Below, in pieces: positions 1 to 64,000 of a stretch of DNA of 64,000 nt (positions within the stretch are counted from its first letter, which is position 1; each line of letters begins with the position of its first letter). Source of the DNA: Subtercola lobariae (GTDB lineage Bacteria > Actinomycetota > Actinomycetes > Actinomycetales > Microbacteriaceae); contig NZ_BMGP01000005.1 in assembly GCF_014640255.1 (NCBI RefSeq), positions 1 through 64,000 on the forward strand, read 5' to 3'. Made by a program: the position numbers and the translations under genes. The notes beneath the pieces are model-generated. The model was not told the DNA's origin and did not search any database. It saw only the letters and a program-made list of their open reading frames with translations.

Positions 1-53
1 GACAACACAATACGGAGCTTCTTCTCCGCCGGGATCGTCGGTGGACGACTCAT
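1..53 (-). CDS. Transposase N-terminus, cut by window edge
   Basis: Reading leftward from an ATG at 53-51 gives MSRPPTIPAEKKLRIVL and then runs off the window. This resembles the start of helix-turn-helix transposases in which a KKLRIVLSVL-like segment opens the first DNA-binding helix (IS3-type OrfA or related single-ORF transposases). An AAAGG lies 11 nt before the ATG as a possible ribosome site. Only 17 codons are visible, so the family is inferred from pattern memory and the gene may be whole or a relic. It implies an insertion sequence immediately left of rpe, and the IS end should lie somewhere in the following few hundred bases. Confidence 0.5.
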   Translation of the reverse strand, partial: MSRPPTIPAEKKLRIVL

Positions 54-396
54 ATCAGTTCAGACCTTTCAGCTGGGGCGTTGCATCAGCAACTAACTAC
101 CCCTGCCAACAATTCTGACGCGCGACACCAACACCACACTTCACCGACGCAACAACAATTCACGACGACGCAGCAAACAGCGACACAGACAACCAACTCG
201 ACGAATCACCACCCTTCTGAGGTCGCTGACGCGCGCCCTAACGAATGCCGCCAGCCGCATACCGCTGAACACGCCGGCGCGCCTGTCACTGAAGTGCAGC
301 GACCGACGACAGGCTTGGCCATTCCAGTTGGCGACAGGAGCAAACGGCTGCGCACCCCGCGCGCCGGGCCTCGCCGCGGCGAGAGAGCCGCTGCTC
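54..396. other. Gene-free stretch with A/C-rich tract, probable IS flank
   Basis: No convincing gene is seen. The part from about 90 to 235 is strikingly rich in A and C on the plus strand and poorer in GC than the rest of the window. It can be read as a Gln/Thr/Asn-rich frame, but that frame has no start signal and runs into rpe in the wrong phase. The stretch should contain the right end of the IS whose transposase starts at 53; no terminal inverted repeat can be identified because the other end is outside the window. Confidence 0.4.
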
Positions 397-402
397 TAGG
401 GT
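397..402 (+). promoter_or_regulatory. Leaderless -10 box for rpe (TAGGGT)
   Basis: TAGGGT is followed by 7 nt and then ATG at 410. This spacing matches leaderless actinobacterial transcripts (TAnnnT 6-7 nt before the start). The GGGAGG at 403-408 is too close to the ATG to serve it. It would be usable only for the in-frame GTG at 416. Confidence 0.5.
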
Positions 403-409
403 GGGAGGC

Positions 410-1072
410 ATGCGCGTGCGTATCGATCCCAGCATTTTGGCCGCCGATTTTGCGAACCTGCAGTCAGAGATCGGGCGCATCAGCACCGCCGATCTGGTGC
501 ACGTCGACGTGATGGACAACCACTTCGTTCCGAACCTCACGCTCGGCCTGCCGGTGGTCGAGAGTCTGCAGAAGGTTTCGCCGCTGCCGCTCGATTTGCA
601 CTTGATGATCAGCGACGCCGATCGGTGGGCGCCCGTTTACGCCGAGACGGGAGCGTATTCGGTGACGTTTCATGCGGAGGCAGCGGCAGATGTGGTTGCG
701 ACTGCTCGAAAGCTCCGCGAGATCGGCGCGCGCGCAGGCTTGGCCGTGAAACCGGGCACCGACATCGATCCGTATCTCGAGCTGCTGCCTGAGTTCGACA
801 TGCTGCTCATCATGACGGTTGAGCCCGGTTTCGGTGGGCAGTCGTTCATGGCCGAGATGATGCCGAAGCTCAGCCGGGCATCCGAAGCCGTGAAAAAGAG
901 CGGCCTCGACGTGTGGCTGCAGGTCGACGGCGGAATCAGCGAGAAGACCATCGAGATCGCCGCCGAGGCTGGGGCAGACACGTTTGTGGCGGGGTCAGCC
1001 GTCTTCGGCGCAGAAAACGCCGCCGGGCAGATCACGCTGCTGCGCGAGCTCGCCGCGAAGCACACGCACTGA
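410..1072 (+). CDS. rpe: Ribulose-phosphate 3-epimerase
   Basis: Interconverts D-ribulose 5-phosphate and D-xylulose 5-phosphate in the cytosolic pentose phosphate pathway; TIM-barrel family. The 220-residue product carries the N-terminal [12 protein letters not shown] strand, the metal-site segments [12 protein letters not shown] and LDLHLMI, the phosphate loop [12 protein letters not shown] and VDGGI near the end. The metal-loop reads MDNHFVPN where many relatives have MDG; it still contains the aspartate. ATG 410 fits a leaderless start, GTG 401 has no signal, and GTG 416 would be served by GGGAGG. The gene stands just ahead of hisE, which has its own -10 box, so it is probably its own transcript. 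Length is typical. Confidence 0.95.
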
Positions 1073-1104
1073 GTCACACGCACTGCAGCACCAGTTTCAC
1101 CCGA

Positions 1105-1110
1105 TACCCT
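1105..1110 (+). promoter_or_regulatory. Leaderless -10 box for hisE (TACCCT)
   Basis: TACCCT followed by exactly 6 nt and then GTG 1117. No ribosome site precedes the GTG, which fits a leaderless mRNA. This would be the main promoter of the his-trp gene string. Confidence 0.6.
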
Positions 1111-1116
1111 AGAAGC

Positions 1117-1380
1117 GTGAAAACCTTCGACGACCTGTTTCTCGAGCTCAGCGAAAAGCAGTCGCTGCGGCCCGAGGGCTCTGGCACCGTGCGCGAGCTG
1201 GATGCCGGCGTGCACGCCATCGGCAAGAAAATCGTCGAAGAGGCCGCCGAAGTGTGGATGGCTGCCGAATTTCAGAGCGACACCGAAGCCGCTGAAGAGA
1301 TCTCTCAACTGATCTACCACGTGCAGGTGATGATGCTCGCGAAGGGCCTCACTCCCGACGACATCTACCGACATTTGTAA
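1117..1380 (+). CDS. hisE: Phosphoribosyl-ATP pyrophosphatase
   Basis: Second step of histidine synthesis: hydrolyses phosphoribosyl-ATP to phosphoribosyl-AMP and pyrophosphate. The 87-residue all-helical MazG-like protein shows the metal-binding acidic helix [12 protein letters not shown] and the second acidic segment [20 protein letters not shown] 1117 is chosen because it gives the usual N-terminus ([10 protein letters not shown]) and sits 6 nt behind TACCCT; frames opening further upstream overlap rpe and have no family match. The pyrophosphatase is separate from the cyclohydrolase (hisI, 3051), unlike the HisIE fusion of enterics. The 58-nt gap to hisG holds a small CTCGAA/TTCGAG hairpin and no strong terminator. 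Confidence 0.93.
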
Positions 1381-1438
1381 GCCTCGAACCCCACCATTCG
1401 AGCCAAATTCGGCGCACAAACTTTCACGAAAGAAAACA

Positions 1439-2278
1439 ATGCTGAAAATCGCGGTGCCCAATAAGGGTTCACTGTCAGAAACCGCTGCCCAGATGCTCGC
1501 CGAAGCCGGCTACAACGGGCGCAGGGACCCGCGCGAACTGGTGATTCAAGACCCGAAGAACGACGTCGAGTTCTTCTACCTGCGCCCGCGCGACATTGCC
1601 ACCTATGTGGGCTCCGGCGCCCTCGACGTGGGTATCACCGGCCGCGATCTGCTGCTCGACTCCGAGTCGCCAGCCGCAGAGGTCGCCGAGCTCAACTTCG
1701 GCGAGTCGACCTTCAGGTTCGCGGGCCCCGCCGGCGCCTTCGAGAACGTCGAACAGCTCGAAGGCCGCCGCGTCGCCACCAGTTACCCGGGCCTGGTCGG
1801 CGCTTTTCTTGCCCAGTCGAACGTCACGACTACCCTCGTGAAGCTCGACGGCGCCGTCGAATCGGCCGTGCGTCTGGGCGTGGCGGATGCCGTCGCAGAT
1901 GTCGTCTCGACCGGCAGCACCCTGCGCAAAGCCGGGCTCGAGATCTTCGGCCCCGTGATTCTGCAGTCCACCGCGGTGCTGATCAGCTCGGGCATCCAGA
2001 AGCCCGGCGCCGACACCCTGCTGCGCCGCCTGCAGGGCGTACTCGTGGCGAGGCAGTACGTGCTGATGGATTACGACGTGCCGCGCATCCACCTCGACGC
2101 CGCATCGGCCCTCACCCCGGGCATCGAGTCGCCCACCATCTCGCCGCTCGCCGACCCCGACTGGGTCGCCGTGCGCGCCATGGTTCCGCGCCTCGAGACG
2201 AACCAGATCATGGACGCGCTCTGGGAGGTCGGCGCCCGCGCCATTCTGGTCAGCCCGATTCACGCCGTGAGAATGTAG
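1439..2278 (+). CDS. hisG: ATP phosphoribosyltransferase, long form
   Basis: First committed step of histidine synthesis: condenses ATP with PRPP; the long form is feedback-inhibited by histidine through a C-terminal ACT-like domain. The 279-residue protein opens with [16 protein letters not shown], contains [17 protein letters not shown], and has the PRPP-binding loop [16 protein letters not shown] around residues 156-172. The C-terminal ~75 residues match the regulatory domain, so no HisZ partner is needed. The ATG follows a purine-rich AGAAAAC. The gene is 14 nt from hisF, so the two are probably cotranscribed. Confidence 0.95.
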
Positions 2279-2292
2279 CGGAAGGCGCACGC

Positions 2293-3054
2293 GTGAGCCT
2301 CGCCATCAGAGTCATTCCGTGCCTTGACGTGGCCGCCGGCCGCGTGGTGAAGGGCGTCAATTTCGAGAACCTGCGTGACGCGGGCGACCCCGTCGAACTC
2401 GCCCGGCTCTACGCCGCACAAGGCGCAGACGAAATCACCTTTCTCGACGTGACCGCAACAGTCGACGAACGCGCCACCACCTACGACATCGTGCAGCAGA
2501 CCGCCGAGCAGGTGTTCATTCCGCTGACCGTCGGCGGGGGAGTACGAAGCCCCGAAGACGTCGCCCGCCTGCTCGCCAGCGGCGCCGACAAAGTGGGCGT
2601 GAACAGCGCCGCCATCGCACGCCCCGAACTCATCGCCGACATCGCCGACCGCTTCGGCGCCCAAGTGCTCGTACTCTCACTCGACATCAAACGGGCGGCC
2701 CACACCGAATCGGGTTTTGTCGTCACTACGCACGGCGGTCGCCGCGAAACCGAGTTGGATGCTCTGGCCTGGGCCCAACGCGCCATCACCCTCGGCGCGG
2801 GCGAACTCCTGGTCAACTCGATCGACGCCGATGGCACGAAAGACGGTTACGACCTCGAACTCATCCGTTTGATGCGCGAAATCAGCAGCGTTCCCGTGAT
2901 CGCTTCGGGCGGCGCGGGCAAGGTCAGCGATTTTCCCGAAGCCATCGCCGCTGGGGCCGACGCGGTTCTCGCGGCCTCGGTGTTTCACAACCGCGAACTC
3001 ACCATCTCCGATGTGAAGTCGGCTCTCTCAGAAAGCGGGGTGGTGGTGCGATGA
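2293..3054 (+). CDS. hisF: Imidazole glycerol phosphate synthase subunit HisF
   Basis: Cyclase subunit of IGP synthase; uses ammonia from the glutaminase HisH to convert PRFAR to imidazole glycerol phosphate and AICAR. The 253-residue TIM barrel shows [17 protein letters not shown] (catalytic Asp12), LSLDIKRA with the second catalytic aspartate, and the phosphate loops VGGGVRS and ASGGAGK. The start is GTG. HisH and HisA are not in this window and must lie elsewhere. The last 4 nt overlap hisI (ATGA), implying translational coupling. Confidence 0.96.
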
Positions 3055-3554
3055 GCGCTGCGACGCCAGAAACCCGAACAGCTGCGCCCGAGGGCCAGCT
3101 CGACATCGACGCCGTTCTCGGCCGCGCCACGTTCAACGAGAAGGGGTTGCTGCCCGCGATCATCCAGCAATTCGACACTCGTGAGGTGCTGATGCTGGGC
3201 TGGATGGATGCCGAAGCACTGCGCCGCACCTATACCACCGGCCGGGTGACGTTCTGGTCGCGCTCGCGCCAAGAGTACTGGCGCAAAGGTGACACGTCAG
3301 GGCACGCCCAGTTCGTTCGCGAAGCGGCGCTCGACTGCGATGGAGATACTCTTTTGGTACAGGTCGAGCAGATCGGCGCCGCCTGCCACACCGGCACCCG
3401 AACCTGCTTCGACGGCGACATGCTGGCGCCCGTGCAGGGCTTCAGTGGCGTCAGTGGCACCGCAATAGATTCAGCGGCCGCAACAGACTCAGCAGCCGCA
3501 ACAAGTTCAGCAACGGCAGATATCGAGGGCGAACAAAACAATGGCAGAGAGTAG
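3051..3554 (+). CDS. hisI: Phosphoribosyl-AMP cyclohydrolase
   Basis: Third step of histidine synthesis: opens the adenine ring of phosphoribosyl-AMP. The core (about residues 18-130) shows [18 protein letters not shown], the Mg-binding acidic cluster LDCDGDTLL and the zinc-binding CHTGTRTCF. After the core there is a non-conserved ~35-residue tail rich in Ala, Ser, Thr and Asp, encoded by imperfect repeats of a cagcngcnacaga-like unit (3465-3525). The tail overlaps the first 14 nt of trpE. It is probably disordered; the overlap may help couple trpE translation to hisI. Confidence 0.94.
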
Positions 3555-5079
3555 AGCAGGCTCGACCTCTCGCGAAGAGTTCGACGGGCTGCTGTCGTCG
3601 CACCGGGTGATTCCGGTCATCCGCACCCTCTTTGCCGACGGCGAGACGCCCATCGGCATCTACCGCAAACTGAGCGACAACCGACCGGGCACGTTCTTGC
3701 TCGAGTCGGCGGGGCAGGGCGGCGTATGGTCGCGGTTCTCGTTCATCGGCGTGTCGAGTTACGGCGTGCTGAGCGCCGACGGCGACCGTGCGGTGTGGAT
3801 GAGCTCGGGCCTCAGCGCATCACGCGCCTTTCCGCACGGCATGCCGAGTGGCCCACTCGAAGCGCTCACTGCGCTGTACGAAGAGTGGAAGACGCCGGTC
3901 ATCGACGGGCATCCGCCCCTCACCGGCGGACTCGTGGGCTTCATCGGCTGGGAGACGGTGCGCCAGATCGAGAACCTGCCCGACAAGCCGCCGGCCGACT
4001 ACGCCATGCCGAGCCAGGCCCTCTCGTTCGTCTCCGACCTCATCGCGGTCGATCATTTGCTCGGCACCGTCACCCTCGTGTCGACCGTGCTGGCCGACGG
4101 TGGCCCGAAGCGCGAGGCCGACGAACTCTGGCGTGACGCTGTCGCGCGCCTCGATTCGATGCAGCACCGGCTCTCGCGGCCGGCAGAAGCGTGGCTCGCG
4201 AACGCCGATTTCGATGCTGTCGCGACACCGAAAGCCCGCACTACGCGTGACGACTTCTTGGCCTCGATCGAGGTCGCCAAAGAGCACATTCGTCAGGGCG
4301 ACATCTTTCAGGTGGTCGTGGCGCAGCGTTTCGACCTCGAGTGCACGGCAGAGCCCATCGAGGTCTATCGGGTGCTGCGCACGCTCAACCCGAGCCCGTA
4401 CATGTACCTGCTGAACCTCGAATCGCCGAGCCGTCAGCCGTACGCCATCGTGGGGTCTAGCCCAGAAGCCCTCGTCAAGGTCGAACACGGTCGGGCCTAC
4501 ACGCACCCCATCGCGGGTTCACGGCCCCGCGGGCACACCATCGACGAAGACAACCGCTTCGAAACCGACCTGCTGGCCGACCCGAAAGAGAAGGCCGAGC
4601 ACCTCATGCTCGTCGACCTCGCCCGCAATGACCTGCTGAAGGTCTGCGCACCCGGCTCGGTCGAGGTGACCGAATTCATGCGCATCGAGCGGTTCAGCCA
4701 CATCATGCACATCGTGTCGTCGGTCGAAGGCGAGCTCGCCGACGGAGTCAACGCCATCGACGTGTTTCGGGCGACCTTCCCGGCCGGCACGCTCTCAGGC
4801 GCGCCGAAGCCTCGGGCCATGCAGATCATCGACGACCTCGAGCCGGCCCAGCGCGGGCTCTACGGGGGAGTCGTGGGGTATTTCGATTTCGCGGGCGGGG
4901 CGGATGTCGCCATCGCAATTCGCACGGCGGTCATCGCCGACGGGGTCGCCCACGTGCAGGCCGGCGGCGGCCTCGTGGCCGACTCCGATCCGAACTCCGA
5001 GTTCATCGAGTCGCAGAACAAGGCGGCGGCACCCCTTCGAGCGGTGGCCATCGCGAACGCCATGACGAGGGTTGGATGA
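3541..5079 (+). CDS. trpE: Anthranilate synthase component I
   Basis: Converts chorismate to anthranilate, using ammonia supplied by a TrpG/PabA glutaminase that is not encoded here. The 512-residue protein carries the tryptophan feedback-site motif LLES at residues 53-56, then the chorismate-binding domain with [38 protein letters not shown] and [15 protein letters not shown]. Retention of LLES argues for TrpE rather than PabB or a salicylate synthase. The ATG lies inside hisI, 14 nt before its stop, joining the his and trp genes into one transcript. No attenuator or leader peptide can fit in the overlap. Confidence 0.96.
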
Positions 5080-6017
5080 CCGGCGTGAGTAGTGCAGACG
5101 AAGTACCGCCGCGCATCGAGGCTGAGAACGCGCCTGCAGCCCCGCCACATGCTGCGGTTACGACCGAACCAGCCAAAGTAGTGACCCCAGCCGCCGCTCG
5201 CGCCGCGAAAGCCCGGCGTCTGAAGTCGCTCACCATTTTCGCGGTTGTCGTCTGGAGCGCCCTGGTGTTTCTCGCCTGGTCGCAGCCGTGGTTCACCCTA
5301 ACCGCTCAGGGGCGCGCCGGAGACACGTTGAGCGTCACCGTGCAGGGCGCCGTTGCGGCGCCGGCGCTCTCGGCGCTCGCGCTGGCCGGGCTGGCCCTAG
5401 CCGCCGCCCTCGCCATCGCCGGCAGCATCGTGCGCGTCGTTCTCGGCATTCTCGAAGTGGTGCTCGGCGGGTCGATTCTGGCCTCGTCGATCGCGGCCGT
5501 CTCGAATCCGGTGCTCGCCGGGCAATCCGCGGTCACGACGGCGACCGGCGTGGCGGGCAGCTCGTCGATTCAGGCAATAGCCACCACCGCCGGTAGCGCA
5601 CTGTGGCCCTACCTCGCGATTGCGGCGGGGGCGCTGATGGTGCTCACGGGCATCCTGATCGTCATCTCGGTGCGGCGCTGGCCGGTTTCTGGGCGAAAGT
5701 ACCAGCCGGTGCAATTCGCTGCAGCCGATGGGCGAACGGTCGGCAGCCCGGCTGAGCTGTTCGAGAGCGACAGCGACGCTGACGATGAGGCCACCACCGC
5801 GGTCGACGATGGCCACGGCCATGGCGATAGCGATCCTGCCGACGCGCACACCGCCGGCGAAGCTCAGCCAACGGCCGACGCAGGCTCAGGCGAAGACGCA
5901 AGCGCAGCCGCCGGCGCAGACGCCCTGCCCGTCGCGGCGGCCGACGACGACTCGGCGAACACTGCCGCGGTCGACAGTTGGGATCGCCTCAGCCGCGGCC
6001 AAGACCCGACCGCATGA
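5076..6017 (+). CDS. Trp biosynthesis-associated membrane protein
   Basis: Integral membrane protein of the family found between trpE and trpC in actinobacteria (M. tuberculosis Rv1610 position); biochemical role unknown. An Ala/Pro-rich cytosolic N-terminus (~50 residues) precedes four hydrophobic segments: about residues 50-70, 88-110, 115-145 and 174-198. The long hydrophilic C-terminal tail (from ~205) is very acidic and Ala/Asp-rich with a His-Gly-His-Gly cluster (DDGHGHGDSD). The ATG overlaps the trpE stop by 4 nt, so it is translationally coupled. Position and topology give the name; no catalytic motif is visible. Confidence 0.85.
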   Translation: MTGVSSADEVPPRIEAENAPAAPPHAAVTTEPAKVVTPAAARAAKARRLKSLTIFAVVVWSALVFLAWSQPWFTLTAQGRAGDTLSVTVQGAVAAPALSALALAGLALAAALAIAGSIVRVVLGILEVVLGGSILASSIAAVSNPVLAGQSAVTTATGVAGSSSIQAIATTAGSALWPYLAIAAGALMVLTGILIVISVRRWPVSGRKYQPVQFAAADGRTVGSPAELFESDSDADDEATTAVDDGHGHGDSDPADAHTAGEAQPTADAGSGEDASAAAGADALPVAAADDDSANTAAVDSWDRLSRGQDPTA

Positions 6018-6072
6018 AGCTCACCCGATACACTTATTCATCTAGCGGCACACATCTTTTTCGAGGAGCACT

Positions 6073-6303
6073 ATGAGCATTGAGACATCAGAACCGGGCC
6101 ACGGCAGTTCTACCGCTTCGTGGACGGCGGTTGTGATCATGCTGGTCGCGTTCGCCATCGGCACCGCTGCATTCTTCTTCAGCATCGTCTGGCTCGTCTG
6201 GGCCTCGGCCGGCCTCGTGATCGTCGGCTTGCTGGTGGGTTACGTGCTCGCCAAAGCAGGGTACGGCGTCGACGGGGCGAAGACAGCCGCCAGGGGGCAC
6301 TAA
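6073..6303 (+). CDS. Small two-helix membrane protein (DUF6704-like)
   Basis: A 76-residue protein with two hydrophobic stretches (about residues 18-36 and 40-61) and a short polar tail. Proteins of this size and position between the trp membrane protein and trpC are common in Microbacteriaceae and carry a DUF6704-type label; the function is unknown. A good ribosome site (GAGGAG, 7 nt before ATG) supports translation. TACACT at 6029-6034 could be an internal -10 box, which would allow the downstream trpCBA part to be made separately. The gene ends 5 nt before the trpC start. Confidence 0.8.
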   Translation: MSIETSEPGHGSSTASWTAVVIMLVAFAIGTAAFFFSIVWLVWASAGLVIVGLLVGYVLAKAGYGVDGAKTAARGH

Positions 6304-6308
6304 CACCC

Positions 6309-7082
6309 GTGCTTTCTTCTCTCACTGCCGGTGCCGCCGAAGACGCGGCCGCACGGCTCGAGCGCGTCTCGTTCGACGAGGTCGAGCGGGCGGCGCTCGA
6401 ACAGACGCCGGCTCTGGATGCTCTGGCCTTTCTTGCTCCCGCCGAACGGGTCAAGATCATTGCCGAGGTCAAACGCTCAAGCCCGTCGCGCGGTGCTCTC
6501 GCCGCCATCACCGACCCTGCGGCACTCGCCTCGACGTATCAGTCGGCGGGCGCCAGCGCGGTGAGCGTGCTCACCGAGGGCCGCAAATTCAAAGGGTCGC
6601 TCGAAGATCTCGAACTGGTGCGTGACGCGGTGAGCATCCCGGTGCTTCGAAAAGACTTCATCACGCTCGACTATCAGGTGCTCGAAGCCCGTGCCGCCGG
6701 GGCCGACCTTGCGCTACTGATCGTGGCTGCGCTCGAGCAGAGCGAGCTTCTGCACTTGCACGAGTTCATCGTGTCGCTCGGCATGACACCACTTGTCGAG
6801 ACGCACTCGGCCGACGAGGTCGAGCGCGCCCTCGACGCGGGCGCCGGGTTGATCGGCGTGAATGCGCGCAACCTCAGCACGTTCGAGCTCGATCGCGATC
6901 TGTTCGGCACGCTGGCCGACCGTATTCCGGCCGGCATTATTCGGGTCGCCGAGTCTGCCGTGAAATCGGCCGCCGATGTGAGCCACTACCGATCGAGCGG
7001 TGCCGATGTGGTGCTGGTGGGCGAGGCCCTGGTCACGGGCGACCCGGCCAGAACGCTCGAAGAGTTCTTAGGAGTATCTTGA
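6309..7082 (+). CDS. trpC: Indole-3-glycerol phosphate synthase
   Basis: Decarboxylating ring closure of CdRP to indole-3-glycerol phosphate, the substrate of TrpA. The 257-residue TIM barrel shows the catalytic segments [40 protein letters not shown] and [11 protein letters not shown] 6309 is preferred: it gives the expected length, while the open frame extends further left only through the small membrane gene in another phase. The N-terminus is short and lacks a fused PRA isomerase; TrpF function must come from elsewhere (PriA/HisA does this in many actinobacteria). Its stop overlaps the trpB start by 4 nt. Confidence 0.95.
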
Positions 7083-8416
7083 CCACCCATTTGCGCGACG
7101 AACAGGGGCCGTTCTTCGGCGAGTTCGGCGGCCGGTTCATGCCCGAGTCGCTCATCGCCGCCCTCGACGAGATCTCTGTGGCGTACGAAGAAGCGAAGTC
7201 AGACCCGACTTTCGCCGCCGAGCTGGCGGAATTGCACCGCACCTACACCGGCCGCCCGTCGATCATCACCGAAGCGCCTCGCTTCGGCGAATATGCCGGT
7301 GGCGCGCGCATCATCTTGAAACGTGAAGACCTGAACCACACCGGCTCACACAAGATCAACAACGTGCTCGGCCAGGCGCTTCTCGCCCGTCGCATCGGCA
7401 AAACGCGGCTGATCGCCGAGACGGGCGCCGGCCAGCACGGCGTTGCAACGGCCACGGCCGCGGCTCTGTTCGGCATGAAGTGCGTGGTCTACATGGGCGA
7501 GGTCGATACCGAACGCCAGGCCCTGAACGTGGCACGCATGCGTCTGCTCGGTGCCGAGGTCATTCCCGTGACGACCGGCACGCGAACGCTGAAGGATGCC
7601 CTCAACGAGGCCTTTCGCGACTGGGTCTCGAACGTCGAAGACACCCACTACCTGCTCGGCACCGTGGCCGGGCCGCACCCGTTTCCGGTGATGGTGCGCG
7701 ACTTTCATAAAATCATCGGCGAAGAAGCCCGCGAACAAGTGCTCGACCTCACCGGCGCGCTGCCCGACGCCGTGGTCGCCTGCGTCGGTGGCGGGTCGAA
7801 CGCCATCGGCATCTTCCACGCCTTTCTCGATGACCCCGATGTGAAGCTCTACGGTTACGAAGCCGCCGGCGACGGTGTCGACACCCTGCGTCACGCGGCC
7901 ACCATCACCATGGGCCGCCCGGGCGTGCTGCACGGCTCGCGCAGCTACATGCTGCAAGACGCCGACGGCCAGACCCTCGACTCGCATTCTATCTCTGCCG
8001 GCCTCGACTACCCGGGAGTGGGGCCCGAGCATGCCTGGCTCTCGTCGATCGGCCGCGCTACCTACCTACCCATCACCGATGCGCAAGCGATGAGCGCTTT
8101 CCGCCTGCTCTGTCAGACCGAGGGCATCATTCCGGCCATCGAATCGGCGCACGCGCTGGCCGGCGCTCTCGAACTCGGCCGCGAACTCGGGCCTGACGCC
8201 ACCATTCTGGTCAGCCTCAGCGGCCGCGGCGACAAAGACGTCGAGACCGCAGGGCGCTACTTCGGCGTGCTCGACGAGCAGGCGCTGACGGCGGCGACGC
8301 TCGAGCAGAACGCGCTCGACGGCAACGCCCTCGATCCGAATGAGCTGACCGAGGGCGCCATCGAGGTCGACGAGCTCGATCGCGATGCCGCCCACGGGTT
8401 GGGAACCGAGCGATGA
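7079..8416 (+). CDS. trpB: Tryptophan synthase beta chain
   Basis: PLP enzyme joining indole with serine. The PLP lysine is K92 in [18 protein letters not shown] and the phosphate-cup GGGSNAIG are present, and SLSGRGDKD closes the fold. TTG 7079 is the start: it overlaps the trpC stop (TTGA) and has AGGAG just upstream. The ordinary fold ends near residue 400; a ~45-residue acidic Asn/Leu/Glu-rich tail follows ([20 protein letters not shown]) with internal repetition, which is unusual for TrpB. It overlaps trpA by 4 nt. Confidence 0.96.
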
Positions 8417-9282
8417 GCGAGGTGCAGACCACGTCAGGCTCGGCCGGAACGCCAGGGTCGGCCGGAACGTCAGGGCATCCCCGAACCTCCGCGGTGGGAA
8501 CGGTCATCCGCTCGGCCAACACCGAACGCGCCGGCGCCCTCATCGGGTACCTCCCGGTGGGCTTCCCCAACCTCGAGCAGAGCATCGACGCGGCCGTCGC
8601 GCTCGTCGAGAACGGCGTCGACGTGCTCGAACTCGGGTTGCCGTATTCCGACCCGGTGATGGATGGCCCGGTCATCCAGAAAGCCACGCAGACCGCCCTC
8701 GAAAACGGCTTTCGCCTGCGCGACGCGTTCACCGCGGTCGAGGCCATCAGAGGGCGAGTGGATGCCCCGATTCTGCTCATGACGTACTACAACCCCGTGG
8801 TGCAGTACGGTATCGAGCGTTTCGCGAACGACCTCGTTTCGGCAGGGGGAGCAGGCCTCATCACCCCCGACCTGACGGTCGACTCGGGGGCCGAGTGGAT
8901 CACCGCGAGCGATCGCACCGGCCTTGACCGGGTCTTTCTCACCGCGCCCACCTCCACCGACGAACGCCTCAAGCTCGCCATCGACAACAGCCGCGGCTTC
9001 GTCTACGTGGTCTCAACCATGGGTGTCACCGGTGCTCGCAACGATGTGGATGCCGCTGCACGCACACTGGTCGACCGCCTGCGGGCGAACGGTCTCGAGA
9101 CCGACGGCAGCAGCGGTGCGTGCGTGGGAATCGGCATCTCGACCGGCGACCAAGTCGCCGAGGTGCTCGCGTACGCCGACGGCGCCATTGTGGGGTCTGC
9201 CCTCGTCAGAGCCCTCGCCGATGACGGCGTCGCGGGCGTCGGGCGGGTCGCGGCCGCACTGGCGGCGGGCACCAGCCGCTAA
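8413..9282 (+). CDS. trpA: Tryptophan synthase alpha chain
   Basis: Splits indole-3-glycerol phosphate to indole and glyceraldehyde 3-phosphate and channels indole to TrpB. The catalytic glutamate sits in [12 protein letters not shown] and the catalytic aspartate in LITPDLTVD; the [12 protein letters not shown] strand and the phosphate loop [10 protein letters not shown] are present. The first ~30 residues form an extra low-complexity segment ([15 protein letters not shown]) encoded by a direct repeat of tcggccggaacg near 8440-8472. An inner start could remove it, but ATG 8413 overlaps trpB (ATGA) and is kept. Last gene of the trp string. Confidence 0.95.
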
Positions 9283-9286
9283 CAGT

Positions 9287-9341
9287 GTCTGCGTGAGAGA
9301 CTTCGCAGACGACGAAGAGCTGAACGCAGACCCGCTCTTCG
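9287..9341 (+). terminator. Twin hairpins after trpA
   Basis: GTCTGCG (9287-9293) pairs with CGCAGAC (9304-9310), and CGAAGAGC (9313-9320) pairs with GCTCTTCG (9334-9341). Neither has a T-run, so this would be a U-less or Rho-assisted terminator, or a processing site closing the his-trp transcript. Confidence 0.45.
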
Positions 9342-9346
9342 CATCA

Positions 9347-9352
9347 TAGAAT
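9347..9352 (+). promoter_or_regulatory. Possible -10 box for lgt (TAGAAT)
   Basis: TAGAAT lies just past the trpA hairpins. It is 10-12 nt from in-frame or near GTGs at 9363/9365 and 57 nt from GTG 9410. No clear -35 is visible. Confidence 0.35.
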
Positions 9353-9409
9353 TGCCCTTGCCGTGTGCCCGCAGACGGCGCAACCCACGTATGGAAGGTC
9401 TACCACCAG

Positions 9410-10462
9410 GTGTTTCTGCCGCAAAGCATTCCCAGCCCGCAAATCGACTCGCTCGATATCACCGGCTGGCTCCGCACTCTGGGCGTCAACCTGCCGTTCA
9501 CCATCGACATTCGCATCTACGCGCTGTGCATTCTGTTCGGCATCGTCGTGGCGACCATCATGACTTCGCGTCGGCTCACCAAACGCGGCGCCGAACCAGG
9601 CATCGTGCTCGACATCATTTTGTGGACGGTGCCGCTCGGCATCATCGGTTCGCGGTTCTTTCACGTCTTCACCCACCCCGGCGACTACTTCTACGCGGGT
9701 GCGAACTTCTGGGAGATCTTCGCCATCTGGGATGGCGGCATAGCCATTTTCGGTGGGCTGATCGGTGGCGCCATTGGTGCCTGGATCGGGTGCAGGCTCA
9801 CGGGCATCCGCTACTGGACCTTTGCAGATGCGCTGGCGCCTGGGTTGCTGCTTGCTCAGGCGTTCGGCCGCTTCGGCAACTACTTCAACCAAGAACTCTT
9901 CGGCCAGCCCACCGACGGCTGGTGGGGACTGCAGATCGACGCGATCAACCCCAACACCGGCTTAGCCAACCCGGCAATTCCGATCGGACTTGCGCCTGAC
10001 ACCCTCTTTCAGCCGACCTTCGCTTACGAAGTCATCTGGAACGCCCTCGGGGTGCTGTTTCTGCTCTGGATAGGCAAGCGCCTGAACCTGCAGTGGGGCA
10101 AACTCTTCGGCGTTTACCTCATCTGGTACGGCGCGGGCCGCACGGTGTGGGAGACCATTCGCATCGACCCGAGTGAGATCTTCTTCGGCGTTCGCACCAA
10201 CGTGTGGGCGGCGTGGCTGGCGATTGCCATCGGCATCGTGATCATCGTCGTTCAGCGACGACGCCACCCGGGCCTCGAGAAGAGCGCGTACGTTTCTGGC
10301 ATTGCGTGGTCACCGGCAACGGCTGAGGTAGACTCGAAAGACAGGTACACAGACGAAGAACTCCGTGGCGACGTTGCCGCTGATGACGTTGCTGATAGCA
10401 ACGAGTCTGAGACCACAGATCTCGAGCCGAGCGCCACAAGCACAGCCGGAGCGAAGCCGTAG
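9410..10462 (+). CDS. lgt: Prolipoprotein diacylglyceryl transferase
   Basis: Inner-membrane enzyme that moves diacylglycerol from phosphatidylglycerol to the lipobox cysteine of prolipoproteins. The signature FGRFGNYFNQELFG and the GSRFFHVFTHPGDY region are present, with about seven hydrophobic segments. GTG 9410 has GGAAGG 11 nt upstream and gives MFLPQSIPSP, typical of actinobacterial Lgt; the frame also opens at GTG 9365 (365 residues) without a ribosome site. The last ~70 residues are a cytosolic acidic Asp/Glu/Thr-rich tail. In M. tuberculosis lgt also follows trpA. Confidence 0.94.
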   Translation: MFLPQSIPSPQIDSLDITGWLRTLGVNLPFTIDIRIYALCILFGIVVATIMTSRRLTKRGAEPGIVLDIILWTVPLGIIGSRFFHVFTHPGDYFYAGANFWEIFAIWDGGIAIFGGLIGGAIGAWIGCRLTGIRYWTFADALAPGLLLAQAFGRFGNYFNQELFGQPTDGWWGLQIDAINPNTGLANPAIPIGLAPDTLFQPTFAYEVIWNALGVLFLLWIGKRLNLQWGKLFGVYLIWYGAGRTVWETIRIDPSEIFFGVRTNVWAAWLAIAIGIVIIVVQRRRHPGLEKSAYVSGIAWSPATAEVDSKDRYTDEELRGDVAADDVADSNESETTDLEPSATSTAGAKP

Positions 10463-10609
10463 GTTCCACCCACCAGGCACAGTCACCACAACCCAACCGC
10501 ACAGATCTTCACTCGTTCATACGTAGATTTTCACTGCACCGTTTCCTCGGGCCACCGGCGTCCCAGTCAGAACTACCCGGTTTGCCATTTTCCGGGGGGA
10601 TGGATTCTT

Positions 10610-13600
10610 ATGGTTGAGAACAGAACCTCTGCCAGTTTCAGCGCGTACCCGGCTCCGCAGGGAATGTACAATTCCGCTGACGAACGCGACGCCTGCGGGC
10701 TCGCCATGGTCGCGACACTGCGCGGCACCGCCGGTCACGACATCATCGACACGGCGCTCGAAGCCCTGCGCAACCTGGAACACCGTGGTGCCGTGGGCTC
10801 CGATGCGGGTACCGGCGACGGCGCGGGCATCCTGACCCAGATTCCCGACGAATTCTTGCGCGCTGTTGCAGGTTTTGAGCTGCCCGAAGCGGGCCACTAC
10901 GCCGTGGGCAACGCGTTTCTGCCGCTCGATCACGACGAGCGCGAGAATGTTGTTTCACGCATCGCCGAGATCGCCGACGAAGAGGGTCTGCGTGTGCTCG
11001 GCTGGCGTGAGGTTCCGGTGCGCCCCGACGAGCTCGGGCGGCTGGCCCGCGAGGCCATGCCCGCCATCAGGCAGCTCTACGTAGAAGCGAAACACCATGA
11101 CGCTACGGGTGAGAAGGCCACGGGCATCCAGCTCGACCGGCTCACCTACCGGCTGCGTAAGCGCATCGAGCACGAGCATGAGGTCTACTTCATGTCGCTC
11201 TCGGCGCGTACCCTCACCTACAAGGGCATGGTCACGACCCTGCAGCTCGAGCCCTTCTACCCCGACCTCTCTGACGAGCGGTTCGCGTCGAAGCTTGCGC
11301 TCGTGCATTCGCGGTACTCCACCAACACCTTCCCGTCGTGGCCGCTCGCGCAACCGCTTCGCATGATGGCTCACAACGGCGAGATCAACACAGTGCAGGG
11401 CAACCGCAACTGGATGCGCGCCCGCCAGTCACAGCTGAAGAGCGCCGTTCTCGGCGACATCGCTCCCATTCTGCCGATCGTCACGCCCGGCGCCAGTGAC
11501 TCGGCGTCGTTCGACGAGGTCGTGGAGTTGCTGACCCTCGCCGGCCGCCCGCTGCCGCACGCCATCATGATGATGGTGCCAGAGGCATGGGAGAACAACG
11601 CCTCGTTCGACCCCGAACGCCGCGCGTTCTACGAATTTCACGCGACCCTCATGGAGCCGTGGGACGGCCCGGCCGCCCTCGTCTTCACCGACGGCACGCT
11701 CGTCGGCGCGACCCTCGACCGCAACGGGCTGCGCCCCGGCCGGTACCTCGTCACCGACGACGGCCTCGTGGTGCTCGCGAGCGAGATCGGCGTGCTCGAC
11801 GTCGACCCCGCCAAGGTCGTTCGTAAGGGGCGGCTGCGCCCCGGCAAGATGTTTCTCGTCGACACCGAGGCAGGCCGCATCGTCGAAGACGATGAGATCA
11901 AAGACGAGCTCGCCGCGAGCGAGCCGTGGGCCGAGTGGCTCGACCAGGGCCGCATCAACCTGCGCGACCTGCCCGAGCGCGAGCACATCGTGCACACCCC
12001 GGCCTCTGTCACGCGCCGTCAGCGCACCTTCGGCTTCACCGAAGAAGAGATTCGCATTCTGCTGACCCCGATGGCGAAGAACGGCGCGGAGCCGCTTGGC
12101 GCGATGGGCTCCGACACGCCCATCGCGGTGCTGTCGAGCCGGTCACGGCTGCTCTTCGACTACTTCACCCAGCAGTTCGCTCAGGTGACGAACCCGCCCC
12201 TCGACTCCATTCGTGAAGAAGTGGTGACCTCGTTGCGCCTCGGCCTCGGGCCCGAGCGCAACTTGCTCGACGCCACGCCCGGCCATACCGGCCAGGTCGT
12301 GCTCGACTTTCCGGTCATCGACAACGACGAGCTCGCCAAGATTCAGCACATCGACCCGAGCCCTGGCAGCTCGACGACCACCACCATCAAGGGTCTCTAC
12401 CGAATCGAAGACGGCCCCTACGCCATGCAAGAACGCATCGCCGAGATGTGCACCGAGGCTGATGAGGCCATCGCCAACGGCGCGAAATTCATCGTGCTGA
12501 GCGACCGCGACTCGAACAAAGAGCATGCACCGGTACCTTCGCTGTTGATGCTCGCCGCCGTGCACCACCACCTCATTCGCACCGAGAACCGCATGAAGGT
12601 CGGCATGATCGTAGAGGCGGGTGACGTTCGCGAGGTGCATCACGTTGCCTTGTTGATCGGCTACGGGGCATCCGCTGTCAACCCGTACCTCGCCATGGAA
12701 ACGTGCGAGAACTTGGTGCGCTCGGGCATGATCACAGGGCTCAGCCCTGAGAAGGCCGTCAAGAACGTCATCAAGGCGCTCGGCAAGGGCGTTCTGAAGA
12801 TCATGTCGAAGATGGGCATCTCGACGGTGTCGTCATACGCCGGTGCACAGGCATTCGAGGCGGTCGGGCTCGACAAAGAGTTCGTTGCCCAGTACTTCAC
12901 CGGTACCTCGTCGAAGCTCGGCGGCGTCGGAATCGACGTTATCGCGGCAGAAAGCGCCAACCGGCACGCGGCAGCCTTCCCCGAAGACGGCAGCGTGACC
13001 GTTCACGAGCCCCTCGCCGTGGGCGGCGAGTACCAGTGGCGTCGCGAGGGCCCGCCGCACCTCTTCAACCCCGACACGGTGTTCAAGCTGCAGCACTCCA
13101 CTCGCGCGCGCCGCTACGACATCTTCAGGGAGTACACCAAGCTCGTCGACGACCAGGCTGAGTCGCTGATGACCATGCGTGGTCTGTTCAAGCTGAAGAC
13201 GGATGCTCGTAAGCCTGTTCCGCTCGACGAAGTGGAGTCGATCGAATCCATCGTCAAACGCTTCTCGACCGGGGCCATGAGTTACGGCTCCATCTCTGAA
13301 GAGGCGCACACCACCCTGGCTATCGCTATGAACCGCCTCGGCGGCAAGTCGAACACGGGCGAGGGCGGCGAAGACACTGCGCGCCTGCTCGACCCCGAGC
13401 GCCGCAGCGCCATCAAGCAGGTCGCCTCAGGCCGCTTCGGTGTGACGAGCATGTACCTGACCCACGCCACCGATATTCAGATCAAGATGGCGCAGGGCGC
13501 AAAGCCCGGCGAGGGCGGCCAGCTGCCGCCCACCAAGGTCTACCCGTGGATCGCGCGCACTCGGCACGCGACAGCCGGCGTCGGCCTCATCTCACCGCCC

Positions 13601-15187
13601 CCGCACCACGACATCTACTCCATCGAAGACCTCAAGCAGCTCATCTTCGACCTCAAACGGGCCAACCCCGAAGCCCGCGTTCACGTCAAGCTCGTGAGCC
13701 AGAACGGCATCGGCGCTGTTGCCGCCGGCGTGACGAAGGCCCTGGCCGACGTGGTGCTGGTCTCCGGCCACGACGGCGGAACAGGCGCCAGCCCGCTCAA
13801 CTCGTTGAAGCACGCGGGCACACCCTGGGAGCTCGGCCTCGCCGAAACCCAGCAGACGCTCATGCTGAACGGCATGCGTGACCGCGTCGTGGTTCAGGTC
13901 GACGGCCAGATGAAGACGGGCCGCGACGTGATCGTCGGCGCCCTGCTGGGAGCCGAGGAGTTCGGTTTCGCGACCGCGCCGCTCGTCGTCTCGGGTTGCG
14001 TCATGATGCGCGTCTGCCACCTCGACACCTGCCCGGTGGGTGTCGCCACGCAGAACCCCGAGCTTCGCGCGAGGTTCAGCGGCAAGCCCGAATTCGTCGT
14101 CAACTTCTTCGAGTTTTTGGCGCAAGAGGTGCGCGAGTACCTCGCCGAGCTCGGCTTCCGCACGCTCGAAGAGGCCATCGGCCACCACGAGCTGCTGAAC
14201 GTCGACCACGCCCTCGAGCACTGGAAGGCCGACGGCCTCGACCTCTCACCGATTCTCGTCGGGCCGGTGTTCGCCGACGACGAGCCTCGGGTGAACCGCC
14301 GCCCGCAAGAACATGAGCTCGAGAAGCACTTCGACAAGAGACTCATTCGCGATGCATCCGAAGCCCTCGAATTCGGCGAGCCGGTGGTCATTTCGCTGCC
14401 GATTCGCAACACCGAACGGGCCGTGGGCACCATGCTCGGCCACGAGGTGACCGTTCGGCACGGCGAAGACGGCCTGCCCGACGACACCATTCAGATCACG
14501 CTCACCGGCTCGGCCGGGCAGTCGCTCGGCGCGTTCATGCCGCCCGGCATCACGCTGCGGCTCGAGGGCGACTCGAACGACTACGTGGGCAAGGGTCTCT
14601 CGGGCGGCCGCATCGTGGTTCGGCCGAGTCGTGCCTCGTTATTCGACGCCTCGCGCAACGTCATCGCCGGCAACGTCATCGGTTATGGCGCGACGAGAGG
14701 CAGCATGTTCATCCGCGGCATCGTGGGCGAACGCTTCTTGGTGCGCAACTCGGGCGCCACGGCTGTCGCCGAGGGTGTGGGCGACCACGCGCTCGAATAC
14801 ATGACCGGTGGCATCGCGCTCATTCTGGGCAGCACGGGTCGTAACCTGGGTGCCGGGATGAGCGGCGGCACCGCCTACGTCTACAAACTCGACTCCGCAC
14901 TGGTGAACGCCGACTCGCTCGGTTCGGGTGAATTGCAGCTGTCGCCGCTCGACGAGAACGATGTCGAACTCGTGCGCTCGCTACTCACCGAGCACGAGGC
15001 CGAAACCGGCTCGACCCTCGCTCACACCATGCTCGACGACTTCGACGCCGTGGCGGGCGACTTCGTCAAGGTGCTGCCGCGCGACTACGCCGCGGTGCTC
15101 GCAACTCGCCAGACGGCGCTCGACGAGGGGCTCGACCCCGACGGCGACGTTGTCTGGGAAAGAATTCTGGAGGTAACCGGTGGCTGA
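10610..15187 (+). CDS. gltB: Glutamate synthase large subunit
   Basis: NADPH-GOGAT alpha subunit: takes the amide of glutamine, channels ammonia to 2-oxoglutarate and makes two glutamates. The 1525-residue chain has a short propeptide before the nucleophile C29 ([10 protein letters not shown]), which should become the mature N-terminus, the class II glutaminase domain (to ~430), the central and FMN synthase domains ([27 protein letters not shown]), the 3Fe-4S cysteines C1130, C1136 and C1141, and the C-terminal beta-helix with repeated Gly-rich turns. ATG 10610 follows GGGGGGAT. The 147-nt gap before it has no recognised operator. It overlaps gltD by 8 nt. Confidence 0.97.
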
Positions 15188-16637
15188 TCCCAAGGGATTT
15201 CTGAAGGTCACTGAACGAGAGCTGCCCAAGCGGCGCCCCGTTCCGATTCGGTTGATGGACTGGAAAGAGGTCTACGAGCCGGCTAACCCCACCGAGACCC
15301 GGCGTCAGGCCGGTCGGTGTATGGATTGCGGCATTCCGTTCTGCCACCAGGGCTGCCCGCTCGGCAACCTGATTCCCGAATGGAACGACCTCACCTGGCG
15401 CGGCGAAGGCCGTCAGGCCATCGAGCGCCTGCACGCCACGAACAACTTTCCGGAGTTCACCGGCCGCCTGTGCCCGGCGCCCTGCGAGAGCTCGTGTGTG
15501 CTCGGCATCAACCAGCCCGCCGTCACCATCAAGCAGGTCGAGGTGTCGATCATCGACCAGGCTTTCGCGAACGGCTGGGTGCAGCCGCACCCGCCCGAGC
15601 GGCTCACCGGTAAGACGGTCGCGGTCGTCGGCTCCGGCCCCGCTGGGCTCGCCGCCGCACAGCAGCTGACCCGAGCAGGCCACACCGTGGCGGTGTACGA
15701 GCGCGATGACCGCATCGGCGGGCTGCTGCGGTACGGCATCCCCGACTTCAAGATGGAGAAGAAGCACCTCGAGTCGCGCCTGAACCAGATGATGGCTGAG
15801 GGCACGCGCTTTCGGGCCGGCATCAACATCGGCGTCGACATCACCTGGGCCGACCTGCGTTCGCGGTACGACGCTGTGATCGTCTGCACCGGGGCGACCG
15901 TTCCGCGTGATCTGCCGATTCCCGGCCGCGACCTCGACGGCGTGCACCACGCCATGGAGTTCTTGGTTCAGGGCAACAAAGTCGGCGCCGGCGACACCGT
16001 CGTCGACCAGATCACGGCCGAAGGCAAGCACGTGGTTGTTCTCGGCGGCGGCGACACCGGAGCCGACTGCATCGGAACCGCCCACCGCCAGCAGGCCCTC
16101 TCGGTGACCAACCTCGCCATCGGCACCCAGCCCCCGGCCGAGCGGCCCGAGAACCAGCCGTGGCCCATGGTTCCGAACCTCTTCGAGGTTTCGAGCGCGC
16201 ACGAAGAGGGCGGAGAGCGCATGTACCTCGCCTCCACCGTCGAATTTCTCGCCAACGAGTCGGGTGAAGTGCGCGCCATCCGCGTCGCCGAAACCGAGTA
16301 CCTGGATGGTCGGCGAGTGCCGAAGGCAGGCACCGAGCGCGAGATTCCCGCCGACCTCGTGCTTCTGGCGCTGGGCTTCACCGGCCCCGAATCAGTCGAC
16401 CTGTCGGCCCAAGTCGGGGCACAGTTCGACGGCCGCGGAAATGTCGAGCGCAACGCAGACTACGAAACGAGCATCCCGGGCGTCTTCGTTGCAGGCGATG
16501 CCGGTCGCGGTCAGTCGCTCATCGTCTGGGCGATCGCCGAGGGTCGCGCAGCGGCCGCTTCGGTCGACCGCTACCTCGAGGGTGACACCGAGTTGCCCTT
16601 CCCTGTCGGGCCGAACGATCGAGCGATTGCGATCTGA
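15180..16637 (+). CDS. gltD: Glutamate synthase small subunit
   Basis: NADPH-dependent flavoprotein partner of GltB that feeds electrons to the synthase site through two 4Fe-4S clusters. N-terminal cysteine clusters [17 protein letters not shown] and [13 protein letters not shown] are followed by the FAD Rossmann motif [15 protein letters not shown] (~residue 150), the NADPH motif [15 protein letters not shown] (~residue 285) and a C-terminal FAD motif [15 protein letters not shown] 15180 lies inside the gltB end with GGAGG upstream, so the two subunits are translationally coupled. Length 485, usual for the family. Confidence 0.97.
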
Positions 16638-16750
16638 GCTCGTCACCCATCAGATCTCCCCGAACTGCAGCCACGATCTGCATCGCTCGCGAGGTGCACC
16701 AGCCCGCGAGCATCCACAGCACAATTCACCACCACGTCACCTTCGAAGGC

Positions 16751-16756
16751 CATAAT
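16751..16756 (+). promoter_or_regulatory. Leaderless -10 box upstream of pyk (CATAAT)
   Basis: CATAAT matches TATAAT at 5 of 6 places and is followed by exactly 6 nt and GTG 16763, the first codon of a short ORF that runs into pyk. No clear -35 at the usual distance. Confidence 0.55.
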
Positions 16757-16762
16757 GGGCCT

Positions 16763-16828
16763 GTGAATGCAGTGGTTATTCTCAACCAAGCGCACACGCG
16801 CAGAAGCATGGAGCAAGTCGAAGAATGA
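16763..16828 (+). CDS. 21-codon leaderless upstream ORF coupled to pyk
   Basis: GTG 16763 opens a 21-codon frame (starting MNAVVILNQAHTRR, ending MEQVEE) whose TGA at 16826-16828 overlaps the pyk ATG at 16825 (ATGA). It begins exactly 6 nt after a -10 box, so ribosomes would load on the 5' end and reach pyk by termination-reinitiation. pyk itself has only a GGAG about 11 nt away. The peptide has no run of a regulatory amino acid that would suggest attenuation. Not recognised; a leader ORF is inferred from layout alone. Confidence 0.45.
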   Translation: MNAVVILNQAHTRRSMEQVEE

Positions 16829-18276
16829 GACGCGCAAAAATCGTGGCAACGCTGGGGCCGGCGACCTCGTCATACGAGAACATCAGGGCCATCATCGATG
16901 CCGGAGTCGATGTCTGTCGCATGAACCTCAGCCACGGCACCTACGACGTACATGAAGGCATCTACGCCACCGTTCGCCAGGCCGCCGAAGACTCCGGCCG
17001 CGCGGTCGCCGTGCTCGTCGACCTGCAGGGCCCCAAGATTCGCCTCGGCAAGTTCGAAGGCGGCCCGTATTATCTCGAGCAGGGCGACATCTTCAAGATC
17101 ACCACCGAAGAGGTTCTCGGCACGCGTGAGCTCTCGGGCACCACGTTCAAGGGTCTGCCCCAAGACGTCGCTCCCGGCGATTTTTTGCTCATCGACGACG
17201 GCAAGGTCAAGGTCAAGGTTCTTGAGACCGACGGCACCGTCGTCACGACCGAGGTCATCGTCGCCGGCAACGTCTCGAACAACAAGGGCATCAACCTGCC
17301 CGGTGTCGCCGTGAACGTGCCTGCCCTCTCTGAAAAAGACGAGGCCGACCTGCGCTGGGGCCTTCGCCTCGGTGCCGACCTGATCGCTCTGTCGTTCGTT
17401 CGGGATGCGGCCGACATCACCCGTGTGCACGAGATCATGGCCGAAGAGGGTCGCAAGATTCCGGTCTGCGCCAAGATCGAGAAGCCGCAGGCCGTCGACA
17501 ACCTCGAAGAGATCATCGACGCCTTCGACAGCATCATGGTCGCCCGTGGTGACCTCGGTGTGGAGTTGCCACTCGAGGCAGTGCCCATCGTGCAGAAGCG
17601 TGCCGTCGAGCTCTCGCGCCGCATGGCGAAGCCCGTCATCGTGGCCACCCAGATGCTCGAATCGATGATCTCGTCGCCGATTCCCACCCGCGCCGAAACC
17701 TCTGACGTCGCGAACGCGGTACTCGACGGCGCTGATGCAGTGATGCTCTCGGGCGAGACGAGCGTGGGGGAGTACCCCGTCATCACGGTGCAGACCATGG
17801 CCCGCATCGTGGAGTCGACCGAGGTACACGGCCTCGAGCGCATTCCCGCGCTCGGAACGAAGCCGCGCACCCAGGCCGGCGCGGTGACGCTGGCCGCTGC
17901 CGAGGTCGCCGACTTCGTCGGTGCGAAGTTTCTCGTGGTCTTCACCGAGTCGGGTGACTCCGTTCGCCGCATGACCAGGCTTCGGTCGTCGATACCCATC
18001 ATCGGGCTCACACCTGAGCCGGGCATCCGCAACCGCATGGCTCTCTCGTGGGGTGTGGAGTCGTACCTCGTCGAGCGCGTCAAGCACACCGACCAGCTCA
18101 TGGTTCAGGCCGACGACGTTCTGCTCGGCGAGAACCTCGCGGCCATCGGCGACAAGGTCGTGGTCATCTCGGGTTCCCCTCCCGGAAAGGCCGGCACCAC
18201 CAACGACATGCGCGTGCACATCGTGGGTGAGGGTCACAACCCGCAGAAGCCTGCGCCAGACGAGATCGACCACTAG
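16825..18276 (+). CDS. pyk: Pyruvate kinase
   Basis: Last step of glycolysis: phosphoenolpyruvate plus ADP to pyruvate plus ATP. The 483-residue protein shows RRAKIVATLGPATSS at the N-terminus, CRMNLSHG, VDLQGPKIRLG, the catalytic lysine region CAKIEKPQAV, the Mg-binding VARGDLGVELP, the substrate-loop ATQMLESMI and MLSGETSVGEYP, then the C-terminal regulatory domain ending EGHNPQKP. Length and domain order are usual. It is transcribed alone, preceded by the short coupled ORF and followed by a 62-bp palindromic element and a strong terminator. Confidence 0.96.
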   Translation: MRRAKIVATLGPATSSYENIRAIIDAGVDVCRMNLSHGTYDVHEGIYATVRQAAEDSGRAVAVLVDLQGPKIRLGKFEGGPYYLEQGDIFKITTEEVLGTRELSGTTFKGLPQDVAPGDFLLIDDGKVKVKVLETDGTVVTTEVIVAGNVSNNKGINLPGVAVNVPALSEKDEADLRWGLRLGADLIALSFVRDAADITRVHEIMAEEGRKIPVCAKIEKPQAVDNLEEIIDAFDSIMVARGDLGVELPLEAVPIVQKRAVELSRRMAKPVIVATQMLESMISSPIPTRAETSDVANAVLDGADAVMLSGETSVGEYPVITVQTMARIVESTEVHGLERIPALGTKPRTQAGAVTLAAAEVADFVGAKFLVVFTESGDSVRRMTRLRSSIPIIGLTPEPGIRNRMALSWGVESYLVERVKHTDQLMVQADDVLLGENLAAIGDKVVVISGSPPGKAGTTNDMRVHIVGEGHNPQKPAPDEIDH

Positions 18277-18299
18277 GTCGAGCTCCTCGCGCGGCTCTG

Positions 18300-18361
18300 G
18301 TGAGCCCGTTGCGCTGTATTGAGGCCGTTATACCTGCCTCAATACGATGTAACGGGCTCAC
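18300..18361. repeat. 62-bp nested palindrome, copy A
   Basis: Outer arms GTGAGCCCGTT (18300-18310) and AACGGGCTCAC (18351-18361) pair over 11 bp. Inner arms GTATTGAGG (18316-18324) and CCTCAATAC (18337-18345) pair perfectly, separated from the outer arms by unpaired 5-nt internal loops. The same 62-bp layout recurs at 38704-38765 and 50421-50482. This copy sits between the pyk stop and its terminator. Confidence 0.75.
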
Positions 18362-18378
18362 TTGGCCGACTGGGAACG

Positions 18379-18415
18379 AAAAAGGCCCGAGAACATGACG
18401 CTCTCGGGCCTTTTT
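18379..18415. terminator. Bidirectional intrinsic terminator, pyk / tRNA-Leu
   Basis: AAAAAGGCCCGAGA (18379-18392) pairs over 14 bp with TCTCGGGCCTTTTT (18402-18415), followed by CTGTTTCT. With an A-run on the left and a T-run on the right it can stop both pyk (plus) and the tRNA-Leu gene (minus). Confidence 0.9.
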
Positions 18416-18424
18416 CTGTTTCTG

Positions 18425-18505
18425 TACCGGTGGTGGGACTCGAACCCACACGTCTTGCGACAACGCATTTTGAGTGCGCCGCGTCTACCATTCCGCCACA
18501 CCGGC
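18425..18505 (-). tRNA. tRNA-Leu (anticodon CAA)
   Basis: Read on the minus strand, the acceptor stem is GCCGGUG with CACCGGU (a G-U first pair) and discriminator A. The D-arm is GCG...CGC, the anticodon loop CUCAAAA gives anticodon CAA (reads UUG), a long class II variable arm follows (UGUCGCAAGAC), and the T-arm is GUGGG UUCGAGU CCCAC. The 3' CCA is not encoded. The gene is transcribed leftward into the bidirectional terminator and diverges from pdtaR, with about 38 bp for both promoters. Confidence 0.95.
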
Positions 18506-18531
18506 TCGCATCAACACAGTTCAGAATACCG

Positions 18532-18537
18532 TAGGGT
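18532..18537 (+). promoter_or_regulatory. Leaderless -10 box for pdtaR (TAGGGT)
   Basis: TAGGGT, 6 nt, then GTG 18544. The GAGG between box and start is too close to act as a ribosome site and would not be transcribed. Confidence 0.6.
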
Positions 18538-18543
18538 TGAGGT

Positions 18544-19152
18544 GTGACTGACCAAGATACTCCCTCGCCTGCACCGCGCCGTGTAGTCGTCGCCGAAGAC
18601 GAATCTCTCATCCGCCTCGACATCGTCGAGATTCTCCGCGATGCGGGCTTCGAAGTGGTGGGTGAAGCGGGCGACGGCGAGACTGCTGTCGCGCTGGCGA
18701 CCGAGCTCCGGCCCGACCTGGTCATCATGGATGTCAAAATGCCCCTCCTCGACGGCATCTCCGCCGCCGAACGCCTCAGCAAGGGCCACATCGCGCCTGT
18801 CGTTCTGCTCACCGCATTCAGCCAGAAAGAACTGGTCGAGCGAGCTACCGAAGCCGGTGCCCTCGCGTACGTCGTGAAGCCGTTCACCCCGAACGACCTG
18901 CTGCCGGCCATCGAGATCGCCCTCTCGCGTTACGCACAGATCATCACGCTCGAAGCCGAAGTGGCCGACCTGGTCGAGCGCTTCGAGACCCGCAAGCTCG
19001 TCGACCGCGCCAAGGGCCTTCTCAACGAGAAGATGGGCCTGACCGAGCCCGAGGCGTTCCGCTGGATTCAGAAAGCCTCGATGGATCGCCGCCTCACCAT
19101 GCACGACGTGGCGCAGGCCATCATCGAGCAGTTGAGCGTCAAGAAGAGCTAG
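18544..19152 (+). CDS. pdtaR: ANTAR-domain response regulator (PdtaR-like)
   Basis: Cytosolic two-component response regulator with an RNA-binding output, acting by antitermination. Receiver domain at ~residues 12-127 with acidic AEDE, phosphoacceptor D63 in VIMDVKMPLLDG, and the conserved lysine in YVVKPFTP; C-terminal ANTAR three-helix bundle (~136-198) with the characteristic AKGLLNEKMGLTEPEAFRWI. In M. tuberculosis the orthologue Rv1626 also lies between pykA and polA and pairs with the histidine kinase PdtaS, which is not encoded here. The start is leaderless GTG. Gene symbol given by synteny and domain order. Confidence 0.88.
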   Translation: MTDQDTPSPAPRRVVVAEDESLIRLDIVEILRDAGFEVVGEAGDGETAVALATELRPDLVIMDVKMPLLDGISAAERLSKGHIAPVVLLTAFSQKELVERATEAGALAYVVKPFTPNDLLPAIEIALSRYAQIITLEAEVADLVERFETRKLVDRAKGLLNEKMGLTEPEAFRWIQKASMDRRLTMHDVAQAIIEQLSVKKS

Positions 19153-19170
19153 TTCGGGTTGACGTTCGCA

Positions 19171-19188
19171 CGGGCATCCGGATGCCCG
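19171..19188. terminator. 18-bp perfect palindrome between convergent genes
   Basis: CGGGCATCCGGATGCCCG is self-complementary and lies in the 40-bp gap between convergent pdtaR and the thioesterase gene. It may act as a compact bidirectional stop, but there is no T-run and the loop would be tiny. It is built from two copies of the GGGCATCC octamer abundant in this window. Confidence 0.35.
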
Positions 19189-19192
19189 CGGT

Positions 19193-19633
19193 TCACACCT
19201 CGCGAATGAGATTCGTGATGCGAACCGTCGAAAGCAGCCGCCCTTTCTCGTCGGTGATCGACACCTGATGCACCGTAAGCGTGCGGCCGAGCTTGACGGC
19301 CGTGCAGACGCCGGTGACCGTTCCGGTGCTCGCCGAACCGGTGTGGCTGGCGTTGACCTCGATGCCCATTCCGGCCTTGCCCGGGCCTGCGAACAGCGTC
19401 GCCGAAACCGAACCGAGGCTTTCGGCGAGCACCACGTACGCGCCGCCGTGCACCACACCGAACGGCTGCGTGTTGCCCTCGGCGGGCATGGTTGCGACCG
19501 AGCGTTCAGGGGTGAGTTCGAAGAACTCGATTCCCATCTTCTCGGCGAGGGCGCCGACCGTGGCTCCAGCGAAAAGAGCCCCGAAATCGAGCGGTTCTGC
19601 GCCAACAGGCACGATGGGAGGTGGAGTTGACAT
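19193..19633 (-). CDS. PaaI-type hotdog-fold thioesterase
   Basis: A 146-residue single hotdog domain of the PaaI/YdiI group, probably hydrolysing an aromatic or other acyl-CoA. The helix with QPFGVVHGGAYVVLAESLGS carries the conserved HGG and the acidic residue of the active-site helix; GMGIEVNASHTGSASTGTVTG is the second strand-turn signature. The substrate cannot be told. It is convergent with pdtaR and divergent from polA. Its ATG is 6 nt from a TAGGGT box (19645-19640), so it is probably leaderless. Confidence 0.85.
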   Translation of the reverse strand: MSTPPPIVPVGAEPLDFGALFAGATVGALAEKMGIEFFELTPERSVATMPAEGNTQPFGVVHGGAYVVLAESLGSVSATLFAGPGKAGMGIEVNASHTGSASTGTVTGVCTAVKLGRTLTVHQVSITDEKGRLLSTVRITNLIREV

Positions 19634-19639
19634 TCTCGA

Positions 19640-19645
19640 ACCCTA
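19640..19645 (-). promoter_or_regulatory. Leaderless -10 box for thioesterase gene (TAGGGT)
   Basis: On the minus strand TAGGGT, 6 nt, then ATG 19633. Confidence 0.6.
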
Positions 19646-19740
19646 ACTCTGGTCTGGGCATCCCGCGCCTGTTGTAACGAGGCACCGGGCGGCTCATCGG
19701 CGAGGCTGACGTACGTCTGAACACTGTCGGATGCCCTGTG

Positions 19741-19746
19741 TAGGCT
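19741..19746 (+). promoter_or_regulatory. Leaderless promoter for polA (TAGGCT)
   Basis: TAGGCT, 6 nt, then GTG 19753; a TGAACA at 19718-19723 lies 17 bp upstream as a fair -35. Confidence 0.6.
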
Positions 19747-19752
19747 TGCCGT

Positions 19753-22479
19753 GTGTCTGACATCGAACAGCCTACCCTTCTCATAATCGACGGCCATTCG
19801 CTCGCCTTTCGAGCTTTCTACGCCCTGCCCGTCGACAGCTTTCAGACACGAGACGGGCAGCACACGAACGCCATTCACGGCTTTCTCTCGATGCTTCTGC
19901 TGCTGCTCCGAAACGAGAAACCCACTCACATCGCTGTGGCGTTCGATATGTCGCGGCACTCCTTTCGCACCGACGAATATCCCGAATACAAGGGCACTCG
20001 CAACGAGACTCCGCCCGAATTCTCGGGGCAGGTCTCGCTGCTGAAAGACGCTCTGAAGGCGATGAACATCGAGACGCTCGAGAAAGAGAGCTTCGAGGCC
20101 GACGACATTCTCGCCACGCTCGCGCGCCAAGGCACCGAGCAGGGTTTTCGGGTGCTCGTGGTCTCGGGCGATCGCGATGCGATTCAGCTCGTGAACGACA
20201 CGGTCACGCTGCTGTACCCGTCGCGGCAGGGTGTCACCGAACTCACGCGCTATGACCGCGACAAGGTGTTCGAACGGTACGGCATCGAGCCGCACCAGTA
20301 CCCCGAGGTCGCCGCGCTGGTCGGTGAGACGAGCGACAATCTGCCGGGCATCCCGAAGGTCGGCGAGAAGACCGCCGTCAAGTGGCTCAACCAGTTCGGC
20401 AGCCTCGACGAGATTCTGCGCCGGTCAGACGAGATCGGCGGCAAAGTCGGCGAGAGCCTGCGCGAGTTTCAAGAGAATGCGGTGCGCAACCGCCGACTGA
20501 ATCGATTGCTCACCGATGTGGAGCTGGCCACCGGGCCTGCTGATTTTGCGCGTCGGCCGATTGATGAAGAGGCCGTGCGTGAGCTGTTCGGGCGGCTGGA
20601 GTTTCGTACGCTGCTCGAGCGGGTGTTCAAGCTCGAGGGGCTGATTCCCGATGGCGTTGGTGGAGGGGCTGCCGGTGCTCGTGGCGCTGCTGGTGCGGGC
20701 CGCGGTGGCGGGGCCTCGGCCGACGGGCTTGTCGACGAGAAAGCCGCTGTTGCCCCGGCACCGTCGACTCCGCTCGACGGCGAGCTGCAGGCCTGGCTCG
20801 ATGCTGCTACCGCCGCAGAGCCGTTCGGGCTCGGCCTCGAGGTCGAACTTCTCGACGGCAAGCCCATCGGGTTCGGCATCGCGTCAGCAGATTCGACGGT
20901 TTTCCTACCGTGGGTGCCAGGCGCTGCCGACTATCTGCCCTTCGAGAACTGGCTCGCGAGTGCGTCGCCGAAACTCATGCACGGGGCGAAACACCAACTC
21001 AAGGCGATGATCACGGCCGGGCTCACTATCGATGCCGTCGCGTTCGACACCTCGGTGGCCGCCTGGCTGCTGAAAACAGACAGCGCGTCACCGGCGCTCA
21101 CCGACCTTGTCGACCGGTACCTCAACGAGTCGCTGCCCACTCCCGACCCCAACCAGCTCGTGCCAGACGACGACTCGGTCGTCGGCCCCGCCGGCACCGC
21201 CTGGTACGTGGCCCGGGTCGCGCGAGCCATCAACGAGAAGCTCGACGAGGGCTCTCGATCGGTGCTCGTCGACATCGAAATGCCCGTACTGGCCGTGCTG
21301 GCCCAGATGGAACTCGACGGGGTCGCCGTTTCGCACCCCCAACTCTCGGAGCTCTCAAACGAGCTGACCACTCGATCGGCACAGATCGCCTCCGACGCCT
21401 TCGCCATCATCGAGCGCGAGATCAACCTCGGTTCGCCCAAGCAGATCCAAGAAGTGCTGTTCGACCAGCTCGGCATGCCCAAAACCCGTGCCACCAAGAC
21501 CGGCTACTCCACAGACGCGGTCGCCCTGGCCGACCTGCAGGCGAGTTCGCCGCACCCATTTCTCGACCTGCTTCTGCTTCATCGCGACGCCACGAAGCTC
21601 AACCAGATCGTCGAGACGCTCGACAAGTCGATCGGAGCCGACCGGCGCATTCACACCACGTACATTCAGACCGGTTCATCCACGGGGCGCATCTCGTCGA
21701 CCGACCCGAATCTGCAGAACATTCCCGTTCGCACCGAGGAGGGCCGGCGCATCCGCAAGGCCTTCATGGTGGGGGAGTCGTACGAGACACTGCTGACCAC
21801 CGACTACTCGCAGATCGAGATGCGCATCATGGCGCACCTCTCCGAAGACGAGGGGCTCATCACGGCGTTTCAGTCGGGCGAAGACCTGCACCGGTTCGTC
21901 GGAGCGCGCATCTTCGGCGTCTCGCCTGAAGATGTGACGCCGGCGATGCGGTCGAAAGTGAAGGCCATGTCATACGGGCTCGCCTACGGGCTTTCGGCGT
22001 TCGGTCTCTCGAAGCAGCTGCGCATTCCGACCGCCGAGGCGAAACAGCTGATGAGCGACTACTTCGAACGGTTCGGCGCGGTGCGCGACTACCTTCGCAA
22101 CGTGGTCGTGCAGGCGCGCGAAGACGGCTACACCGAAACGATCTTCGGCCGCCGCCGCCTCTTCCCCGACCTCTCAAGCCCCAACCGTGTGCTGCGCGAC
22201 AACGCCGAGCGTCAGGCCCTCAACGCGCCGATTCAGGGCACGGCCGCCGACATCCTCAAGATCGCGATGGTGAACATCTCGGCCGACCTCTCGGCGCACG
22301 GCTTGCAATCGCGCATGCTGTTGCAGGTGCACGACGAACTCGTCTTCGACGTGTATCCGGGCGAGTGGGATGCCCTGGCGGCCATCGTCACCGCCCGCAT
22401 GTCGACCGCCGCCGCCCTGAAGGTGCCGCTCGACGTGCAACTCGGCCGTGGCCAGAATTGGAACGAGGCGGCGCACTAG
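19753..22479 (+). CDS. polA: DNA polymerase I
   Basis: Repair and Okazaki-processing polymerase. N-terminal 5'-flap nuclease (~1-295: LIIDGHSLAFRAFYALP, EADDILATLA, VVSGDRDAIQLV, SDNLPGIPKVGEKTA), a Gly/Ala-rich hinge at ~300-330 (GGGAAGARGAAGAG), a 3'-5' exonuclease-like domain that seems to lack the full DEDD set as in other actinobacterial PolA, and the polymerase domain with motif A TTDYSQIEMRIMAHLS, motif B around KAMSYGLAYGLSAFGL and motif C LQVHDELVFD. 908 residues, normal length. GTG start is leaderless. Works with UvrABC encoded downstream. Confidence 0.96.
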   Translation: MSDIEQPTLLIIDGHSLAFRAFYALPVDSFQTRDGQHTNAIHGFLSMLLLLLRNEKPTHIAVAFDMSRHSFRTDEYPEYKGTRNETPPEFSGQVSLLKDALKAMNIETLEKESFEADDILATLARQGTEQGFRVLVVSGDRDAIQLVNDTVTLLYPSRQGVTELTRYDRDKVFERYGIEPHQYPEVAALVGETSDNLPGIPKVGEKTAVKWLNQFGSLDEILRRSDEIGGKVGESLREFQENAVRNRRLNRLLTDVELATGPADFARRPIDEEAVRELFGRLEFRTLLERVFKLEGLIPDGVGGGAAGARGAAGAGRGGGASADGLVDEKAAVAPAPSTPLDGELQAWLDAATAAEPFGLGLEVELLDGKPIGFGIASADSTVFLPWVPGAADYLPFENWLASASPKLMHGAKHQLKAMITAGLTIDAVAFDTSVAAWLLKTDSASPALTDLVDRYLNESLPTPDPNQLVPDDDSVVGPAGTAWYVARVARAINEKLDEGSRSVLVDIEMPVLAVLAQMELDGVAVSHPQLSELSNELTTRSAQIASDAFAIIEREINLGSPKQIQEVLFDQLGMPKTRATKTGYSTDAVALADLQASSPHPFLDLLLLHRDATKLNQIVETLDKSIGADRRIHTTYIQTGSSTGRISSTDPNLQNIPVRTEEGRRIRKAFMVGESYETLLTTDYSQIEMRIMAHLSEDEGLITAFQSGEDLHRFVGARIFGVSPEDVTPAMRSKVKAMSYGLAYGLSAFGLSKQLRIPTAEAKQLMSDYFERFGAVRDYLRNVVVQAREDGYTETIFGRRRLFPDLSSPNRVLRDNAERQALNAPIQGTAADILKIAMVNISADLSAHGLQSRMLLQVHDELVFDVYPGEWDALAAIVTARMSTAAALKVPLDVQLGRGQNWNEAAH

Positions 22480-22486
22480 CGCCGCC
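22467..22486 (+). terminator. Hairpin overlapping the polA stop
   Basis: GGCGGCGC (22467-22474) and GCGCCGCC (22479-22486) form an 8-bp GC stem with a 4-nt loop that contains part of the stop codon. No T-run follows. Confidence 0.35.
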
Positions 22487-22771
22487 GCCGCGGCGCTCCG
22501 AGCCGCCGCGCGAGAGCGATGTGTTCAGACGAGAGCGACCGCCGTGGCGGCTCATTTCGTCCGGATACGTCGCCTTCTCTTGCGTAACCGCCCTGCAGTG
22601 CGGCGCATCCGCTACCCGAGTACCTACCCGTTCTCACCTGGCGGCACTACGGTCGGAAATCACGCGCCATGGGCCCGTATTGTCGGCAGAGCCGCTCAGC
22701 TCCGACCGTTCTCCCTCCCCCGAGCGCGGCATCGGTCCGTCGACGTGTCGGGCCGCCGGCCGGCATGCGGG
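22487..22771. other. Gap between convergent polA and dnaE2, no gene seen
   Basis: About 285 bases between two convergent genes. Open frames cross it but lack start signals, family resemblance and normal codon pattern. No strong terminator hairpin with T-run was found. Confidence 0.5.
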
Positions 22772-25700
22772 TCACCGAAAGTCGCGAGAGCTGGTGGGGG
22801 CTCCGAGCGGCAGCAGTTCGAAACGGTCGGCGATGAGGTTCAGAATGCCCTCGGGTGAACGTTCGAGAATGCCGCGCACGATCATCGCGGGGGCCTCGCG
22901 CGCAATACGGCGGTAACGACTCCAGACGCCGACGCTGCAGACCACGTTGAGAATGCCCGTTTCGTCTTCGAGGTTCACGAACGTGATTCCGCTGGCGGTC
23001 GCGGGGCGCTGCCGGTGCGTGACGACGCCGCCGACTTCGATGCGCCGCCCGTTCTCTGCGCTTGAACAGGCTGCGATCGAAAGGGCACCCCGGGCATCCA
23101 GCAGCTCCCGCGAGTGGGCAACCGGATGATCGTCGGGCGAAATGCCTGTGCTCCAGAGGTCGTAGATCACCTGCTCGGTGGGGCTGAGCATCGGCAGCAG
23201 CGGCGGCTGAACGCTGACGAACGTGCCGGGCAGGTATTCGGACTTGTCTTGCGCGGCGTTGCCGGCCTCCCAGAGCGCCTCGCGGCGGGTCAGCTTGAGG
23301 GTAGTGAACGCCCCGGCCGACGCCAAGGCTTCCATTTGCACGGTGTTGAGGTCGTTACGCCGCGCAACGTCGGCCATGCTGAGGTACTCGCCACCGCGCT
23401 CGCGCTCGGTCACGATGCGTTCGGCCACCTTCTTGCCGATCGATTTGATCTCGGCGAGCCCGAGCCGCACGTCGAGGTTGCCGTCGCGGCGGTGCTGCGC
23501 GTGGTCGGGCGGCATCTCCCGGTCGAACACTTCGCTCGGCGTCGGCTGCTCGAACACGATGCACGCGGGCATGCCCGTCGGCGGCGTAGTAACACTACTT
23601 TCGGCGGAGCAGAGGGAATCCTCCGCGCATATGGGCACGGTTTCGCTCTGCTCCGCCGAAAGTCGAGTAGCAGCGGCCGCGTCACGCGAGCGGCTGACCG
23701 AGGCGCTCGGCTCGAGCCCCGCGAGCACGCCGGAGAGCTGAATGTCGGGGCGGTGCACCACGACGCCGTGCCGCCGGGCATCCGCCACCAGAGTCTGCGG
23801 CGAGTAGAACCCCATGGGCTGGGCGCGTAGCAGCGACGCGAGAAACGCCGCCGGGTAGTGCAGCTTGAACCACGAGCTGGCGTAGACGAGCAACGCGAAA
23901 CTCTGCGAGTGACTTTCGGCGAAGCCGAAGTTCGCGAAGGCCTCGATCTTCTGGTAAATCTGATCGGCGACCTCCGGCGAAATGCCGTTGGCAGCCATGC
24001 CTTCGAAGAGTTTCGTTCGCAGCGACGAGATCTTCTCAATGCCGCGCTTCGACCCCATCGCGCGCCGCAGCAGGTCGGCATCTTCGGCGGTGCAGTTTCC
24101 CACCGCTACAGCCATCTGCATGAGTTGCTCTTGAAAAAGAGGCACCCCGAGGGTTCGTTTGAGAGGTTCTTCGAGCTTCGGGTGCAAATACGTAATGGGT
24201 TCGAGCTTCAACTTGCGCCGGATGTACGGATGCACGGCCCCGCCCTGAATCGGCCCAGGCCGAATGAGCGCGATCTCTACCACCAGGTCATACATCTTGC
24301 GCGGCTGGAGCCTCGGCAGCGTGCCCATCTGCGCCCGGCTCTCCACCTGGAACACCCCGATCGAATCGGCCCGGCAGAGCATGTCATAGACGCCCTGTTC
24401 TTCTTTCGGAATGTTCTTCAGCGTCCAGTCTTCGCCGAGGTGCTCTTTCACGAGGTCGAAGGTGTGCTGCAGCGCCGAGAGCATGCCAAGACCGAGCATG
24501 TCGAACTTCACGAGACCCATCCAGGCGCAATCGTCTTTGTCCCACTGCAGAACGGTGCGATCATCCATTCGCCCGTTCTCGATGGGGCAGACCTCACCGA
24601 CAGGCCCGTCGGTGAGCACCATTCCTCCCGAATGAATACCGAGGTGACGCGGAAACTTCAGCACCTGCTCCACCAGCTCCATCACGTCTGCAGGAATGTC
24701 GTGGTCTTTCGTCTCGACCGCCGGGCCCCAGCGCTCGACCTGCTTCGCCCAGGCATCTTGCTGCCCGGCAGAGTAGCCGAGCGCTTTCGCCATGTCGCGC
24801 ACCGCGAACTTGGGGCGATAACTGATGACGTTCGCCACCTGAGCGGCATTTCGTCGACCGTACTTCGTATAGACGTACTGGATGACCTCCTCCCGTCGAT
24901 CCGAATCGAAATCCACATCGATATCGGGCTCTTCGTCGCGCAGGTGCGACAAGAACCGTTGAAACGGCAGGTCAAACTTGATCGAATCGACGGCCGTGAT
25001 GTCGAGGATGTAACAGACCGCCGAGTTGGCCGCCGACCCGCGCCCCTGGCAGAGAATGTTCTGGCTGCGGGCGTAGCGCACCATGTCCCAGACGATCAAA
25101 AAGTAACCCGGAAAGTCCTTCTGCTCGATGACCGCAAGCTCGCTTTCGATGCGCTCGCGCACGGCATCGGTGGCATCGGGGTAGTGGTCGGGCATGCCCT
25201 TCTCGACCAGTTCGCGTAGATAGCTCATCGGTGTGTGCCCGTCGGGCATTTCTTGGCGGGGGAGGCGCGGTTTCGCTGTTCGCAGCTGAAACGAGAGGTC
25301 ATCCGCCACCTCCACCGTATGTTCGACAGCCCCCGGGTAGCGCGCGAACCGTGCCATCATCTCGGCCCCCGAGCGCAGATGCGACCCAGCGGATGCCGGC
25401 AACCACCCCTCGAGGTCGGTGAGACTGCGACGAGCGCGAACTGCAGCGAGGCTCTGCGAGAGCTCGAACTGCTGCGGGGTGGCGTAGTGCACGTTTCCCG
25501 TCGCGACAACGCCGAGCCGGTGTTTCTCCGCCAGCTCGGCCAGCGCGTCGTTGAGGTCGCTCGCCAGCGGATCACCGTGATCGAACAGCTCGACCAGAAC
25601 GTTGCCGCGCCCGAACAACGAGACGAGCCGGTCGAGTTCGCGCGAGGCGGCGGCGCGGCCATCGGCGACGAGCCCCTGTCGCACGGCGCCTTTGCGGCAG

Positions 25701-26323
25701 CCGGTGAGCACCGTCCACGCGGAGTCGCCTCGCAGGCCTGCACCCGCGTGGCTGGGGCGTCGCGCCGTCTCTGCCAGCTGCTCGAGGTCGAAGATCGGGC
25801 GCCCCTTCTCGGCATCGTTCGCCAGCTGAGCCGAGGTGATGGCGCCCGCCAGCCGGTGATAGCCCTCCTGTTTGCGTGCCAGCACCACGAGGTGCGAGCC
25901 CTCAGGATCAGCCTCGCCGTTCTGCGGTTTACTCAGCCCGAGCGAGAGTTCGGCGCCAAAAATCGTCGCCACCTGCGGATGGGCCTCCGCCGCTTCGGCG
26001 AGATGCACCACCCCGTAGAACCCGTCGTGGTCAGTGAGCGCAAGCCCGTGCATCCGGAGCCGGGCCGCCTCTTCGAGCAGGTCTTCGGGCGACGATGCGC
26101 CATCGAGAAAGCTGAAGTTCGAGTGCGCGTGCAACTCGGCGTACGGCACGAGCGGCTCGTCGGGCGGTGCAGCGACCGTGACGGCCGGTGGCACGTAGGG
26201 CTGGCGTTTGCGCGAGAAAGCAGGCCCGTCGCCTCCGTCTTTGTCGGGGCGGGTGCCGGGTCGTCGATCGGAAAGCGCGCGCTCGAGCTCGGCCCACTTG
26301 ATGGGCGGATTATTGAACCCCAT
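22772..26323 (-). CDS. dnaE2: Error-prone DNA polymerase III alpha, DnaE2
   Basis: SOS-induced translesion polymerase working with ImuA' and ImuB. PHP domain with ELHAHSNFSFLDGAS (~residue 63), catalytic acidic residues in EPDIDVDFDSDRREEVI, fingers with GGMVLTDGPV and ESHSQSFALLVYASSWFK, then a linker, helix-hairpin-helix (IKSIGKKVAERIV) and C-terminal OB fold. 1183 residues; no tau-binding tail is evident, as usual for DnaE2. The linker (~residues 890-935) carries a foreign-looking stretch, LSAEQSETVPICAEDSLCSAES, encoded by a palindromic insertion at 23597-23663. GGGAGG precedes the ATG. The gene follows imuB in the same direction. Confidence 0.95.
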   Translation of the reverse strand: MGFNNPPIKWAELERALSDRRPGTRPDKDGGDGPAFSRKRQPYVPPAVTVAAPPDEPLVPYAELHAHSNFSFLDGASSPEDLLEEAARLRMHGLALTDHDGFYGVVHLAEAAEAHPQVATIFGAELSLGLSKPQNGEADPEGSHLVVLARKQEGYHRLAGAITSAQLANDAEKGRPIFDLEQLAETARRPSHAGAGLRGDSAWTVLTGCRKGAVRQGLVADGRAAASRELDRLVSLFGRGNVLVELFDHGDPLASDLNDALAELAEKHRLGVVATGNVHYATPQQFELSQSLAAVRARRSLTDLEGWLPASAGSHLRSGAEMMARFARYPGAVEHTVEVADDLSFQLRTAKPRLPRQEMPDGHTPMSYLRELVEKGMPDHYPDATDAVRERIESELAVIEQKDFPGYFLIVWDMVRYARSQNILCQGRGSAANSAVCYILDITAVDSIKFDLPFQRFLSHLRDEEPDIDVDFDSDRREEVIQYVYTKYGRRNAAQVANVISYRPKFAVRDMAKALGYSAGQQDAWAKQVERWGPAVETKDHDIPADVMELVEQVLKFPRHLGIHSGGMVLTDGPVGEVCPIENGRMDDRTVLQWDKDDCAWMGLVKFDMLGLGMLSALQHTFDLVKEHLGEDWTLKNIPKEEQGVYDMLCRADSIGVFQVESRAQMGTLPRLQPRKMYDLVVEIALIRPGPIQGGAVHPYIRRKLKLEPITYLHPKLEEPLKRTLGVPLFQEQLMQMAVAVGNCTAEDADLLRRAMGSKRGIEKISSLRTKLFEGMAANGISPEVADQIYQKIEAFANFGFAESHSQSFALLVYASSWFKLHYPAAFLASLLRAQPMGFYSPQTLVADARRHGVVVHRPDIQLSGVLAGLEPSASVSRSRDAAAATRLSAEQSETVPICAEDSLCSAESSVTTPPTGMPACIVFEQPTPSEVFDREMPPDHAQHRRDGNLDVRLGLAEIKSIGKKVAERIVTERERGGEYLSMADVARRNDLNTVQMEALASAGAFTTLKLTRREALWEAGNAAQDKSEYLPGTFVSVQPPLLPMLSPTEQVIYDLWSTGISPDDHPVAHSRELLDARGALSIAACSSAENGRRIEVGGVVTHRQRPATASGITFVNLEDETGILNVVCSVGVWSRYRRIAREAPAMIVRGILERSPEGILNLIADRFELLPLGAPTSSRDFR
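23597..23663. repeat. In-frame palindromic insertion inside dnaE2
   Basis: ACTTTCGGCGGAGCAGAG (23597-23614) is the exact reverse complement of CTCTGCTCCGCCGAAAGT (23646-23663), with a 31-nt middle that itself contains a near-palindrome around CATATG. Frame is kept, so DnaE2 gains about 22 residues in its linker. It resembles in-frame palindromic elements described in Rickettsia genes in layout only; no sequence kinship is claimed. Confidence 0.8.
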
Positions 26324-26361
26324 GGCTGCACCTCCCCGCGTCGGCTGCGCACGTAGTCACG

Positions 26362-26406
26362 CCGCGCTCAGGCTCACCGCGCTCAGTGCCACCGCGCTCA
26401 GCCACG
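26362..26406. repeat. Three 15-bp tandem repeats between imuB and dnaE2
   Basis: CCGCGCTCAG starts at 26362, 26377 and 26392, each followed by five variable bases. The array lies in the 116-bp gap between the imuB stop and the dnaE2 start, close upstream of the dnaE2 ribosome site. Its role is unknown; a slippage product or a spacer in the operon are both possible. Confidence 0.6.
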
Positions 26407-26439
26407 CCGGTCTCGGGACGCGCGACTGCACCGAAGCGT

Positions 26440-28068
26440 TCAGTCATAGCGCGCCTCCGCCCACCAGCGCCGGTCGTGCAACGCGAGCAGCCACGCCGTT
26501 CCCGAGGCGTCGACCACCTGAAAACGGTGAAACGCGCGGGCCTTTTCCGCGTCCCACCAACGCTCCTGCACGGGCCATGGGCCAGCCCAGCCCTGCAGCG
26601 GCCGCAGCCTCTCGACAGGAGCGCCCGGCTCGTCGGCCACCGGCAGAAACAGGCTCGGGATGCCCGACAGCACCCCGCGCTGGCTGACCTCGAGCGGCTC
26701 GCCTTTGGCCCCCCGCACCGTGACAGCCTGCGGACGCTCGAACACCGTTGAGGGCGCCGGCAGCGGTACAGCCCCCGGCCACGGTGGCGGTACTTTCGGC
26801 GCGGGTTCGACGGGGTCACCCCAGGCCACCAGCACCTGACGTTCGGCCAGCCCCCGGCCGCCGCCGATACTCGCCGTCATCACACCCTCGTGCCCCAGCA
26901 GGCTCTGCACCCGCGACAGCCCGTGGTGCACGCGGTCGTCGGGTGTGCTGCCCCAGAGGCCGGCCTCATAGTTGCCGATCGAATCGAACTCCTGCGGCAC
27001 CACCCGCACCTTCGTGATGGCCGAGCCGAGCGCACCATTGCCCGCGCCGGTTCGCCCCTGCACCTGCCAGCGGATGCGATCCACCACATCGGCTGCACTG
27101 AACCAGCGCGGATGCCCCCAGCTGCGCTCGTGTATGGCTCCGTTCTCGGTGTGCAACTCCACCAGGATGCTCGTGCAGACGAGCAGTGCATGCGTGAGTT
27201 CTGCCACAAATCTCTCCGACGCCGTACGAAAAGCGAACGTGATCTGGTCGACCAACTCGAGCGGTGGTTCGAACGACATCTCCACGTCGCGCAGCTGGGG
27301 CGGCAGGCGCGGAACGACCCGACGAACATCGCTGCCACTCGAAAGGGTGTGCGCATGCACCCCGGCTTCAGCGAACCGAGCCCGTACGTCGCGAAAGTCG
27401 AGCGCGGCGAAGTCGCCGAGGGTCGGCAGGCCGAGCCGGCGCAGCAGTGTGGCCAGGGCAGGGTCGCCGATGGCTTCGATGGGCTGCGGCGCGAGAAACG
27501 CAGGCGAGCCGCCCGGCGGGACGATGCGGATGATCGGGGCGTGCGTTTGTGCTGGCGTGGCAGGCCAGCCGGGCATCCGTGTGGCCTGCTCGGCAGCGAA
27601 CCGACCGTCGGCGATGGCGATGCGTGCGGCTGGAGTCGACCCGCCTTCGGCCGTCAACGCATACAAGGAAGCAAGCGTATTGAGCACCATTTGAGCCGCC
27701 TGCCGTTCACCTCCGTAATACCGACTGGGCCCCCGCGCCCGCAGGGCACACATACCCGGACGCAGCACTTGCACCCCCGGCATCAGCGCCTCCAGCGCCG
27801 AGACGATCGGCTCGAAGCTGCGGTGATCGAGCGCATCGTCGTAGTCGAGCGCGAGTAGCCCGGGGCACTTCGCCTGCGCCTCGCGAATGCGCTGACCTCG
27901 GCGCACCCCTTCGGCCCGGGCCGCCGCCGAGCACGCGAACACGAGCCCGCGGTCGACCACGGCAAGGGGCGAGTCGGGCGAGATCTCCGCGGCGAGGGCG
28001 TGGGCGCGAACCGGCCAGTCCGGAACCCAGACGACCATCATTCGAGTGACATTGTTCACTGTATTCAC
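26440..28068 (-). CDS. imuB: ImuB, Y-family polymerase-like mutasome protein
   Basis: Inactive Y-family polymerase homologue that bridges DnaE2 to the sliding clamp. The N-terminus MMVVWVPDWPVRAHALAA replaces the catalytic MDAFFASVE-type motif of DinB, so polymerase activity is not expected; RPGMCALRARGPSRYYGG and FAALDFRDVRARFAEAGVHA (thumb/HhH region) follow, then a long C-terminal domain. GTG 28068 is preferred (GGGGTGA just upstream); ATG 28041 is an alternative, and the frame opens further up only inside imuA. 542 residues. It starts 4 nt after the imuA stop region, indicating one operon. Confidence 0.9.
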   Translation of the reverse strand: MNTVNNVTRMMVVWVPDWPVRAHALAAEISPDSPLAVVDRGLVFACSAAARAEGVRRGQRIREAQAKCPGLLALDYDDALDHRSFEPIVSALEALMPGVQVLRPGMCALRARGPSRYYGGERQAAQMVLNTLASLYALTAEGGSTPAARIAIADGRFAAEQATRMPGWPATPAQTHAPIIRIVPPGGSPAFLAPQPIEAIGDPALATLLRRLGLPTLGDFAALDFRDVRARFAEAGVHAHTLSSGSDVRRVVPRLPPQLRDVEMSFEPPLELVDQITFAFRTASERFVAELTHALLVCTSILVELHTENGAIHERSWGHPRWFSAADVVDRIRWQVQGRTGAGNGALGSAITKVRVVPQEFDSIGNYEAGLWGSTPDDRVHHGLSRVQSLLGHEGVMTASIGGGRGLAERQVLVAWGDPVEPAPKVPPPWPGAVPLPAPSTVFERPQAVTVRGAKGEPLEVSQRGVLSGIPSLFLPVADEPGAPVERLRPLQGWAGPWPVQERWWDAEKARAFHRFQVVDASGTAWLLALHDRRWWAEARYD

Positions 28069-28072
28069 CCGA

Positions 28073-28879
28073 TCACCCCGCCAGCTTCTCAGGCGCGAAG
28101 GCCGCCCACTCGTCTGCAAGGTCGGTCTGTGCCCAGCCGCCCTCAGCACCCGCCCCGAAACCGGGGTTCACCAGGCGAACCTGCTCCCGGGCATCCGGCA
28201 GCCACAGCCTGGTCTGCCGTTTCTGGCCGGAGAAGCCCTTGCCCGCCGAGCTGACCAGCACCTGCCTGCTCGCCAGATGACCGTGGCCCTGCCCGATGCC
28301 ACCCCAGGTGCTCTCGGTGATGCGCAGGGTCGCCTCGCTGGCTGCCCACGAGCCCAGCACGATAAGCGTCGCCTCGCGCTGCCTGATGCGCGCCGCCAGC
28401 CGCGCCGCGACCGCGCCGCTGAGGCGTGGGGGAGTCGCCGTGACCACCACCGTCACCACGTCGATGACGGCCGAGGCGACCGCGAGCCACTGGTCGCCCG
28501 GATGCGGCACCAGCACCAGCCGATCGAGCTCCACCCCGGCGCGCGCCGCCGCCTCTGCCCCGAAGTCGGGGATGCCCACCACGGCGCACCAGGCCCCGGC
28601 GGCCGACGGGCCGGCCATCAGCGCCATCAGCAGCGCGTGAGACCCCTCGACGGAATACGACGCGCCCGCCTGCAGCGCGCCCCCCGGCAACAGCGGCGCC
28701 AAGGCAGGCACAGTCTGCAGGCTGCGGGTCGACAGCCTCGTGCTCTGCATCTGCTTGATACGTTCTTGCAGCTCTCGCACCGTGCCCGACGCAGCAGCCG
28801 TACCCGTCGCAGCCGAAGCGGCCACGCGGGCTGGCCCCGGGGTGGCTTCGGCGAGAAGAACGGCTGGTTCAGACACCAC
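28073..28879 (-). CDS. imuA: ImuA-like RecA-related mutasome protein
   Basis: 268-residue protein at the head of the imuA-imuB-dnaE2 cassette; relatives (ImuA') have a degenerate RecA-like fold and are required for DNA-damage-induced mutagenesis. Visible features: an N-terminal helix LQERIKQMQSTRLSTRSLQTVPAL, GGALQAGASYSVEGSHALLMAL at the position of a RecA P-loop but without a clean Walker A, VVTATPP, and QKRQTRLWLPD. The start is GTG 28879 or the next GTG 28876. The LexA operator ends 7 nt upstream, so the mRNA is nearly or fully leaderless and shut off by LexA. Confidence 0.85.
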   Translation of the reverse strand: MVSEPAVLLAEATPGPARVAASAATGTAAASGTVRELQERIKQMQSTRLSTRSLQTVPALAPLLPGGALQAGASYSVEGSHALLMALMAGPSAAGAWCAVVGIPDFGAEAAARAGVELDRLVLVPHPGDQWLAVASAVIDVVTVVVTATPPRLSGAVAARLAARIRQREATLIVLGSWAASEATLRITESTWGGIGQGHGHLASRQVLVSSAGKGFSGQKRQTRLWLPDAREQVRLVNPGFGAGAEGGWAQTDLADEWAAFAPEKLAG

Positions 28880-28885
28880 CCAATG

Positions 28886-28903
28886 TTCGAATATATGTTC
28901 GAA
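28886..28903. promoter_or_regulatory. LexA operator (SOS box) of the imuA operon
   Basis: TTCGAATATATGTTCGAA differs at one main base from the actinobacterial/Bacillus-type consensus TCGAACnnnnGTTCGA. On the minus strand TTGACT (28910-28905) could be the -35, and the operator covers the spacer and -10 region, a classic repressor position. Confidence 0.88.
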
Positions 28904-29071
28904 TAAGTCAATGCGAAACCCGCTATGAATCGCCCCGAAATCGCGCCTCTCGGCGTGTCGTTACGGCTCCACGCGCAGTCACACGATAAATATCGCGACA
29001 AGCTCGCACCTCTCCATCACACACGGTAGATCCATCCACCGACACCGCTGGAATCGCACCCTCACATCGCG

Positions 29072-29077
29072 TAGCGT
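29072..29077 (+). promoter_or_regulatory. Leaderless -10 box (TAGCGT)
   Basis: TAGCGT, 7 nt, then ATG 29085. Confidence 0.45.
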
Positions 29078-29084
29078 TGCCTGC

Positions 29085-29414
29085 ATGACCTTCGACAGAG
29101 AAGCCCGCGAAACCCGCCATGCCGAGCATGACGCCGCCAAACACCACTCGAAGCACGGGCTGAGTGACCGCGATCTCACGGCTCTCGACCGCGCCTACGA
29201 CCCGGCAAGCGAAGACGAGACCGAAGCGCTGCAAGACGACAGCGTCGCCGCGAGCGCCGCCATCGATTCCGACATCGATCAGGCCGACATTCTGGTTCTG
29301 CCCGGCACCGGCGGCCCCGATGACGACGGCGACATCGAGGTCGACCCCGCCGAACTGAACATGAGCGGCGACTCGATTCCCGGGCATCCGAAGCCCGCAT
29401 CGCACCCGCACTGA
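29085..29414 (+). CDS. Acidic hypothetical protein
   Basis: 109 residues, not recognised. The first third is basic/His-rich (RETRHAEHDAAKHHSKHG), the rest is strongly acidic with many Asp (DSDIDQADILVLPGTGGPDDDGDIEVDPAELNM) and a Pro/His-rich tail; likely disordered and soluble, no membrane segment or signal peptide. Normal high-GC codon use suggests a native gene. It diverges from the imuA operon. A TAGCGT box 7 nt upstream of the ATG supports a leaderless start. Confidence 0.6.
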   Translation: MTFDREARETRHAEHDAAKHHSKHGLSDRDLTALDRAYDPASEDETEALQDDSVAASAAIDSDIDQADILVLPGTGGPDDDGDIEVDPAELNMSGDSIPGHPKPASHPH

Positions 29415-29470
29415 AAGAAATCCCACCACCCGCAGACGACGTCAGAACTGTAGAACGGCCACCCTGAACA

Positions 29471-30124
29471 TCATGTCGCAATAAGATCCAACCGGATTGT
29501 CGGGTCTCCGATTTCACATATTTCGACATAACAATGAGCTTGCGGATTGAGCGTCTGTGCCGCCGGTCCTTTTTCAGCAAGGTCGCGCAATGCTCCAAGT
29601 TGCCGAACGAACGATTGCCTACTACCGATCAATATGAGCGTGCCCGCGGAGACATTTAGAAGAAGTGGATCCCGCTTGACCCTCTCTGCGGTCAAGCCTG
29701 TTGGTTCGAGATCGTCATATGCAGATACGGGTAGAACGATGGTGTCGGTGTGATCTCGGCCGAGGCCCGCTCGTATGACTTTCCATTTCGATGGCGGAAG
29801 CTGGAGGGAATGATGCACGAGAACAAGGTGCAAGCGAGGCCCCAGAATGAGTTCACTATTACCGTCGAGAGGTTGGCCGACTCGATGTGAAGATCTAATG
29901 GGCAGATAAACGATAGTGCGCGGTGAACGAGCGGCGAAAGCCCAAGCGGTTGTCAAATCTCGTACCGACCGTTTACTGAGACCGGCAAGAAAACTCGGCC
30001 ATCCGGGCGGCTGCTGAACCAGCCAACCGTCAAGCGGGCGTGCAACACGAATCACTCGGTACGAGGTTTGTCGAACCCGCACTATGTCGACGTAGACGCC
30101 AATCTCATGATCGCTCATTTGCAT
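29471..30124 (-). CDS. Orphan protein in a low-GC patch
   Basis: 217 residues, not recognised. The DNA from about 29430 to 30190 is near 50% GC by eye, well below its neighbours, and codon use is correspondingly loose (AT-ending codons frequent), which suggests recent acquisition. The sequence looks globular: alternating hydrophobic strands (TIVYLPIRS, LHLVLVHHSLQLP, TIVLPVSAYDDL, TLILIGSRQSFVRQL), no signal peptide or membrane helix. A TACACT box 6 nt before ATG 30124 supports a leaderless start and a real gene. The divergent DUF885 gene starts 79 bp away. No function is assigned. Confidence 0.6.
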   Translation of the reverse strand: MQMSDHEIGVYVDIVRVRQTSYRVIRVARPLDGWLVQQPPGWPSFLAGLSKRSVRDLTTAWAFAARSPRTIVYLPIRSSHRVGQPLDGNSELILGPRLHLVLVHHSLQLPPSKWKVIRAGLGRDHTDTIVLPVSAYDDLEPTGLTAERVKRDPLLLNVSAGTLILIGSRQSFVRQLGALRDLAEKGPAAQTLNPQAHCYVEICEIGDPTIRLDLIAT

Positions 30125-30130
30125 CAGATA

Positions 30131-30136
30131 AGTGTA
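30131..30136 (-). promoter_or_regulatory. Leaderless -10 box for orphan gene (TACACT)
   Basis: Minus-strand TACACT, 6 nt, then ATG 30124. Surrounding DNA is AT-rich. Confidence 0.5.
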
Positions 30137-30190
30137 TATTTATTGAGTAAGAATCAAATATCTCCATGACGGTGGCCAATAAGTCAGGCA

Positions 30191-30196
30191 TAAGCT
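30191..30196 (+). promoter_or_regulatory. Leaderless -10 box for DUF885 gene (TAAGCT)
   Basis: TAAGCT, 6 nt, then ATG 30203. The box faces the orphan's promoter about 55 bp away. Confidence 0.5.
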
Positions 30197-30202
30197 GAAT
30201 GG

Positions 30203-31990
30203 ATGATCGACTCCACCGGCTCCGAAACCTCCAGCCCGAGCAACCACTCGGGCGACACCCACCCCGCCACCGCACGGCGCACCCCGACGCCCATCGACGC
30301 AATTGCTGAGCGCTGGGTCGACACACTGGTGCGGCTGCAACCCGCGGTGGGCACGTACATCGGGCACAACGAGGCGAACGACCGTTACGCAGACTACTCG
30401 CCGGCGGGCCACGAGCAGCTGCTCGGCGAGGTGCGCAGCACCCTGCGGGAACTCGAGAACGAAAAACCGCTCGACGACGTCGATGTCGTAACTTTGGCCG
30501 ACCTCGGCAGCTCGCTGCGACTCACTCTCGAGAGCGCGGAGGCCCGGCTGCAGCTACGCGACCTGAACGTCATCGAGTCGCCGTCGCAAGAGATCCGCGA
30601 GGTCTACGACCTCATGCCCACCGAGACCGTCGACGATTGGGAGGTCGCGGCGACCCGCCTGTCGAACGTCGGAATCGCCCTCGACGGCTACATCGACACC
30701 CTGCGCGAGGGCATCAGAGAAGGCATCACGCCGGCCAGGCGACAGGTGCGCGAGGTACTGGCGCAGGCGAAGAAGAACGTCGGCGAAGACGGCTTCTTCT
30801 ACAACCTGGTGCGCTCGGCCGCCAATCCCGATTCGTCGGCCTCGCCGCTCATTCCCGGTGAGCCCGGCCCCGAAGCGCAGGCACCGGATGCCCTGCCAGA
30901 CTCCCTCGTGCGCCAGCTCACTCACGGGGCCGAGGTCGCCTCCGCGGCTTACGATCGCTTCGCCGAGTTCTTGACCCAGGAGTTGATGCCCGCCGCCACC
31001 GAGCACGACGGCGTCGGCCGCGAGATGTACGCCCTCGAATCGCGCAAGTTCCTCGGTGCCACCATCGACCTCGACGAGACCTACGAGTGGGGCGTCGACG
31101 AGCTCGCCAGAATGGTGGCAGAGCAGGAGTCGATCGCCCGCGAGATCCTCCCCGGCGCGACCGTACTCGAGGCCATCGCCCATCTCGACGCCGACACCTC
31201 CCGCAAGCTGCACGGTACCGATGCTCTGCAGCGCTGGATGCAGGAAACCAGCAATAAGGCGGTGGCCGAGCTCTCCGTGAGCCAGTTCGACATCCCCGAC
31301 GAGATCAAGACCCTCGAGTGCCTGATCGCCCCTACCAACGAGGGCGGCATCTACTACACCGGCCCGACCGACGACTTCTCGCGCCCCGGCCGCATGTGGT
31401 GGTCGGTGCCAGAGGGCGTCACCGAGTTCGACACCTGGCGCGAGCTGACCACCGTCTTCCACGAGGGTGTTCCCGGCCACCATTTGCAGATCGGGCAGGC
31501 CGTGGTGAACCGCGACAAGCTGAACACCTGGCGCCGTCAGCTCGCCGGCACTTCCGGCCATGCCGAGGGTTGGGCGCTCTACGCCGAGCGGCTGATGCAA
31601 GAACTCGGATACCTCGACGATCCAGCCGACCGGCTGGGCATGCTCGATGGCCAGCGCCTGCGCGCGGCGCGCGTCGTGCTCGACATCGGCGTGCACCTCG
31701 GTAAGCCGCGGCTCGACGGCACGGGCGTGTGGGATGCCGCCTACGCCCTCGACTTTCTGCGCAAGAACGTCAACATGAATGACGGCTTCGTTCGCTTCGA
31801 GGTCAACCGTTACCTCGGTTGGCCCGGCCAGGCCCCCTCCTACAAGGTCGGCCAGCGCATCTGGGAGCAGCTGCGCGCCGACTACCGTGCGAAGCAGGGC
31901 GCATCCTTCGACATGCGAGAGTTCCACCGCCGCGCCCTCGACCTCGGCGGTGTCGGCCTCGACACCCTCGTCTCCGCCCTCGCGAAGTGA
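30203..31990 (+). CDS. DUF885 family zinc metalloprotein
   Basis: 595-residue DUF885 protein, a family with a gluzincin-like fold that includes predicted metallocarboxypeptidases. The metal motif is FHEGVPGHHLQ (~residue 422) in the usual place, followed by the downstream SGHAEGWALYAERLMQELGY that supplies the third ligand (Glu) and substrate residues, then EVNRYLGWPGQAPSYKVG near the C-terminus. There is no signal peptide; the N-terminus is polar, so a cytosolic peptidase is inferred. Substrate unknown. It overlaps the next gene by 4 nt (GTGA), suggesting a two-gene operon. Confidence 0.85.
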   Translation: MIDSTGSETSSPSNHSGDTHPATARRTPTPIDAIAERWVDTLVRLQPAVGTYIGHNEANDRYADYSPAGHEQLLGEVRSTLRELENEKPLDDVDVVTLADLGSSLRLTLESAEARLQLRDLNVIESPSQEIREVYDLMPTETVDDWEVAATRLSNVGIALDGYIDTLREGIREGITPARRQVREVLAQAKKNVGEDGFFYNLVRSAANPDSSASPLIPGEPGPEAQAPDALPDSLVRQLTHGAEVASAAYDRFAEFLTQELMPAATEHDGVGREMYALESRKFLGATIDLDETYEWGVDELARMVAEQESIAREILPGATVLEAIAHLDADTSRKLHGTDALQRWMQETSNKAVAELSVSQFDIPDEIKTLECLIAPTNEGGIYYTGPTDDFSRPGRMWWSVPEGVTEFDTWRELTTVFHEGVPGHHLQIGQAVVNRDKLNTWRRQLAGTSGHAEGWALYAERLMQELGYLDDPADRLGMLDGQRLRAARVVLDIGVHLGKPRLDGTGVWDAAYALDFLRKNVNMNDGFVRFEVNRYLGWPGQAPSYKVGQRIWEQLRADYRAKQGASFDMREFHRRALDLGGVGLDTLVSALAK

Positions 31991-32676
31991 CGGCGACAAT
32001 GAGTTCTGGCGCGACCATCCACCGAGACACCATCGGCGAAGCCTGGCTCGCGGTCGCCGAGGTCATCCTCGAGGAGGGTGTGCCCGAACACTACGACGGC
32101 TTGCCCATTCTCGAGATCGAGCACGCGACGCTCGTGGTCGAGGTACCAGACCCCGGCGACGAACTCATCGCCCGCTTCGGCGACCCGGCACGCCTGGCCT
32201 GGATGCGGGCCAACTTCGTCGACCACGAAAGAGTCGAAGCGCTCGGAGGCGCGCGCAGCTACGCCAGCCGCTTCTTCGACTACGGCGCAACGGGCCGCGA
32301 CCAGGTCGCCTGGGTGATCGAACGCCTACGCAAAGACCCGGCGAGCCGTTCGGCAACGATCACCACCTTCGAGCCGCTCAGCGACACCTCGTACATCCCG
32401 TGCGTGAGCATGCTCGACTTCTGGGTGCGCGGGGGAGCGGTCGAGCTGGTCGTCTACGCGCACAGCATCGACTTCGGTGCAAAAGGTTATGGCAACCTCA
32501 CCGAACTCGCGATCATCATGCACCATGTGGCGGATGCTCTGCAGCGCCCCGTCGGCTCTCTACGTTTCATCGTGAAATCTGCCCACATCTACGACACCGA
32601 GCAAGCCGAGATGCGCGCCGTGCTGGCGCACTACGAGCAGGCTGAGCAAAGGGCGAGCGTGGTTGCCGGAGGCTGA
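31987..32676 (+). CDS. Diverged thymidylate-synthase-fold protein
   Basis: 229 residues with the layout of the ThyA superfamily: DQVAWVIERLRKDPASRSATI, the nucleophile segment YIPCVSMLDF, the nucleotide-binding strand YAHSIDFGAKGYGNLTELAIIMHHVA (compare RSxDxxxGxPxN in ThyA) and VKSAHIYDTE. It is shorter than ThyA, lacks the PCH histidine (PCV here) and the Trp-rich folate region, so it may act as a pyrimidine hydroxymethylase-like or non-canonical enzyme rather than housekeeping ThyA. GTG 31987 overlaps the DUF885 stop; ATG 31999 is an equally likely start. Confidence 0.7.
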   Translation: MTATMSSGATIHRDTIGEAWLAVAEVILEEGVPEHYDGLPILEIEHATLVVEVPDPGDELIARFGDPARLAWMRANFVDHERVEALGGARSYASRFFDYGATGRDQVAWVIERLRKDPASRSATITTFEPLSDTSYIPCVSMLDFWVRGGAVELVVYAHSIDFGAKGYGNLTELAIIMHHVADALQRPVGSLRFIVKSAHIYDTEQAEMRAVLAHYEQAEQRASVVAGG

Positions 32677-32692
32677 GCGCAGGGGCTAAGAT
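32663..32692 (+). promoter_or_regulatory. Promoter for rpsA
   Basis: TTGCCG (32663-32668), 18 bp, TAAGAT (32687-32692), about 115 nt before the rpsA ATG, giving a long leader. Confidence 0.45.
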
Positions 32693-32726
32693 TGACTGGC
32701 GCAATTTGCGTCGACTCATCCATCGC

Positions 32727-32774
32727 CGAGCGGTGAAGAAACCCCAGAAATCGTCTGAGGCTTCACGCTGCTCG
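32727..32774 (+). promoter_or_regulatory. Hairpin in the rpsA leader
   Basis: CGAGC/GCTCG and GTGAAG/CTTCAC pair across 32727-32774 with a small internal loop, 34 nt before the rpsA start. S1 autoregulates its own mRNA in other bacteria through structured leaders; a similar role here is inference only. Confidence 0.35.
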
Positions 32775-32808
32775 GCCCGATATATGTCCATACTGGAGCA
32801 ACTACTAC

Positions 32809-34263
32809 ATGACAATCGTAACGACCGACAGGGCACCCAAGCAGGTCGCCGTCAACGACATCGGGTCTGCTGAAGACTTTCTTGCCGCGGTCGAGAAGAC
32901 ACTGAAGTTCTTCAACGACGGAGACCTCATCGAAGGCACCGTTGTAAAGATTGACCGCGACGAGGTTCTGCTCGACGTCGGTTACAAGACCGAGGGTGTA
33001 ATCCCCTCTCGCGAACTTTCCATCAAGCACGACGTCGACCCCACTGAGGTCGTACAGGTCGGCGATCTGGTCGAGGCTCTCGTTCTTCAGAAAGAAGACA
33101 AAGAAGGCCGCCTCATCCTCTCGAAGAAGCGCGCTCAGTACGAGCGTGCGTGGGGCGATGTCGAGAAGATCAAAGACGCCGACGGTGTTGTCACCGGTTC
33201 GGTCATCGAGGTCGTCAAGGGCGGGCTCATCGTCGACATCGGCCTCCGTGGCTTCCTGCCGGCATCGCTCATCGAGCTGCGCCGCGTTCGTGACCTCACG
33301 CCGTACCTCGGCCAGGAGATCGAAGCGAAGATCCTCGAGCTCGACAAGAACCGCAACAACGTCGTTCTGAGCCGCCGCGCGCTGCTCGAGCAGACGCAGT
33401 CGGAGAGCCGCACCACGTTCCTGAACAACCTCCAAAAGGGCCAGGTTCGCAAGGGTGTCGTTTCGTCGATCGTCAACTTCGGTGCGTTCGTCGACCTCGG
33501 CGGCGTCGACGGTCTGGTTCACGTTTCCGAGCTCAGCTGGAAGCACATCGAGCACGCTTCGGAGGTCGTCGAGGTTGGCCAAGAGGTCACCGTCGAGATT
33601 CTCGAAGTCGACCTCGAGCGCGAGCGCGTCTCCCTGTCGCTCAAGGCGACGCAGGAAGACCCGTGGCAGGTCTTCGCCCGCACCCACGCCATCGGCCAGG
33701 TTGCACCGGGTAAGGTCACCAAGCTCGTTCCCTTCGGCGCGTTCGTTCGCGTCGCAGAGGGCATCGAGGGCCTCGTGCACATCTCCGAGCTGTCGGGCAA
33801 GCACGTCGAACTCGCCGAGCAGGTTGTCTCGGTCGGCGATGACGTGTTCGTCAAGGTCATCGACATCGACCTCGAGCGTCGACGCATCTCGCTGAGCCTC
33901 AAGCAGGCCAACGAGGGTGTCGACCCCGAGGGCACCGAGTTCGACCCGGCACTCTACGGAATGCTCACCGAGTACGACGACCAGGGCAACTACAAGTACC
34001 CTGAAGGCTTCGACCCGGAGACCAACGAGTGGCGCGAAGGCTTCGACAGCCAGCGTGAGAAGTGGGAGCAAGACTACGCAGCGGCTCAGGCTCGCTGGGA
34101 GGCCCACAAGAAGCAGGTCGCCACGTCGAACGAAGAGCAGCCAGAGGGCGCATCAACCGCCTCGGCCGGCTCGTCGTTCTCGAGCGAGTCGACCGGCGCG
34201 GGCACCCTTGCCGACGACGAGACCCTCGCAGCACTGCGCGAGAAGCTCAGCTCGAATTCATAG
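32809..34263 (+). CDS. rpsA: 30S ribosomal protein S1
   Basis: mRNA-binding ribosomal protein. 484 residues with four S1 (OB-fold) domains at about 35-105, 122-190, 207-278 and 292-364, seen as recurring G-V-V/DxG/GFLP or GAFV-x-L-x-x-x-x-GLVHxSELS patterns; the last two are the most similar. The C-terminal ~110 residues are acidic and low-complexity (EEQPEGASTASAGSSFSSEST), as in other actinobacteria, which have four rather than six domains. GGAG lies 9-10 nt before the ATG. A hairpin terminator follows at 34297. Confidence 0.96.
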   Translation: MTIVTTDRAPKQVAVNDIGSAEDFLAAVEKTLKFFNDGDLIEGTVVKIDRDEVLLDVGYKTEGVIPSRELSIKHDVDPTEVVQVGDLVEALVLQKEDKEGRLILSKKRAQYERAWGDVEKIKDADGVVTGSVIEVVKGGLIVDIGLRGFLPASLIELRRVRDLTPYLGQEIEAKILELDKNRNNVVLSRRALLEQTQSESRTTFLNNLQKGQVRKGVVSSIVNFGAFVDLGGVDGLVHVSELSWKHIEHASEVVEVGQEVTVEILEVDLERERVSLSLKATQEDPWQVFARTHAIGQVAPGKVTKLVPFGAFVRVAEGIEGLVHISELSGKHVELAEQVVSVGDDVFVKVIDIDLERRRISLSLKQANEGVDPEGTEFDPALYGMLTEYDDQGNYKYPEGFDPETNEWREGFDSQREKWEQDYAAAQARWEAHKKQVATSNEEQPEGASTASAGSSFSSESTGAGTLADDETLAALREKLSSNS

Positions 34264-34296
34264 GGCTGATCCTTCGGCTCACGCCATCGTTCCAAA

Positions 34297-34334
34297 CGAA
34301 CGGCCGCTCTTCCTTCGGGAGGGGCGGCCGTTCG
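34297..34334 (+). terminator. rpsA terminator hairpin
   Basis: CGAACGGCCGC (34297-34307) pairs with GCGGCCGTTCG (34324-34334), and TTCC/GGAG-type pairs extend toward a TTCG loop. It is followed by CCGTTTAAGG, a weak T-run. Confidence 0.7.
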
Positions 34335-34345
34335 CCGTTTAAGGC

Positions 34346-34385
34346 TGCGGTTCGGGATGCTCGGCCACGGGCATCCCGAACCGCA
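34346..34385 (+). promoter_or_regulatory. 15-bp perfect hairpin before coaE
   Basis: TGCGGTTCGGGATGC (34346-34360) pairs perfectly with GCATCCCGAACCGCA (34371-34385) around a 10-nt loop, 17 nt before the coaE ATG. It could be a second terminator for rpsA or a 5'-UTR control element of coaE. No T-run. Confidence 0.5.
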
Positions 34386-34402
34386 CCAGCAATCTCGGTA
34401 AC

Positions 34403-35029
34403 ATGATGAGCGTGTATCTCATTGGGCTGACCGGCGGAATCGCCTCAGGCAAATCAACCGTCGCCACCCGCCTCGCAGAGCACGGCGCCGTGCACATCGA
34501 CGCCGACCAGCTCGCCCGTGAGGCTGTCGAGCCGGGAACGGATGCTCTGCAGAACATCGCCGAAACGTTCGGTGATCACCTGATTCAGCCCGACGGGTCA
34601 CTCGACCGCCCCGCGCTCGGCACCGTCGTGTTCGGAAATCCAGAGCTACTGCGGAAACTGAACGCCATCGTGCATCCGGCTGTTCAAGACCTCACTCGGT
34701 ATTACGTTAAGCAGGCTGAAGAGCACGACCCGAACGCGATTGTCATCTACGACGTTCCGTTGCTTGTCGAAGCGAAACTGCCGCACACCTTCAACCTCAT
34801 CGTGGTGGTTCACTCCACCGATGAGACTCGCGTCGAACGGCTGATTCGCCACCGCGGTTTGTCGCGCGCCGAGGCCCAGAAGCGCGTGGGATCTCAGGCG
34901 AGCGAGGCCGAACGCCTGGCCATCGCCGACATCGTCATCGACTCCGACGGCACTCTCGCCGAAACCCTCGGCCAGACCGACGCTCTCTGGTCGCGCCTTG
35001 TAACTCTCTCCCACGCATCCAACACCTGA
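34403..35029 (+). CDS. coaE: Dephospho-CoA kinase
   Basis: Last step of coenzyme A synthesis: phosphorylates the 3'-hydroxyl of dephospho-CoA. The P-loop LTGGIASGKST is at residues 9-19, followed by HIDADQLAREAVEPG, the lid region and IVIYDVPLLVEAKL. 208 residues; it lacks the GrpB-like C-terminal extension found on mycobacterial CoaE. No strong ribosome site is seen before ATG 34403; ATG 34406 is an alternative. It follows rpsA as in M. tuberculosis and converges on pfkA. Confidence 0.94.
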   Translation: MMSVYLIGLTGGIASGKSTVATRLAEHGAVHIDADQLAREAVEPGTDALQNIAETFGDHLIQPDGSLDRPALGTVVFGNPELLRKLNAIVHPAVQDLTRYYVKQAEEHDPNAIVIYDVPLLVEAKLPHTFNLIVVVHSTDETRVERLIRHRGLSRAEAQKRVGSQASEAERLAIADIVIDSDGTLAETLGQTDALWSRLVTLSHASNT

Positions 35030-35030
35030 T

Positions 35031-35088
35031 TCGATAGGTCGCTATCTCTCCCAAAAGCGTGGATTTAGGAGAGATTCTGACCTATCGA
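35031..35088. terminator. 58-bp nested hairpin between convergent coaE and pfkA
   Basis: Outer arms TCGATAGGTC (35031-35040) and GACCTATCGA (35079-35088) pair over 10 bp; inner arms ATCTCTCC and GGAGAGAT pair over 8 bp, with 3-nt internal loops between. Layout resembles the 62-bp palindromes at 18300, 38704 and 50421, but the sequence is unrelated. Likely a bidirectional stop. Confidence 0.6.
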
Positions 35089-35095
35089 TGCAGGG

Positions 35096-36121
35096 TTAGC
35101 CGAAGAGGAGGGCGGCCTCGTCGTAGCGTGACTGGGGCACTGTCTTGAGGCGGCCGAGCGCCTCTTCGAAGCCGACGTGCACGATGTCGGTGCCGCGCAG
35201 AGCCACCATCTGGCCCCAGCGCTCTTCGAGCACGGAGTCGCTCGCGGCCATACCGAGGCGCGTCGCCAGAACGCGGTCGTAGGCGCTCGGCACGCCGCCG
35301 CGCTGAATGTGGCCGAGCGTCGTGGCCCGAGTCTCGATGCCCGTCATGTCTTCGATCATCGGTGCGAGTCGCTCGCCGATACCGCCGAGTCGCGGTCGGC
35401 CGAAGGCGTCGAGGCCCCGCTCGGAGTGGGCGTCATCGGCCTCCCCGGGCACGAACCCTTCGGCTACGACGACCAATGGTGAGCGGCCACGCGCATTCGC
35501 ACTTTCAACCCACTCGGCGATCTGCGACATGGTGGTCTTCTGCTCGGGAATCAGAATGGCGTGCGCGCCGGCCGCCATTCCCGAGTGCAGCGCGATCCAG
35601 CCGACGTGCCGGCCCATCACCTCGGCTACCATGCACCGGCTGTGGGCGTCGCCGGTAGTGCGGAGTCTGTCCATTGCGTCGGTGGCGATCTGCACGGCCG
35701 TGTCGAAACCGAAGGTGTAATCGGTTGCGTCGAGGTCGTTATCGATGGTCTTCGGCACTCCGGTGATCTTAAGCCCAGCATCCGTCAGCCGTTTGGCGGC
35801 AGCCAAGGTACCTTCGCCACCGATGGCGATGATGGCGTCGATGCCCTCGCGTTTCATGTTTTCGAGGATGCGCTCGGGGCCGCCATCGCCTTCGAACGGG
35901 TTTGTGCGTGAGGTACCGAGAATGGTGCCGCCCTCTTTGGAGATACCGCGCACATTCGAGCGGCCGAGCTCGATGAGGTCAGACTTCACCACCCCACGCC
36001 AGCCACCCTTGAAGCCCACGAACTCTTGATTGTTGATTTCGGTGCCCTTGAGCACGACCCCGCGGATGACCGCGTTCAGGCCGGGGCAATCGCCGCCACT
36101 AGTCAGAATGCCAATTCTCAT
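35096..36121 (-). CDS. pfkA: 6-phosphofructokinase
   Basis: Phosphorylates fructose 6-phosphate to the 1,6-bisphosphate, committing carbon to glycolysis. 341 residues with MRIGILTSGGDCPGLNAVIRG, the phosphoryl-donor loop IGGEGTLAAAKRL, and the catalytic VPKTIDNDL. The pair of specificity positions is Gly in GGEGT and Lys in PKTIDND, the combination known from ATP-dependent actinobacterial enzymes; PPi-dependent forms have Asp at the first site (GGEDT). Use of ATP is therefore inferred. ATG 36121 sits 6 nt after a TACGGT box and diverges from uvrB. Confidence 0.93.
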   Translation of the reverse strand: MRIGILTSGGDCPGLNAVIRGVVLKGTEINNQEFVGFKGGWRGVVKSDLIELGRSNVRGISKEGGTILGTSRTNPFEGDGGPERILENMKREGIDAIIAIGGEGTLAAAKRLTDAGLKITGVPKTIDNDLDATDYTFGFDTAVQIATDAMDRLRTTGDAHSRCMVAEVMGRHVGWIALHSGMAAGAHAILIPEQKTTMSQIAEWVESANARGRSPLVVVAEGFVPGEADDAHSERGLDAFGRPRLGGIGERLAPMIEDMTGIETRATTLGHIQRGGVPSAYDRVLATRLGMAASDSVLEERWGQMVALRGTDIVHVGFEEALGRLKTVPQSRYDEAALLFG

Positions 36122-36127
36122 CGCGCT

Positions 36128-36133
36128 ACCGTA
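36128..36133 (-). promoter_or_regulatory. Leaderless -10 box for pfkA (TACGGT)
   Basis: Minus-strand TACGGT, 6 nt, then ATG 36121. Confidence 0.55.
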
Positions 36134-36171
36134 TCTCTCGGGGAAAGGGAGGGAGTGTCAGTGCCCCTACG

Positions 36172-36177
36172 TAAACT
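36172..36177 (+). promoter_or_regulatory. Leaderless -10 box for uvrB (TAAACT)
   Basis: TAAACT, 6 nt, then ATG 36184. The divergent pfkA box lies 38 bp away. No LexA box was found between them. Confidence 0.55.
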
Positions 36178-36183
36178 TAACGC

Positions 36184-38247
36184 ATGCAACCCACCCGCTC
36201 TGTTCGCCCGTTCGAAGTCATCAGCGACTACACGCCGAGTGGCGATCAGCCGACCGCAATCGCTGAGCTGACGGCGCGCATCAACGCCGGTGAGACCGAC
36301 GTGGTTCTGCTGGGTGCGACCGGTACGGGCAAATCGGCGACCACCGCGTGGCTCATCGAAGCGGTGCAGCGACCCACGTTGGTTCTGGCGCACAACAAGA
36401 CCCTCGCAGCACAGCTGGCCAACGAGTTTCGCGAGCTGATGCCGAACAACGCGGTCGAGTACTTCGTGTCGTACTACGACTACTACCAGCCCGAGGCGTA
36501 TGTACCGCAGACCGATACCTTCATCGAGAAAGACAGCTCGATCAACTCCGAGGTCGAGCGGTTGCGGCACTCCACGACCAACTCGCTGCTGAGCCGGCGT
36601 GACGTCATCGTGGTTTCGACCGTTTCGTGCATCTACGGCCTCGGTACGCCCGAGCAGTACATGAACGCCATGATGGCCTTGCAGGTGGGCATGAAAGTCG
36701 ACCGTGATTGGCTCATTCGCAAGTTCATCTCCATGCAGTACCAGCGCAATGACATCGACTTCTCGCGCGGCAACTTCAGGGTGCGCGGTGACACCATCGA
36801 GATCATCCCGATGTACGAAGAACTCGCGATTCGCATCGAGATGTTCGGCGACGAGATCGAGGCGCTGTACACGCTTCATCCGCTCACCGGCGACATCGTG
36901 CGCAAGATGGACTCGATCGCGGTCTTCCCTGGCTCGCACTACGTGGCCGATACGAATGTGATGCACCGGGCCATCGGAACCATTCAAGAAGAACTCGCAC
37001 TGCGGCTCACCCAGCTCGAACGTGAGGGCAAGCTGCTCGAGGCGCAGCGGCTGCGCATGCGCACCACCTTCGACCTCGAGATGATGCAGCAGATCGGTTT
37101 CACGTCGGGCATCGAGAACTACTCCCGGCACATCGACGGCCGCAACCCGGGCGAAGCGCCACACTGCCTGCTCGACTACTTTCCCGACGACTTTCTCGTC
37201 GTGATCGACGAGTCGCACGTCACCGTGCCGCAGATCGGAGCCATGTACGAGGGCGACTCGTCGCGCAAGCGCACGCTGGTCGAGCACGGTTTTCGGTTGC
37301 CGAGCGCGCTCGACAACCGCCCGCTGCGCTGGAACGAGTTCAACGACCGGGTGGGTCAGAAGGTCTACCTCTCGGCGACGCCCGGTAAGTACGAGATGGG
37401 TATTGCCGACGGGGTGGTCGAGCAGATCATCCGCCCTACCGGGCTCATCGACCCCGAGATCATCGTGAAGCCCTCGAAGGGGCAGATCGATGATCTGCTC
37501 GAAGAGATTCGAGTGCGAGTCGCCAAAGACGAACGCATTCTGGTCACCACGCTCACCAAGAAGATGGCCGAAGAGCTCACCGACTTCATGGGGGAGCACG
37601 GGGTACGCGTGCGGTACCTGCACTCCGACGTCGATACGTTGCGCCGGGTCGAGCTGCTGACCGAGCTGCGGGCGGGCGTCTACGACGTTCTGGTGGGCAT
37701 CAACCTGCTGCGCGAAGGCCTCGACCTGCCCGAGGTGTCGCTGGTGGCGATTCTGGATGCCGATAAAGAAGGTTTTTTGCGATCGTCGACGTCGCTCATC
37801 CAAACTATCGGGCGTGCTGCCCGAAACGTGTCGGGTCAGGTGATCATGTACGCCGACGTGATGACCGATTCGATGACGCGGGCTATCGACGAGACCACTA
37901 GGCGGCGCGAGAAGCAGGTCGCCTATAACCTCGAGCGCGGTGTCGACCCTCAACCGCTGCGCAAGAAGATCAACGACATCACTGAGTTGCTCGCGCGCGA
38001 GGGCGCCGACACCGAACAATTGCTAGCCGGTCGTAATGGCCGGAAGCGCAGCCCCACGCCGAACCTTCGCCGCGAAGGCATCGCGGCAGTGGGTGCGAAC
38101 GAGCTCGAAACGCTGATCGCAGACCTCAACGACCAGATGATGACGGCCGCGGCCGAACTCAAGTTCGAGCTGGCAGCTCGTCTGCGCGACGAGCTGGGTG
38201 ACCTGAAACACGAACTGCGTCAGATGGAGAAGGCCGGGCACATCTAA
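36184..38247 (+). CDS. uvrB: UvrABC system protein B
   Basis: Damage-verifying helicase of nucleotide excision repair. 687 residues: Walker [15 protein letters not shown] (~43-56), beta-hairpin region with [25 protein letters not shown] (motif II), helicase motifs [33 protein letters not shown] and QTIGRAARN, and the C-terminal UVR domain ([28 protein letters not shown]) that contacts UvrC. ATG 36184 fits a leaderless start. It shares its region with uvrA and uvrC but is split from them by a small regulator gene and hairpins. Confidence 0.97.
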
Positions 38248-38268
38248 TGCAACGACCTTCTGGCTATT

Positions 38269-38308
38269 GATTATGCACCTCAGGCATTTATGTCTCAGGT
38301 GCATGATC
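38269..38308. terminator. Hairpin between uvrB and the XRE gene
   Basis: GATTATGCACCT (38269-38280) pairs with AGGTGCATGATC (38297-38308) over 12 positions, one of them a G-U wobble. It can stop uvrB, or act as an operator region for the small regulator whose ATG is 37 nt downstream. Confidence 0.5.
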
Positions 38309-38345
38309 TCTGGTCGCAAAAACTTGCATATTGCACGCTTGAGGC

Positions 38346-38648
38346 ATGGCACGAATACATTCTGAGGCAGCTCGCATTCTCGGCGAGCGAGTGAAGGCAG
38401 CCCGCCTGCGCATCGGAATCAGCCAAGAAGACCTCGGCGAACTCGCCGACATGCACTTCTCGAACATCGGCAAGATCGAGCGGGGCAATTCGAACCCGAA
38501 TCTTGCGACAATCGTCGCCCTGGCCGGCCCACTCGGTGTCGACCCTGGGGAGTGGCTCGCCGGACTCACCCCCGCGATGCTCCCCGGCCGCACCCATCAG
38601 GTGACGGCGGCCGACCTCATCGCGGCCCGGGCCGAAGGTCGCTCGTAG
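38346..38648 (+). CDS. Small XRE-family transcriptional regulator
   Basis: 100-residue single-domain Cro/C1-type helix-turn-helix protein. HTH at about residues 10-66: LGERVKAARLRIGISQEDLGELADMHFSNIGKIERGNSNPNLATIVALAGPLGV, with the second helix SQEDLGELA and recognition helix HFSNIGKIERG. A short C-terminal tail has no sensor domain. Such short XRE proteins often autoregulate; the hairpin at 38269-38308 or the AT-rich ACTTGCATATTGC at 38322-38334 (with CATATT as possible -10) are candidate operator sites. Its target is unknown. It stands between uvrB and uvrA, but no SOS box was seen. Confidence 0.85.
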   Translation: MARIHSEAARILGERVKAARLRIGISQEDLGELADMHFSNIGKIERGNSNPNLATIVALAGPLGVDPGEWLAGLTPAMLPGRTHQVTAADLIAARAEGRS

Positions 38649-38703
38649 CCGACCTCATCGCGGCCAGCTCGCGCCCCCGGCGTCGTGAGCCATCTGCGCC
38701 GAA

Positions 38704-38765
38704 GTGAGCCAGGTGTGCCGAATTGAGCCAGGTGTGCCGGGCTCAATTCGGCGCAACAGCCTCAC
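38704..38765. repeat. 62-bp nested palindrome, copy C, with tandem half-units
   Basis: Starts GTGAGCC (38704) and ends CAGCCTCAC (38765), the same length as copies A and B. Inner arms GCCGAATTGAGCC (38717-38729) and GGCTCAATTCGGC (38739-38751) pair over 13 bp at the same offset as in the other copies; the outer arms are less complementary here. Upstream, GTGAGCCATCTGCGCCGAA at 38686-38704 is a further imperfect half-unit in tandem, and a third (TTGAGCCAGGTGTGCC) lies within the element. Confidence 0.7.
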
Positions 38766-38873
38766 AAGCGACCACCTCACGTGCGGCCACTTCACGAGCG
38801 GGCGGTACGGATGCACGGGGTGCGCTGATAGCGAAGAAGTGGGCGCGCGGGGAGGACTGTCAGTGGCACCGCA

Positions 38874-38879
38874 TAGAGT
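38874..38879 (+). promoter_or_regulatory. Leaderless -10 box for uvrA (TAGAGT)
   Basis: TAGAGT, 6 nt, then GTG 38886. GGGG near the GTG would not be in the mRNA as a ribosome site. Confidence 0.55.
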
Positions 38880-38885
38880 TATGGG

Positions 38886-41777
38886 GTGTCGATTACTAAG
38901 GTCAATTCCGCCGGAAAACTCAGCGTTCGGGGTGCCCGCGTGCACAATCTGCGCGACGTCGACCTCGACATTCCGCGCGACTCGCTGGTGGTCTTCACGG
39001 GGCTTTCGGGCTCCGGCAAGTCGAGCCTGGCGTTCGACACGATCTTCGCAGAGGGGCAGCGCAGGTACGTCGAAAGCCTGAGTGCATACGCGCGCCAGTT
39101 TCTCGGTCAGGTCGACCGACCAGACGTCGACTTCATCGAAGGGCTCAGCCCGGCGGTCAGCATCGATCAGAAGTCGACCAACCGCAACCCGCGATCGACC
39201 GTCGGCACCATCACCGAGATCTACGACTACATGCGCCTTCTCTGGGCGCGCATCGGCATTCCGCACTGCCCGGTGTGCGGCGAGCGAATCTCGGCACAGA
39301 CGGTTCAGCAAATAGCCGATCAGCTCATGGAGCTCGAAGCGGGCATCCGGTACCAGGTCGTGAGCCCGGTGATCTCGCAGAAGAAGGGCGAGTTCGTCGA
39401 CCTGTTCAAAGAGCTCGCCGCGGGCGGGTATTCACGGGCGGTTGTCGACGGCGACATCATTCAGCTCAACGAGCCGCCGAAGCTCAAGAAGCAGTTCAAG
39501 CACGACATCTCGGTGGTCGTCGACCGGCTGGTGGCCGGCCCCGACATTCTGAGCCGGCTCACCGACTCGCTCGAGACCGCGCTGCGGCTCACCGACGGCA
39601 TCGTTCAGGTCAACTATGTCGATGCAGACGGGCCGGATGCCTGGCAGACCTTCAGCGAGAAGCTCAGCTGCCCCAATCAGCACCCCATTCAACTCACCGA
39701 GATCGAACCGCGCACCTTCTCGTTCAACGCGCCGTTCGGTGCCTGCCCTGAGTGCTCGGGCCTGGGAACACGTATGTCGGTCGACGCCGACCTGCTGCTC
39801 GGCGACAGCGAGCTGAGCATCAAAGAGGGCGTCATCATTCCCTGGACCACTCAGGGCAAGGGCCTCTACAACTACTACGAGAAACTGCTCGAAGGTCTCG
39901 CGCGAGACCTCAAGTTCGACCTCAGCACACCCTGGAACGAGCTCAGCTCGACCGTTCAAGAAGCCGTGCTACGTGGTGACAACTTCGAGGTTCGCGTGAA
40001 GTGGAAGAACCGCTTCGGCCGCGAGATGAGTTACACCTCGGGGTTCGAGGGCGTGGTTCCTTACATCGAACGCCAATACCTGCAGGCCGAGACCGACAAC
40101 CAACGCGCCCGCTGGTCGGAGTACCTGCGCGAAGTGCCGTGCCCCGTCTGCAACGGCAAACGGCTGAAGCCCGAGGTTCTCGCGGTGCTGGTGAACGGCC
40201 ACAGCATCGCAGACGTGACCGACATCAGCCTCACCGACGCCCAAGACTTCATGGCCGAACTGACGCTCACCGACCGCGAGGCGCACATCGCTGCCCAGGT
40301 GCTGCGTGAGATTCGGCTGCGTCTCGACTTCTTGATTCAGGTGGGGCTCAATTACCTCAACCTGGCGCGAGCCGCTGCTTCACTGAGCGGCGGAGAAGCG
40401 CAGCGAATCCGCCTCGCCACCCAAATCGGGTCAGGGCTCACCGGCGTGCTGTACGTGCTCGATGAACCCAGTATCGGGCTGCACCAGCGCGACAACCGCC
40501 GGCTCATCGAAACCCTGGTCAAGCTCAAGAACCTCGGCAACACGCTCATCGTGGTCGAGCACGACGAAGACACCATTCGCACCGCTGACTGGGTGGTCGA
40601 CATCGGCCCCGGTGCTGGTGTGAACGGCGGCAAGGTGGTGCACTCGGGTTCGTATGAGGGCCTGCTGAACAACCGCGAGAGCCTGACCGGCGACTACCTC
40701 TCGGGCCGCAAGTCGATCGACATTCCCACGAGCCGTCGCCCGCTTGACCCCGATCGCGAAATCACCGTGGTCGGAGCCGAGGCGAACAACCTCAAGAACG
40801 TCACCGTCAGCTTTCCGCTCGGCACGTTCATCGCCGTCACCGGCGTCAGCGGTTCGGGCAAGTCGTCTCTCGTCAACGACATTCTGTACCGCGTGCTCGC
40901 CAACAAGCTCAATGGCGCCCGCAAGATTCCGGGCAAACACAAGCGCGTGACCGGGCTCGAGAACCTCGACAAGGTGGTGCACGTCGACCAGAACCCCATC
41001 GGCCGCACCCCGCGCTCGAATCCGGCGACCTACACGGGCGTCTTCGACCGCATTCGCAATCTCTTCTCTGAGACGCTCGAGGCGAAGGCCCGCGGCTACC
41101 AGCCGGGCCGCTTCAGCTTCAACGTGAAAGGCGGCCGCTGCGAGGCGTGTTCAGGCGACGGCACGATCAAGATCGAGATGAACTTCTTGCCCGACGTGTA
41201 CGTCGCCTGCGAGGTCTGCGGGGGAGCACGGTATAACCGCGACACCCTCTCGGTGCACTACAAAGGCAAGAACATCGCCGAGGTGCTCGACATGCCCATC
41301 GCCGAGGCGGCGGTGTTCTTCGAACCGATTCAGGCTATCCATCGCTTCTTGAACACCCTGGTCGAAGTGGGCCTCGGCTACGTGCGGCTCGGTCAGAGCG
41401 CCACAACGCTCAGCGGCGGCGAGGCGCAGCGCGTCAAACTCGCTACCGAGTTGCAGCGCCGGTCGAACGGTCGCAGTGTGTATGTGCTCGACGAGCCGAC
41501 GACCGGCCTGCACTTCGAGGATGTTCGTAAGCTGCTGCTCGTTCTGAACGGTCTCGTCGATAAGGGCAACACCGTGATCGTGATCGAGCACAACCTCGAC
41601 GTGATCAAGTCGGCCGACTGGCTCATCGACCTCGGGCCCGAAGGTGGTTCTGGCGGCGGTAAAATTCTTGCAACAGGTACTCCAGAACAGCTCGCTAAGG
41701 TGAAGAAGAGCCACACCGGGTACTTCTTGAAAGAGATTCTCGAGGCAGAAGAAGGTACGAGACGCAAGGCGTCATGA
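38886..41777 (+). CDS. uvrA: UvrABC system protein A
   Basis: Damage-recognition ATPase of excision repair with two ABC modules. 963 residues: Walker [10 protein letters not shown] at residues 39-47, zinc cysteines [16 protein letters not shown] and CPECSGLG, first signature [12 protein letters not shown] and Walker [16 protein letters not shown]; second Walker [14 protein letters not shown] near 656, zinc module CEACSGDG...CEVCGGARY, signature [12 protein letters not shown] and [12 protein letters not shown] 38886 is leaderless. It ends 61 nt before uvrC, probably cotranscribed with it. Confidence 0.97.
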
Positions 41778-41838
41778 GCGACACAGTACGAACGGGCTGG
41801 TGCCCGAACATCCGGTCGACCGCAGATCGGTGGGCACG

Positions 41839-43692
41839 ATGACCGACACCGTCAGCTATCGCCCGAAAGCGGGTGAAATTCCCACGCAGCCCGGCGTTTA
41901 CCGATTTCGTGACCCTAACGGGCGCGTGCTCTACGTGGGTAAGGCGCAGAACCTGCGCGCGCGGCTGAGCAACTACTTCGCGCCCTTGCGCAGCCTGCAC
42001 GAACGAACTCGCCGCATGGTGACTACCGCTGCAAGCGTCGAGTGGACCGTCGTGGGCACTGACGTTGAAGCACTACAGCTCGAATACACCTGGATCAAAG
42101 AGTTCGACCCGCCCTTCAACGTCAAGTTCCGCGACGACAAGACGTACCCCTTCATGGCGATCACGCTGGCCGACGAAGCGCCGCGTGTCATGGTCACGCG
42201 CAACCCGAAGATCAAGGGTGCCAAGTATTTCGGACCGTACCCGAAGATCTGGGCGGTGCACGACACCATCGACCTGATGATCAAGGCGTTTCCCATTCGC
42301 ACCTGCTCCGATTCGAGCTACAAGAAGGCGATGCAGAGCGGGCGCCCGTGCTTTCCCGGCCAGATCGGGCGCTGCGGCGGCCCGTGCTCGGGCAAAGTTA
42401 CCATCGAAGAGCACCGCGAGATCGTCAATGACTTCATCGCGTTCATGAACGGCCACGACAAGAGGTTCGTCACCGAGACGACGAAGCGGATGCGCGAGGC
42501 TTCCGAGGCCCAAGAATACGAAAAAGCGGCGCGCTACCGCGACCAGCTGCAGGCCCTCGACGCGGTGCTCGAGAAGAGCAACGTCGTGCTCGCCGACAGT
42601 GTCGACACCGATCTCTTCGGCATCGAGCACGACGAACTTGCCGCCGCGGTGCAGCAGTTCATCGTGCGCGGCGGGCGCATCCGCGGTGTTCGCGCGTGGA
42701 TGGTCGACAAAGAACTCGATCTCACCACCGCCGAACTCGTCGACTCCATTCTGCAAACGGCCTACGAAGGCCAGATTCCGCCGCGCGAGATCATCGTTCC
42801 CGACCTGCCCGATGACGCCCATGAACTCGAGCAGTGGCTCTCCGAACGACGCGGTACCTCGAAGGTCGCGCTCAAGACGGCCCAGCGCGGCGAAAAAGCC
42901 GCCCTCATGCAAACGGCAACTCTCAACGCCAAAAACGCTCTCATGCTGTACAAAACGCGCCGCAGCACCGACTTCGTCGCACGCACCGAAGCCCTCACAG
43001 ACATCATGAACGGGCTCGGGATGCCCGACGCACCCTTGCGCATGGAGTGCTTCGACGTCTCCCACCTGGGCGGTACCAATGTGGTCGCGTCGATGGTGGT
43101 TTTCGAAGACGGCCTAGCTCGCAAAGATCAGTATCGCCGCTTCACCATTCCCGAGACCACCGACGACACCGACTCGATCTACCAGGTCATCACGCGCCGG
43201 CTCGCCTACCTGCAAGAGGGGTCTGAGCGCGCCGACTCCGACACCGGCACGAAGAAGTTCGCCTACCCGCCGAATCTGCTGATCGTCGACGGCGGCCAGC
43301 CTCAGGTGCAGGCCGCGGCGCGGGCGCTGAAAGAATCGGGTGTCGAGGGCATCTTCTTGTGCGGCCTGGCCAAGCGCCTCGAAGAGATCTGGTTGCCCGA
43401 TGACGACTACCCGGTCATCCTGCCCCGAGGCAGCGAAGCGCTCTTCTTGCTACAGCGCATACGTGATGAGGCGCACCGCTTCGCCATCACCCACCAGCGC
43501 GCCCGCCGCAAACGTGACATCACCTCCGTGCTCTCTGAGATTCCCGGCCTCGGCCCAGCGCGCGTGAAAACCCTGCTCAAAGAGTTCGGCTCCGTCACGA
43601 AACTGAAGCAGGCCACCGCCGAACAGATCGCCGAGGTCAAGGGCGTCGGCCCCCTCCTCGCGGCCACCATCTTCGAGCAACTCCGCGCCTGA
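41839..43692 (+). CDS. uvrC: UvrABC system protein C
   Basis: Dual-incision endonuclease of excision repair. GIY-YIG domain at the N-terminus ([31 protein letters not shown]), a cysteine cluster [15 protein letters not shown], the UVR contact helix [19 protein letters not shown], the RNase H-like endonuclease core with [11 protein letters not shown] and [14 protein letters not shown], and C-terminal helix-hairpin-helix motifs ([18 protein letters not shown]). ATG 41839 gives the normal 617-residue length with GGTGGG upstream; the frame is open to 41800 through non-conserved codons. It begins the uvrC-rapZ-whiA run typical of actinobacteria. Confidence 0.96.
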
Positions 43693-43766
43693 CCCGGCGA
43701 CACGCCCGATAGTCTTAGTGACGGAAGACCACAACAGCACCGACGAGGCGAAAGCAACCCGACACG

Positions 43767-44645
43767 ATGACACCAGGCACTGCCGAACAGCAGGAAGTGC
43801 TCATTGTGACCGGCATGTCGGGCGCGGGCCGCTCGACGGTGGCGAACGCGCTCGAAGACCTCGGCTGGTACGTGGTCGACAACCTGCCGCCGCAGATGCT
43901 CCGCCCGCTCGTCGATCTAGCCGAACGCGCGGGTTCGACGCTGCCGCGCCTGGCCGCGGTGGTCGATGTCAGAGGCCGCGACTTCTTCTCCGACCTGCAG
44001 GTCATCATCGAAGACCTGCGCAGCGGCATTCAGCTGCGCATGCTGTTTCTCGAGGCGACCGATGCCGCGCTGGTGCGGCGTTTCGAGCAGGTTCGGCGCC
44101 CGCATCCACTTCAAGGCAACGGCACCCTGCTCGACGGAATCGGCGCCGAGCGCGCCCGCATGACGCCCATTCGGGAGTCGAGCGACATCGTCATCGATAC
44201 GTCAGATCTGAACATCCACCAGCTGGCAACACGGGTCGCCGAACGCTTCTCGGCCGTCGACACCGCCGGCGTGCAGGTCACGGTGATGAGTTTCGGGTTC
44301 AAGTACGGCGCCCCGAGCGATGCCGACGCCATGGCCGACTGCCGCTTCATTCCGAACCCGTTCTGGATTCCCGAACTTCGAGACAAATCGGGCCTCGACC
44401 CCGAGGTGAGCGACTACGTGCTGGCCCAAGAGGGCGCAGAAGAATTCGTCGAGACCTACGCCAAAGCCCTGGCCCCTGTGCTGGCCGGGTATCAGCGTGA
44501 GAACAAACGCCACGCCACAATTGCCATAGGCTGCACGGGCGGTAAACACCGCTCTGTGGCGGTCGCCCGCAAGCTGGCAGAACTGATCAGCACGAACCCT
44601 GGCGTTGCGGTGAGCGTGAAGCACCGCGATCTGGGGCGCGAATAG
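43767..44645 (+). CDS. rapZ: RNase adapter protein RapZ
   Basis: P-loop nucleotide-binding protein of the RapZ/YvcJ family; in E. coli it guides RNase E to a small RNA, in Gram-positives it is linked to cell-wall precursor control. 292 residues with Walker A TGMSGAGRST (Arg in place of the usual Lys, common in this family in actinobacteria), WYVVDNLPP, and the C-terminal UDP-GlcNAc-type ligand region GCTGGKHRSVAVARKL. Upstream there is no strong ribosome site. The usual partner yvcK/cuvA between rapZ and whiA is absent here. Confidence 0.93.
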   Translation: MTPGTAEQQEVLIVTGMSGAGRSTVANALEDLGWYVVDNLPPQMLRPLVDLAERAGSTLPRLAAVVDVRGRDFFSDLQVIIEDLRSGIQLRMLFLEATDAALVRRFEQVRRPHPLQGNGTLLDGIGAERARMTPIRESSDIVIDTSDLNIHQLATRVAERFSAVDTAGVQVTVMSFGFKYGAPSDADAMADCRFIPNPFWIPELRDKSGLDPEVSDYVLAQEGAEEFVETYAKALAPVLAGYQRENKRHATIAIGCTGGKHRSVAVARKLAELISTNPGVAVSVKHRDLGRE

Positions 44646-44717
44646 CGACCGCACGGGCATCCGCTTTCACAAGAAGCGAAAACGCGCGCGCAGGCCGTAT
44701 GAAGGAGATGGAAGAGA

Positions 44718-45695
44718 TTGGCTCTCACTGCCGATGTCAAAAACGAACTGACCGGGGTCGTCGTCAGCAAGACGGCCGCCCGGGCAGCAGAACTCGCAAC
44801 GATCTTGCGTTTCGCCGGAGGGTTGCACCTCATCTCCGGCCGAATCGCCATTGAGTCTGAGCTCGACACCCCCGAACTCGTCAAACGGGTGCGCAAAGAC
44901 CTGGCCGAGCTCTACGGGGTGCGCGGCGACGTCTCGCTCGTCTCCGCCTCGGGCGTGAGACGCAACAGCTACTACCTGGTGCGCGTACTCGACGGCGGCG
45001 AAACTCTCGCGCGCCAGACGGGGTTGCTGGATGCCCGGCGGCGCCCCATCAGAGGCCTGCCCAACCGGCTCACCACCGGGTCTGCCGAAGAACTCGCGGC
45101 CGTCTGGCGCGGAGCCTTTCTGGCGCAGGGCTCACTGACCGACCCCGGCCGCTCGGCGGCTCTCGAAATAGTCTGCCCGGGCAACGAATCGGCCATGGCC
45201 CTCGTCGGCGCCGCCGCCCGCCTGCATGTTTCGGCGAAGGCACGAGAGGTGCGCGGCGTTCATCGCGTGGTCATTCGCGACGGCGAGTCGATCGCCTCGA
45301 TGCTGAGCCTGATGGGTGCCAAGCAGTCGGTGGCGAAGTGGGAAGAAATGCGCCAGCGCCGCGAGGTGCGCGCTACCGCGAACCGCCTGGTGAATTTCGA
45401 CGACGCGAACCTTCGCCGTTCGGCGCAGGCCGCTGTCGCGGCTTGCTCGCGTGTCGAACGCGCGCTCGAGATCATCGGCGACGAAGTACCCGAACATTTG
45501 CGCTACGCAGGTGAACTCCGGCTGAATTTTCGGGATGCGAGCCTCGACGAACTGGGCCACCACGCCGACCCTCCCATGACGAAAGACGCCATCGCCGGGC
45601 GCATCCGCCGGCTGCTCGCCATGGCCGACAAGAAGGCCTCAGACCTCGGAATTCCCGGCACCGACGCGAACTTGCCACCCGACCTCGACGACTAA
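44718..45695 (+). CDS. whiA: DNA-binding protein WhiA
   Basis: Transcription factor of the sporulation/division WhiA family; in non-sporulating actinobacteria it is retained with a role in division. 325 residues: N-terminal LAGLIDADG-like fold (~residues 10-215; [42 protein letters not shown]) and C-terminal helix-turn-helix (~245-315; [34 protein letters not shown]). TTG 44718 is the start, backed by GGAGATGGAAGAG just upstream. Length usual. Confidence 0.95.
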
Positions 45696-45748
45696 CTGCC
45701 ACCCTCGTAAGACGGGGAAGCATTCAGAAGCCGTGCGGTTGACATCAA

Positions 45749-45754
45749 TAGAAT
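45749..45754 (+). promoter_or_regulatory. -10 box for sodA (TAGAAT)
   Basis: TAGAAT is followed by exactly 6 nt and a GTG (45761) in frame with sodA, 51 nt before the AGGAG-served ATG 45812. The mRNA would start at that GTG. Confidence 0.5.
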
Positions 45755-45811
45755 AGTCAGGTGGGCCAAGCGAAACCTTCGGCTCGCACAACAAGTACAA
45801 GGAGACAAGCA

Positions 45812-46435
45812 ATGGCTGAATACACCCTTCCAGATCTTCCCTACGACTACGCAGCTCTCGAGCCGCACATCAGTGCGAAGATCATGACGCTGCACCACGA
45901 CAAGCACCACGCGACCTACGTCGCCGGCGCCAACACCGCCATCGCAGGCATCAAAGAGGCGAGCGAATCAGGCAACCTCGGCGCCATCAACAAGCTCGAG
46001 AAAGACCTCGCCTTCAACCTGGGCGGTCACGTCAACCACTCGATCTTCTGGACCAACCTCACCCCTGAGACCCAGACCCCCGAGGGTGAGCTCGCTGCTG
46101 CCATCGACGACTCGTTCGGTTCGTTCGAGAAGTTCCAGGCCGCCTTCACGGCCGTCGCTCTCGGCGTGCAGGGCTCCGGTTGGGCCGTTCTCGGCTACGA
46201 CGTCATCGGTGGCAACATCGTGACCTTCCAGCTGTTTGACCAACAGAGCAACCTGCCCGCCGGCGTGGTTCCGCTCTTCATGCTCGACGTCTGGGAGCAC
46301 GCGTACTACCTCGACTACCTCAACGTTCGCGCCGACTACATCAAGGCCATCTGGAACATTGCGAACTGGTCGAACGTCGCCGCCCGCCTCGCTGCCGCGA
46401 AATCGCAGACCAACGGGCTGCTGGTACTGTCATAA
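45812..46435 (+). CDS. sodA: Superoxide dismutase [Mn]
   Basis: Dismutates superoxide in the cytosol. 207 residues of the Fe/Mn SOD family with [10 protein letters not shown] (first metal His), [12 protein letters not shown] (second His), and [11 protein letters not shown] (Asp and third His). FDQQSN has glutamine where the iron enzyme of M. tuberculosis has histidine, so manganese is inferred. ATG 45812 has AAGGAG 8 nt upstream and gives the standard N-terminus [12 protein letters not shown]. An in-frame GTG 45761 at the predicted mRNA 5' end would add a basic 17-residue extension. Located between whiA and gapA, followed by a strong hairpin. Confidence 0.95.
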
Positions 46436-46457
46436 CTGAGCTTTACGCTCACTCGAT

Positions 46458-46491
46458 GGATGATCGGGCCCTCCCCGGAGGGCCCGCATCC
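46458..46491 (+). terminator. sodA terminator hairpin
   Basis: GGATG (46458-46462) and CATCC (46487-46491) flank CGGGCCCTCC (46465-46474) pairing with GGAGGGCCCG (46477-46486), giving a 15-bp stem with a small bulge. No T-run. Confidence 0.65.
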
Positions 46492-46518
46492 ACTCGCTGA
46501 TCCCCTCAGTTCAACTGA

Positions 46519-47574
<1,056 letters not shown>

Positions 47575-47583
47575 GCCAATGGT

Positions 47584-47606
47584 TTCGCCGGCCCTAGGCC
47601 GGCGAA
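47584..47606 (+). terminator. Perfect hairpin between gapA and pgk
   Basis: TTCGCCGGCC (47584-47593), loop CTA, GGCCGGCGAA (47597-47606). With no T-run and pgk starting 39 nt later, it may be a partial terminator or an mRNA processing/stability hairpin that lets gapA be expressed above pgk. Confidence 0.6.
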
Positions 47607-47645
47607 CACGAATAAATCCTCGAGCTCAGTTGGAGAAAACTAGAA

Positions 47646-48878
47646 GTGACGATACGAACCCTGGATTCCCTCGGGTCGCTCGCCGGTAAAACGGTCATCA
47701 TCAGATGCGACCTGAACGTGCCGTTGAAAGATGGCGTAATCACCGATGACGGGCGAGTTCGCGCGTCACTTCCCACGCTTCAAGCGTTAGCCGCTCAGGG
47801 CGCCAAGGTGGTTATTGTGAGCCACCTTGGCCGCCCCGACGGCGCGCCAGAAGCGAAGTACAGCCTGGCGCCCGTGGCGACCCGGCTCGCAGAGCTGCTT
47901 GATGCTCCCGTTGCGTTCGCCACCGATACCGTCGGTGCGAGTGCTCAGGATGCCGCGTCGAAGCTCAGAGCCAATTCAAGCGGTGACGGCCAGTTCCTTC
48001 TGCTCGAGAACTTGCGCTTCAATCCCGGCGAAACGGCCAAGACCGACGCCGATCGGCGTGCTTTCGCCGAAAGTCTGGTCGCAGCAGTTTCGGCCGATGC
48101 CTTCGTCTCCGACGGCTTCGGCGTGGTGCACCGCAAGCAGGCGAGCGTCTTCGAGCTTGCCGAACTGCTGCCGAGCGCAGCCGGTCTGCTCATCGAGACC
48201 GAGCTGAAGGTGCTCGATCAGCTGACCGAGACGCCCACGCGGCCGTATGCCGTCGTTCTCGGCGGTTCGAAGGTCTCTGACAAGCTCGGTGTCATCGGCC
48301 ACCTGCTGCCGAAGGTCGACACACTACTCATCGGCGGCGGCATGCTCTTCACGTTCCTGGCCGCTCAGGGCTACCAGGTGGGTGCGAGCCTGCTCGAGAA
48401 AGACCAGATCGACACGGTCAAGGGTTACCTCGAGAAAGCCACAGAGCTCGGCGTCACCATCGTGCTGCCGACTGACGTGGTGGTCGCCTCGAAGTTCGGT
48501 GCAGATGCCGAGCACACGGTCACGAGCGCGTCGACCATCGAAGAGACGCCGTTTGGAGCATCCGGTCTCGGTCTCGACATCGGCCCCGAAACGTCAGCGA
48601 CGTTCGCTGGCATCATCGAAGAGTCGCACACCGTGTTCTGGAACGGCCCGATGGGCGTTTTCGAACTCGAACCCTTTGCCGAGGGCACTCGTGCCGTTGC
48701 GGCGGCGCTCACCAAAGTCGACGGACTTGGCGTCGTCGGCGGTGGCGACTCGGCAGCGGCCGTGCGCGCCCTCGGATTCACCGACGATCAGTTCGGTCAC
48801 ATTTCTACGGGTGGCGGTGCCAGTCTCGAATTTCTCGAAGGCAAGCGTCTGCCCGGCCTGGAGGTTCTCGGATGGTAG
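47646..48878 (+). CDS. pgk: Phosphoglycerate kinase
   Basis: Transfers phosphate from 1,3-bisphosphoglycerate to ADP. 410 residues with the substrate-binding N-terminal region VIIRCDLNVPLKDG, SHLGRPDGAPEAKYSLAPV, LLENLRFNPGETAK, the hinge, and the nucleotide domain ending GGGDSAAAVRALG and STGGGASLEFLEGKRLPG. GTG start with GGAG upstream. Its end overlaps tpiA by 7 nt, so the two are translationally coupled. Confidence 0.96.
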   Translation: MTIRTLDSLGSLAGKTVIIRCDLNVPLKDGVITDDGRVRASLPTLQALAAQGAKVVIVSHLGRPDGAPEAKYSLAPVATRLAELLDAPVAFATDTVGASAQDAASKLRANSSGDGQFLLLENLRFNPGETAKTDADRRAFAESLVAAVSADAFVSDGFGVVHRKQASVFELAELLPSAAGLLIETELKVLDQLTETPTRPYAVVLGGSKVSDKLGVIGHLLPKVDTLLIGGGMLFTFLAAQGYQVGASLLEKDQIDTVKGYLEKATELGVTIVLPTDVVVASKFGADAEHTVTSASTIEETPFGASGLGLDIGPETSATFAGIIEESHTVFWNGPMGVFELEPFAEGTRAVAAALTKVDGLGVVGGGDSAAAVRALGFTDDQFGHISTGGGASLEFLEGKRLPGLEVLGW

Positions 48879-49663
48879 CCAGCACTCGTATTCCGCTCAT
48901 TGCGGGCAACTGGAAGATGAACCTCGACCACTTGCAGTCGATCGCCTTCGTGCAGAAGCTGGCGTGGAGTCTGAAAGACGCCAGCCACGACTACTCCGAC
49001 GTCGAGGTGGCGATTTTTCCGCCGTTCACCGACCTGCGTTCGGTGCAGACGCTGATCTCGGCCGACAAGCTCGAACTGGCTTACGGCGGGCAAGATCTTT
49101 CGGCAGCCGATTCAGGCGCTTACACGGGCGAGATCTCGGGTCAGTTCTTGGCCAAGCTCGACTGCCAGTACGTCATCATCGGGCACTCCGAGCGACGCAC
49201 GATGCACCACGAGACCGATGAGGTTGTTGCTGCCAAGGTGGCAGCGGCCCTGAAGCACGGGCTCGTTCCGGTGATCTGCGTGGGGGAGACCGCCGAAGAC
49301 CTCGAGAAGTTCGGGCCGAGTGCGGTTCCTGTTTCTCAACTCAAGGGTGCGCTCACGGGTGTGCCAGCCGACGCGAACATCGTGGTGGCCTATGAGCCGG
49401 TCTGGGCCATCGGCTCGGGCCAGGCCGCGACCCCCGATCAGGCCGAGGCTGTGTGCGCCGCGTTGCGGGCGGAGCTTGCCTCGACGTTGAGCGACGACAC
49501 AGCGGCGGCCACGCGCATCCTGTACGGCGGCTCGGTGAAATCGGGCAACATCGCCGGCTTCATGCGTGAGCCGAACGTCGATGGTGCCCTCGTCGGTGGC
49601 GCCAGTCTTGACCTCGACGAGTTCAGTGCCATCGTGCGGTACAAAAGGCACGTCGGCGTATAG
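48872..49663 (+). CDS. tpiA: Triosephosphate isomerase
   Basis: Interconverts dihydroxyacetone phosphate and glyceraldehyde 3-phosphate. 263-residue TIM barrel: IAGNWKMNLDH (catalytic Lys), IIGHSERRTMHHETDEVV (catalytic His), VVAYEPVWAIGSGQAATPDQAE (catalytic Glu and loop 6), and ILYGGSVKSGN phosphate site. ATG 48872 lies inside the end of pgk. Length typical. Confidence 0.96.
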   Translation: MVASTRIPLIAGNWKMNLDHLQSIAFVQKLAWSLKDASHDYSDVEVAIFPPFTDLRSVQTLISADKLELAYGGQDLSAADSGAYTGEISGQFLAKLDCQYVIIGHSERRTMHHETDEVVAAKVAAALKHGLVPVICVGETAEDLEKFGPSAVPVSQLKGALTGVPADANIVVAYEPVWAIGSGQAATPDQAEAVCAALRAELASTLSDDTAAATRILYGGSVKSGNIAGFMREPNVDGALVGGASLDLDEFSAIVRYKRHVGV

Positions 49664-49725
49664 AGGTATACTTGCTTTGGTCTTTGGGGGGCGAGTCGTT
49701 CCCTGTGTGTTGTGAAAGGTAATCC

Positions 49726-49977
49726 GTGCAAATCCTTCAAGTCGTTCTTCAGGTGCTTGTCGGCATTACCAGCCTGCTTCTGACTTTGCTGATTCTGCTG
49801 CACCGCGGTCGCGGTGGCGGTTTGTCAGACATGTTCGGTGGCGGCGTCACATCCAACCTCGGTGCGTCAGGTGTCGCAGAACGCAACCTGAACCGCATTA
49901 CGGTGATTCTCGGGCTCATTTGGGTGCTTTCCATTGTGGTGCTCGGGCTCATCACCAAATTCGATACCGGCAATTAG
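49726..49977 (+). CDS. secG: Preprotein translocase subunit SecG
   Basis: Accessory membrane subunit of SecYEG. 83 residues with two transmembrane segments (about 5-25 and 55-77) joined by a cytosolic loop containing HRGRGGGLSDMFGGG, the hallmark SecG loop. GTG 49726 follows GAAAGG. TATACT at 49667-49672 is a possible -10 just after tpiA, so it may have its own promoter besides read-through. Confidence 0.92.
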   Translation: MQILQVVLQVLVGITSLLLTLLILLHRGRGGGLSDMFGGGVTSNLGASGVAERNLNRITVILGLIWVLSIVVLGLITKFDTGN

Positions 49978-49986
49978 GGGAATTCC

Positions 49987-50358
49987 ATGGCATCAGGTGG
50001 CAGTGCAATTCGAGGATCACGCGTCGGCGCGGGGCCTATGGGCGAGCAAGACCGCGGCTACCACGCCGATCGCATCAAGATCTCGTACTGGGATGCCCTT
50101 GGCAACGAGACGGTGCGGTACTTCGCAGCCAACCTGCCCTCTGAAGAGATTCCCGAGACCATCGACTCACCGCAGTCGGGTCTTCCGGCCGGCCGCGACC
50201 AGCTGAACCCGCCCTCGGTCGCGAAGCTCGAGCCGTACAAGACCCACCTCGCCTACGTCAAAGAGCGTCGCACCGAAGAAGAAGCCGCTCAGCTGCTCGA
50301 AGACGCCCTCGCGCAACTCCGCGCACGTCGCGGCACCGCGGTTCCCGCTACAAACTAG
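49987..50358 (+). CDS. rbpA: RNA polymerase-binding protein RbpA
   Basis: Actinobacteria-specific activator that binds RNA polymerase and group 1/2 sigma factors and stabilises open complexes. 123 residues: N-terminal tail with the core-binding RGSRVGAG (~residues 9-16), a central beta domain (DRIKISYWDALGNETVRYFAANL), a basic linker, and the C-terminal sigma-interaction helices VKERRTEEEAAQLLEDALAQLRARRG. The cysteines of the central domain in streptomycete and mycobacterial forms are missing. ATG follows GGGGAATTCC. A strong terminator comes next. Confidence 0.92.
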   Translation: MASGGSAIRGSRVGAGPMGEQDRGYHADRIKISYWDALGNETVRYFAANLPSEEIPETIDSPQSGLPAGRDQLNPPSVAKLEPYKTHLAYVKERRTEEEAAQLLEDALAQLRARRGTAVPATN

Positions 50359-50365
50359 CTCTCAT

Positions 50366-50404
50366 CGAAGAAGGCCGCATCCATCACGGGTGCGGCCTTC
50401 TTCG
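50366..50404 (+). terminator. rbpA terminator
   Basis: CGAAGAAGGCCGCA (50366-50379) pairs over 14 bp with TGCGGCCTTCTTCG (50391-50404). T-rich bases in the descending arm and CGCCTTTT soon after support intrinsic termination. Confidence 0.8.
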
Positions 50405-50420
50405 TCACGCATCGCCTTTT

Positions 50421-50482
50421 GTGAGCCCGTTATGGCGAGTTGAGTCCGGTACACCGGGCTCAACTCGCCGCAACAGGCTCAC
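50421..50482. repeat. 62-bp nested palindrome, copy B
   Basis: Outer arms GTGAGCCCGTT (50421-50431) and AACAGGCTCAC (50472-50482) pair at 10 of 11 places; inner arms GGCGAGTTGAG (50434-50444) and CTCAACTCGCC (50459-50469) pair over 11 bp. It lies between the rbpA terminator and the convergent pgl gene. Same length and arm positions as copies A and C. Confidence 0.75.
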
Positions 50483-50517
50483 TCAGTGCGGCAATGCAAC
50501 GGCAGTGCAGTGGCAGC

Positions 50518-51288
50518 TCAGTAGGAGGGGGCGATGAGGTTCTCGGGCACTTCGGCGGCCGCCTCGCGGTCGACGAAGAAGACGGTGCGCTTTCGGCCCT
50601 CGGCTCCTGCGACGGGAACCTCGTCGACGCTTGCCCCTGCGAGGGCGAGGCCGAGCGCTGAGGCCTTGTCTGCGCCCGCGAGTACAAGCCAGATGCGGTC
50701 GGCCGACTGGATGACCGGGAGCGTCAGGCTGATGCGTAGCGGCGGCGGCTTGGGGGAGTTGCGCACCGAAACCACGGTCGCGTCTCGTACCGTGATGCCC
50801 TGCATTCCGGGAAAGAGCGACGCGATGTGCCCGTCGGGGCCCACCCCGAGAAACAGAATGTCGAAGCGCGGGTAGAGTGCGGCATCCGGAGCGAAGGCGG
50901 CCAGCTCACGAGCGTAGGCCGCCGCCGCCTCATCGAGATCGGCGATGTCGTCGCTCGACGCCATCGGGTGAATCTTCGCCTCATCGACCGGAATATGGTC
51001 GAGCAACGCCTCGCGCGCCTGCAGTTCATTACGATCAGGGCTGTTCTTCTCGACAAAACGCTCGTCGCCCCACCAGAAGTGGATGCGCTGCCACTCGACG
51101 TTCGTCTGCGCGGGCGAATTGCGAATGGCCACCATCAGGTCGGTATTGACGCTTCCGCCGCTCAGTACCACATGCGCTTCATCGAATTCATCGAGAATGT
51201 CGATGATCTTGGTGATGAACCGAGCGGCGACCGCCCCGGCTAACGATGCTTTGTCGGCATGAACGAGAACGCGACGATCGGTTGTCAT
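50518..51288 (-). CDS. pgl: 6-phosphogluconolactonase
   Basis: Hydrolyses 6-phosphogluconolactone in the oxidative pentose phosphate pathway. 256 residues (DevB/NagB fold) with VVLSGGSVNTDLM phosphate loop, FWWGDERFVEKNSPDRNE and ILFLGVGPDGHIASLFPG including the catalytic His. It is the last gene of the minus-strand operon, 95 nt behind opcA, and a TGGAA lies just before the ATG. Confidence 0.94.
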   Translation of the reverse strand: MTTDRRVLVHADKASLAGAVAARFITKIIDILDEFDEAHVVLSGGSVNTDLMVAIRNSPAQTNVEWQRIHFWWGDERFVEKNSPDRNELQAREALLDHIPVDEAKIHPMASSDDIADLDEAAAAYARELAAFAPDAALYPRFDILFLGVGPDGHIASLFPGMQGITVRDATVVSVRNSPKPPPLRISLTLPVIQSADRIWLVLAGADKASALGLALAGASVDEVPVAGAEGRKRTVFFVDREAAAEVPENLIAPSY

Positions 51289-51383
51289 TGATTCCAGCTT
51301 TCGAAGGCGGTCGAACAGGGTGGCGCAGGTGTAAAGCGAGTGCGGGCGATGCTAGTCGCGTGAAGCGGATGTTCGTACGAGTC

Positions 51384-52376
51384 TTACTGCCTGACGATGC
51401 TGATCACACCCGTGTCAAGGCTCACATTCGTCGACGCGAACAGCTCGGCAAGACCGACTGAGATCACGTCACCGTAGAGGTCGTCGGGGTCGAGGCGGCG
51501 CAGTTCTTCAGCGAGGCAGTCGCGGAGGTTGCGGCGCGGCAGCGAGAGGTCGTGGGTGGGCTGGTTCGGCTGAATCAGCGTGGCCACGTTCGGAATCTCG
51601 CGGGTGAGGTCGATAGTGCCCGATTCGCGAACCAGCTTGACGCTGTGAATGCCACTCGAGCCGTTCGCGCGCTTCGTGAGCCCGTAGGTGACCGGCGCCT
51701 GCAGCTGATGCCCGAGCCAGGCGGCGAGCAGCAGCGTGGAGGGGGAGTCCGACGCACCCTGCACCTCGACCGCGGTGACTGGCTCGTACGGTGGCTGGTC
51801 GAGTACGGCGGCGAGTTGCGCGCGCCAGAGGGTCAAGCGCGTCCACGCGAAGTCGGTGTCACCGGGGGCATAGGTCTCCGAGAGCCGCACGAGCGACTCG
51901 ACCGGGTTCGGATGGTTCGCAGCATCCGTAATGCGGCGGTGAGCGATGCGCCCGAGACTCGAGGTCGAGGCCTTCTCGGGCGATTCGCCCGGCCACCAGA
52001 CCACGACGGGGGCGTCGGGCAGCAACAGACCGGTGACCAGACCTTCTTCGTCGGTCGCCGCAGCGCCGTATGCTTTCAGCAGCACGACCTCGCTCGCGCC
52101 GGCGTCGCCGCCGACCCGAATCTGGGCGTCGAGCCGGGCTCCTCGCCCGGTGCGCAGGCCGTCAGACTCGCTGTCGGTCGATACCACGATGACGCGCATC
52201 GGATGCTCGCGCGAGGCGTCATTGGCGGCCTCGATGGCCTCCTCTTCATGCCCCAGGCTCGTGCGAATCACCAAGGTCAGAACGCGCCCGAGGGCGACAG
52301 CGCCGCCCTCTTCGCGAATCTTGACGAGTGCCTTCGAGATCTTGCTGGTATTGGTGTCAGGAAAATCGACGATCAT
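51384..52376 (-). CDS. opcA: Glucose-6-phosphate dehydrogenase assembly protein OpcA
   Basis: Actinobacterial/cyanobacterial allosteric helper of G6PDH. 330 residues; opens MIVDFPDTNTSKISKALVKIREEGG and contains VVWWPGESPEKAS and RITDAANHPNPVESLVRLSETYAPGDTDFAWTRLTLWRAQLAAVLDQPPYEPV, the best conserved part. It overlaps zwf by 4 nt (ATGA), which fits production in step with the enzyme it serves. Confidence 0.94.
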   Translation of the reverse strand: MIVDFPDTNTSKISKALVKIREEGGAVALGRVLTLVIRTSLGHEEEAIEAANDASREHPMRVIVVSTDSESDGLRTGRGARLDAQIRVGGDAGASEVVLLKAYGAAATDEEGLVTGLLLPDAPVVVWWPGESPEKASTSSLGRIAHRRITDAANHPNPVESLVRLSETYAPGDTDFAWTRLTLWRAQLAAVLDQPPYEPVTAVEVQGASDSPSTLLLAAWLGHQLQAPVTYGLTKRANGSSGIHSVKLVRESGTIDLTREIPNVATLIQPNQPTHDLSLPRRNLRDCLAEELRRLDPDDLYGDVISVGLAELFASTNVSLDTGVISIVRQ

Positions 52377-53914
52377 GGACGTCTCCAGGTTCTACCGTCA
52401 CGGGCGAGTAATTCATCAGCTGATTCGGGGCCCCAGGTACCGGGCCGGTACTGGTCGGGTTGCCCCTGCGTCGCCCAGTATTCTTCGATCGGGTCGAGAA
52501 TCTTCCACGACAGCTCGACCTCTTGGTGGCGGGGGAAGAGCGGCGGCTCGCCGAGCAGCACATCGAGAATGAGTCGCTCATATGCCTCGGGGCTTGCCTC
52601 GGTGAAAGCGTGGCCGTAGCCGAAGTCCATGGTCACGTCGCGCACTTGCACGCCGGCACCGGGAACCTTCGAGCCGAACCGAATGGTCACACCCTCGTCG
52701 GGCTGCACTCGAATGACGAGCGCGTTCTGGCCGAGTTCCGACGTCTGCGCCTCAGCGAAGAGGTGCTGGGGTGCCCGCTTGAACACCACCGCGATCTCGG
52801 TGACGCGGCGGCCGAGCCGCTTGCCAGCACGCAGGTAGAACGGCACGCCGGCCCAGCGGCGGGTGCCGATGTCGAGCCGAACCGCCGCATAGGTCTCGGT
52901 GGTCGACTCGGGGTTCATGCCGTCTTCTTCGAGAAAGCCGGGAACGAACTCGCCGCCCTGCCACCCCGTCGAATACTGCCCCCGAGCGGTCGAGGCGCTG
53001 AGGTCTTTCGGCTGTTTGACAGCTGCCAGCACCTTCTCTTTCTCGGCGCGCAGATCGGAGGCGTTGAACGAAATCGGCTCTTCCATGGCCGTCAGAGCCA
53101 TCAGCTGCAGCAAGTGATTCTGAATCACGTCACGAGCCGCGCCAATGCCGTCGTAGTAACCGGCCCGACCGCCCACACCGATGTCTTCGGCCATAGTGAT
53201 CTGTACGTGGTCTACGTAGTTGCCGTTCCAGATGGGTTCGTAGAGCTGGTTCGCGAAGCGAAGCGCGAGAATGTTCTGCACCGTCTCTTTGCCGAGGTAG
53301 TGGTCGATGCGAAAAACGTCATCGGGCGCGAAGACCGACTCGACCACATCGTTCAGCTCACGAGCCGTCTTCAGGTCGCTGCCGAACGGCTTCTCGATGA
53401 CTACTCGACGCCACTGCCCGGGCTGCGGATGCGCCAGGCCCGAGCGTCGCAGCTGCTCGGTGACCAACGGAAACGCCTTCGGCGGAATCGACAGATAAAA
53501 CGCATAGTTGCCCTTGGTGCCGCGCACCGAATCGAGCTCGGCAATGGTGTCTTTCAGGCTCTCGAACGCAGAGTCGTCATCGAATTCACCCGAGACGAAG
53601 CGGATGCCCTCCGAAAGTTGACGCCAGACCTCTTCGTCGAACGGGGTGCGCGCATATTCCTTGACGGCGTCGTGCACCACGCGTTCGAAGTCTTGATCTT
53701 GCCAGTCTCGCCGCGCAAAACCCACGAGCGAGAAGCCTGGCGGCAAGAGACCTCGGTTCGCCAGGTCGTAGACCGCCGGCATCAGCTTCTTACGTGACAG
53801 GTCGCCGGTCACACCGAAGATTATCAGGCCGCTGGGGCCCGCGATTCGGTTTAGCCGCCGGTCGGTCGGAAGTCTGAGGGGGTTGTAATCCGGAGTGATT
53901 TCTACCGGTGACAT
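52373..53914 (-). CDS. zwf: Glucose-6-phosphate 1-dehydrogenase
   Basis: First step of the oxidative pentose phosphate pathway, producing NADPH. 513 residues: N-terminal IIFGVTGDLSRKKLMPAVYDL (NADP fold), the catalytic RIDHYLGKETVQN, VIEKPFGSDL, and the sugar-binding YLRAGKRLGRR. ATG 53914 is chosen for its AAGGAG 4 nt upstream and for matching family length; the frame runs 13 codons further upstream without a signal. Coupled to opcA. Confidence 0.95.
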   Translation of the reverse strand: MSPVEITPDYNPLRLPTDRRLNRIAGPSGLIIFGVTGDLSRKKLMPAVYDLANRGLLPPGFSLVGFARRDWQDQDFERVVHDAVKEYARTPFDEEVWRQLSEGIRFVSGEFDDDSAFESLKDTIAELDSVRGTKGNYAFYLSIPPKAFPLVTEQLRRSGLAHPQPGQWRRVVIEKPFGSDLKTARELNDVVESVFAPDDVFRIDHYLGKETVQNILALRFANQLYEPIWNGNYVDHVQITMAEDIGVGGRAGYYDGIGAARDVIQNHLLQLMALTAMEEPISFNASDLRAEKEKVLAAVKQPKDLSASTARGQYSTGWQGGEFVPGFLEEDGMNPESTTETYAAVRLDIGTRRWAGVPFYLRAGKRLGRRVTEIAVVFKRAPQHLFAEAQTSELGQNALVIRVQPDEGVTIRFGSKVPGAGVQVRDVTMDFGYGHAFTEASPEAYERLILDVLLGEPPLFPRHQEVELSWKILDPIEEYWATQGQPDQYRPGTWGPESADELLARDGRTWRRP

Positions 53915-53962
53915 CGTGCTCCTTGCGAGTGGTGCGCCGCGTGAACAGCGCACCTGAGGTGT

Positions 53963-55573
53963 TCAGTTGAGTGAGTCGAACAGACTGGTCACGTTGGCGG
54001 CCGGGTCGGTGAGGTTCAGGCGCAGCACCGGTCGGCTGTGCTGCTCGAGAACGCTGGCGTCGCCCGCCGCTTGAGCCTGGATGAGCTGGCCCAAGGTGAA
54101 CGGCCGGTCGGGTACCTCGAGGTCGATGCTCGGGGTCTCAGTGATCTGCACGAACACGCCGACAGCCGGGCCGCCTTTGTGGAACTGACCGGTGGAGTGC
54201 AGAAAGCGCGGCCCCCAGCCGAAGGTGACCGGCCGGTCGATCTTCGAGGCGAAAGCGTCTCGCAGCTCGGCCAGTTGGGGCAGAGCGACGCGGTCGACGT
54301 AGGCCTGAATCGACACGTAGCCGTCAGACGGCGTATCGGAGAGCAGGCGTTCGATGGCCGCGGCGACGGTCTCGACGCCGGTGGTGATCGATGCGGTACC
54401 GCGAACCTCGATGCCGTTGTCGGTGAATGCGGGCGCTTCGGGTTCGGGCCGGGCATCCAGCAGCCCCCGTGTGGCGACCTTGGCCGATTCGACGTCGGGC
54501 TGATCGAACGGGTTAATGCCGAGCAAGCGACCGGCGACGGCGACCGCGTATTCCCAGGTGAGAATGAGGCCACCGAGCGAACCACTCATCAGAATCTCGC
54601 CGTCGTGCCGGTTCTGCGGCAGCAGGTGAAACTGATCGGCTTCGTTGACGAGACGAACGATCTGCAGGTCGGGCAGGTGCTCACCGATTTCGGGGGAGTG
54701 CACGTCGAGAACCACGGGCAGCAGGCCGCGACCGAGCTTTCCGGTGGACTCTGCAACGAGCTGCTCGGCCCAGTCGGCGAACCCGACGATGTGCGTGCCG
54801 TCAGCGACGATGCCGAGTTTGTTCTTCAGCGGTGCGCTGCCGGCGATGGCCGCGCCCAGAATGAGGGCGGGGTTGTCGACGTCGTCGGTCGAGAGGTAGA
54901 GCTGAATCGCGTCGGCCTCGTCGAGCAGCTCGCCGATGTTGACGCCGGCCAGCCCCGACGGAACCAGACCGAAAGCGGTGAGCGCCGAGTACCGGCCGCC
55001 CACGTTCGGGTCGGCCGTGAAGACCCGGTAGCCGGCCTCGTGCGCAGACGCTTCGAGCGGCGAACCCGGGTCGGTGACCACGATGATGCGGCCCTTCGGG
55101 TCGACACCCACTTCGCGAAACGCCTTCTCGTAGATGCGCCGCTGGCTGTCGGTTTCGACCGTCGACCCCGACTTCGATGACACGACGAGAGCACTGGTCG
55201 CGAGGCGATCAGCGAGAGCGGCCTCGACCTGGCCCGGCGCAGTGGAGTCGAGCACGGTCAGCTCGATACCGGCTGTTCTCGTGATGACCTCGGGGGCGAG
55301 TGACGACCCACCCATGCCCGCCAGAACGATGTGGTCGACGCCGGCGGCGAGCAGATTATCCCGCAGCTGCTCGATCTCGGCGACCAAGGGCCTTGAAACC
55401 GAGACCACTTCGGTGAAGCCGAGCCGAATCGACGCCTCGGCTTCGGCCTCAGGGCCCCAGAGTGCGGGGTCTTGGGCCGTGATGCCCGAGGCAACAAGGT
55501 CTTCGACCAGGGTGGGAACGGTGGCTTCGACGACCGCTTTCACGGCCCCCGAAACGTGGATCTTAACGCTCAC
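53963..55573 (-). CDS. pgi: Glucose-6-phosphate isomerase
   Basis: Interconverts glucose 6-phosphate and fructose 6-phosphate. 536 residues with two SIS-type sugar-isomerase subdomains: [48 protein letters not shown] in the first and [32 protein letters not shown] in the second; it resembles the Pgi half of bifunctional transaldolase/Pgi proteins rather than the long E. coli type. GTG 55573 overlaps the tal stop by 4 nt (GTGA), so tal and pgi are coupled. Confidence 0.9.
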
Positions 55574-56703
55574 GCGTTGTCGCCCTTCGCGGCGTCAAGC
55601 GCCGTCTGCACGGTTTCGAGCAGCTCGGTCCACGACACGATGAACTTCTCGACGCCCTCTTTTTCGAGCAGCTCGGTGACCTCGGCGTAGGAGATGCCTT
55701 GCGCTGCAATCGCGTCGAGCACCTTGTTCGCCGCAGCGTAGCTGCCTGCGATGGTGTTGCCCGTGATCACGCCATGATCGAAAGTCGCGTCAAGCGTCTT
55801 CTCGGGCATGGTGTTGACCACCTCGGGGGCGGCGAGCTCGGTCACGTAGAGCGTGTCGGGCAGCGACGGGTCTTTGACGCCGGTCGAGGCCCAGAGCGGG
55901 CGCTGCTTGTTGGCGCCTGCCTCGAGCAGAACCTTCGCGCGCTCGGTGGTGAAGGCCTGCTCGTAGACCTCGTAGGCGAGCTGTGCGTTGGCGACGCCGG
56001 CCTTGCTCTTCAGCGCGAGTGCTTCGTCGGTGCCGATGGCCACAAGGCGCTTGTCGATCTCGGTGTCGACCCGCGACACGAAGAACGATGCAACAGAGTG
56101 GATGCCCGACAGATCGATTCCGGCCTCTTGAGCCTTCTCGAGCCCGGCCAGGTACGCGTTGATGACGTCGCGGTAGCGCTCGAGGCTGAAGATCAGCGTC
56201 ACGTTCACACTGATGCCAGCGGCGATGGTCGCGGTGATCGCGGTCAGACCCTCGATGGTCGCAGGAATCTTGATGAGAACGTTCTCTTTGTTGACCTTGT
56301 CGTAAAGCTCTTTGGCCTGCTTGATGGTCTTCTCGGCGTCGTTCGCGAAGCCCGGCTCGACCTCGATCGACACACGGCCGTCGAACCCGTTGGTGGCGTC
56401 GTAGACCGGCTTGAAGATGTCGCAGCCGTGGGCGACATCGCTCGTGGTGATCTCGAACACCGACTCGGTGACGTTCTTGCCCGCCGCGGCGAGCTCACGA
56501 ACCTGCTCGTCGTAGGCCTCGCCCTTGGCAAGAGCCGAAGCGAAGATCGACGGGTTGGTGGTGACACCCACCACGTTCTTCTCTGCAATGAGCTTCTGCA
56601 GGTTGTCGGTGCGCAGGCGCTCGCGCGAGAGGTCGTCGAGCCAGATGCTGACTCCGACGGCCGAGAGCTGAGCGGTGGGGGTGGTGATTTCTGTGTCTGT
56701 CAC
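55570..56703 (-). CDS. tal: Transaldolase
   Basis: Moves a dihydroxyacetone unit between sugar phosphates in the non-oxidative pentose phosphate pathway. 377 residues, TIM barrel of the actinobacterial type: [36 protein letters not shown], the Schiff-base lysine in [12 protein letters not shown], and [35 protein letters not shown] 56703 with AAGGAG upstream. Next to tkt and coupled to pgi. Confidence 0.95.
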
Positions 56704-56763
56704 TTTTCTATCTCCTTGAAAGTCGTGTGGCCGTGAAAATCGTGCGGGCGAATCGGCGCGGAT

Positions 56764-58866
56764 TCAGGCCTTCGCCAGGTTCGACAGCGAGGTCTTAGCG
56801 GCCTCGATGGCAGACCCGGTGGTCATGCCGAACTCGCGGAACAGCGTCTTGTAGTCGGCCGATGCACCGAAGTGCTCGATCGAGACGCTCTTGCCGGCGT
56901 CGCCGACGTAGGGGCGCCAGGTCAGCCCGAGGCCTGCTTCGATCGAAACGCGTGCCTTGACCGCTGAGGGCAGCACGTGCTCACGGTATTCGGCGCTCTG
57001 CTCTTCGAACCACTCCACACACGGAGCCGAAACCACGCGAGCGTTGATGCCATCGGCCTTCAGCAGTTCGCGCGCCTCGACGGCGATCTGAACCTCAGAA
57101 CCCGTGGCGATGAAGATCACGTCGGGGGTGCCGTTCGGTGCTTCGGCGAGAATGTACGCACCCTTGGCGGTGTTCTTCGCCGAAGCGAACACCTCGCCCG
57201 ATGCCTCACCGTCGCCGCGCTCGAACGTTGGGATGTTCTGGCGGGTCAACGCAATCGCGGCAGGCCCGACCCGGCGCGACAGAATGGTGTGCCACGCCCA
57301 CGCCGTCTCGTTCGGGTCGCCGGGGCGAACCACGTCGAGCCCGGGAATGGCGCGCAGAGTGGTCAACTGCTCGATGGGCTGGTGGGTGGGGCCGTCTTCG
57401 CCGAGCGCCACTGAGTCGTGCGTGTACAAGAAGATCGACGGTGCCTTCATGAGGGCGGCCAAGCGGATGGCCGGGCGCATGTAGTCGCTGAAGATCAAGA
57501 ACGTGCCACCGAACGGGCGGGTGTTGCCGTGCAGCACGATTCCGTTCAGAATCGCGCCCATGGCGTGCTCCCGAATGCCGAAGTGCAACACGCGGCCGTA
57601 CGGGTTGCCCGACCACTCGTGCGTCGAGTGCTCGGTGGGCACGAAGGATGCGCCCGACTCTATGGTGGTGTTGTTCGATTCGGCGAGGTCGGCCGAGCCG
57701 CCCCAGAACTCGGGCATCACACCGGCGATGCCGTTGATGACCTTGCCCGAAGCCGCACGCGTGGAGACCTCTTTACCCGCCTCGAAGACCGGCAGGGCAT
57801 CCTCGATGCCCTCGGGCAGTTCGAAGGCCAGCATGCGGTCGAGCAGCTTCTTGCGCTCGGGGTTCGCTTCGGCCCAGGCGTCGAAGCCCTGCTGCCAGTG
57901 CTCGTGCGCAGCCTTTCCGCGGTCGACGGCCTCGCGAGTGTGCGAGATGACCTCGTCGGAGACCGCGAAGTGCTCGTCGGGGTTGAAGCCGAGAACCTCT
58001 TTCAAGCCTCTCAGTTCGTCGGCGCCGAGCGCCGAGCCGTGAATCTTGCCCGAGTTCTGCTTTTTCGGCGACGGCCACCCGATGATGGTCTTCAAAATGA
58101 TGAGCGACGGCTTGTCGGTGACCGCTTTGGCCGCCTCGATGGCGTCGAAGAGCTCGTGCACATCTTCGATGTACTCACCCGTCTTCTTCCAGTCGACGAC
58201 CTGCACGTGCCAGTGCAGGGCCTCGAAACGCGCGTGCACGTCTTCGGTGAAGGCGATGTTCGTGTCGTCTTCGATCGAGATCTGGTTGCTGTCGTAGAAC
58301 GCGATGAGGTTGCCGAGCTGCTGGTGACCGGCGAGCGAGGAGGCCTCGTTGGTGATGCCCTCTTCCATGTCACCGTCGCCGGCGATGGTGTAGATGAAGT
58401 GGTCGAACGGGCTGGCGCCAGGCGCGGCATCCGGGTCGAACAGGCCACGCTCGAATCGCGACGCGTAGGCAAAGCCAACGGCCGAGGCGAGGCCCTGGCC
58501 GAGCGGGCCGGTGGTGATCTCGACGCCATCGGTGTGACCGTACTCGGGGTGCCCCGGGGTCAGCGAACCCCAGGTGCGCAGCTTCTTCAGGTCGTCGAGC
58601 TCGAGGCCGTAGCCGCCGAAGTAGAGCTGAATGTACTGGGTCAGCGAGCTGTGGCCCACCGAGAGAATGAACCGGTCGCGGCCGATCCACTCGTTGTCTG
58701 ACGGGTCGCGGCGCATCTCTTTCTGAAAGAGCAGGTACGCCAGCGGCGCCAGCGACATGGCGGTACCCGGATGCCCGTTGCCGACCTTCTCTACGGCGTC
58801 TGCGGCGAGAACCCTCGCTGTGTTGACGGCTTGTTCGTCGATAGATTCCCACTGCAATGATGCCAC
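56764..58866 (-). CDS. tkt: Transketolase
   Basis: Thiamine-diphosphate enzyme transferring two-carbon units. 700 residues: [36 protein letters not shown], ThDP-Mg site [36 protein letters not shown], pyrimidine-domain [15 protein letters not shown] and [18 protein letters not shown] 58866 gives the family N-terminus ([19 protein letters not shown]); the frame runs another 19 codons upstream without a better ribosome site. It heads the tkt-tal-pgi-zwf-opcA-pgl run, all read leftward. Confidence 0.95.
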
Positions 58867-58954
58867 GAGGTGTAGAGCCCTTCTTAGGTTGCGGTCTGAG
58901 GTAGGGAAGCCCCGGAGCACCATCGAGCCGAAGGTGTATTCCCACCCTTCATCC

Positions 58955-58960
58955 AGTATA
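58955..58960 (-). promoter_or_regulatory. Possible -10 box for tkt (TATACT)
   Basis: Minus-strand TATACT, about 90 nt before the tkt start, inside the 188-bp gap with divergent ctaB. No good -35. TAAGGT at 59015-59020 on the plus strand may be the ctaB -10. Confidence 0.35.
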
Positions 58961-59054
58961 GAAGTTGCAGGGGTGCCACCGCCTGCTCGTCTCCGACTTC
59001 TACGCTCTGTAAAGTAAGGTAGAGCGAGGTATGTCAGAAGCAGTTAGAGGAGCA

Positions 59055-59975
59055 ATGGACGTAGCTGTAGAAGGCCGCACCGCCCGCCCACGCATCGGCG
59101 CGGGTCAGAAGGTCAAGGCGTACGTCTCTCTGACGAAACCTCGCGTCATGGAGTTGTTGCTGGTCACCACCGTTCCGGTGATGATCTTGGCGCAGAATGG
59201 CATTCCGAACCTCTGGCTGGTCTTCGCCACGCTGGTCGGCGGTGCGCTGAGCGCCGGGGGAGCAGGCGCGTTCAACTGCTACATCGACCGCGACATCGAC
59301 CGCGTGATGAACCGCACGAAGTCACGGCCGCTCGTCACAGGCGAACTGAGCGATCGCGAAGGCCTCGTCTTCGCTTGGGTACTCTCTATCGTCTCGGTGC
59401 TCTGGTTTGCCGCGTTCGTGAACCTCTACACCGCGGTGCTCTCGGTCATCGCCATCTTCTTGTACGCGGTGGTTTACACCATCATCTTGAAGCGCCACAC
59501 GTCGCAGAACATCATCTGGGGCGGCATCGCCGGCTGCATGCCGGTGCTCATCGGCTGGGCTGCCGTCACCAACTCGCTCGACTGGCCCGCGTGGGTGCTC
59601 TTCGGCGTGATTTTCTTGTGGACGCCCCCGCACTACTGGCCGCTCTCGATGCGTTACAGCGAAGACTACAAATCGGTGGGCGTGCCGATGCTCGGCGTCA
59701 CTCGCGGTCAAGCCGTGGTGGGGCTGCAGACCATCCTCTACGCCTGGGCGACCGTCGCGTGCTCGCTGCTGCTGATTCCGGTGGCCTCGATGGGCATCGT
59801 CTACAGCGTTGCCGCCGTCGCCTCAGGCGGCTGGTTCATCTTCGAGACGCACCTCCTCTATAACACGGCGATCAGCCACGGCGATGTTCGGCCGATGCGC
59901 GTCTTCCACGCCTCCATCACCTACCTGACCATTCTCTTCTTGGCGATCGCGATCGATCCGCTTCTCCCGTTCTAA
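59055..59975 (+). CDS. ctaB: Protoheme IX farnesyltransferase (heme O synthase)
   Basis: UbiA-type membrane prenyltransferase that attaches farnesyl to heme B, first step toward heme A for aa3 oxidase. 306 residues with about nine hydrophobic segments; the prenyl-diphosphate motif is [20 protein letters not shown], with a second DxxxD-like region around [16 protein letters not shown] 59055 has AGAGGAG 5 nt upstream; ATG 59031 is in frame (314 residues) with a poorer site. It is separated from ctaA, its pathway partner, by an unrelated low-GC gene. Confidence 0.94.
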
Positions 59976-59978
59976 GGG

Positions 59979-60006
59979 CAGGCCCAGTTCCTAGGTCGGG
60001 GGCCTG
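59979..60006 (+). terminator. ctaB terminator hairpin
   Basis: CAGGCCC (59979-59985) pairs with GGGCCTG (60000-60006), 14-nt loop, no T-run. Confidence 0.45.
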
Positions 60007-60035
60007 ATCGATCGACGTCGGTCGCGCCTTGTAAC

Positions 60036-60064
60036 TTGTCATCTCTGACTCATTAGGTGATAAT
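60036..60064 (+). promoter_or_regulatory. Near-consensus promoter, leaderless (TTGTCA-17-GATAAT)
   Basis: TTGTCA (60036-60041), 17 bp, GATAAT (60059-60064), then 6 nt and ATG 60071. Both hexamers match sigma-70 consensus at 5 of 6 places, the strongest promoter seen in the window. Confidence 0.75.
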
Positions 60065-60070
60065 TGCTCA

Positions 60071-60721
60071 ATGATATCATGGAAAAAGAGTACCAGGCGA
60101 CTTGTGGTGATCTTGATGGTTGTTGCAGTCGTCGCACCCGTGGTCGCAATCGCCGTCGTGGTCGTCACTATAGTTTCTGCTGGTTTGGGAGACATGGGGC
60201 GAAGTGTGGCCTCCCAATATCTGAGTGATCTGAGTTCGGGGGATTTGACCGGTGCCGCAACTCTGGCTGACGACAATGTCGACCCCGACGTGGTCGCTGC
60301 GTATGCCCAGGCCCAACGCATGACTGACGCTCACATAACAGAACAAGACTCTTGGGGAGATGGTGAGGGCAACTACAGCGGTCCTGGCTATTTCACCAGT
60401 GTGAACGGTGGTCTCGGTGCGGCATGGGATGTGTCCTTCGAGCTGAACGCGATCGTGCACTCTGATCAGATCACAGTTGTCAAGCACCGTGGCTCATGGA
60501 TAGTCGACCAGGGTCTCACCGTTGACCTCCAGCCGTACTCCGATGATCTCGCGAGCGCACACTTGGCAGGCACGAACGCCACCCTGAACCAAATGACCGG
60601 ATTGCCGCTCGGTGTCTACAACCTCGTCGCGCCTCCGGGAGAAGTTTTCGACCCGAGCACTCTCACGATCGACAGCACGACGACTAACCCTTTTGCTGCG
60701 CTGACTATCTCTCAAGACTGA
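60071..60721 (+). CDS. Membrane-anchored orphan protein in low-GC insert
   Basis: 216 residues, not recognised. A basic start (MISWKKSTRR) is followed by a hydrophobic segment at ~residues 11-37 (signal anchor; no lipobox cysteine), then an extracytoplasmic domain opening SQYLSDLSSGDLTGAATLADDNV, a pattern reminiscent of small NTF2-like/DUF4878 secreted domains, though this is a loose likeness. GC is visibly lower than in ctaB and ctaA, and it splits two heme A genes that normally lie close, so it is probably acquired. It has its own strong leaderless promoter. Confidence 0.65.
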   Translation: MISWKKSTRRLVVILMVVAVVAPVVAIAVVVVTIVSAGLGDMGRSVASQYLSDLSSGDLTGAATLADDNVDPDVVAAYAQAQRMTDAHITEQDSWGDGEGNYSGPGYFTSVNGGLGAAWDVSFELNAIVHSDQITVVKHRGSWIVDQGLTVDLQPYSDDLASAHLAGTNATLNQMTGLPLGVYNLVAPPGEVFDPSTLTIDSTTTNPFAALTISQD

Positions 60722-60750
60722 GATTCGACCGCGGTCTTTCCGTGCGAGGT

Positions 60751-60776
60751 TACACTCGTGTTGTCAGTAACACGAG
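60751..60776. promoter_or_regulatory. Inverted repeat at the ctaA promoter
   Basis: CTCGTGTT (60755-60762) and AACACGAG (60769-60776) form a perfect 8-bp inverted repeat with a 6-nt spacer. It overlaps a likely -10 box TACACT (60751-60756) and lies 15 nt before the ctaA ATG. It fits an operator for a dimeric repressor, or a small 5'-UTR hairpin. Confidence 0.5.
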
Positions 60777-60791
60777 ATCGAACGGACGTAG

Positions 60792-61772
60792 ATGCACAAG
60801 ACCCCTCTCTCGTGGGCGGCAGATCGGTGGACCATCAGCCCCCGCGCGCTGCGCTGGGCAACCACCGCCGCACTTGTGGTCAGCATTTTCATCGTGCTGA
60901 GCGGCGGCATCGTGCGGGTCACCGGCTCGGGGCTCGGCTGCCCCACGTGGCCCGCCTGTGAAACGGGGTCGCTGACGACGACGCCGGCCCTGGGCATCCA
61001 CGGCCTCATCGAGTTCACCAACCGCGCGCTCACCAGCGTGCTGATCGCGGCCGTCGCCTGGGTCATCATCGCCGCCCGACTGCAGAAGCCTCGCGTGCGA
61101 GCCATGACACGCCTGGCCTGGTCGCAGTTCTGGCTGGTCATCGGCAACGCCATCGCCGGCGGAATCACCGTGCTCGTCGCGCTGAACCCCTACATGGTGG
61201 CCTTTCACTTCATCATGGCCATCGCGCTGCTTACAACGACGACGCTCACCTGGCATCGGGCGCACCGGGGGCAGTCTGCGGCCGTACAGCTGCCGTCTGC
61301 CGCCCGCGTGCTGAGCGTTGCGGTCGTCGCGGTGACCATCGTGCTGATTCTGGTAGGCACGCTCGTCTCGGGCACCGGCCCGCACTCGGGCGATTCGGCC
61401 GATGTGCCGCGCATGCAGTTCAACTGGGGCGACATCACGATTCTGCACGGCATTCTCGGTTCACTGACGCTCGTGCTCGGTATCGTTCTCTACGCGGTGC
61501 TGCTGCGGGTTCCGGATGCCCGGCTCGCCCGCCGCCGCACCTTGACCTTCATCGTGGTGGTGATAGCGCAGGCCTCCCTCGGCCTCGTTCAGTCATTGAC
61601 GGGCCTGCCCGAAGCACTCGTGGCGCTGCATCTGCTCGGTGCGGCCCTGGTGTGGGTGGGAGCGCTGCGCGTGCTGCTCGACGTGAACCCGAGGCTGTTC
61701 GCCGTCGACCAAACCGTTACCTCAGAGGTTACGGAGTATCGACCGGAGACAATCTCGGCCCCGGTAGAATAA
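60792..61772 (+). CDS. ctaA: Heme A synthase
   Basis: COX15/CtaA membrane protein oxidising heme O to heme A. 326 residues with eight hydrophobic segments; the N-terminal half has GLGCPTWPAC, the regulatory cysteine pair of the B. subtilis-type enzyme, and HGLIEFTNRALTS; the second half repeats the four-helix unit with ILHGILGSLTLVLG and LVALHLLGAALVWVGALR, supplying heme-ligand histidines. ATG 60792 follows the inverted repeat. It is 48 nt ahead of sufB. Confidence 0.93.
   Translation: MHKTPLSWAADRWTISPRALRWATTAALVVSIFIVLSGGIVRVTGSGLGCPTWPACETGSLTTTPALGIHGLIEFTNRALTSVLIAAVAWVIIAARLQKPRVRAMTRLAWSQFWLVIGNAIAGGITVLVALNPYMVAFHFIMAIALLTTTTLTWHRAHRGQSAAVQLPSAARVLSVAVVAVTIVLILVGTLVSGTGPHSGDSADVPRMQFNWGDITILHGILGSLTLVLGIVLYAVLLRVPDARLARRRTLTFIVVVIAQASLGLVQSLTGLPEALVALHLLGAALVWVGALRVLLDVNPRLFAVDQTVTSEVTEYRPETISAPVE
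61765..61770 (+). promoter_or_regulatory. Possible -10 box for suf operon (TAGAAT)
   Basis: TAGAAT at the very end of ctaA, about 50 nt before sufB; no clear -35. Confidence 0.35.
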
Positions 61773-61820
61773 AAAGGTTGCCGGTTTCGTTGAAGCTGGA
61801 GACAAGGAAGGGAGAAAGTC

Positions 61821-63239
61821 ATGACAGACGTACTCATCGACCGGCCAGAATTGCAGAACCTCGGGGTGTACGAGTTCGGGTGGTCCGACTCAGACGCCGC
61901 AGGAGCGACCGCGCAGCGCGGCATTTCGCCTGACGTTGTGCGAGGCATCTCGACGCTGAAGAGCGAACCCGAATGGATGCTCAAGAACCGCCTCAAGGCC
62001 CTCCAGATCTTCGAGCGCAAACCGATGCCGACGTGGGGAGCAGACCTTTCCGGCATCGATTTCGACAACATTAAGTACTTCGTTCGTTCGACCGAGAAGC
62101 AGGCCCAGACCTGGGAAGACCTGCCCGACGACATCAAGAACACCTACGAGAAGCTCGGCATCCCCGAGGCGGAGCGCCAGCGCCTCGTTTCCGGTGTGGC
62201 AGCGCAATACGAGTCTGAGGTGGTTTACCACACCATTCGCGAAGACCTCGAAGCTCAGGGGGTCATCTTCATGGACACCGATACGGCGCTGCGCGAGCAT
62301 CCGGAATTCTTCGACGAGTACTTCGGCACGGTCATCCCCTCGGGCGACAACAAGTTCGCCGCGCTGAACACCGCCGTCTGGTCGGGGGGCTCGTTCGTCT
62401 ATGTGCCGAAGAACGTGCACGTCGAGATTCCGCTGCAGGCCTACTTTCGCATCAACACCGAGAACATGGGCCAGTTCGAGCGCACGCTGATCATCGCCGA
62501 CGAGGGCTCGTACGTGCACTACATCGAGGGATGCACGGCTCCCATCTACAAGAGCGACTCACTGCACTCGGCCGTCGTCGAGATCATCGTGAAGAAGAAC
62601 GCTCGCGTTCGGTACACCACGATTCAGAACTGGTCGAACAACGTCTACAACCTGGTCACCAAGCGCGCTATCGCGCACGAGGGCGCGACCATGGAGTGGA
62701 TCGACGGCAACATCGGCTCGAAGGTCACCATGAAGTACCCGTCGATCTACCTGGTCGGCGAGCACGCCAAGGGTGAGACGCTCTCGGTCGCCTTCGCAGG
62801 CCCTGGTCAGCACCAAGACGCCGGCGCCAAGATGATCCACATGGCGCCGTACACGCAATCGTCGATCGTCTCGAAGTCCATTGCCCGTGGCGGCGGTCGC
62901 GCCGGTTACCGCGGTGAGGTTCGAGTCGCAGAAAATGCTCACCACTCGGCGAACACGGTGCGCTGTGACGCGTTGCTCGTCGACACACAGTCGCGGTCTG
63001 ACACCTACCCCGCCATCGATATTCGAGTGGATGATGTACAGCTCGGTCACGAAGCAACCGTTTCGCGTGTCAGCGAAGAGCAGCTCTTCTACCTGATGAG
63101 CCGCGGGCTGCCCGAAGACGAGGCCATGGCGATGATCGTGCGCGGGTTCATCGAGCCCATCGCTCGGGAACTGCCGATGGAATACGCTCTCGAACTCAAC
63201 AAGCTCATCGAAATGGGCATGGAAGGGTCAGTAGGTTAA
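61821..63239 (+). CDS. sufB: Fe-S cluster assembly scaffold SufB
   Basis: Core of the SufBCD scaffold that builds Fe-S clusters. 472 residues: N-terminal helical part ([40 protein letters not shown]), then the beta-helix with [47 protein letters not shown] and the C-terminal [26 protein letters not shown] ... [20 protein letters not shown] with the conserved Cys. GGGAG precedes the ATG. The usual upstream repressor gene sufR is not present. Its stop overlaps the sufD ATG by one base. Confidence 0.96.
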
Positions 63240-64000
63240 TGACCTCCCCAGCATCAACGAATACGACTGCGCCCGAAAGCGAGTCGGTCTCGGCCGCCGC
63301 CGCTGCGGCATTCGCGACCCCGCCCGCCACTTCTGGTGGCCACCGCGGCGCACCGGTCGGCTCGAAGAGCCACACCGACGGCGCGTGGCAAGAGATTCCG
63401 GTTCAGACGCGCTCTGAGCGGTTCACGTCGGCGAACGTCGGCGATTTCGATGAGCCGAGCGGCCACGAGATCGAGTGGAAGCTCACGCCGATCAAGCTGG
63501 TCGCCGACCTCATTTCGGGTGACCTCGACGGCACTGTCGTCGAACCGACGGCCGAAGCGGTCGACGGCTACTCGCTGAGCTGGGTTTCGCGCACCGATGA
63601 GCGCGTATCGAGCGCTGGGCTGCCCGAAGAAAAGGCCAGCGCCAACGCCTGGTCTGCCTTCGATAAGGCTCTGGCCATCGACGTGACGGGCGAGACTCCC
63701 ACCGAGTTCATCGTGAAGCGCTCTGGCCTCGGCAGCGACACCGCCCGTGCCGCCCACACCGTGATTACCGCCGAACCGAACAGTCGCGGGCTGGTGATCC
63801 TGGAGAATTCCGGCGACGCCCGCATCACCGAGAACGTCGAGATCGTCGTACGTGAAGGCGCGCACCTCACCGTGGTCAGCGTTCAAGAGTGGAATGACTC
63901 GGCCGTGCACCTCGCCAGCCACTTCGCTCAGGTCGGCCGCGATGCCAGCCTCCGCCACATCGTGGTGTCGCTCGGCGGGTCGGTCGTTCGGGTGAACCCG
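63239..64000 (+). CDS. sufD: Fe-S cluster assembly protein SufD, truncated by window edge
   Basis: Partner of SufB in the SufBC2D complex. ATG 63239 overlaps the sufB TAA (TAATG), then 254 codons are open to the right edge. An Ala/Thr-rich start (~40 residues) is followed by GSKSHTDGAWQEIPVQTRSERFTSANVGDFDEP, the entry into the SufBD beta-helix, and by THEFIVKRS- and GLVILENSGDARITENVEIVVREGAHLTVVSVQEW-like strands. The C-terminal catalytic part is outside the window, and sufC should follow. Confidence 0.92.
   Translation, partial: MTSPASTNTTAPESESVSAAAAAAFATPPATSGGHRGAPVGSKSHTDGAWQEIPVQTRSERFTSANVGDFDEPSGHEIEWKLTPIKLVADLISGDLDGTVVEPTAEAVDGYSLSWVSRTDERVSSAGLPEEKASANAWSAFDKALAIDVTGETPTEFIVKRSGLGSDTARAAHTVITAEPNSRGLVILENSGDARITENVEIVVREGAHLTVVSVQEWNDSAVHLASHFAQVGRDASLRHIVVSLGGSVVRVNP

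Follow-up and report, generated by a model that had tools for sequence, protein, structure and literature searches.

It was concluded that the 62-bp palindromes found in the window (the whole 64-kb stretch of Subtercola lobariae DNA that was analysed) have a genome-wide habit like that of the REP/RAYT systems but are not members of them. They are probably the DNA target of a cognate putative nuclease whose gene is flanked by such palindromes, which would be a partnership resembling REPIN/RAYT but with an enzyme unrelated to RAYT. A near-fixed 62-bp layout, the flanking of the gene by matching palindromes in several genera, words that change while their period is kept and dispersal at gene ends were all observed in the sequences compared. 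Each nuclease lineage tends to have its own palindrome type, and in Subtercola the palindrome has spread.

The features of the window were the following, the palindromes having no assigned strand.
18300..18361, 62 bp: palindrome copy 1, with direct words at 18301-18310 and 18320-18329 and inverted words at 18332-18341 and 18351-18360, between a pyruvate kinase gene (end at 18276) and a tRNA (18425-18505, minus strand).
38685..38703, plus strand: extra 19-bp module GTGAGCCATCTGCGCCGAA, which abuts copy 2 one 19-bp period upstream.
38704..38765, 62 bp: palindrome copy 2, with words at 38705-38714, 38724-38733, 38736-38745 and 38755-38764, between a small HTH gene (38346-38648, plus strand) and uvrA (38886-41777, plus strand).
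50421..50482, 62 bp: palindrome copy 3, with words at 50422-50431, 50441-50450, 50453-50462 and 50472-50481, between the convergent rbpA-like gene (49987-50358, plus strand) and 6-phosphogluconolactonase-like gene (50518-51288, minus strand).

The first-pass annotation had given the coordinates and lengths of all three copies exactly, and its complementary inner arms were confirmed in each of them. The outer arms GTGAGCC/GGCTCAC needed a small correction, as the copy at 38704-38765 ends in GCCTCAC and one of its outer pairs is broken. Two copies had also been placed beside strong terminators. Inspection by eye did show terminator-like hairpins next to copies 1 and 3, but a consensus terminator scan of the three regions detected none, so that the statement stands on this inspection. 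The same scan gave no terminator at the three copies, and the palindromes themselves were therefore rejected as intrinsic terminators.

The whole 4.09-Mb genome was searched with the pattern GTGAGCC-N40..60-GGCTCAC, which occurred at 21 places, the reversed control giving 0; two of the 21 (C2:496999 and C3:117922) were judged unrelated and dropped. A covariance model was built from 17 copies, which match it by construction, and found at least 55 distinct places, with E values from 7e-21 to 0.005. This number is a lower bound, because 150 of 2127 candidates were scored. The length was 62 bp in 49 of the 55 copies, 63 bp in 3, 61 bp in 2 and 59 bp in 1. The earlier annotation had held that only three copies, an unfixed length or arms without covariation would speak against its family; genome-wide, many more copies of nearly fixed length and with covarying arms were found.

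The palindrome contains the 10-bp word TGAGnCnGnT four times, each arm having two words offset by 19 bp and the arms mirroring each other. The words stand at positions 2-11 and 21-30 (direct) and 33-42 and 52-61 (inverted) of the 62 bp, so that the word starts are spaced by 19/12/19 bp. The two words of an arm are joined by a 9-bp linker with the consensus RCGnCGWWT. The TGAG-n-C core was almost invariant at all four places in 44 dereplicated 62-bp copies. Apart from local tandem copies, the flanks of the copies were dissimilar. An extra word one period outside the 62 bp was present on the left of 1 of 55 copies (copy 2 of the window) and on the right of none, and such outside words are therefore not general. 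Another genome has a palindrome-like copy of 81 bp (L085, G009:C127:1490-1570), which exceeds 62 bp by exactly one 19-bp module. Three tandem copies with starts 111 and 116 bp apart lie at C3:43573-43861 of the own genome (G000, L026), in a ruv gene region as named by eye; the outer two differ by one base, the middle one is 59 bp long, and they are a local amplification.

The placement in gene ends or gaps noted for the window held genome-wide, as 53 of the 55 copies lay outside the genes predicted by a simple codon model. The gaps were tandem for 27 copies, convergent for 23, divergent for 2 and undetermined for 1. Random positions, drawn from the same loci as the copies with the window left out, fell in genes 7733 times and in tandem, convergent, divergent and undetermined gaps 710, 427, 331 and 199 times, respectively; copies were thus rarer than random in divergent gaps (p=2e-4).

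Pairing between the arms exceeded independence at pairs 15 and 17-19 in the 44 dereplicated copies (p<=0.0025), pairs 2 and 20 being weak (p=0.03) and every other pair giving p>=0.05, and all covariation counts given here carry the caveat of the copies' shared ancestry. When copies from other species were included (64 copies), p was 0.0002 at pairs 6, 15 and 17-20, 0.0014 at pair 10, 0.015 at pair 16 and 0.03 at pair 8; species-specific word changes may account for pairs 6 to 10, all of which lie within the word. The near-dyad pairs 25:38, 27:36, 29:34 and 31:32 paired no better than independence predicts and were often mismatched. Since the excess was at pairs 15 and 17-20 and there was nothing at 25, 27, 29 and 31, the covariation is real and lies mainly in the linker. 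The first-pass annotation was thus right about covariation itself, but it is located mainly between the words, which are conserved sequence. Its conclusion that selection acts on a fold and not on sequence was contradicted by the near-invariant TGAG-nC cores and by the near-dyad pairs lacking covariation.

The same layout with other words was present in fetched examples from other genomes: ATGAGCCGGTT-like words in G047 and G120, GTGCCCGTT in G064 and G133, and TGCGCC in G161. Among 56 dereplicated palindrome types, a few of which are probably leftover terminators or low-complexity DNA, the self-match of the arm at a shift of 19 was 0.56 versus 0.28 in shuffles (z=16.8), the next-highest shifts being 17 and 21 (z 2.7 and 2.0). 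At least 8 of 17 positions matched at shift 19 in 39 of 51 even-centred types versus 8% of shuffles. Counted from the dyad, the two occurrences of the word in an arm extend over about 34 to 23 and 15 to 4 bp, and the repeat is strongest at 30-27 and 11-8 bp, which is the position of TGAG in Subtercola. Cross-type arm pairing peaked 9-19 bp from the dyad, in palindromes that had been chosen for pairing.

The first reading of the family as REP/MITE-like was apt for a dispersed, REP-like set of near-fixed length in gene gaps, but the suggested RAYT partner was absent: Y1_Tnp (PF01797) was unmatched in the own genome, when the same search was positive in 5 of 14 control genomes. Homologous genes enclosed by neighbouring palindrome pairs were found instead in the own genome, outside the window, and in G047, which is of another genus (34% identity over 299 residues). 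The protein was present in 9 of 12 genus genomes (E<=1e-5), with two such genes in the own genome. Of 21 fetched loci, two of which are pieces of one place and three distant relatives, five Subtercola loci in five genomes had model palindromes on both sides (L086, L087, L088, L089 and L092; the left match of L087 was weak, E 0.14), and palindromes of other types were carried by other loci.

The protein is predicted to be an AbiEi-like winged-helix head fused to a Vsr/I-Bth0305I-like nuclease. An AbiEi-like fold was predicted for residues 3-195, and a Vsr-like fold for the catalytic domain. The residues E203, D235, E246, D248 and K252 were invariant in A3 and are candidates for the catalytic residues of the EDxHD type. 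Two proteins gave sub-threshold Pfam matches only (AbiEi_1, AbiEi_4 and DUF6606) and nothing in NCBIfam; among 12 members, AbiEi_4 was matched in 6, AbiEi_1 in 4, and DUF559 and DUF6606 in 1 each at E<=0.1. A PDB sequence search gave no match for the partner protein.

The protein profile matched 42 of 60 sampled family genomes (E<=1e-20). A contig scan found 475 relatives, and 80 actinobacterial loci were kept, including those of Cryobacterium, Arthrobacter, Agreia, Leifsonia, Cellulomonas and Subtercola. A palindrome scoring >=12 was present within 400 bp of the gene on both sides at 39 of 80 loci and on either side at 68, against 16 of 391 windows at least 1 kb away and 0 of 80 mononucleotide shuffles of the left flank. 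Other predicted genes had such a palindrome on either side in 15 of 77 cases, and paired matching palindromes occurred at 38 of 80 nuclease loci versus 0 of 77 of these genes.

The left and right palindromes of one locus had a median arm identity of 0.81 (at least 0.6 in 38 of 46), when the median likeness between loci whose proteins were <50% identical was 0.44. This likeness climbed with protein identity, to 0.55 at 50-60% and 0.83 above 80%. From the likeness within loci and its rise with protein identity it follows that the type of palindrome tracks the type of nuclease. A dispersed copy and a nuclease-flanking copy of G002 both carry GTGAGACAGGTGCG; in G161, the nuclease about 86 kb away carries the TGCGCC word of the dispersed copy; and in G047 the dispersed and nuclease words agree. 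The expected match was not seen for G064/G133 and G120. At one locus (L109, G017), two palindromes of the same type lay on each side of the nuclease gene. Distant AbiEi-like relatives matching part of the profile (L270, L272 and L106) had long palindromes with their own words on both sides, so that a broader family of proteins may be associated with palindromes.

Within the genus, the model matched 9 of 12 genomes (E<=1e-5). With both strands counted and at most the best 150 candidates scored per genome, there were at least 107 matches in the own genome, then 73, 66, 25, 23, 12, 11, 10 and 2, and none in three. In a stricter family scan (E<=1e-6, best 27 candidates scored per genome), 9 of 199 genomes matched, seven of them outside the genus. 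The matches of G193 and G117 were lone hairpins without a repeated word and were excluded as members. In Arthrobacter and relatives, one palindrome type was matched in 10 of 12 genomes (reversed control 0), with about a dozen single-arm matches outside the nuclease loci identified, as judged from coordinates.

Five sites of the own genome were compared with relatives. Diverged palindromes were present at the place of 38704 in two other Subtercola (G005 and G009), and the site C5:76057 had a palindrome at the same place in G009 and none in G005 and G010. The model found none in the gap of 50421 in G005, G010 and G011, at C5:90093 in G005 and G010, or at C5:71492 in G010. Since relatives differ site by site, both gains or losses of palindromes and their long persistence occur. 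No target duplication or insertion boundary could be read at the compared sites, where the intergenic DNA was diverged and gave no clean edge. The G005 equivalent of C5:71492 (L238, G005:C1:1337150-1337800) holds a long palindrome, GGTAGTT... / ...AACTACCGCGC, which the model does not match; by eye it looks like a different, unrelated type, as if one gap attracted different families.

Of the 12 genus genomes, 7 have the nuclease gene next to tuf, and topoisomerase IB lies on its opposite side. In the own genome the neighbours are tuf and, on the other side, a 226-aa ORF (sub-threshold Pfam matches only) followed by topoisomerase IB. Topoisomerase IB lies near tuf without a nuclease match in G011 and G001. 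At the tuf locus of G008 the nuclease is absent and two diverged palindromes are present (E 1.6e-4 and 0.037). A contig end truncates the tuf locus of G007, and the search for one in G009 found none. It was also observed that the nuclease gene and tuf are at most about 1 kb apart in 20 of 131 compared loci (some being one genome fetched twice), which come from seven genera and have differing palindrome words: L086-L092, L138, L140, L142, L147, L148, L161, L175-L177, L189, L190, L195 and L202. This adjacency reflects either an ancient position common to these loci or a hot spot for insertion.

We infer binding, cutting and mobility from these patterns and propose the following sequence. The AbiEi-like head would read words of 10-12 bp, and two or four protomers would cover one palindrome of ~60 bp. 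The linker stem would pair as a hairpin or cruciform at some step, which would explain why the covariation lies mainly there. Nicking or cutting, followed by repair or template switching, would place copies of the palindromes in further intergenic positions, chiefly at the 3' ends of genes, where the damage would be smallest. The nuclease gene would be inherited mainly in place, as RAYT genes are, and the palindrome population would drift along with the specificity of its nuclease.

The protein could instead be a repressor or antitoxin-like regulator only, with the palindromes as its operators, the dispersed copies as a regulon or chromosome-organising sites, and a nuclease domain that serves a different purpose and plays no part in their movement. 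According to passages of PMC7319586, AbiEi and Rv2827c act through inverted repeats to repress their own promoters, and the diverged palindromes kept at one place in other species suggest maintenance in place. We consider this unlikely, as a palindrome is found downstream of the gene too, dispersed copies avoid the divergent gaps where operators would be, and a range from none to over 50 copies within one genus is odd for a regulon.

A nuclease cassette, either a defence gene or a selfish homing gene, that is mobile as a whole together with the palindromes at its ends and leaves solo palindromes as scars of deletion or abortive transfer would account for palindromes on both gene sides, for the empty pair at the tuf locus of G008 and for the gene lying near tuf in several genera. 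This is improbable, because 55 scars against two nuclease genes in one genome would need many past insertions, and viral and plasmid relatives were few (1 phage and 7 plasmid records with one query, the latter named AbiEi family antitoxin, DUF559 or hypothetical).

The RNA element suggested by the first-pass annotation, a selected hairpin at mRNA 3' ends acting in stability or bound by protein, would fit the gene-end position and the covarying linker stem. It is very improbable given the near-dyad pairs, which do not covary and are often mismatched, the near-fixed length and 19-bp word period that fit DNA phasing, the palindromes upstream of nuclease genes, and the lack of any Rfam family matching at gathering thresholds. 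An ordinary MITE of a classical insertion sequence, which dispersal and a copy number patchy within the genus might suggest, is hardly credible when a single four-word palindrome with unconserved flanks makes up the entire element, no target duplication is definable and neither Pfam nor NCBIfam gave a transposase match for the flanked gene.

The preferred reading, a palindrome target with its cognate nuclease, was compared with known systems. As in REP/REPIN and RAYT (TnpA-REP, a Y1 HuH transposase), there are many short intergenic palindromes with a gene-end preference. A RAYT gene stays at its locus between palindromes of its own type and has a specificity that differs between lineages; the gene described here likewise has matching palindromes at its sides and a word type that differs between lineages, and it too would be kept mainly in place. 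The enzyme differs, being predicted as an AbiEi-like head with a Vsr-like nuclease in a genome lacking Y1_Tnp. Whereas REP is described in parts of PMC8266576 as a 20-50 nt hairpin preceded by GTAG or a similar tetranucleotide, the present element is 62 bp long, has no GTAG tag, begins with GTGAG, lacks conserved flanks and has double-word arms with a 19-bp period. The EDxHD (Vsr-like) homing endonuclease I-Bth0305I, which according to sections of PMC3943268 recognises nearly 60 bp as a dimer, has the catalytic fold predicted here and a comparably long target. However, the DNA-binding part is different, no intron or intein was seen, palindromes flank the gene, and many target-like copies exist in the genome. 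The head resembles in predicted fold (residues 3-195) the type IV toxin-antitoxin antitoxin AbiEi and Rv2827c, and AbiEi-type proteins bind repeated inverted repeats, as stated in portions of PMC7319586; here, in contrast, a nuclease domain is fused at the C-terminus, and the own-genome gene has no adjacent AbiEii nucleotidyltransferase toxin gene.

In the titles and abstract starts of the open literature that were covered, palindromes flanking AbiEi-like/Vsr-like nuclease genes were undescribed, and the enzyme-plus-repeat partnership looks unrecognised so far. It is plausible, and we put it forward tentatively, that it constitutes a second, independently evolved class of enzyme with genome-wide palindromes in Actinomycetota, in which lineage-rewritten palindromes of ~60 bp, made of four ~12-bp words in a 19-bp frame, would be copied through a folded intermediate (hairpin or cruciform) by an AbiEi-headed homing-type nuclease. 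The link to the palindromes would give a testable function to a commonly occurring, vaguely named protein family. If it is true, genomes have been colonised in the manner of REPs with the help of more than one enzyme, and the dozens of matched protein-DNA pairs would form a natural library for working out how a nuclease with a long target reads its words.
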